Source: Nitrosarchaeum sp.
GTDB taxonomy: Archaea; Thermoproteota; Nitrososphaeria; Nitrososphaerales; Nitrosopumilaceae
Length of the DNA stretch: 33,765 nucleotides
Assembly: GCA_016844465.1 (NCBI GenBank)
Contig: JAERMO010000005.1
Coordinates: 1-33,765, forward strand
Direction of reading: 5' to 3'
Under the pieces are notes generated by a model that was not told where the DNA came from, ran no database searches, and saw only the letters and a list, made by a program, of their open reading frames with translations. The translations under genes were made by a program, and so were the position numbers. This document shows positions 1 through 33,765 of the stretch, piece after piece; position 1 is the first letter of the stretch; each line of letters begins with the position of its first letter.

Positions 1-738
1 CACGCAACTGACATGTTTGAGTTGAAATATTTTTCACATTGGAATAGTGCTGGTGTTAAACCCTATGTCACCTATACTCAAAGTGGGGGCAGAAACTATG
101 TGCAGGAAAACATTGCTGTGTCTTGGTGTGAAGGGCTGGTTTGTAATTTGGATCCTCTTAAACAAATTGAAAAATTGGAATACTCTATGATGTATGATGA
201 TGCGGGCTCTAATTGGGGACATCGAGATACGATTCTAAACCCTCATGCTACACATGTTTCAATTGGACTATCCTATGATAGTCATAATTTCTATTATGTT
301 CAACATTTTGAAACAAATCTAATGAATTGGCAAGAATTCATCTTGTCTCAAGATGGATTATTGACAATATCTGGCAATTTACCAAAAGGATACGAAATTA
401 ACTCGATAACTATTTTTGAAGATCCAAAAACAGAATTTGTCTCTGCAGATGAGTTAAAAACTAGAAATCCATTCATAGAAAAATCTTATGATCAAGGAAA
501 ACTTGTAGGCATACTAGTAGAAAAGCCAAGCGCTTTAACTTTTTATCAAGAATGTGCATCTGGAAAGATAACCCTCTCTTCTAGAGGTGAAAATCAATGC
601 ATGCGTTATGAAACATATGAACTCCAGTCTAATGGTGACAAGGTGAAAATCACTGCAGATATTTCCAACTGGCTAAGTGATAACAAGATCAAAACAATTT
701 ATGTTAATCTTTCAGATGGTAATAAAGATATTATTTAA
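1..738 (+). CDS. CAP (SCP/PR-1-like) domain protein, 5' end truncated by window edge
   Basis: Frame open from base 1 (HATD before the first Met); motifs YFSHWNSAGVKPY, ENIAVSW and GHRDTILNPHATHVSIGLSYD resemble CAP/SCP signatures. Confidence 0.7.
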   Translation, partial: HATDMFELKYFSHWNSAGVKPYVTYTQSGGRNYVQENIAVSWCEGLVCNLDPLKQIEKLEYSMMYDDAGSNWGHRDTILNPHATHVSIGLSYDSHNFYYVQHFETNLMNWQEFILSQDGLLTISGNLPKGYEINSITIFEDPKTEFVSADELKTRNPFIEKSYDQGKLVGILVEKPSALTFYQECASGKITLSSRGENQCMRYETYELQSNGDKVKITADISNWLSDNKIKTIYVNLSDGNKDII

Positions 739-960
739 GCCAGTTCTGTAACCTTGAATTTTCTCTTTGGTTCATAAATATTACCTGATTTATTATATTT
801 TGTAGATCCATTTTATTTTGATCACTGGAGACTAGAAAACCAACTGAATTGGTTTTAGTTAACTAGAATATTTGCCTACACACATCAAAAATTCATCATT
901 TGTGTTTTTGAAATATTATATTTCTAAATCTTGAATATTATTTTTCTTTTATTGAAAAAT

Positions 961-2695
961 TTATTTTAAATATACAAATTTAGTATAATTTTTTCCTATG
1001 ACCATAAAAATAATTGAAATCACGGCAAATATGGCAAGGCCTGACGGAAATTCTGGAATGACATTTATGATGATATCTGGCTTTTCCAACTCTGTAAAAT
1101 TTGAATTGCTCATATCTATCGGCTCTATGTGTAGATAATACTCTCCTTTTTTAGGAAGATTTAGATTTCCGGAAAAATTTCCATTATTTGCTATCTCTGT
1201 AGTTGCTAATATCTCATTTCCACTCTGATCATTTACAGTCATTTTAAAGACAATGTTTTCTATTTTGTCAATTCCACTTTCTTGAAAAACTATCTCAACA
1301 GGTACAATAAGATCATTTTCTTTGATTTCTATTTTGACACTGATTTTTTTATTGTTTGATTCAAAAAAATAATCCGGACTGTCTTTTGGTACCATTGTTA
1401 AAAACAGATCATCTGTTTTTGATTTATTTTCCCAAAACACAAAAACGTGATTATCTGAACTAGTAATTTGAGGTCCTAATACAGAGATTAATGAATTTGA
1501 TGCATCGGTTGTGATATTTTTGATTGGGCCAAAGGAACGCCCACTATCAATGCTTTGTCGTAATAAAACATCAAAGTTACCAGGTGAATCATCCTCCCAT
1601 AACACAAACAAATTACTATCATCGGAGTAGAGTTGAGGTAATTGAGATTTCCCAGGATTGTTGCTGATGTTAACTGGTTCCTCAAATGTTTCCCCTTTAT
1701 CACGACTAATTGTAATGTATGCCTCTCTGTTTTTGTTAATTTCAGCAGAAAATACCACAAACACATTATCTCCTACGGCTCTTATCTGAGTGTCTCTTGT
1801 AATTAGAGAGTCTCCTTTATCCATACTCAGGTTGATGGGGGAATCAAATGTACTGCCATAATCAATACTTTTTGAAAAAAATATGTCAGTTTGGTTTTCA
1901 TAAGATTCTTTCCATATTACGTATACATTACTTTCTTGCAAAGTAATTCCTGAGTCATATGAATTTTTAAGTGAATTGCTAATGTTTATTGGCGCAGTAA
2001 AATTTAATCCATAATTCTCACTTTTTGAAAAATAAATTTCACTACTTGAACTAGTATCTTGAGCCCATACCACGAAAACTTTGTTTCCATCGATTCTTAA
2101 TCTTGGATTTACAGAATCGCCATCTGTATTGCTAATGTTTTTTATTTCAAACGTGTTTCCAAAATCATCACTACGAGCAAAATAGATTTCCATATCTCCA
2201 AATAAAACATCCATCGTTCCAAACTACATAGACGTTATTTTTTACACCATCTATCCAGGGATTGTATGATGCCTTTAGATCATTGGAAAGATTTTGAACC
2301 AAAAATGTCTTTCCATCATCGATACTTTTTGCAAAAAATACATCGCTTTGTCCTGGTGAATAATCATACCATATGGCATAAATCATATCATCTTCTACAT
2401 GCAATCTTGGGAATGCTGAACTACCGTTATTGTTACTTAGGTTAATTGGTTTTGATACCTTTTGAAATTCATTGTCTATCTTGGAATAGTAAATTTCATA
2501 ATTTCCCTCAAATTTGTCAGTCCATATCATGTGGAGCGTCTTGTTGGATGTAAAAATTTGTGGCTTGTCTGATTCTCCTGGATTATCACTAATATTGATT
2601 GTTTGAAAGGATTCTCCAAAGATGAAAAAATTTTGCAAACCTGCAAACAGGGACAAAAAAACAATCGAACAAACAACTAGGTGAGAATAGTTCAA
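961..2695 (-). pseudogene. BNR/sialidase-like repeat surface protein, interrupted by a frameshift near 2171-2214
   Basis: ORFs 2171-2695 and 961-2214 (both -) are two halves of one protein: signal-like N-terminus, repeated 'VYVVWND..SDVFFAKSIDDGKTF..NLSN' units crossing the break, C-terminal TM 'PEFPSGLAIFAVISIIFMVIG'. Confidence 0.7.
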
Positions 2696-2871
2696 TTTAT
2701 CACTAGTTTTCAGATCTATTTAAAAACTTTCTAATGTGTTGGCTAACTTTTCGCATATTCCTAATGGTGATTTACGCATCTGATTATTTAAAAAACAAAC
2801 ATGTATCGTGAAGTACATACTAGATTATATATGAATAACACACGTGTTTTCAAACATATCACTGATTCTCT

Positions 2872-4974
2872 ATGAATAAATACCGTCTAAAATATTTAAA
2901 TTTAATGCTAAAAAAATCAGTGGTCTTTTTCACTACGCTGTCACTTTTAGTATCTTTTTCACAATTTGAAATTAGCGCACAAACTCAAAACTCTATTGAT
3001 GAATTTGTTAATGATCCGGAAAATAAAAAACTAGAAAAATTTTCTGCCCCTGATGGAGATCCTGATTCATCAATTGCATCTGATGAAAAAAGAGTCATTA
3101 TTTTATACAAGGATAAAATAAAAAATTCTGATAAAGATGAGCTAAAAAAACACGGTAACTTAAAAAAGGAATTTAAAACAATTCATGCAGTATCAGCTAT
3201 AATAAAAATCAGTGATCTTGAATCAATTAAAAACAATAAAGGAATAGTTGAGATTTTTGACGATACACGTGTTTATACAATGCTTTCCTCTAGCGTACCA
3301 CAAATCAAGGCAAATCTAGTTCATTCTTTAGGTGTCACTGGGACAGGATCCAAAGTTTGCATAGTTGATACTGGAATCTCAGATGACGGACCAAATCTAA
3401 ATCCACTTGTTTCACAGTATGACTTTGTTAATTCAGACAATGATGCTACAGATGATAATGGACATGGAACTCATGTTGCAGGAATCATTGCCTCTCAACA
3501 CCCATTATACAAAGGAGTGGCACATGGGGCATCCCTAATGGCTGCAAAAGTATTAAACTCTGCAGGTTCCGGTTATTCATCTGATGTAATTTCAGGAATT
3601 GAATGGTGCGTTAGTAATGGTGCAGATATAATATCCATGAGTTTGGGAGGATCACCATTTTCTAATACATGTGATGGTGACCCAATGGCGATGGCTGGAA
3701 ATTTGGCAGTTGATCAAGGAGTTACAGTCTTTGCAGCTTCTGGCAATGATGGAAACACCAATATGATTTCTACTCCTGCATGTGGGTCTAAAATTATTTC
3801 TGTAGGTTCTGTTGATGATAATGATGTTAGATCAACGTTTTCTAATGGCGGTATTGAACTTGATGTGGTTGCCCCTGGTAACACAATTACCTCCATAGTT
3901 CCAACAGGGATCTGTTTACATTGTAGTTCTACTGGTTTGAAATCATTATCTGGAACATCTATGGCTACTCCACATGCCTCTGGAACTGCAGCACTTCTTT
4001 TGGAAAAAAATTCAACCCTCTTGCCTTTAGAAATAAAAAACATTCTTCAACAAGGTTCTAAAGATTTAGGCTCTCTTGGTTTTGATACTCTCTATGGAAA
4101 TGGTAGAATCGACGCAAATTCCTCATATGGTATTACCGCCTCTTCAGGACCAATTACACCCAGTATTACAATAAATGACATTACACTCTCAGAAGGAAAC
4201 TCTGGAACTAGCAGCTTTGTATTTACTGTAACACGCTCCAACAACGCTGGTGCAATTTCTGTAAATTATTCTACAGCAGACAGTACTGCAATCACCCCTA
4301 CTGATTACACTGCAATTCCAACAACAACACTAAACTTTGCAGCTGGCGGTCCATTGACCCAGACAGTCACTGTACCTGTAATTGGTGATACTGTAGTAGA
4401 ACCAAACGAGACATTCTCTGTCAATTTATCAAACTGTGTTGGATGTACCATTACTGATAATCTGGGATTAGGTACAATAACAAATGATGATTCTACATCA
4501 ACACCCAGTCCTCAGATATTTTCTGATGACTTTCAATCCGGATTTACAAAATGGATAGAGACTGGAGAGGGTGACTGGAATCTAGAGTCACCAGCTGAAA
4601 AACAAGTACCTAGTCACACATCAAATCTTGTGGCGCACTCTGATGATTGTGATGCCACCTGCACTATAACAATGACTACTCCTGTTGATCTTAGGCTCTA
4701 TTCATCTGCCACACTAACATTTTGGAGATATGTCGATACTGATCTTGATACAGGCGAGTATCTCAAAGTAGAATTGTATGACGGTACAAAATGGAATACT
4801 GTCTTTAACTGGACAGGTGGCGCAGGCGATGATGACACATGGCACCAAGAAACTGTGAATCTTGGCAGTTATCTTGGTACAAGTAACTTTAATGTCAGAT
4901 TTGTAACCCATGAATCATATTTTACTGAAGATGCCGAGATAGATGATGTAGTGATATCTGGATCTTTGAATTAG
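2872..4974 (+). CDS. Secreted subtilisin-like (S8) serine protease with I9-like propeptide, Calx-beta domain and C-terminal beta domain
   Basis: Catalytic motifs VDTGI (Asp), NGHGTHVAGI (His), GTSMATPHASG (Ser); Calx-beta-like 'SEGNSGTSSFVFTVTRSNN...NYSTADSTA...PNETFSVNLSN'; N-terminal signal peptide. Confidence 0.93.
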   Translation: MNKYRLKYLNLMLKKSVVFFTTLSLLVSFSQFEISAQTQNSIDEFVNDPENKKLEKFSAPDGDPDSSIASDEKRVIILYKDKIKNSDKDELKKHGNLKKEFKTIHAVSAIIKISDLESIKNNKGIVEIFDDTRVYTMLSSSVPQIKANLVHSLGVTGTGSKVCIVDTGISDDGPNLNPLVSQYDFVNSDNDATDDNGHGTHVAGIIASQHPLYKGVAHGASLMAAKVLNSAGSGYSSDVISGIEWCVSNGADIISMSLGGSPFSNTCDGDPMAMAGNLAVDQGVTVFAASGNDGNTNMISTPACGSKIISVGSVDDNDVRSTFSNGGIELDVVAPGNTITSIVPTGICLHCSSTGLKSLSGTSMATPHASGTAALLLEKNSTLLPLEIKNILQQGSKDLGSLGFDTLYGNGRIDANSSYGITASSGPITPSITINDITLSEGNSGTSSFVFTVTRSNNAGAISVNYSTADSTAITPTDYTAIPTTTLNFAAGGPLTQTVTVPVIGDTVVEPNETFSVNLSNCVGCTITDNLGLGTITNDDSTSTPSPQIFSDDFQSGFTKWIETGEGDWNLESPAEKQVPSHTSNLVAHSDDCDATCTITMTTPVDLRLYSSATLTFWRYVDTDLDTGEYLKVELYDGTKWNTVFNWTGGAGDDDTWHQETVNLGSYLGTSNFNVRFVTHESYFTEDAEIDDVVISGSLN

Positions 4975-5335
4975 ATTTAATATTTTTAAATTCCAAAAAA
5001 TAATTCGTGTATTTACAAGATTTTGTTAAACTGTGAAACCAAACTATTGGGCCCAAAGTACATCGTGTCAATTTAGAATTCAATCTTCGATGCAATCTAA
5101 CGTGATTGTTAGATAGATTATTTCTGGAAAAAACTTTAATGTTACATGGTAAAATAATTCAAAGTCATTTATTTTACAATCATCACAGGAATATTTAATT
5201 TGTACAATTCATACCTTTAGATGCCCTAAGAAACATTTCTCTCATTGAACATATCTCGCTTAAAACAATAGATGTTTGTTGTTCTTATTTATGGTAAACA
5301 AACTCTCCAATTCAAATATTTGGTTTTTGGAAAAA

Positions 5336-6364
5336 CTATTTTTTGTTTGTGGCGTGCTCTAGTGCTTCTTTGTACAGGGTGATTTCTTTTTTTAACATGA
5401 GGGCTTCTTTAAATCCTGAAATCTCCTGTCTCAATTTTTGCATTTCTTCCCTATATGCTTTAATTGCTTGTTTTATTTCCGTTATTTCTTCTAAACTTAT
5501 TTCTTTTTTATTTATTTCACTACTTTCTGGAATATCACTGTGTTCTACCAAAGGTAATACATCATTATCGATTTTCTGAATAAACGAGTTAGAAGCGATT
5601 AAATTTTTTAATTTTTCATCAATGCCAATAACATCTGGATTTATTTTGAAAGAATTACCATTTTGATTATTTTCCACACTCAATAGAATGTCCTTATATC
5701 TTTCAACTTGATTTCTCAAATCTAGGATTTCTAATCGCTGTGGCGACCAATCATTTTTCAAAATTTTGTATGCCTCAAAGGCCTCACATAATCTTCCCGC
5801 CAGGCGGGTTTGTGATGCTCTATATCTTGCAATTCCCTCTAAACCTTCTACAAAAGTTCTTTCTATTTGTGATTCAAACTTTCTTAGTGCAGAAATTTTG
5901 TAACCAAAGGTTTCAGTCACATCTACAAAAATCTGAGGTGTAAATGATGAGATTAAACTTACTGCCTCATAACAGTACACTTCCTGAACATTACGTGATA
6001 CGGACATGCTTGCCCTTGAAACTGCTCTATGATCCTGATGCCTGTCATTCATAGAGTGTGTGTAGATTACATTGATTTTATTCTCCTTGACAATATTGTC
6101 CAAAAAAGTGACCAGTTTTGAATTTTCTCTCACATCCCCATCTGGAAAATCTCCAAAAATTAATTTCATATTTATGATTTTTGCTGCCTCTATGGCTTCA
6201 TTCCTTCTTATCTCTGCCTCCCCCCCATTTTCTCCTTTTGTTACTATTACTCCAAAAATGGCATCTCCATCAATACTGTGTCTTGCTAGTGTGGCAAAAC
6301 ATCCAATTTCAATGTCGTCTGGATGAGATCCAATTGCTAATACATTCATTTCTGTAATTTGCAC
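5336..6364 (-). CDS. PIG-L/LmbE family deacetylase with C-terminal coiled-coil extension
   Basis: VLAIGSHPDDIEIGCFATLARH, THSMNDRHQDHRAVSRA motifs. Confidence 0.9.
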   Translation of the reverse strand: MQITEMNVLAIGSHPDDIEIGCFATLARHSIDGDAIFGVIVTKGENGGEAEIRRNEAIEAAKIINMKLIFGDFPDGDVRENSKLVTFLDNIVKENKINVIYTHSMNDRHQDHRAVSRASMSVSRNVQEVYCYEAVSLISSFTPQIFVDVTETFGYKISALRKFESQIERTFVEGLEGIARYRASQTRLAGRLCEAFEAYKILKNDWSPQRLEILDLRNQVERYKDILLSVENNQNGNSFKINPDVIGIDEKLKNLIASNSFIQKIDNDVLPLVEHSDIPESSEINKKEISLEEITEIKQAIKAYREEMQKLRQEISGFKEALMLKKEITLYKEALEHATNKK

Positions 6365-6702
6365 ATTATTTTTTGCAGCATTATATCGATTGAATTAAAA
6401 AATCTATATAAAGTTAAAAAAATTGGAATTATCTTGTAATATTATAAAGTTACACTTTTCATTTAAAATTAATTCTGATATTCTTTGTTTCTCAAAGCGT
6501 TAATCACTTATGAAATTTATTAAATCCTAATGAATTTAGAAAAATAAACTGCTAAAAAGTCATAATCTATGTGAATTGTTAAACATATTTTTTCACACGT
6601 ATCCCCTTGATGGATTGTTTATCCAAACTGAAAAAAGTCATGTAATTTACCCTCATCTCTAATCAGAAGAGACAAATATTCATGTATTTGTTAAATGGCT
6701 AG

Positions 6703-7626
6703 TTGAAATTAATTTTTTTTGATACTCCTCATAATCTACAATCCATTTCCAGTCATGACTCTGTGGGTTTATCTTTGAAACTATTTGATCAGCCTCTGAT
6801 AATTTGGAACATAAACCTTATTGATAAAATAAATAAAATTGACACCATTTTAATTCCAGAAAAATACCCGGAAACTTATTCGATAGTTAAAGAACAATTT
6901 CCCACCATTCAAGTTAATTATGCCTCTACAACACCTACCCATTTATCAGAAACAATGCAAATTGCCACAAAAAAATTAGACTTTTCTGAACTTGATCAAA
7001 TGGAACTAAATTTGAGCTCTACAGTGTATCAATTAAAGGAAACACAAGAAATTATTATTGATACAATACAATATCCTTGGGATTATTTGAAAGCAATAAA
7101 AAATATTTTGGACAATTATGTTTTAGAATCAAAAATATCGCCTAGCGCAAAAATTTCAAAAACCACTGTAATAGAAGGCCCTTGCATAATTGAAGAAAAT
7201 GTGGTGATTGATGATTTTTGTAAAATAAAAGGACCTATTTTCATTGGTAAAGGCAGTTTTGTTGGAATGGGGTCACTAGTTAGAAATTGTATGTTTGGAG
7301 AAAAAACATCAATAGGATTCAATTGCGAAATCTCTAAATCTTATTTTTCTGGGCATACAGAAATAGCACATCATAATGTAATTCTTGATAGTGTCATAGG
7401 TGGAAATGTATGGTTTGGAGGATATTCTGGAACTGCAAATGTACTTTTAACAAAAAAAAATGTGAAATACCAAATCAATGATACTCTTATAGACACTGGA
7501 ATAAACCATTTTGGTGCAGTAGTGGGAGACAACAGTGCAGTAGGTGCGGCAGTAATCATTTTGCCAGGAAGGCAGATTCCACCAAATTCAATTATACAAG
7601 CTGGTACAATTTTTGGTAAAAAATAA
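6703..7626 (+). CDS. Sugar nucleotidyltransferase/acyltransferase-like protein with left-handed beta-helix (GlmU-like C-terminus)
   Basis: TTG start; hexapeptide-like repeats 'SPSAKISKTTVIEGPCIIEENVVIDDFCKIKGPIFIGKGSFVGMGSLVRN'. Confidence 0.75.
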   Translation: MKLIFFDTPHNLQSISSHDSVGLSLKLFDQPLIIWNINLIDKINKIDTILIPEKYPETYSIVKEQFPTIQVNYASTTPTHLSETMQIATKKLDFSELDQMELNLSSTVYQLKETQEIIIDTIQYPWDYLKAIKNILDNYVLESKISPSAKISKTTVIEGPCIIEENVVIDDFCKIKGPIFIGKGSFVGMGSLVRNCMFGEKTSIGFNCEISKSYFSGHTEIAHHNVILDSVIGGNVWFGGYSGTANVLLTKKNVKYQINDTLIDTGINHFGAVVGDNSAVGAAVIILPGRQIPPNSIIQAGTIFGKK

Positions 7627-7879
7627 CAAAAATGTCACTTTTGATTAAATATTATTAATCTGAAAAATCATTTAATGGATTCAACTAAGTTGCAAAAAGA
7701 TGAATAGTCTCAGATCAAAGTTATTTCAAATAATTCTAAATTAAGAATATTCTTGTTTTAATCAATGACATACAGTAGTTTTTTTTAAATCATAATATCT
7801 TTCTAGAAAAAAACATCATACTTGTTCTAGTGTGATTTGATAGAAAGATCTTTTAATCAACAAAATTTCATTTATTTAC

Positions 7880-7987
7880 ATGATAGACTACTACAAGTAT
7901 CTAAAATGCCCCGATTGTATACAATCTGGATTGTATTGCAGTACTCATAGAAAAGAAGTGGAACGAATACTCGAAGAAAATCATTGA
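7880..7987 (+). CDS. 35-aa putative zinc-binding microprotein (CPDC-x6-CSTH)
   Basis: Manual ORF MIDYYKYLKCPDCIQSGLYCSTHRKEVERILEENH; below ORF-track size cutoff. Confidence 0.5.
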   Translation: MIDYYKYLKCPDCIQSGLYCSTHRKEVERILEENH

Positions 7988-8225
7988 TTTCAATGACCTT
8001 GAATCGATCAAAAGTTCTTCAATCTGTTGTAATTGCTTACATGGATGTTACCACGATTTCTTCTTACTATTTGTATTTCTAATTCATCTGGCAAATTCAC
8101 CATCTCTTCTTCATGGCTAATATGGAAATAGTTCATACAGAAATACTCATGACGAGCAACATATCAAACGATTCTATGTTTCTCATAAAATTATCATGAT
8201 CAAAAAAAGGCTATTTTAATTTTTA

Positions 8226-8480
8226 TTATCTTTGACCAAGTCTCTTTAAAATTTCTTCATTAAGGGCTCCTGTTGCCTCTATTCCGTCAATGTAATTATG
8301 GATTATTCTTTGAAATTTCATATATGCTAAACCTGAAACAGCTTTGTCTAATTTCCAATTTTCTGGCATTTTCAATCCAATTGAAGGTGAGCAAAATTCT
8401 TTTCCTATATCTCCAGTTTTAAAAAAGGCTCCTGCTGAGTCATTTGTTATTTTTTCTGTTATTAGCATATTCTCAATCAT
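8226..8480 (-). CDS. Hypothetical protein
   Basis: 84-aa ORF with plausible composition; no recognised family. Confidence 0.5.
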   Translation of the reverse strand: MIENMLITEKITNDSAGAFFKTGDIGKEFCSPSIGLKMPENWKLDKAVSGLAYMKFQRIIHNYIDGIEATGALNEEILKRLGQR

Positions 8481-8627
8481 TTCCTCTCATATCATACTGT
8501 CATGAAAATGGCTATATGGATTTGTTTGTGCTAATAATTACACACATTTTTTAGGGATGTTCTACAACGGTCAATTTTTTAACGCACCTATTTTTAGGCG
8601 CTAATCAAATAATTCAAAGCATCAAAT

Positions 8628-8993
8628 TCAATGTACAGGTTTTGTTATTATGTGTGTCAAAAGACGTTGAACAGAAATAGGCTTTCGATGCACTGAATCA
8701 ATACCAAGTTTCATTAGAAATAGAGTTTGAGATTCGTCTAATTGATATGAGCTTATAATTATCACTTTTCTAATTTCAGAAGGTTTTTTGATTTTTAACT
8801 CTGCAAGAAAATCAAAACCGGTATAGCGAGGCATGTACAAATCAAGCAAAATTAGTTCATAATTATTTTTTAGAACTAACTCCATTCCAACTTTTCCGTC
8901 AGTCGTACTTTCAAAATCATGATTTTTTAATGCAAGGATATCCGAAAAAATTGCACTAATTTCATGATGATCATCAATGTGGATGATTCTCAT
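8628..8993 (-). CDS. Stand-alone CheY-like response regulator receiver protein
   Basis: IIHIDDHHEI, LILLDLYMPRYTG, IIISSYQ and K in 'HRKPIS'; no output domain. Confidence 0.85.
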   Translation of the reverse strand: MRIIHIDDHHEISAIFSDILALKNHDFESTTDGKVGMELVLKNNYELILLDLYMPRYTGFDFLAELKIKKPSEIRKVIIISSYQLDESQTLFLMKLGIDSVHRKPISVQRLLTHIITKPVH

Positions 8994-9345
8994 AGCATCT
9001 TAATAACTAAAATACTCATAAATGCTTGTCATTACAAGATGGTACTGACTTGTTTTTGAGATGAATGGTTACATTATACTGTCTCAAAAATAATTAAATT
9101 CCAAAAAATACTATGATTTAGTGGTTTCTTTGATGATCAATTCTTTTTTCATCGTGTTCCATTCTTTTCTATGTATTCTGATCACGCCTACTGATTATTC
9201 TATGTGTGGAAAATAATTAAGGTAATTCAAGTTTTGCAAAAAATCTCGACGTAATCCCTACGATAATCTGAGGTCACCGTGTTCTTTAATTGCAATAGAA
9301 ATTCACTCTCTAAAGCCTTAAGTTTCTAGAACATCTGATAATCTC

Positions 9346-9546
9346 ATGACAATAGAATCCAATGACCTACAATTACATACTAGAATTGCAAAATCAGGTA
9401 TTTTGATTAAAGAACTTATTGCGTTCTTTAGAGGAAAATGTAGTAACTGCGGACATCAGAAAATAATGCACGATGAATTTGGAAAATGCGAAGGCGTAAT
9501 GAATAAACCATGCAATTCTGGATGTGATAATTTTAATCCGGAATAG
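9346..9546 (+). CDS. Small Cys-rich (zinc-binding) protein
   Basis: CSNCGHQKIMHDEFGKCEGVMNKPCNSGCDNF. Confidence 0.6.
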   Translation: MTIESNDLQLHTRIAKSGILIKELIAFFRGKCSNCGHQKIMHDEFGKCEGVMNKPCNSGCDNFNPE

Positions 9547-9709
9547 GATATTTATGGCTAGGAGACCACAAAATAACCCTTGATACCGATCCATGTGGAT
9601 TTGTCCATTACTGAGAATTCCATCAAATGACGTATGGTTAAACTAATTTTATTTATGTGATAAATAACTTCTTGATATCTTTATTTGTGGGTATGTCTTT
9701 TAATTTTTT

Positions 9710-9946
9710 ATGCACGATACGGAATCTGATACATTTGTTTTACAATCCTGGCCTGAGAAATTTCGTGACATGCTCAAGGAGATCGGTGTGGACTCAGAAT
9801 CAAAACAAATCGGAACCGATGATGTTGAAAAAGGAGATTATTACAGTAGATATTTTACTCAAACTCCTAGAATGATGACAAATAAAGGCTGTCTTGATAT
9901 TAAAAATTCTAATATTGACGTAATTCAAATTATTCAAAAGGGATAA
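9710..9946 (+). CDS. Hypothetical protein
   Basis: 78-aa ORF directly upstream of and co-oriented with 9949-10326; better composition than overlapping 9657-9875. Confidence 0.55.
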   Translation: MHDTESDTFVLQSWPEKFRDMLKEIGVDSESKQIGTDDVEKGDYYSRYFTQTPRMMTNKGCLDIKNSNIDVIQIIQKG

Positions 9947-9948
9947 CG

Positions 9949-10326
9949 ATGCAAGATCCAAATCCAATGCCTTGGGGCGCACTTGATAGATATCAAGCCC
10001 ATTTTATTGTTCGAAAAGAAACTGATCAAGGCGTTGTAAATTATGTTGCAAAAACAAAACTTACCACCACGGGCCATTTTTCTTCAAAAACTATTCTTAA
10101 GGTTCAGTGGGATGGCACTGGCAGTCTTGTAAGACGCCTAAATGATGATGCCGCGTTAAATGCAATGATTGCAAAACAATCTCTAAACGATGCTAATATC
10201 TATGTAGAACCTACTGATGGAGCAATACGAATTAGAAACAAGTGGAAAAACCACCTTGATTTTGGAATTACAAAGGATCTTTTTGAAATTTATGATAAAA
10301 TAGCTGGACACATAAAAAAAGTCTAA
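9949..10326 (+). CDS. Hypothetical protein
   Basis: 125-aa ORF, natural amino-acid composition, 2-nt gap from upstream ORF (likely operon). Confidence 0.7.
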   Translation: MQDPNPMPWGALDRYQAHFIVRKETDQGVVNYVAKTKLTTTGHFSSKTILKVQWDGTGSLVRRLNDDAALNAMIAKQSLNDANIYVEPTDGAIRIRNKWKNHLDFGITKDLFEIYDKIAGHIKKV

Positions 10327-10862
10327 GCTTTCCACCAATCTAAAGCAAGAAAATCCACCCCGTCTCTTCCTTTTGGTATGGCTAAAATGAATTGCTTTTT
10401 TACTGTTGTAGCCAGTCGCCCAGCTAAAACAATTCCAGTCGATGTAATTGGATCGTTTCTGTTATACACCTGAATCAGGTACGGTGCATGATCAATTCCT
10501 GGCCCTTTCTCATAAACTGCAAAATCACAACCAAATTTTATCCCCGGATTAATTATGTATCCTTTACCTCGAAAGTTTTTGTAAACTAGATATTTTTTGT
10601 CAAAATCATGGTATTCCTTTTTACAAATTTCTACCATTTCACCAATTGTTATCTTTTGATTTGATTTGTGAACAGATATTTTTTTAATTTCAAGCAGGTA
10701 CAATCCTTCTATAAGATCCAAAATTAAAGGAACGTTAATTTCATCTGGTTTTGGTTTTGGGATTCCAATTGGTTTTCCATAGTATCCAAGACTGAATAAC
10801 TTGCGGGAATCTTCAATATTCCATACGATTATTCTATTCTCAATAAGTTCCCCCCTCATCAA
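10323..10862 (-). CDS. endA: tRNA-splicing endonuclease (archaeal EndA)
   Basis: C-terminal catalytic signature 'YLVYKNFRGKGYIINPGIKFGCDFAVYEKGPGIDHAPYLIQV...TVKKQFILAI'. Confidence 0.88.
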   Translation of the reverse strand: MMRGELIENRIIVWNIEDSRKLFSLGYYGKPIGIPKPKPDEINVPLILDLIEGLYLLEIKKISVHKSNQKITIGEMVEICKKEYHDFDKKYLVYKNFRGKGYIINPGIKFGCDFAVYEKGPGIDHAPYLIQVYNRNDPITSTGIVLAGRLATTVKKQFILAIPKGRDGVDFLALDWWKA

Positions 10863-11111
10863 TTTGTTTAAAATAATCTGCGTATATGAATTCTCTAGTT
10901 TGATTTGTGCATTTTTTAGATTTACACAATCATTTTACATTCTTTTATTGATGTTAACTATTTTTATTTCAACAAATATTAGTTCATATTTTTTGTCACT
11001 TTGATGTTTTCAAGTTTCCCTCATTGAAATTAGTGTTGATTTTTGGCTAATTTCCATAAAAAATCAGGACAAATAAAACCATTAAAGTAAAAAGATGGGT
11101 GGTGGTTTTTT

Positions 11112-11765
11112 TTATAGGCTTAATGCTAACAGAATAAAAGAATCTGAAACGCGTTGACATTTATCTGACATCTCTTCAATTCCTTCAATCACATCTTTTA
11201 TGAGTAACAATTCTTTTATGTTTGTCACTTCAGATAAAAGTTTGATTGTTGCCTGTCTGTATTTAATGTCTATTTCTCGTTCTATTTTCTGGGTTTCTTG
11301 TGCTAGTTCAATTGCATTAGCAGTATTGGTACTAAGACTTCGAATGATCTCATTTAGCTTGTAAACTTCGTCTACTACCAATTCAATCAATTTGGTAATG
11401 TCTCCATCCAGATTTGCACTTTTCAGAGTAGTTATCTTGATGTTTGAAAGTTTGAAAGAAATTCCAGTTATGTAGCCTGCAATTTCATCCATTGTGTATG
11501 CTGTATTGAGAAGATTCTCTCTATTCATTATCAGACCTCCTACATCGGCCACTTCTCGCGTGATTTTTCTTCTAAGATTTTCTACTTCTTCTTCGATGGT
11601 TGATATTTGCTCAAGTGCGTTTTTGACACCTGCCTTGTCTTTTTTCATCATCAAGTCTGGCAGTGTGGCAAGTTCTCTAGCCGCATTTAAGATTCTGTTA
11701 ATCTCGTCTTGTAAAACCGCTATAGCCTTTCTTTTTGCTTGAACTTCAAGCTCTCCGCTATACAT
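11112..11765 (-). CDS. DUF47/PhoU-like family protein
   Basis: Helical protein with 'EEVENLRRKITREV' and 'LIKDVIEGIEEMSDKCQRVSD' motifs typical of DUF47. Confidence 0.8.
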   Translation of the reverse strand: MYSGELEVQAKRKAIAVLQDEINRILNAARELATLPDLMMKKDKAGVKNALEQISTIEEEVENLRRKITREVADVGGLIMNRENLLNTAYTMDEIAGYITGISFKLSNIKITTLKSANLDGDITKLIELVVDEVYKLNEIIRSLSTNTANAIELAQETQKIEREIDIKYRQATIKLLSEVTNIKELLLIKDVIEGIEEMSDKCQRVSDSFILLALSL

Positions 11766-11833
11766 TTCTAAATTTCAATCTGTGCTCAGGTAATTTAAAT
11801 CCTCTATGATTTATGGTGATTTTTCTAGATAAA

Positions 11834-13606
11834 CTACATTAAATTTTTGCTATGTGCAACTTTTTTCTGTCCTTTGTAGAGTGTCATTACCTCTTCATTC
11901 GTTGATGCATCCTCTGCATTTTTTTCCAGTCTTATTTTTCCCGTAAATTTTGGGAATCTTAGTGCCAGTCCAGTATCTTTTCTAATTTCATTTCTTGCTG
12001 CCATGTGAATTGGACTAAGCGTAATTTCTGATGCTACCACTTCTACTACTAACTCTGGTTCAAACCATACATCTGCTTCCATCTCACTATCAATTTTTGG
12101 ATTTTTTTTAATCGTTACTTTGTTTGACAATATTTGATAGAGCTGATCCAAATCTTCATCTGTAAATCCAGTTCCAACTTTACAAATGCTTGTAAACCTA
12201 TCATTGTCATCATCGTATGTAGCTAAAAGCAAAGTCCCATACTTGCCAGTTCTTCTTCCTTTTCCAAAAAATGCACCTATTACAACTAGATCTAAACTAT
12301 CTCCTAATTCATTTCTATACTCACGTTTTAGTTTTAACCAATAACTTCCTCTTGAACCAGCTTGATATGGTTTATCTAACATTTTTAACATCAACCCTTC
12401 GCATCCCGAATTAATGCTGTTTTCCAAAAACTCTTCAATTTCACTTTCATTGTTTATGATTGTCATTGGTACGTGTTTTGCAAAATTATCTTCTTTTACA
12501 ATTTTTTCTAAAAGCAACCGTCTTTCTTTATATTCTGTCTCCAAACAACTTTTTCCATTATAATACAACACATCAAAAAAATTCACTGTGATTGGATATT
12601 GTATTACTGCTTTTTCCACCTTGTATTTTCTTCTTCTATGCATCAGCTCTTGAAATGGTAAAAACTCCCCAGTATTTTCATTGATAGCTACTGCCTCTGC
12701 TTCTAAAATCACCTTTTCTGCATGAATTGCCTTTGGAATTTTTTCTACAATGTCTGGATAATAACTTGTAATGTTTTCTAAACTTCTTGAAAATAATATT
12801 ACATTCTCTCCTTCAATGTGTAATTGAATTCGTTCCCCATCTAATTTGTACTCTGCAGCAAAGGCGTTTCCTAATTTCTCCATTGCTTCATATTCGCTCT
12901 TTACTCTATCTGCCAACATTGGTCGAATAGGATTAAACAAATTTATTTCAAAATTTTCTATTCCTTGTAATCCCTTACTTGCAATAGCTTCGGCAACTTT
13001 TCCCAAATCACTTGATACATTATAGGCATGCTCCAAAATTTTTCTATTTTCTTTATTACCGGTAAACGTAATGGCCAATGCATCCATTACAGTGTTTTCT
13101 GCAATACCTAAACGAAGAGTTCCTAGTAAAATCTTCAAAATAAATTTAGCTTCAATTGGATTTGCATCGTTAAGTAATCCTGATATATATTTCATTTTTC
13201 TATCTTGAGTTTTTGAACCGACAAGTTTTGCAATTGTAAACAGATTTTCATACACTCGTTCAACTGTAATGTCTTGAACCATGAAGGTCGTTTGTTCTTT
13301 TTGTTCTAGAATTTTCGATGCTGCCTGTCCCAGATCTCCTCCTTTTCTATATTCTTCCTCGATTTTCTTTTCAGCGTTATCTGAACCTGAAGATTTGGCT
13401 ATTGCTCTAATTGCCAGTTTCTCTGCAACACCTAACTCAATTCCTTCAAAATCAGGCCTTAATTTTCCTTGTAACAGATAAACAATTCTTGAAATCACAT
13501 CTTGTGGCGTTTTTTCAAATAATTCTACTAGGTGCTGAGTTAACTCTAATCTTTTTGTAGTTGACTCCATTTTGCTGAATGCGTCAGCTAGAATAGAAAA
13601 CTCCAT
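11834..13606 (-). CDS. lig: ATP-dependent DNA ligase
   Basis: Adenylation motif AEYKLDGERIQLH, EGLMLK, WLKLKREY. Confidence 0.95.
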   Translation of the reverse strand: MEFSILADAFSKMESTTKRLELTQHLVELFEKTPQDVISRIVYLLQGKLRPDFEGIELGVAEKLAIRAIAKSSGSDNAEKKIEEEYRKGGDLGQAASKILEQKEQTTFMVQDITVERVYENLFTIAKLVGSKTQDRKMKYISGLLNDANPIEAKFILKILLGTLRLGIAENTVMDALAITFTGNKENRKILEHAYNVSSDLGKVAEAIASKGLQGIENFEINLFNPIRPMLADRVKSEYEAMEKLGNAFAAEYKLDGERIQLHIEGENVILFSRSLENITSYYPDIVEKIPKAIHAEKVILEAEAVAINENTGEFLPFQELMHRRRKYKVEKAVIQYPITVNFFDVLYYNGKSCLETEYKERRLLLEKIVKEDNFAKHVPMTIINNESEIEEFLENSINSGCEGLMLKMLDKPYQAGSRGSYWLKLKREYRNELGDSLDLVVIGAFFGKGRRTGKYGTLLLATYDDDNDRFTSICKVGTGFTDEDLDQLYQILSNKVTIKKNPKIDSEMEADVWFEPELVVEVVASEITLSPIHMAARNEIRKDTGLALRFPKFTGKIRLEKNAEDASTNEEVMTLYKGQKKVAHSKNLM

Positions 13607-13644
13607 TCTAAATCTGTTATATGATCCTGAATAAAAGTCTGAAT

Positions 13645-14055
13645 CTAGATGTATCTGAAAATAGTTGGTTTGCTTGATTTTGGAAGATCAGATACAAGAG
13701 CAAAATTATACAGTGGATATGATTTTTTATATTGCTTCATAAAACTCCAGGCTACATCATGTGTCTTAAATTCAGTTCGAATATCTCTGATTTCACTTTT
13801 TCTCCCAAACACATCAAATACTACTATTGAGTATCTCTTTGGTCGATTATGTGGTTTTGCCTTTAACAACCATGTAAGTGCAAACAAAAACACTGCTATC
13901 AGAATTATTGTCTCTCCGGCATACCTGAAAAACGTCATAAATGTTCCGGGTATGGTTTGGCCAAATAATACTACCATGAAATTTGAAAACGAAATTACAG
14001 CAACTACTGTGCAGATATATGTTCTCCAATCAAAAACCTTCAAAATTTTTCGCAC
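13645..14055 (-). CDS. Hypothetical membrane protein
   Basis: 136-aa ORF with two hydrophobic helices; convergent overlap with the antisense ORF 13649-14083, judged less likely. Confidence 0.65.
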   Translation of the reverse strand: MRKILKVFDWRTYICTVVAVISFSNFMVVLFGQTIPGTFMTFFRYAGETIILIAVFLFALTWLLKAKPHNRPKRYSIVVFDVFGRKSEIRDIRTEFKTHDVAWSFMKQYKKSYPLYNFALVSDLPKSSKPTIFRYI

Positions 14056-14113
14056 GAATATTTTCTGGTGTATTTTCTTTTAACTTTTTCTGTTCTTTAG
14101 TGATTTCAATTTT

Positions 14114-15250
14114 CTAATCTGGATCTTCATAGTTTTCTTTCTTTTGATCTTTTGAGGCGTCTTTTTCTATTGGTTTCATTTTAGTCTCCAACACATCCAT
14201 TCTTGCCCTGTACCCCTCTGCATATTCTAACTCTGAGGGAACTAGTGTTGCTGGATGAATAAATCCTTGACTTCTCATTGCGATTGCTTTTTTTGTTGCA
14301 ATTTCTCTAATGTAGTCCCAATCTGGTGTTGAAAATCCATCAAAAGGCCCTGTTAGTTTTCCATCATGCATGCTAAACACGAGTGCTTCAACGATTGGAA
14401 TGCAAAAATTGATCGAAGCTGCAGAGTTTAACTTTACTGGCATTAATGGCATGTTGTGACTACCTCTTGTATTTCCTGCAACATAGTGTGGATTGTTAAA
14501 TACGCTTCCTACTTCTTCTGTTGCAGGAAAATTCTTTTGTGTTCTGACTAGTAATATTGGGTCATCTTTTCCAACATAGGTGCCTGCAATGTTGTGTAGT
14601 CTATCTGTGGATGCTGACAAAATAGGCTCCCCTTCTTTTGTAGTGACTGTTGAAACTACATATCTTCCAGGATACATTAGCGCTGCTTCTAATGTTGGTT
14701 TGTCTTCCCATAATGATAATTCCGCAATTTTACCTTCTTCTACATCCATTACATTAATTTTAACACCACTTGATAGTGATTTGTTTACAATTAGTCCCGT
14801 ATTGCTTAAGCTATCTACAAACATTCTGTAAATTGGATAGTTGAATGCACCTGGTTCTGTTTTATCTGCTGCAAAAACTGTGAATGCTTCATTTGGTCTT
14901 TCTTCAAATTCTAATTCTGCAACACCTGGACCCATTCCTTTTACATTTCCTGAAAAAGAGTCCTTTAGAAGATCTTGTCCTGCTCCGTAAAGCCCTTCTT
15001 TTTTTGCTACTTGTGTTCCTGCCATGAATGCATCCCATGCTAATTTGTGAATTTTATTATTGTCTACGCCATGAGTATGTGACATTACAATGTGAACATC
15101 ATCTCCACAATATCCTATATAATGATCAATCAATAAATCTCCAGCATTTTTGATAACATTTCTAACTGCATTTATCAATCCGTCACTAGGTCTTGTATGT
15201 CCCCCAATTCCACCTACGTCTGCTTTGATGACTGAAACTGTAATTTTCAT
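14114..15250 (-). CDS. fbp: Fructose-1,6-bisphosphate aldolase/phosphatase (type V FBPase)
   Basis: MKITVSVIKADVGGIGGHTRPSDGL..., MSHTHGVDNNKIHKLAWDAF, PVKLNSAASINFCIPIVEALVFS. Confidence 0.95.
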   Translation of the reverse strand: MKITVSVIKADVGGIGGHTRPSDGLINAVRNVIKNAGDLLIDHYIGYCGDDVHIVMSHTHGVDNNKIHKLAWDAFMAGTQVAKKEGLYGAGQDLLKDSFSGNVKGMGPGVAELEFEERPNEAFTVFAADKTEPGAFNYPIYRMFVDSLSNTGLIVNKSLSSGVKINVMDVEEGKIAELSLWEDKPTLEAALMYPGRYVVSTVTTKEGEPILSASTDRLHNIAGTYVGKDDPILLVRTQKNFPATEEVGSVFNNPHYVAGNTRGSHNMPLMPVKLNSAASINFCIPIVEALVFSMHDGKLTGPFDGFSTPDWDYIREIATKKAIAMRSQGFIHPATLVPSELEYAEGYRARMDVLETKMKPIEKDASKDQKKENYEDPD

Positions 15251-15379
15251 ATCTCTCTTAATTTCTCCTTTGATTTATATGTAATTTCTTAAATTTCTGT
15301 TAAAAAAGTTTTTACAAATTTTTTACTTTTTTTTCAAAAATTCATAACAGTAATAAATCCCCTCACACAGAGATTTGAT

Positions 15380-16678
15380 ATGGCAGTTAAACCCCACTTG
15401 AACATGATTGTTACTGGTCACATCGATAATGGAAAATCGACCACTATGGGTCATTTCTTAATGGATCTTGGTGTTGTAGATGAAAGAACAATTGCAGCAC
15501 ATGGAGTAGAATCTGAAAAGACCGGAAAAGGTGACACTTTCAAGTATGCGTGGGTTATGGATAATATTAAAGATGAAAGAGAAAGAGGAATTACAATCGA
15601 TCTTGCTTTCCAAAAGTTTGAGTCTGCAAAATACTTCTTTACATTAATTGATGCACCTGGTCATAGAGACTTTATCAAAAACATGATTACTGGCGCTTCT
15701 GAAGCAGATGCAGCAATCTTGGTACTTTCAGCAAAAGAGGGTGAAACTGATACGGCCACTGCTGCCGGTGGTCAGGCAAGAGAGCACGCATTTTTACTCA
15801 AGACTCTAGGTGTGGGTCAACTAATTGTGGCAATTAACAAAATGGATTCTGTTGATTATAAAGAGGCAGCATACAAAGCTGCAAAAGAAAAAGGGGAAAA
15901 ATTAGTAAAATCTGTAGGTTACAAATTAGAAAATGTACCATTCATTCCAGTTTCTGGATGGAAAGGTGATAACTTGGTTAAAAAATCAGAAAACATGCCT
16001 TGGTATACTGGAAAGACACTCTTGCTAGCATTTGATGACTTTACTATACCTGAAAAACCAGTCGGTAAACCACTACGTGTTCCAATTCAAGATGTTTACA
16101 CCATTACTGGTGTAGGCACTGTACCTGTCGGTAGAGTTGAAACAGGTACTATGAAAGCCGGACAAAAAATTATTGTAATGCCTTCAGGAGCTTTGGGTGA
16201 AATTAAATCAATTGAAACTCATCACACTGAAATGCCAACTGCAGAAGCAGGAGATAACATTGGATTCAACCTTAGAGGTATTGAAAAGAAAGATATCCAC
16301 AGAGGAGATGTTCTAGGAAGTCCTGACGCACCACCAAAGGTTGCAAAAGAATTCAAAGCGCAAATTATAGTTATTCACCACCCAACAGCAATTGCACCTG
16401 GATATACTCCAGTCATGCACTGTCACACTGCTCAAGTTGCAGCAACTGTTACTGAATTCCTCCAAAGGATTAATCCAGCAACTGGCGCAGTTGAAGAAGA
16501 AAATCCAAAATTCCTTAAAGTTGGAGATGCGGCAATTGTAAAAATTAGACCAGTTAGACCAACTTGCATTGAAACTTTTCAGGAATTCCCTGAAATGGGT
16601 AGATTTGCACTTAGAGATATGGGTGCAACAATTGCAGCCGGAATTGTTAAGGAAATTACTGAAGAGTTCAAACCATAG
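15380..16678 (+). CDS. tuf: Translation elongation factor EF-1 alpha
   Basis: GHIDNGKST, DERERGITIDLAFQKFE, DAPGHRDFIKNMITG, NKMD. Confidence 0.98.
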   Translation: MAVKPHLNMIVTGHIDNGKSTTMGHFLMDLGVVDERTIAAHGVESEKTGKGDTFKYAWVMDNIKDERERGITIDLAFQKFESAKYFFTLIDAPGHRDFIKNMITGASEADAAILVLSAKEGETDTATAAGGQAREHAFLLKTLGVGQLIVAINKMDSVDYKEAAYKAAKEKGEKLVKSVGYKLENVPFIPVSGWKGDNLVKKSENMPWYTGKTLLLAFDDFTIPEKPVGKPLRVPIQDVYTITGVGTVPVGRVETGTMKAGQKIIVMPSGALGEIKSIETHHTEMPTAEAGDNIGFNLRGIEKKDIHRGDVLGSPDAPPKVAKEFKAQIIVIHHPTAIAPGYTPVMHCHTAQVAATVTEFLQRINPATGAVEEENPKFLKVGDAAIVKIRPVRPTCIETFQEFPEMGRFALRDMGATIAAGIVKEITEEFKP

Positions 16679-16689
16679 GTTGAGTTGAA

Positions 16690-16998
16690 ATGACTCAAAC
16701 TGCCCGTGTCAAACTAACAAGCATCAATTTAGCAAAGTTAGATGATGTCTGTGGTGAGATTATGGGCATTGGAAAAAAAACTGGAGTGAAAGTTAAAGGG
16801 CCTACTCCATTACCTGTTAAGAAACTACATGTTGCTACTAGAAAATCTCCATGTGGTAATGGAACTGAAACATATGAAAAATGGGAAATGAGGATGCATA
16901 GAAGAATAATTAACATTAATGCAGACGACAAGGCAATTAGACAATTAATGCGTCTAAAAATTCCTGATGATGTTTACATTGAATTATCTTTGACATAA
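16690..16998 (+). CDS. rpsJ: 30S ribosomal protein S10
   Basis: ARVKLTSINLAKLDDVC...GPTPLPVKKLHVATRKSPCGNGTETYEKWEMRMHRRII. Confidence 0.97.
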   Translation: MTQTARVKLTSINLAKLDDVCGEIMGIGKKTGVKVKGPTPLPVKKLHVATRKSPCGNGTETYEKWEMRMHRRIININADDKAIRQLMRLKIPDDVYIELSLT

Positions 16999-17024
16999 TC
17001 TGGTATCCTTAAATTATAGGAATT

Positions 17025-17237
17025 TTGATGATAACTATGGTCGAAGAAAATGTTGAGACTGAAAGTGTAGAGCAAATTCCTAATGAAACATTTGATGTAA
17101 TTTATTCTTGTTTAAGATGTGGAACTAATGCTACAAATATTGAATTATCTAGATTACCTGAAATCAAATGTATTTGTGGATTTAGAGTATTTACAAAAGC
17201 TAGGCCACCTATAGTTAAAACAGTCAAAGCGATATAG
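17025..17237 (+). CDS. rpoP: DNA-directed RNA polymerase subunit P (Rpb12-like)
   Basis: YSCLRCGT...IKCICGFRVFTKARPPIVKTVKAI; follows rpsJ. Confidence 0.85.
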   Translation: MMITMVEENVETESVEQIPNETFDVIYSCLRCGTNATNIELSRLPEIKCICGFRVFTKARPPIVKTVKAI

Positions 17238-17435
17238 CTATCGGTCTTTTTTGTAACTGTGTTGTCTTTGTAGATGTGTTCTCATATCTTCCATATTTGA
17301 AAAATACTGATTACACTCTTTACAATCATACTCTAAGTCTTTCCCATGAACAATTTGCTTATGATTCATCAATTCCTCTTGATGTGAAAACTTGTTATTG
17401 CATTTTTCACAAGCAAATTTCTTAAGAAATCCCAT
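17238..17435 (-). CDS. Small two-finger C2H2 zinc finger protein
   Basis: CEKCNNKFSHQEELMNHKQIVH and CKECNQYFSNMEDMRTHLQRQH. Confidence 0.85.
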   Translation of the reverse strand: MGFLKKFACEKCNNKFSHQEELMNHKQIVHGKDLEYDCKECNQYFSNMEDMRTHLQRQHSYKKDR

Positions 17436-17440
17436 ATAAT

Positions 17441-17851
17441 TTATCCAATCTCTACTTTCTTTTCATCCCAACATTTTCTACATAGTTGACCTTCTATCTT
17501 CCATTTGGGTTTTGGATTATGCCTCATCAACCCCATTTTTGTTCCACACAATGCACAAAAATTTTTCTTTACTGCAAAATTTTGCTCTTTTTTATCAAAA
17601 CATTCTTTGCACAACAAACCTTCCATGTCCCATTGCCATCTCGGCTCCCATAACTCGGAGATAATTTTGGAGGTTTTACATATGACACATGGCTGTTTTA
17701 TTTTTCCTTCATAGTACTCCTTTGATTTATCAAAATGACAATCTCCACAGAGAGTGCCTTTGATATTCCACTCTTTTTTGGGCTTGTGCTTGTGGGTTAG
17801 TTCTTTATTACAAATAATACAATATGTTGGTTTTTTACTAAATAATCCCAT
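17441..17851 (-). CDS. Protein of three tandem CxxC...CxxC zinc-ribbon repeats
   Basis: Three ~42-aa repeats CxxC-x(n)-W-x-(I/M)-(K/E)-G-x-LC-x2-C. Confidence 0.85.
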   Translation of the reverse strand: MGLFSKKPTYCIICNKELTHKHKPKKEWNIKGTLCGDCHFDKSKEYYEGKIKQPCVICKTSKIISELWEPRWQWDMEGLLCKECFDKKEQNFAVKKNFCALCGTKMGLMRHNPKPKWKIEGQLCRKCWDEKKVEIG

Positions 17852-18112
17852 ATGTTATGCTAGTAATGAAATAATTTAATCTAAACTATATTCTGAAGAT
17901 CTGGTTAATTTTTGTAGAAATAATGGCACACATCAAATTTTTTTAATCTAAAAAAAATTATCCAAAAAATATGAGAGATTCTTTATGCCCAAGAACGACT
18001 CTTACCTACGCGTAAATGTATCTGACGTTGCATTAAACAATTCAAAAAGTAACCTTTTCAATCATATTTTGTTATTATCTCGGATTAAATTTAGCTGATT
18101 ATCATCTATGAC

Positions 18113-18514
18113 ATGAAAGGTGATGTTTTACTCCAAAATATCAAGATCAGTGGGCTTATTCCAATATCTGCAGGAAAAAACGCCAAAGAATCTAAACTGT
18201 TAATTCGTGAAGCCATTATTACAAAGCTTGGAAAGAATGTAGTTAATGTAAAGAAAAGATGTGCAGGAAAACCCCTGTCGATAAACATTATTTTTTTCTT
18301 ACATGCAGAATCGTATACAAAAAAAGATCTGGATGGTCTTTCAGGTACCATTGTCAAAATTCTTGGAAAAGACATGTCATCAAAGAAGGATGAACTTGAA
18401 GGTTTGGATATTCTGACTAACACCAATCTACTTCATAAAATGATCTTTGAAAAAAATATGATTGAAAAGGATGGTAAAGAGGCGTTTTCTTTTTCAATAT
18501 ATGAATGGGATTGA
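18113..18514 (+). CDS. Hypothetical protein, possibly RusA-like fold
   Basis: 133-aa ORF with 'KKDLDGLSGTIVKILGKDM...LLHKMIFEKNMIEKDGKEAFSFSIYEWD', reminiscent of RusA-type resolvases. Confidence 0.6.
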   Translation: MKGDVLLQNIKISGLIPISAGKNAKESKLLIREAIITKLGKNVVNVKKRCAGKPLSINIIFFLHAESYTKKDLDGLSGTIVKILGKDMSSKKDELEGLDILTNTNLLHKMIFEKNMIEKDGKEAFSFSIYEWD

Positions 18515-18620
18515 ATTGGGCCAAAGCACGGCTGACCATTGTTTGTATTGTTAATTATTTTTGTTCGGATTTTCTTCTCTTCAGTTTTATATCTAAAAAA
18601 CAAAAAATAACAAAAAGTGA

Positions 18621-18743
18621 TCAGCTGTTTAAGATCTTTTCAAGAGCTTGACTCGTATTGATCATACCGTTTCTCTTGGCAAATTCTTCGATCATTTTGT
18701 ATTGTTTCTCTGTAAAACAAACTGGCATTGAACGTTTTTCCAT
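18621..18743 (-). CDS. 40-aa ribbon-helix-helix (CopG-like) microprotein
   Basis: Manual ORF MEKRSMPVCFTEKQYKMIEEFAKRNGMINTSQALEKILNS. Confidence 0.65.
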   Translation of the reverse strand: MEKRSMPVCFTEKQYKMIEEFAKRNGMINTSQALEKILNS

Positions 18744-19020
18744 AGTGTTACTCTACTTTATTATTTAATATCTTTTGCGCCTATGTTCCAATGGGGGACC
18801 TACTTTGTATGGATAAAAAGGATTTATGATCTCTTTAGATGTACTTGGATTTATCAGAAAACTTTCAAAATTTAGGACTATCTGAGAAAAAGTAGTATTC
18901 ACGAAATTATTTTTTGAAGAATTGTGATTTTACTCCTATTTTTATTTGATCTGTTATTACGTTTGATTTGTTCTATTTGTTGATAATTACTTATTTACGT
19001 TCGTATTGGAAGGTAACAAT

Positions 19021-19458
19021 ATGAAGTCAAAGATTCGTGTAAGCAATTTTATGCGTACAAATGTTTTAGCTACTAATTCCAATACAACTGTTCAAGAAGC
19101 CGCAAAAACAATGGATGAAAATAATGTCAGTTCTTTGTTAATTGAAGATGAGGGTAAAATTACTGGCATAGTTACAGAAAGAGATATTTCGATGGCTCGG
19201 TACGTATTTGACACTGCTTCTCGTTCTACTGTTAAAGAGATTATGACTTCACCTGTCGTATCTATTGATCCGGATTCATCAATTTTGGATGCAGCTGAAT
19301 TGATGGACAGAAAACAAATTCATAAAATCCCAGTTATCAAAGATGGAAAATTGGCAGGGATTATATCTGCAACTGACTTGGTAATGTTATTTTCAACATT
19401 TGAAAAAGAAGAACTTGAAAAGAAATTTGGTTATCTTATAGATAAGAACACTGACTGA
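19021..19458 (+). CDS. Tandem CBS-domain protein
   Basis: VREAAKTM-like 'VQEAAKTMDENNVSSLLIEDEGKITGIVTERDI' and 'ILDAAELMDRKQIHKIPVIKDGKLAGIISATDLV'. ATG 19021 preferred over TTG 19006 because GGAAGGT precedes it. Confidence 0.9.
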   Translation: MKSKIRVSNFMRTNVLATNSNTTVQEAAKTMDENNVSSLLIEDEGKITGIVTERDISMARYVFDTASRSTVKEIMTSPVVSIDPDSSILDAAELMDRKQIHKIPVIKDGKLAGIISATDLVMLFSTFEKEELEKKFGYLIDKNTD

Positions 19459-19790
19459 TTAATTCAGTTGACAATTTATGAGTTTTGTGTTGTCTAATTT
19501 TTCCCCCAGAAATAAAAATTAACGTAGATAAAACAAAATAGAAATCTTCTAAAACTAGATTCAATTTCATTCTCGATAAATTTGATACCTGATACGTTGA
19601 ATGATTGACGGTAAAATTTGATTGGGGGAAATAGTTCCTTAAACCAATTTGACTGCGTGTTGACAGCATATTGAATATTCTCCAAAACATACTCTAAACT
19701 CAGAATCATTAGGGAATTATTTGAAACTACCCTATCTTGTCACTATTCTATTAGGAAAGATATTAGATACCATTATTGTTTTGACTGATA

Positions 19791-20300
19791 ATGACAAAAA
19801 AACTTCAGATCCTAGTAATTGGACACAATGATAATGAATGTACGGCAGATCACGAAAAGATTGCATATGGAATAGGGGCCGAAGTAGCAAAATCTGGCTG
19901 TGTACTAATTACAGGTGGATTGGGCGGTGTAATGAAAGCGGCATCTAGCGGGGCACATGATGCAAATGGACTAATTGTTGGAATTATCCCTCAAGATGAC
20001 GCGTCACTTGCAAATGAGTTTTGTGACATTGTTATTCCGAGTGGAATTGGATTGACAAGGAATTTTCTTAATGCATTGTCTGCTGACGGTGTCATTGTAG
20101 TTGGCGGGGGTTCTGGAACTTTATCTGAACTATGTGCAGCATATATGTACAAAAAACCGATAGTTGCAATTAGAAATACTGGAGGGGCGGCTGATAAATT
20201 TATCGACGGATACATAGATCATAGAAAAACTGTTAAAATTATTGGAGTTGATTCTCCAAAAGATGCTGTTAAGAAAATTCTGGAACTAATTACTGGATAG
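19791..20300 (+). CDS. LOG/TIGR00725-like Rossmann-fold protein
   Basis: ITGGLGGVMKAASSGAHDANGLIVGIIP, VVGGGSGTLSELCAAY. Confidence 0.88.
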   Translation: MTKKLQILVIGHNDNECTADHEKIAYGIGAEVAKSGCVLITGGLGGVMKAASSGAHDANGLIVGIIPQDDASLANEFCDIVIPSGIGLTRNFLNALSADGVIVVGGGSGTLSELCAAYMYKKPIVAIRNTGGAADKFIDGYIDHRKTVKIIGVDSPKDAVKKILELITG

Positions 20301-21447
20301 AAACCAAGAGTGGATCCGGTTCATAAAATTGACCATGTTTTGCAGCTAAATGTTTTAGCTCATTTACGATATTTTTTACTCCTATTTCTTTTGCTGTTTC
20401 AAATAATGGTTTTTTTAACCCCAGTCCTAACTGTGCAGCTTTTTCAATCTCTTCAATGTCGCTGGCTTTGTTTGTCACAAGCCAGGCTGCATTGTTTAAA
20501 ATATTTGCAACAAGTTGAATTGGATTACATTTATTAGATAATTCTTCAGATAATGAAATGCGTTCATACTTTTCATCTGAATACTTGTAAAACCCCTCTC
20601 CTGATTTCTGACCCAACTTTTTCTCATCAAACATTTTTTCAATTCTTGGATGTGGTAAAATTACTTTTTTATCTCGTAAATACATCTCTACTGTTGCTTT
20701 GTGAATAACATCCATTCCTGTAAAATCTGCTAATTCAAAAATCCCCATCGGAAAACCCAGTTTGAATTTTACTGCCGAATCAATTTCAGTTAATGTTGCT
20801 CCAGTTCTATCCATAAGATAACATGCTTCGTGTACCATTGGAATGAATAGTCTGTTGATGATAAATCCAGGTACGTCTCTTCTACATAACACCGATTCTT
20901 TTTTTATTGATTTTACGTATTCTAGAGTTAAATCTATAGTTTCTTGGGCTGTTTTTTCTCCAGGAATTACCTCAACTAATTTCATTAGTTGGGGAGGATT
21001 GAAAAAATGAATTCCAATAAATTTTTTTGGACGTGTTGTTGTATTTGCAATCTCAGTAATTGGTAAAGTGCTTGTATTTGATGCAAAAAAGGTGTCTTTG
21101 TTTGCTACTGAATCCAATTCTGCATATACTTTTTTCTTTAATTCCATAATTTCTGGAACCACTTCAATTACAAGTTGTGCATTTTTGACAGATTCAGCAA
21201 GATTGACTATTGGAGTAATTCTGGAATAAATTGAATTAGCTTCTTCCTGTGAAATTTTTCCTTTGGATACTAATTTATCTAAACTCCATTTTATTTTCTC
21301 CATCGCTTTATCCAAAAATCCTTGCTCGATATCTCTAAGGACTACATTATATCCGGCAGTGGCTGAAACTTGTGCGATACCATGTCCCATTATTCCAGAT
21401 CCAAGTACTGTAATGTTTTTTAAATCCACTAGGATCTCAAAACCCAA
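20290..21447 (-). CDS. 3-hydroxyacyl-CoA (3-hydroxybutyryl-CoA) dehydrogenase
   Basis: ITVLGSGIMGHGIAQVSATAGYNVVLRDI; FIGIHFFNPPQLMKLVEVI; PGFIINRL. Confidence 0.93.
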   Translation of the reverse strand: MGFEILVDLKNITVLGSGIMGHGIAQVSATAGYNVVLRDIEQGFLDKAMEKIKWSLDKLVSKGKISQEEANSIYSRITPIVNLAESVKNAQLVIEVVPEIMELKKKVYAELDSVANKDTFFASNTSTLPITEIANTTTRPKKFIGIHFFNPPQLMKLVEVIPGEKTAQETIDLTLEYVKSIKKESVLCRRDVPGFIINRLFIPMVHEACYLMDRTGATLTEIDSAVKFKLGFPMGIFELADFTGMDVIHKATVEMYLRDKKVILPHPRIEKMFDEKKLGQKSGEGFYKYSDEKYERISLSEELSNKCNPIQLVANILNNAAWLVTNKASDIEEIEKAAQLGLGLKKPLFETAKEIGVKNIVNELKHLAAKHGQFYEPDPLLVSIQ

Positions 21448-21870
21448 GTATCCTTTATAATGTATTTGCCATTTCTCTGATCAGAATACATTGCTTGATG
21501 AGTTCGGTTAATCAAAATTTTATCGCCATGATTTCTGAGTAACATTTTCATATTTTTTGACATTAGTAGAATTTCTACCTGATACTTATATAGAAAAAAT
21601 ACTATTGAATATTAATGAATATTAAAAATAATTATAGAGCCAAAGAATCATTAGCTGAACATAGAGTGAATTCATTACTTAGAAACATAACTAAACAATT
21701 AGAAACAAGTGCTGACAGCCTAATTTGATTAGTTAGGGGAAATCTAAAAAAATGCCTGAGGGATTAGGCATGTCTCTTTTTGTTTGAATTAATCCCAAGT
21801 ATTAAAAATACAATATATGCAAATTAATTTTTATCTACCTTTGCAAATACTATATTATGTCTTTTTTTGA

Positions 21871-22272
21871 TGGCGTACTGACTCCGATGGATATTATTGT
21901 GGTGAATCAGCAATTTTGTAAACAGTTAGACAAACCAATGGATTAGATTATCCAGAAAAACTTCAAGAGATTGTAGATGAGATTAACAGTTACAATAAAC
22001 TAGATGATGATAGGGAAAAAGCAATTCAAAAAGCGTGCTGTCTTATGACTGGTCTGGTTTTTGATCAACCCTTCAAAAATGGAAACAAAAGAACATCAGT
22101 TGCACTATCACTACTACTAATGAGAATCCATCATTATGATATTGATGGATACAAGCAGGAAGAAAAACAGAAAATTTTCTATGAACTGTTGGAAAATACT
22201 ATGATGAAGGGTGATAAAACGATTAGAGTTGATATTGAGAAATTTCTAAGAGAAAATATTACTGCAATCTAA
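21871..22272 (+). pseudogene. Degraded Fic/Doc family protein
   Basis: In-frame translation ...TDSDGYYCGESAIL*TVRQTNGLDYPEKLQEIVDEINSYNKLDDDREKAIQKACCLMTGLVFDQPFKNGNKRTSVALSLLLMR; TAA at 21919-21921, TGA at 21868-21870. Confidence 0.7.
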
Positions 22273-22617
22273 TTCCAACTATCTTTACCTAGGGCCTGAT
22301 AAAGTTTAGGGGCTTCATTCACTATTTTTGAAACTTCATCTAGAATTCTTTGGTATTCTTGAGACATACTACTATTACTAATGGTACCTATTAAAACAAG
22401 ATTGCATTATTCTGACTGTGGGCAAAACTTTTGCAATTGTGATTTTTTGAATTCTTCAAACCCTCTCTAATCTCTTTTTGTTTTACAAAATCAAGATCCA
22501 AAATAAATGGGGAATTTCACCATTTACTTGGATTAAATTCTAACATTTTACGCGTAACTTTTTCTTATAAAGGACAATTCATATACGTTTTAATGTATTT
22601 CAAAAATTAACTAAACT

Positions 22618-22785
22618 ATGGGCCTGTTTAAACGAAATAAAGTCAAAGATGATGAAACCAAATGTAATGTATGTAGCTTAGAATTGCATGATCCGGAACG
22701 TCTCAAAAGACACATGAAAAAGGCACATGGTAACTTACCTGAAAAGAAACTTGATCCAAATTCAGGTGCTGGCGGTACGTGGTGA
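22618..22785 (+). CDS. 55-aa single C2H2 zinc finger protein
   Basis: Manual ORF MGLFKRNKVKDDETKCNVCSLELHDPERLKRHMKKAHGNLPEKKLDPNSGAGGTW. Confidence 0.75.
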   Translation: MGLFKRNKVKDDETKCNVCSLELHDPERLKRHMKKAHGNLPEKKLDPNSGAGGTW

Positions 22786-22852
22786 TTTTGGAATTTAGTT
22801 ACGGTCAAAAAATGGGATCATTTTTGGACGCACGTTTGGCATCGCATTCATT

Positions 22853-23053
22853 GTGTTATCTACAATGGTTTTTCCTTTTTGGAATTTAATCCGAGAGGAC
22901 GTCTATGAACAAGTAGTAATTTTATCTAATGATAATGGTATATTTTATGTGGATACCATGGATACGATACCAAAAATAATTGAAAACTGTAATTTAAAAT
23001 CTGATGACAAAACAACAATAAAATTTGGTGAGGACTTGGGCAACAATTGTTGA
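22853..23053 (+). CDS. Small hypothetical protein with N-terminal hydrophobic segment
   Basis: 66-aa ORF (GTG start); hydrophobic residues also upstream in frame without ATG. Confidence 0.4.
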   Translation: MLSTMVFPFWNLIREDVYEQVVILSNDNGIFYVDTMDTIPKIIENCNLKSDDKTTIKFGEDLGNNC

Positions 23054-23092
23054 ACCATAGCAATTAATATTCTGAAGATATGTCGAAATAAT

Positions 23093-23497
23093 ATGAATTG
23101 TGTATTTTGTAAAATAATTTCCGGGGATATTAAAACTAGAATTATTAAAGAAACTCTACACTCTATGGTATTTTTAGATGCTTTTCCACTTGCTAAAGGT
23201 CACACTCTGGTTATTCCAAAAACCCACCATGTAAAAATTCAAGACATGAGTGTTGAAGAAAACGCTGACTTGTTTTCTCTCGTTCATCAAACCCTACAAA
23301 AAGTAGACAAACTAACAGGAGCCACACTTGTTGCAGTTCATAATGGAAAAGAAGCAGGTCAAGAAATTCCTCATGTACACGTACATTTAGTTCCTCGTAG
23401 CAATGATGATTCAGCCGGGCCAATTCATAGTATGTTTAACTCAATCTTGAAATTTTCTGATTCTGAAATTGATGAAATTTATGATAAATTAAAATAA
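23093..23497 (+). CDS. HIT family nucleotide hydrolase
   Basis: CVFCKIISGDI, HTLVIPKTHH, QEIPHVHVHLVPR. Confidence 0.95.
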   Translation: MNCVFCKIISGDIKTRIIKETLHSMVFLDAFPLAKGHTLVIPKTHHVKIQDMSVEENADLFSLVHQTLQKVDKLTGATLVAVHNGKEAGQEIPHVHVHLVPRSNDDSAGPIHSMFNSILKFSDSEIDEIYDKLK

Positions 23498-23499
23498 TT

Positions 23500-24219
23500 T
23501 CAATAAGGGAATAATCTCTCTTTTGTATCTATGTTTTCTACAATTATCGCTTTAGTGGGACATGTCTCAGCTGCATTCATTATTTTGTTAACGCCTGCAC
23601 CTTTTGGATTGATCACTGATGATTTTGGATTATATTTTGAATTTTTGTTAATTAGAAAAACATCCGGTGCAATTATTTCACAACTACAACATCCTATACA
23701 TAGAGTCTTGTCTACCTCCACGAAAAGATTTGGCTGTTTTTCTGGCTCTCTTGCCTTTTCATACTCGCCGTGTTTTCCATCTGGACGCACACGAGCATTA
23801 TATTCTTCCCAGAATCTTTTTTCGTATTCTCTCCAAAAAGTAGGGTCACCTTCTTCAAACTCTCGTGTATATTTGCTCCAATCCTGTTCTGGGATATCTC
23901 CTTGAGGGGGGGCACCCCACTGAGGTTTTCCTTTGATATTTGATTCATTATCTCTTCTCTTGTTTGTATTTTCTTGTTTTGTTGAATCTGTATTTTGACT
24001 GAAATTTTTCTTTAGGAAATTGTATGCCTCTGTAACTTTTTTGAACTCAAATCCCTCTTTTTCATTATTGTTTTTATCTGGATGAAATTCAAGTGCCAAT
24101 TTTCTGTACGCTATTTTGATTTCATCAAATGATGAATCTGATTTTACATTCAATGCCATAAGAGCTTGATATGTGTTCACTAGTGATTGAAACTTGCCAT
24201 ATGATAAAAACAATTTCAT
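23500..24219 (-). CDS. J-domain (DnaJ)-ferredoxin [4Fe-4S] fusion protein
   Basis: J-domain with HPD (YRKLALEFHPDKNN) and C-terminal CIGCCSCEIIAPDVF...AAETCPTKAI. Confidence 0.88.
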   Translation of the reverse strand: MKLFLSYGKFQSLVNTYQALMALNVKSDSSFDEIKIAYRKLALEFHPDKNNNEKEGFEFKKVTEAYNFLKKNFSQNTDSTKQENTNKRRDNESNIKGKPQWGAPPQGDIPEQDWSKYTREFEEGDPTFWREYEKRFWEEYNARVRPDGKHGEYEKAREPEKQPNLFVEVDKTLCIGCCSCEIIAPDVFLINKNSKYNPKSSVINPKGAGVNKIMNAAETCPTKAIIVENIDTKERLFPY

Positions 24220-24407
24220 ATCATTTAACGTGGTTGCTAGTTTATTCTAAAATAGATCAACAAATTTGAGCTATTATTTTTTAATTTTACGCACAGATTA
24301 CAATATCTAAAATTAAACAATTGTTTGGAACAGCAAAATTAATCAAAAAATTCTAGTTTGAAGATTTGGTTAACTATAGTTAAAATACTAATTCGAGTAA
24401 TAATGTT

Positions 24408-24665
24408 ATGAAAATAACTGAAATAAAAATAGATGATAGTCAAACAGGTTACTATTGGCTTCAAATTTTTGTTAAAAACCAAAAAGAAGCCTATTCGTTG
24501 AGGCGACAAATCTTACAAGATCAAGAAATTAGAGAACGATTAGAAAAAGCAATAAATTATAATCGGCAGATAGTGTCACATTCATCAATTCAGACGGAAA
24601 TCATAATCCACAATATCATTATCGAAAAACTTCAATTTGTCCTTTATGGAAAGGAAGATGGATAA
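24408..24665 (+). CDS. Hypothetical protein
   Basis: 85-aa ORF with plausible composition. Confidence 0.55.
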   Translation: MKITEIKIDDSQTGYYWLQIFVKNQKEAYSLRRQILQDQEIRERLEKAINYNRQIVSHSSIQTEIIIHNIIIEKLQFVLYGKEDG

Positions 24666-24920
24666 TTGCATCTAGAAAATAATATGTGATGATAGAAGAA
24701 ACATAAAAAATCAATTATACAGTTATGAAAGAAGAGTCAGGAAAAATTCTTTTTTTAATTGTAAGGATTCACAAAATTCATAATTGATTTATAAGTTTAT
24801 TTTTATTATGTGAACTGAAAAATTAATTTAATAGTTATTCTAATTCTCTAGAATGATAATGATGATTAGGTATAACTAATTTTCAATGCCTTTAATACAA
24901 ACTATAACATAAATCAATCA

Positions 24921-25085
24921 ATGAGAAGTGATTCTTGTAGAAAATGTGGATATGAGATGAAAGTAAATCAAAGTTGTCAAGTTTGCGAAAAACCAATAGA
25001 CTTTTTTTGTTGCAAATGTAATAGTACTACAGACAAACAAATTCACTCTGATTGCACGATCAAAAATATACTCATCACAGCTTAG
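24921..25085 (+). CDS. 54-aa zinc-ribbon-like microprotein upstream of TFB
   Basis: Manual ORF MRSDSCRKCGYEMKVNQSCQVCEKPIDFFCCKCNSTTDKQIHSDCTIKNILITA; ends 9 nt before TFB start. Confidence 0.65.
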   Translation: MRSDSCRKCGYEMKVNQSCQVCEKPIDFFCCKCNSTTDKQIHSDCTIKNILITA

Positions 25086-25094
25086 TGAGAAATT

Positions 25095-26018
25095 TTGACC
25101 ATTTTACAAAAAATTGAAGAAACAGAATTAATCTGTAATAACTGTAATACATCAAGACTTGTAACTGATGATATAATAGGCGAGATTGCTTGTTCTAGTT
25201 GTGGATGCGTCTTTTCAGAAAATACCGAAGACAGGAAAGTAGAACGTAGAAACTTTTCAGATAATTCAGACAATACAAGAACCGGTCCAGGACTGTCACT
25301 AAAAATGCATGATAGGGGACTCTCTACTGTAATAGGAGTACAAAACAAAGATTCTATTGGAAAACCACTTTCAGCAAATATGGCTCAAACATTTAACAGG
25401 CTAAGAAAGTGGGATAGTAGGTCACAAACAAAAAGTTCAGCCGATAGAAGCCTAAGAAATGCACTTCAGGAATTAGATAAAGTGCAATCAAAGTTAGGAC
25501 TTTCTGATACGGTCATTGAAAGGGCATCTCTTTTTTATCGAAAAGCTTCAGAGAAAGGTCTTGTTCGGGGAAGAACCGTAAAAGGAATTGCTGCAGCATG
25601 TCTTTATGCATCATGTAGGGATTTGGAGCATACTAGAACCCTGACAGAGATTGCGGAACATCTTGAGATTGGAAGAAAAGATGTCGCAAGGTCATACAGA
25701 TCACTGTTTAGGGAATTGGGTTTTGTAGTCTCCATAGCTGATCCAATAAAGTCAATTAGTAAAATTGCAAGCAAGATAGGAATAAGGGAAAAAACAATCC
25801 GTAAAGCAGTACATGTTTTAGATGCGGCCCATGAGGCTGGCATTGTTGCTGGCAAAAACCCTGAAATTATGGCTGCCGCTGCTATTTATGCAGCATGTAT
25901 CATAACAGGTGAAAATAAATCCCAACATGAAATATCTGTGGCGGCAGGCACCAGCACCGTTTCAATAAGAAATAGGTTTTTAGAATTTAGAACTAAATTA
26001 AACTTGTTTTCAGAATAA
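25095..26018 (+). CDS. tfb: Transcription initiation factor B (TFB)
   Basis: Zn ribbon CNNCNTSRLV...CSSCG, B-reader region, two cyclin repeats with GIAAACLYASCRD and AAAAIYAACIITGE. Confidence 0.95.
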   Translation: MTILQKIEETELICNNCNTSRLVTDDIIGEIACSSCGCVFSENTEDRKVERRNFSDNSDNTRTGPGLSLKMHDRGLSTVIGVQNKDSIGKPLSANMAQTFNRLRKWDSRSQTKSSADRSLRNALQELDKVQSKLGLSDTVIERASLFYRKASEKGLVRGRTVKGIAAACLYASCRDLEHTRTLTEIAEHLEIGRKDVARSYRSLFRELGFVVSIADPIKSISKIASKIGIREKTIRKAVHVLDAAHEAGIVAGKNPEIMAAAAIYAACIITGENKSQHEISVAAGTSTVSIRNRFLEFRTKLNLFSE

Positions 26019-26049
26019 TTAAATTGATAATTTATGGTTTTTCTAAATA

Positions 26050-26277
26050 GCAATTATTACAGGAATTTTTGTCGCGATAATTATTGGTGGATTAGCATTA
26101 TTCATACATTTCCAACTCTCAGAGACAGAAAAAAATGAAACTGGACAGAAAAGTGCAGAACAAATTGCAAAAGAAGCACTAGAAGTTATCAGTGGAAATG
26201 AACCGCATTCTGAATTAGGTGAAACTTTGGAAGAAAAAACAGAGATTCATTCTGAGGAAGATGAGTCTGCCGAATAA
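26050..26277 (+). other. Reading frame for a small single-TM acidic protein without canonical start
   Basis: Frame AIITGIFVAIIIGGLALFIHFQLSETEKNETGQKSAEQIAKEALEVISGNEPHSELGETLEEKTEIHSEEDESAE*; upstream in-frame TAA ATA, no ATG/GTG/TTG before the TM. Confidence 0.45.
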
Positions 26278-26339
26278 CGCGCAAAGGAATTGCCTTAGAT
26301 CTCAGAACATTAAACTAAAAGAAAATTAAAACAAACTAG

Positions 26340-26696
26340 ATGAATGCTTCCTTAACTAAGATATCCACTTCACTTTTGTTCTTTTTTCTTGCAGGTCTTT
26401 GTGAAATTGGTGGTGGCTATCTAGTATGGATGTGGCTTCGAAACGACATGAGCTGGCTTTTTGGTATGGGGGGTGGTTTTATTTTATTTTTATATGGAAT
26501 AGTTCCTACATTTCAAAAATCACACTTTCATAGAATCTATGCAGCATATGGTGGTGTTTTTATCGTAATGTCTATTCTATGGGGTTGGTTAATTGATGGG
26601 GTAAGACCAGACCACTATGATATCATTGGAGCTATAATTGCAGTCATTGGAGTTTTGATAATTTTCTATTATCCTAGAAAAGGTGAGAAAGTTTGA
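26340..26696 (+). CDS. YnfA/UPF0060 family small membrane transporter-like protein (copy 1)
   Basis: AGLCEIGGGYLVWMWLR...RIYAAYGGVFIVMSILWGWLIDGVRPDHYDIIGAIIAVIGVLIIFY. Confidence 0.88.
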   Translation: MNASLTKISTSLLFFFLAGLCEIGGGYLVWMWLRNDMSWLFGMGGGFILFLYGIVPTFQKSHFHRIYAAYGGVFIVMSILWGWLIDGVRPDHYDIIGAIIAVIGVLIIFYYPRKGEKV

Positions 26697-27025
26697 GTGA
26701 AACTATTCTTTCAACTTTAGGATTGTTCTTGTTTGCATCATTGTTAGAAATTGGTGGCGGTTATCTTGTGTGGAAATGGCTGCGAGATCATAAGGGAAAG
26801 ATATTGGGGTTGGTTGGAGCATTGATTTTATTTTCATATGGAATTATCATGACATTGCAACCTGCAAATTTTGGTAAGGTATATGCAACGTATGGTGGAA
26901 TTTTTGTGGTATCGTCAATAATTTGGGGGTATTGGGTAGACAAGAAAAAGCCAGACAAATTTGAGATTATAGGTTCAATAGTTGTGTTGATTGGAATTGT
27001 AGTGATATTTTATTTTCCACGATGA
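26693..27025 (+). CDS. YnfA/UPF0060 family small membrane transporter-like protein (copy 2)
   Basis: ASLLEIGGGYLVWKWLRDH...KVYATYGGIFVVSSIIWGYWVDKKKPDKFEIIGSIVVLIGIVVIFYFPR; TTG start in a 4-nt TTGA overlap with copy 1. Confidence 0.88.
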   Translation: MSETILSTLGLFLFASLLEIGGGYLVWKWLRDHKGKILGLVGALILFSYGIIMTLQPANFGKVYATYGGIFVVSSIIWGYWVDKKKPDKFEIIGSIVVLIGIVVIFYFPR

Positions 27026-27304
27026 ATTGAGCCAACTGTGATACATTGTCATACAAAATATTCTGGTACACAAAATGCTTTTTTCCTGTAGAATACTTTA
27101 CAATTAAAGTTTGATCTGATTTTTCCAAAATTTGAATAAAGTATTGACTAGATCCTAATCTTCTCTAACATAAACAATTGTTCAAAAAATTAACAAATAT
27201 CACACACTTGTATAACAAGGCATTGAAATCCTTTTTGTTTTAGGTATATGTAATACATTCACGCGTAAAAATACTAAAAATAAATTAAAATCAAGAATAT
27301 TTCG

Positions 27305-28249
27305 ATGGCGATGGAAATGATTAGAAAAAGAAACATGTCTGTAGAAGTTTTCATCAACATCAAGGAAAGGTGTTCAAGATGTTGGAAGAGTTCACCAATT
27401 ACAGACTTTGAAACAGGAGAAATGTTTTGTGGTGATTGCGGTTTTGTATTATCTGAACGTGTGGAAGATTCTGGTCCTGAGAGACATTCTTTTTCAGATG
27501 ATAAAATCGATAGAGGGCGAACTGGTTCTGGTGTATCTTTAGCAAGACATGATCAAGGTCTATCAACCATAATCAGTCCAATAAACAAAGATGCGTCTGG
27601 AAAACCTCTTTCGGCTTTAATGAAAAATACATTCAAACGACTAAGAACTTGGAATGATAGAAGTCAAGTTTATGAACCCGTTGATAGAAATCTAAGGCAG
27701 GCATTTAATGAATTAAACAAACTAAAAGACAAACTTACACTTTCTGATGCAGTAATGGAACGAGCAGCTTACATTTACAGAAAAGCTCTTGAAAACAAAT
27801 TAGTACGTGGAAGATCTATTTCTGCAATGATAGCATCTGCACTTTATGCTGCGTGCAGAGATACGGAAACCCCACGAACCCTAAATGATGTTGCAGAAGC
27901 AGGCAACACTAAACGAAAAGATGTTGCAAGATGTTACAGATTATTGTTTCGAGAATTAGATCTAAAGATGCCGGTAGTAGATCCAATCCACTGTATTGCG
28001 CGTATTGCAAGTAGACTAGAAATTACAGAAAAAACAAAACGTTATGCGGTTAGAGTACTCAAAATATCTCAGGAACATGAAGAATCTGCAGGAAAGGATC
28101 CCATGGGGTTAGCTGCCGCTGCATTATACTTGGCTTGTGTTAAAAATGGTGAAGAAATGACTCAACGTAATATTGCCGAGGCTTCAAATGTAACTGAAGT
28201 TACAATTAGAAATAGGTCTAAGAGTCTAAGATTAGACCAACACATGTAA
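27305..28249 (+). CDS. tfb: Transcription initiation factor B paralogue (TFB)
   Basis: CSRCWKSS...CGDCG, cyclin repeats, IIGTASALYAACRD-like 'MIASALYAACRDTETPRTL'; N-terminal start uncertain. Confidence 0.95.
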   Translation: MAMEMIRKRNMSVEVFINIKERCSRCWKSSPITDFETGEMFCGDCGFVLSERVEDSGPERHSFSDDKIDRGRTGSGVSLARHDQGLSTIISPINKDASGKPLSALMKNTFKRLRTWNDRSQVYEPVDRNLRQAFNELNKLKDKLTLSDAVMERAAYIYRKALENKLVRGRSISAMIASALYAACRDTETPRTLNDVAEAGNTKRKDVARCYRLLFRELDLKMPVVDPIHCIARIASRLEITEKTKRYAVRVLKISQEHEESAGKDPMGLAAAALYLACVKNGEEMTQRNIAEASNVTEVTIRNRSKSLRLDQHM

Positions 28250-28654
28250 CTATAAAACAGATATTGTATAAACTAATTTTGTATAGTGCATTGTCTATTT
28301 TTTGCGCATTCTTTCTTAATGCTCCAAAAAACTAGCCCATGTAATGCCAAATAGCATATACACAAAACTATCTAATTAGCGAATTCACAATAAATAGTAA
28401 CATCAAGTATCACTAACCATATTTGAAATTATGATAATTGAAAAATATCCATTGTCAGATAATTTGGAAGATGACTAGCGCGGATCAACCTTTGCAAAGC
28501 CTTGCAAGTATGCATAAGCCAGCAAACCGATGCCAACATTAGACGATAGGATATCGTGTGTCATCTTTCCACTATTAATACGCGTTTAAAGCATAAAAAT
28601 AGATTCTAAATTCATTTTTTGGAAATTAAATGACTTGACTCCTCTAATTGTTGA

Positions 28655-28882
28655 TTAAAGGAGTATCAATGTTTGTGTTTCTTTGATTAGTTCACTTCCT
28701 CTAATGTCATTTATTATGATGTCTCGAATGGATTTCATATTTGGTGCCTCAATTTTACAAACTATATCATACTTGCCAAAAGTAATTTTTGCCTCTACTA
28801 TCTCAGGTACACGTAATAATTCTTGGCATGCTTTAAATTCTAAACCTATTTTGCACAACACCAAAACATAGACTGTCACCAA
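28655..28882 (-). CDS. Stand-alone Lrp/AsnC RAM-domain protein
   Basis: VYVLVLCKIGLEFKACQELLRVPEIVEAKITFGKYDIVCKIEAPNMKSIRDIIINDIRGSELIKETQTLILL; no HTH. Confidence 0.85.
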   Translation of the reverse strand: MVTVYVLVLCKIGLEFKACQELLRVPEIVEAKITFGKYDIVCKIEAPNMKSIRDIIINDIRGSELIKETQTLILL

Positions 28883-29263
28883 TTTCTTTTACCCCCTATT
28901 TTTTGTAGATCTTAGAAGCAATCATAACTATCACACAACTCATTTTTTTAGATTTTATAGCAAAGGCACGATAGTATCTGGAATAGATCAATTGTGTCGA
29001 TTCAGTCAATCCTAGATTAACATAATGACTTTTTTTGCAAAATTGGCAAGCATAGACCATGACATACTTTTGTTGTTATGATATTTAACAAAATATGCAT
29101 AATTGGCATTTGATTTCTCGGTAGTTCTAGGTTGGTTTTAATCAGATCCAGAATAAAACTTGGATTCAATATTTTAATTATCATTGTAATAGTACCATCA
29201 CTACCAACTCGTGTAGAGAGCCCATTCTAACTATTTAATGGTAAATATCGTATCAAACACTAA

Positions 29264-29563
29264 ATTTAATGGCGTAACCCTATATGGCAGAACTATTGAG
29301 AGATCGCCTCTGTCAGGCCATCATAATGACCTGATTGCCATTTTGTTCTGCAGAGTTACGCAGTTTCAGTCAACATATCTAATGTCTAATGACAACGTTT
29401 CTGACAATGAAATTAAACTATATAATATTTAATATGAACAATCATTACAATAACAAAAATTTCCTATGATTTTGAATACATTTGTTCATTGACTAAAATA
29501 TTTGAAAATTATATTTTGTTCAATTTTTGTTATAAAACTAAATGAATTCTTACGCCATTAAAT
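29264..29563. repeat. 14-bp perfect inverted repeat ATTTAATGGCGTAA (29264-29277) / TTACGCCATTAAAT (29550-29563)
   Basis: Direct reading; also nested 11-bp IR TAACAAAAATT 29451-29461 / AATTTTTGTTA 29522-29532. Confidence 0.75.
29272..29361. other. Nested-stem palindromic element, candidate structured RNA or MITE-like sequence
   Basis: GCGTAAC 29272-29278/GTTACGC 29355-29361; GCAGAAC 29287-29293/GTTCTGC 29345-29351; TCAGGCCAT-cata-ATGACCTGA 29313-29334 with one C.A mismatch. Confidence 0.5.
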
Positions 29564-29598
29564 AACAACAATAAATACAATACACTGCTAAATTTATC

Positions 29599-29802
29599 AT
29601 GGACCATCGTAAATTATCAAATATTGCAAAAACACTGGAGATAGTGAAAACAGATATGATCTATGCCATACAAATGATAGATGATGAAAAAAGACATCCG
29701 GTTATAATGCAACAAATTTCACAAATTCATTCTAAATTAATCCGCGTAGAGCAAATGATACTAGAAGATTTTACCGAAAATGATTTACTCAGGATCAGGT
29801 AA
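29599..29802 (+). CDS. Hypothetical protein
   Basis: 67-aa helical ORF MDHRKLSNIAKTLEIVKTDMIYAIQMIDDEKRHPVIMQQISQIHSKLIRVEQMI... Confidence 0.5.
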   Translation: MDHRKLSNIAKTLEIVKTDMIYAIQMIDDEKRHPVIMQQISQIHSKLIRVEQMILEDFTENDLLRIR

Positions 29803-30135
29803 AAGATTGTTTTCAAAGATACTTGTTGCAATTGATGGTTCAGAATCGGCAAAAAAAGCATTTGCAACATCGATTTACCTTGCGTCGATATCCAGATGTA
29901 GAATTGATGTATGGAAGAATACAAAAAAGTTGCTTTAGAAAAAAATATTCATCCAGAATTCATTTTAGAAATTGGAAACCCTGCTAATATGATTACAGAA
30001 GTTGTTAATTCTAAAGATTATGATCTAGTTGTGCTTGGAACCCGCGGTATGAGTCCAGTTAAGGAATTATTTCTGGGTAGTGTATCTATGAAAGTTATAC
30101 ATCATGCAAAATGTCCTGTCCTGGTAGTTCGATGA
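29780..30135 (+). pseudogene. Universal stress protein (UspA) remnant, internal deletion plus frameshift
   Basis: N-part 29780-29938 LFSKILVAIDGSESAKKAFATSIYLA; C-part 29911-30135 GNPANMITEVVNSKDYDLVVLGTRGMSPVKELFLGSVSMKVIHHAKCPVLVVR in another frame; the usual ~30-40 residue linker is absent. Confidence 0.75.
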
Positions 30136-30437
30136 CATAATTATTAGTAAATGCTACAATCAAATATTTTTCTAATCTATGCTAAGTATTTGATGTACCT
30201 TCTATTTGGGAATGGGATCATGATTCATCAGAAATTACAAGAATAACTATTGGTTATCATTATATTCCGAGTTGTTTTGGCAAATTTCTCATGACGTGAA
30301 ATTCTGCATATGTGATATTTGTTATAAAACAGTGTTAATCAACATATATTTGATTAAATTAATTATTATCAAATGAATTTTAATAAAAATAACAGTTTTA
30401 CTTAAATAATTTTAAGTTATTCCTATGTAGGCATATT

Positions 30438-30677
30438 ATGGCAGTGGCATATGTTATGATTAATTGTGATCTAGGGAAAGAGGAAATAGTAATTGGAAAT
30501 TTAAAGCGATTAAGTTGTGTCAAAGAAGTCCATGGGACTTTTGGGGTATATGACATATTTGCTAAGGTAGAAGACTCTGAAATGGAAAGGCTTAGACAAA
30601 CCATTACTCAGAGTATTCGAAGAACTGATTTTATTAGATCTACTATTACTCTTATGGGAATAGAGGGACAAAATTAG
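30438..30677 (+). CDS. Stand-alone Lrp/AsnC RAM-domain protein
   Basis: AVAYVMINCDLGKEEIVIGNLKRLSCVKEVHGTFGVYDIFAKVE...RSTITLMGIEGQN. Confidence 0.88.
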   Translation: MAVAYVMINCDLGKEEIVIGNLKRLSCVKEVHGTFGVYDIFAKVEDSEMERLRQTITQSIRRTDFIRSTITLMGIEGQN

Positions 30678-30783
30678 GAATCAGATAAATGTCACTCAAA
30701 TTTATCTTGAAAAAAAATGATGACAAGTATACGGATTGTTCTCAATGCAACAATCCTTATTGCACTGTAGTTGTAAGTGTCCT
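30661..30783. repeat. Inverted duplication, arm 1 (inverse copy at 32633-32756)
   Basis: tagagggacaaaattaggaatcagataaatgtcactcaaatttatc..tgaaaaaaaatgatgacaagtatacggattgttctcaatgcaacaa... matches reverse complement of arm 2 with four substitutions and one 1-nt indel. Confidence 0.9.
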
Positions 30784-30820
30784 AAATACGGTAAAAGAAA
30801 GAATTGTGGATATGAATTAA
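30689..30820 (+). pseudogene. Frameshifted copy of Cys-rich microprotein (intact paralogue at 32573-32728 -)
   Basis: MSLKFILKKNDDKYTDCSQCNN then frameshift; restoring one C gives SLLHCSCKCPKYGKRKNCGYEL. Confidence 0.75.
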
Positions 30821-30856
30821 GATCAGTCAAATGGGGGAGTTTGGATACTAGGGGCA

Positions 30857-31224
30857 ATGGTAACCATGGAATCTGAAAAATATCATAAAATTTATCAAGA
30901 AATACAAAATCTTGATCCAAAAATCAGATTTGTGACAATTATAGATTATCAAGGAAGATTGTTGTTTGGGGACAGAAAGAAGGAATAACAAATTATTTAA
31001 AACCAGACTTTCAAAAAGAATCACTCAGACATGCAATGGATGCATGGAAATTACGCGACAAATTCACAGATTTTATTGGTAAAGGAAAATATGCCCTTGT
31101 CGTATATGAAAAAATCAAAAGAATCACTATTCCATTAGAATCAGACAAGATTATCTATCTAACAACTGAACCAGAGGTTGATCATGACCGCCTAATTAAA
31201 AACATCATGAAAATATTAGAATAG
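30857..31224 (+). pseudogene. DUF6659-like thaumarchaeal protein, frameshifted
   Basis: KIYQEIQNLDPKIRFVTIIDYQGRLLFGDRKKE* (stop 30986-30988), then another frame: GITNYLKPDFQKESLRHAMDAWKLRDKFTDFIGKGKYALVVYEKIKRITIPLESDKIIYLTTEPEVDHDRLIKNIMKILE; consistent with a 1-nt loss. Confidence 0.65.
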
Positions 31225-31302
31225 AGTATTTAGACACACACAGGAGTCAAACATCCAGAATTCATTAAAAAATTTATAAATTTAAACAAATTTCACACAT
31301 GA

Positions 31303-31452
31303 TTATTTTTCGATATTTGGTATGTGTTCCTTGCAATAACATTTCAAGTCAGTACATTCTCTCATTTCATGAGTGTACTCATCAAGAGGTACCTTTTTTC
31401 TTTCACAGAAACACACATCTGCTGGTTCGTAGCACTTTATACAATAGCTCAT
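31303..31452 (-). CDS. 49-aa Cys-rich microprotein
   Basis: Manual ORF MSYCIKCYEPADVCFCERKKVPLDEYTHEMRECTDLKCYCKEHIPNIEK. Confidence 0.65.
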   Translation of the reverse strand: MSYCIKCYEPADVCFCERKKVPLDEYTHEMRECTDLKCYCKEHIPNIEK

Positions 31453-31588
31453 GAATACTATAATGTATTATACAATAATAAAGATTATTAGTTGATATAT
31501 GTAAATATATTGGAATATACAATTTATAATTAAACAAATTTTAATAACTAGCAACATATCTTTAATAATGTTTCAAGTATGCTTCTAA

Positions 31589-31840
31589 GTGGCATCTATT
31601 ATGGAGGTAGCATATGTTTTGATTAATTGTGAATTAGGAAAAGAAGAAACAGTAATTGAAAATCTAAAGCATCTAGATTCTGTCAAGGAAGTTCATGGAA
31701 CGTTTGGAGCATATGATATAATCGCAAAGGTAGAGCACGCCGAAAAAGAGAAACTCCGAGAAGTTATTATTTGGAGTATTCGAAAAATGGAAAACATCAG
31801 ATCTACTCTCACTCTTATGGGAATAGAAGGGCAAAACTAG
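31589..31840 (+). CDS. Stand-alone Lrp/AsnC RAM-domain protein (close paralogue of 30438-30677)
   Basis: EVAYVLINCELGKEETVIENLKHLDSVKEVHGTFGAYDIIAKVE...RSTLTLMGIEGQN; 56 of 79 aligned residues identical by eye. ATG at 31601 is the likely start. Confidence 0.88.
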   Translation: MASIMEVAYVLINCELGKEETVIENLKHLDSVKEVHGTFGAYDIIAKVEHAEKEKLREVIIWSIRKMENIRSTLTLMGIEGQN

Positions 31841-31847
31841 TAAGAAT

Positions 31848-32378
31848 ATGGCAAAAGCTTATGTTCTTATTGTTAATGAATCAGGAACTGAAGATTCTGT
31901 CATATCAAATCTTAATACTATTGAAACTGTAAAAGAGGCACATGGTACATTTGGTTCATACGATATTCTAACAAAACTTGAATCAAATGACGAACAAAAA
32001 ATTCAAAAGGACATCTCTAATAAAATTAGAAAAATTCAAAACATTCGCTCGACACTAACATTATTAGTTAATGAAAAAGAAAATTTTAGAAAAACAAATA
32101 AAAGTGAAAAGGAGATTTTAGAAAAATATCTGGCACAAGCTTTTGTCATAATTCATTGTAATAGATCACAAGAATCTAATGTGTTACAAAATTTAAAAGA
32201 CATTCCTGAAGTAATCGAAGCTGATATTTTGGTTGGTTCTTATGAAATAATTTGTAAAATTGTAGCTCCGACATATAATGAAATTTCAGATGTGGTTAGT
32301 AAAAAAATTCGTAAACTTGGAAATATCAAGTCCACAATTACCTTAAATGTAGTTGAAAAACAAGGTTTTAGTAAATAA
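31848..32378 (+). CDS. Tandem double RAM-domain (Lrp/AsnC ligand-binding) protein without HTH
   Basis: Two RAM units: AKAYVLIVNESGTEDSVISNL...TFGSYDILTKLE and AQAFVIIHCNRSQESNVLQNLKDIPEVIEADILVGSYEIICKI. Confidence 0.88.
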   Translation: MAKAYVLIVNESGTEDSVISNLNTIETVKEAHGTFGSYDILTKLESNDEQKIQKDISNKIRKIQNIRSTLTLLVNEKENFRKTNKSEKEILEKYLAQAFVIIHCNRSQESNVLQNLKDIPEVIEADILVGSYEIICKIVAPTYNEISDVVSKKIRKLGNIKSTITLNVVEKQGFSK

Positions 32379-32408
32379 TTTCATCTGGTACAGATTATGT
32401 CGTAGAAT

Positions 32409-32567
32409 TCAGTGATGAATCAAATAAGGCATTTTATCCTTAGTGTCGGGAATAGGGTTTGAACACTGTCCACATTTTGGACGAATTATTTCGGCATCAA
32501 AATCTACTTCGCCTATTGGTTTTTCACAAATCATACATCTAACTGTTTTAGTATCATAAATATTCAA
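32409..32567 (-). CDS. 52-aa zinc-ribbon-like microprotein (TTG start)
   Basis: Manual ORF MNIYDTKTVRCMICEKPIGEVDFDAEIIRPKCGQCSNPIPDTKDKMPYLIHH. Confidence 0.6.
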   Translation of the reverse strand: MNIYDTKTVRCMICEKPIGEVDFDAEIIRPKCGQCSNPIPDTKDKMPYLIHH

Positions 32568-32572
32568 TTTTG

Positions 32573-32728
32573 TTATCCTCCAGTAACTGCATCAAACAAT
32601 ACACATTCACAATCATCACGTTCTCCACAGTAAGGACACTTGCAATGACAGTGCAATAAGGAGTTGTTGCATTGAGAACAATCCGTATACTTGTCATCAT
32701 TTTTTTTCATGATAAATTTGAGTGACAT
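32573..32728 (-). CDS. 51-aa Cys-rich microprotein (45 aa from internal Met)
   Basis: Manual ORF MSLKFIMKKNDDKYTDCSQCNNSLLHCHCKCPYCGERDDCECVLFDAVTGG. Confidence 0.65.
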   Translation of the reverse strand: MSLKFIMKKNDDKYTDCSQCNNSLLHCHCKCPYCGERDDCECVLFDAVTGG

Positions 32729-32756
32729 TTATCTGATTCCTAATTTTGTCCCTCTA
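32633..32756. repeat. Inverted duplication, arm 2 (inverse copy at 30661-30783)
   Basis: See arm 1. Confidence 0.9.
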
Positions 32757-32847
32757 CCCAGCCCTTACATGAAACGCAAATTAGCATACCGTCTTCATCC
32801 TCATAACTTTTTGAATCTGAAGGACATTTACATTTTAGAACTTCCAT
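32740..32847 (-). CDS. 35-aa zinc-ribbon-like microprotein
   Basis: Manual ORF MEVLKCKCPSDSKSYEDEDGMLICVSCKGWVEGQN; CxC...CxxC. Confidence 0.6.
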   Translation of the reverse strand: MEVLKCKCPSDSKSYEDEDGMLICVSCKGWVEGQN

Positions 32848-33065
32848 GGTTTTTACATGGTATAATAATATTATAATTTGAATTTAAAAAACTTAAAAAT
32901 TGTTTATTATTTTCCATTATTATTACATATTTGTTCATATTTTATACAATCGACAATAAATTTCATTACTGTGGTAATCCTTTATGAAAGATAAAAAAGA
33001 ATTAGACAAAGAGAAATTTAGAGAAAAAATAGCTAAAGGCGAAGTCATGGAATTTACTTGAGAAT

Positions 33066-33398
33066 ATGACAACAAGTGTTTATCAAAAAATCACTGAAGC
33101 GAATCTAGATAGAGAATTCGAGACGATATTGATCAAACTTTTACGATATAATATGTCGCCAGTAGTAGAAGAACCGGTGCGTCAATTTTTGCGAGAGTAT
33201 GTTGTAATACGTGATGATTTTTGGAGTCAGTTTGGGAAAAGTAATTCGTTTGATATGGCATTTGATGGGTATTATCAATACGCAAAAAATAAATGCGCGT
33301 TAATAGACTCGCTCTTTGATAATCTGAATTTTGCTCTAAATTATGATCCACTAAGAAATGATTTATCCATCATGATAAAAGATGGATTAACATTTTAA
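33066..33398 (+). CDS. Hypothetical protein
   Basis: 110-aa ORF with natural composition. Confidence 0.65.
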   Translation: MTTSVYQKITEANLDREFETILIKLLRYNMSPVVEEPVRQFLREYVVIRDDFWSQFGKSNSFDMAFDGYYQYAKNKCALIDSLFDNLNFALNYDPLRNDLSIMIKDGLTF

Positions 33399-33523
33399 AT
33401 TTTAGGAAATAGTGTATGGTCTATAATAATAACTTCGCATAACCCTGCTTTACAGAAATTACAAATACAGTCTACATCCATTTTTTTGCAACCACACTTG
33501 CACACACATTCATAGAATTTCAT
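33395..33523 (-). CDS. 42-aa Cys-rich microprotein (8 Cys)
   Basis: Manual ORF MKFYECVCKCGCKKMDVDCICNFCKAGLCEVIIIDHTLFPKI. Confidence 0.55.
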   Translation of the reverse strand: MKFYECVCKCGCKKMDVDCICNFCKAGLCEVIIIDHTLFPKI

Positions 33524-33524
33524 G

Positions 33525-33647
33525 TTATACATCCATATTTTCTAGCGGTTCTGGATGTCCTTTTCCACGAAGTGCAAGAAGTACTATTGCCAAGGTAATT
33601 GTAACACCTAATGCAACACCATATGCTGCCATGCCAGCTTCTGCCAT
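33525..33647 (-). CDS. 40-aa single-TM microprotein
   Basis: Manual ORF MAEAGMAAYGVALGVTITLAIVLLALRGKGHPEPLENMDV. Confidence 0.6.
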   Translation of the reverse strand: MAEAGMAAYGVALGVTITLAIVLLALRGKGHPEPLENMDV

Positions 33648-33765
33648 GGTTCTAGTATCATAAAATTATCAATAAACATGACTGTGATTAATTGAAAAAT
33701 GTGTTTAGTTTTATTTTTTAAATTAAACAAATTTTTGAATTGCGTTTTATTTTTTATGCTACATT

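Follow-up and report, generated by a model that had tools for sequence, protein, structure and literature searches.

The window—a stretch of 33,765 nucleotides—is one whole contig among the 169 of a 1.56-Mb, 77% complete genome assembly of a Nitrosarchaeum-like ammonia-oxidizing archaeon. Toward its end, it carries three genes for proteins with a Lrp/AsnC ligand-binding (RAM) domain, interspersed with genes for small Cys-rich and zinc-ribbon proteins. RAM1 (30438–30677, + strand) is a stand-alone RAM domain protein that ends in GIEGQN and matches Pfam PF01037 with E = 5e-8. RAM2 (31589–31840, +) is a single-RAM protein with the same GIEGQN ending and shows 83–90% identity and conserved synteny in genus relatives. 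Directly 3′ of it lies RAM3 (31848–32378, +), which features two RAM domains, matched by PF01037 in two stretches with E = 8e-22. The PF01037 bit scores are 33.2 for RAM1 and 77.4 for RAM3 at a curated cut-off of 25. RAM2 is 71% identical to RAM1, with 76% identity at the nucleotide level; the nearest relative of RAM1 in the tree is RAM2, and the end branch has a length of 0.49 for RAM1 versus 0.043 for RAM2. RAM1 is thus a copy of RAM2 that arose inside the genus, and its branch length corresponds to an evolution roughly ten times faster. Of the 31 best-matching RAM homologs, 29 have the tail GI-x-GQ-x, where the DNA often reads ggaatagagggacaaaa or near it, and GIEGQN is a conserved ending of RAM proteins.

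Between RAM1 and RAM2 lie a microprotein pseudogene described below, a DUF6659-like gene, and a small Cys-rich gene. The DUF6659-like gene (30857–31224, +) is frameshifted into the ORFs 30857–30988 and 31036–31224; with both pieces joined by X, the Pfam match has E = 7e-6, just below the curated cut-off. The genome also has intact full-length homologs of this broken gene, which lie on a separate contig (L089). The Cys-rich protein (31303–31452, −) is without a match in Pfam or NCBIfam and adjoins RAM2 in relatives too, at 76–89% identity within the genus. On the far side of RAM3, three small genes follow on the − strand: zr (32409–32567), a zinc-ribbon-like protein located 3′ of mA and syntenic in nearly all genus relatives; mA itself (32573–32728), an intact Cys-rich microprotein of 51 amino acids with orthologs in genus and family relatives; and znrib (32740–32847), a small zinc-ribbon protein that shares its final codons, EGQN*, with the RAM tail. 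A search of open-access papers returned no description of this locus. Scans for promoter and terminator signals stayed at chance level, their consensus being bacterial and ill-suited to archaea.

Inverted arms of the locus

The stretch 30661–30783 (arm 1) is the reverse complement of 32633–32756 (arm 2) with four substitutions and one indel; a base-by-base count bears out what the initial annotation had read by eye. In the alignment up to 30783, the substitutions fall at 30707, 30769, 30770, and 30774, and the indel is an extra C in arm 2. A self-alignment recovers the match far beyond chance (within-genome BLAST E = 6.6e-52), and the repeat search of the window divides it into 93 nt of 99% complementarity (30661–30753/32664–32756) and, past a 1-nt shift, 65 nt of 74% (30754–30818/32598–32662). 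BLAST finds two copies only of the arm block in the assembly. The near-identical part of arm 1 (30661–30770, +; 107/110 identical to arm 2) comprises the RAM1 tail, an 11-nt spacer, and the mA-like 5′ end of a microprotein gene. Its counterpart in arm 2 (32648–32756, −) comprises the end of znrib (VEGQN*), the spacer, and the 5′ part of mA. Both reported endings are present: GIEGQN* on the RAM protein at 30438–30677 (+) and WVEGQN* on the zinc ribbon at 32740–32847 (−).

The microprotein gene of arm 2 is termed mA and that of arm 1 mC, and HMMs were built from the mA and mC genes of relatives. The mA protein features one CPYCG motif, the remaining Cys residues being arranged as CxxC(H/N) and CxCxC; mC of relatives reads MREDFAEYTKC...CPKCGKRE.... 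Neither has a match in Pfam or NCBIfam, and the AlphaFold2 model of mA, at a mean pLDDT of 49, is too poor to use. By size and motif only, both can be likened to the C(P)XCG zinc-finger microproteins of haloarchaea (PMC11241148, PMC6562870): they are archaeal, about 50 amino acids long, and carry CPYCG or CPKCG with several further Cys. Any relationship to the haloarchaeal proteins, and any binding of zinc or another metal, would be putative. That the microprotein came from a virus or mobile element was considered and rejected, as viral contigs gave no relative. A third, family-wide member (EEFAICVECGNSIEKCVCVCPYCGERDKCECALFDAATGG) lies at C160:3738–3866 of genome G000 (L088), with homologs, e.g., at L018–L031; a conserved stretch, tttatacgatttctttcta, stands upstream of it.

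The N parts of both arms are mA-like at about 21 versus 8 bits (20.8 for mA and 8.3 for mC in arm 1). The C parts diverge: that of arm 2 scores 64.9 bits with mA and 35.1 with mC, that of arm 1 37.9 bits with mC and 18.1 with mA. Arm 1 thus holds a hybrid, frameshifted pseudogene (30689–30852, +, the 3′ end being approximate) with an mA-like 5′ end and an mC-like 3′ end, the latter in another frame after the loss of 1 nt. The initial annotation had taken the arms for two copies of one microprotein gene, intact in arm 2 and frameshifted in arm 1; the intact copy stands, but arm 1 is more than a plain frameshifted copy since its 3′ half comes from a different paralog family. In G005, the genome with RAM2 nearest in the tree, mC (L085:2390–2550) is likewise a pseudogene, interrupted by in-frame stops; decay of mC has thus occurred in several lineages, and its loss looks tolerated. 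The idea that the arm forms a hairpin or another structured element was also dropped, the folding z-score being an unremarkable −1.4.

Organization in relatives

In the genus layout, znrib-mA-zr and RAM2-RAM3 face each other; many species also have a Cys-rich protein and mC beside RAM2, followed by the universal-stress-protein gene usp. For each arm, the flanking gene order on either side agrees with the window (usp…cys31303-RAM2 and zr-mA-znrib-g33066). In the relatives, mA and mC flank this same cys/RAM2/RAM3/zinc-ribbon cassette and are only 45–68% identical. G008 and G003 share the opposed arrangement of the window; in G015, G006, G011, G004, and G017, the two genes point in the same direction. 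The orientation of mC alone varies between species of the genus (L033, L034 versus L035–L039), whereas its neighbors keep theirs. The inverted pair is therefore not tied to near-identity. In G005, the closest relative, the contig ends before arm 2, leaving the immediate ancestral state out of view.

A different arrangement occurs in G028, which belongs to another genus: at C12:9689–9813 (L110), a RAM gene ending in GIEGQS is directly followed by mA. This operon-like pair was seen once among 251 family genomes, at the sensitivity used, and its junction is 70% identical to arm 1 across the whole stretch from RAM tail to mA. Orthology of RAM1-mC to this RAM-mA operon was considered and rejected because RAM1 groups with RAM2 of its own genus.

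Probable gene conversion between old paralogs

Along the arms of the window, identity amounts to 0.97 upstream of the microprotein gene, 0.98 in its core, and 0.61 in its 3′ part, whereas mA and mC of ten genus relatives show 0.45–0.54, 0.52–0.65, and 0.55–0.68, respectively. The tract edge is hence a sharp drop to a value inside the 3′ range of the relatives. Mismatches cluster beyond the tract end with a Fisher p of 1.6e-7, at a cut point picked after the alignment was seen. Taken together with this drop, C parts of different families and N parts of the same family point to a short homogenized tract laid over old paralogs. The arms are thus very probably old, diverged paralogs—mC on the + strand and mA on the − strand, about 1.9 kb apart—that have been partly homogenized in recent time by one or a few events of ectopic gene conversion or inverted-repeat template switching. 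The initial annotation had offered gene conversion as one of its readings, and the relatives favor it: both paralogs occur there with the divergence usual for them, and homogenization of the pair in the window is confined to the 5′ ~110 bp.

Among the alternatives, a third source—for example, a RAM-mA operon since lost or unassembled—that gave the block to each arm separately is unlikely. The G028 pair, 70% identical to arm 1 at the junction, and the 77% completeness of the genome leave room for such a donor; the assembly, however, shows two copies only, and RAM1 arose by duplication of RAM2 inside its genus and is not orthologous to the RAM gene of G028.

The initial annotation had also proposed a recent inverted duplication, in which a piece of about 124 bp is copied into a new place unrelated to existing copies. 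About 110 bp of high identity with a junction inside coding 3′ ends would suit this, but beyond the block the homology continues at the level usual for paralogs (61–74%), and relatives hold both paralogs at matching places, so the target already had a homologous gene. In G008 and G003, moreover, both genes and their opposed orientation exist without near-identity. A fresh duplication is accordingly quite improbable.

An artefact of assembly or binning would be conceivable in a fragmented metagenome-assembled genome of 169 contigs and 77% completeness in which arm 2 lies about 1 kb from the contig end. It is nevertheless very unlikely: gene order on both sides of both arms matches relatives; a misjoin at the inverted repeat would invert the interior, which is not inverted; and several differences between the arms show that one sequence was not used twice. 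That the arms recombine to flip the ~1.9 kb with RAM2 and RAM3 between them, as was initially suggested, is hardly credible—recombination between inverted arms of this length (~110 bp) is conceivable, and mC alone changes orientation among relatives, yet RAM2 keeps the orientation of the window wherever its flanks are visible (10 relatives when judged against g33066, six against usp), the arms are homogenized in this genome only, and a recombinase is absent among the genes identified at 28–33.7 kb.

Mechanism and direction of transfer

Under gene conversion between the paralogs, recombination without crossover and inverted-repeat template switching would each leave the footprint seen. Non-crossover homologous recombination has been demonstrated experimentally for the duplicated tuf genes of Salmonella (PMC5485169). 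The likeness lies in a non-reciprocal copying between paralogs that results in a short near-identical tract in diverged copies; unlike the tuf genes, the copies in the window are inverted, 1.9 kb apart, and far more diverged, the tract extends beyond the paralogs to include part of an upstream gene unrelated to them, and we infer conversion from the footprint. Template switching between non-identical inverted repeats (PMC8604942) likewise homogenizes arms and leaves clustered codon changes in coding DNA. The cases analyzed there have arms of 7–16 bp and spacers of up to 70 bp, in contrast to the spacer of ~1.9 kb and the tract of ~110 bp in the window, where inversion of the spacer is not seen. 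Because of this long spacer, copying of the recombination type seems favored over fold-back switching.

The znrib tail carries a mark of direction. Its GQN end is found in the window only (one of 12), the 11 homologs ending otherwise; since GIEGQN is conserved in RAM proteins, the EGQN of znrib is most likely RAM-derived, which would mean that the tract was copied out of arm 1 and into arm 2 at its left end. In genome G034, the zinc ribbon also ends in WVEG plus two residues, so a shorter native microhomology at the znrib end is possible. The core of arm 2 is unusually far from mA orthologs at a normal 3′ part—its core minus tail value of −0.15, based on 42 and 63 nt, is the lowest of 13 mA genes—and this atypical core fits import. 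The main tract probably moved from arm 1 to arm 2 as well. The signals of direction are nonetheless mixed: the tail marks arm 1 as donor, while the coding half, being mA-like, would rather have come from arm 2 or from a RAM-mA unit since lost. Two or more steps, or else a patchy exchange, are therefore needed.

A course of events consistent with these signals would include the copying of, at minimum, the left tract end from arm 1, i.e., the RAM1 tail, into arm 2, giving the zinc ribbon its RAM-type EGQN* ending. The exchange may have broken on one side at the short shared motif TAGAG (G-W-V-E in znrib, G-I-E in RAM) and on the other within conserved Cys codons. The mA-like coding half of arm 1 must ultimately stem from an mA gene, either supplied in an earlier step or by patchy exchange, and arm 1 would have decayed afterward by frameshift. 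The repeat itself needs no function and can be understood as a scar of recombination between paralogs.

The window case is thereby a further instance of a known process, ectopic gene conversion, and ordinary genome wear. It is a clean case in which inverted paralogs that are short and strongly diverged underwent gene conversion in a Nitrosarchaeum-like archaeon, the tract having transferred the codons next to the stop of one gene to another gene unrelated to it. It also calls for caution: inverted repeats that are almost identical within one window can mark scars on old paralogs and not mobile or invertible elements. A broader reading is highly improbable, namely that inverted Cys-rich microprotein pairs in the genus are sites of repeated recombination, swapping RAM and zinc-ribbon ends, flipping mC, and creating new neighbor combinations.

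Upstream of RAM1, the usp gene (29780–30143, +) is broken as well: compared with G005 (L085), it has lost 90 bp and gained 2 nt, resulting in a net frameshift.
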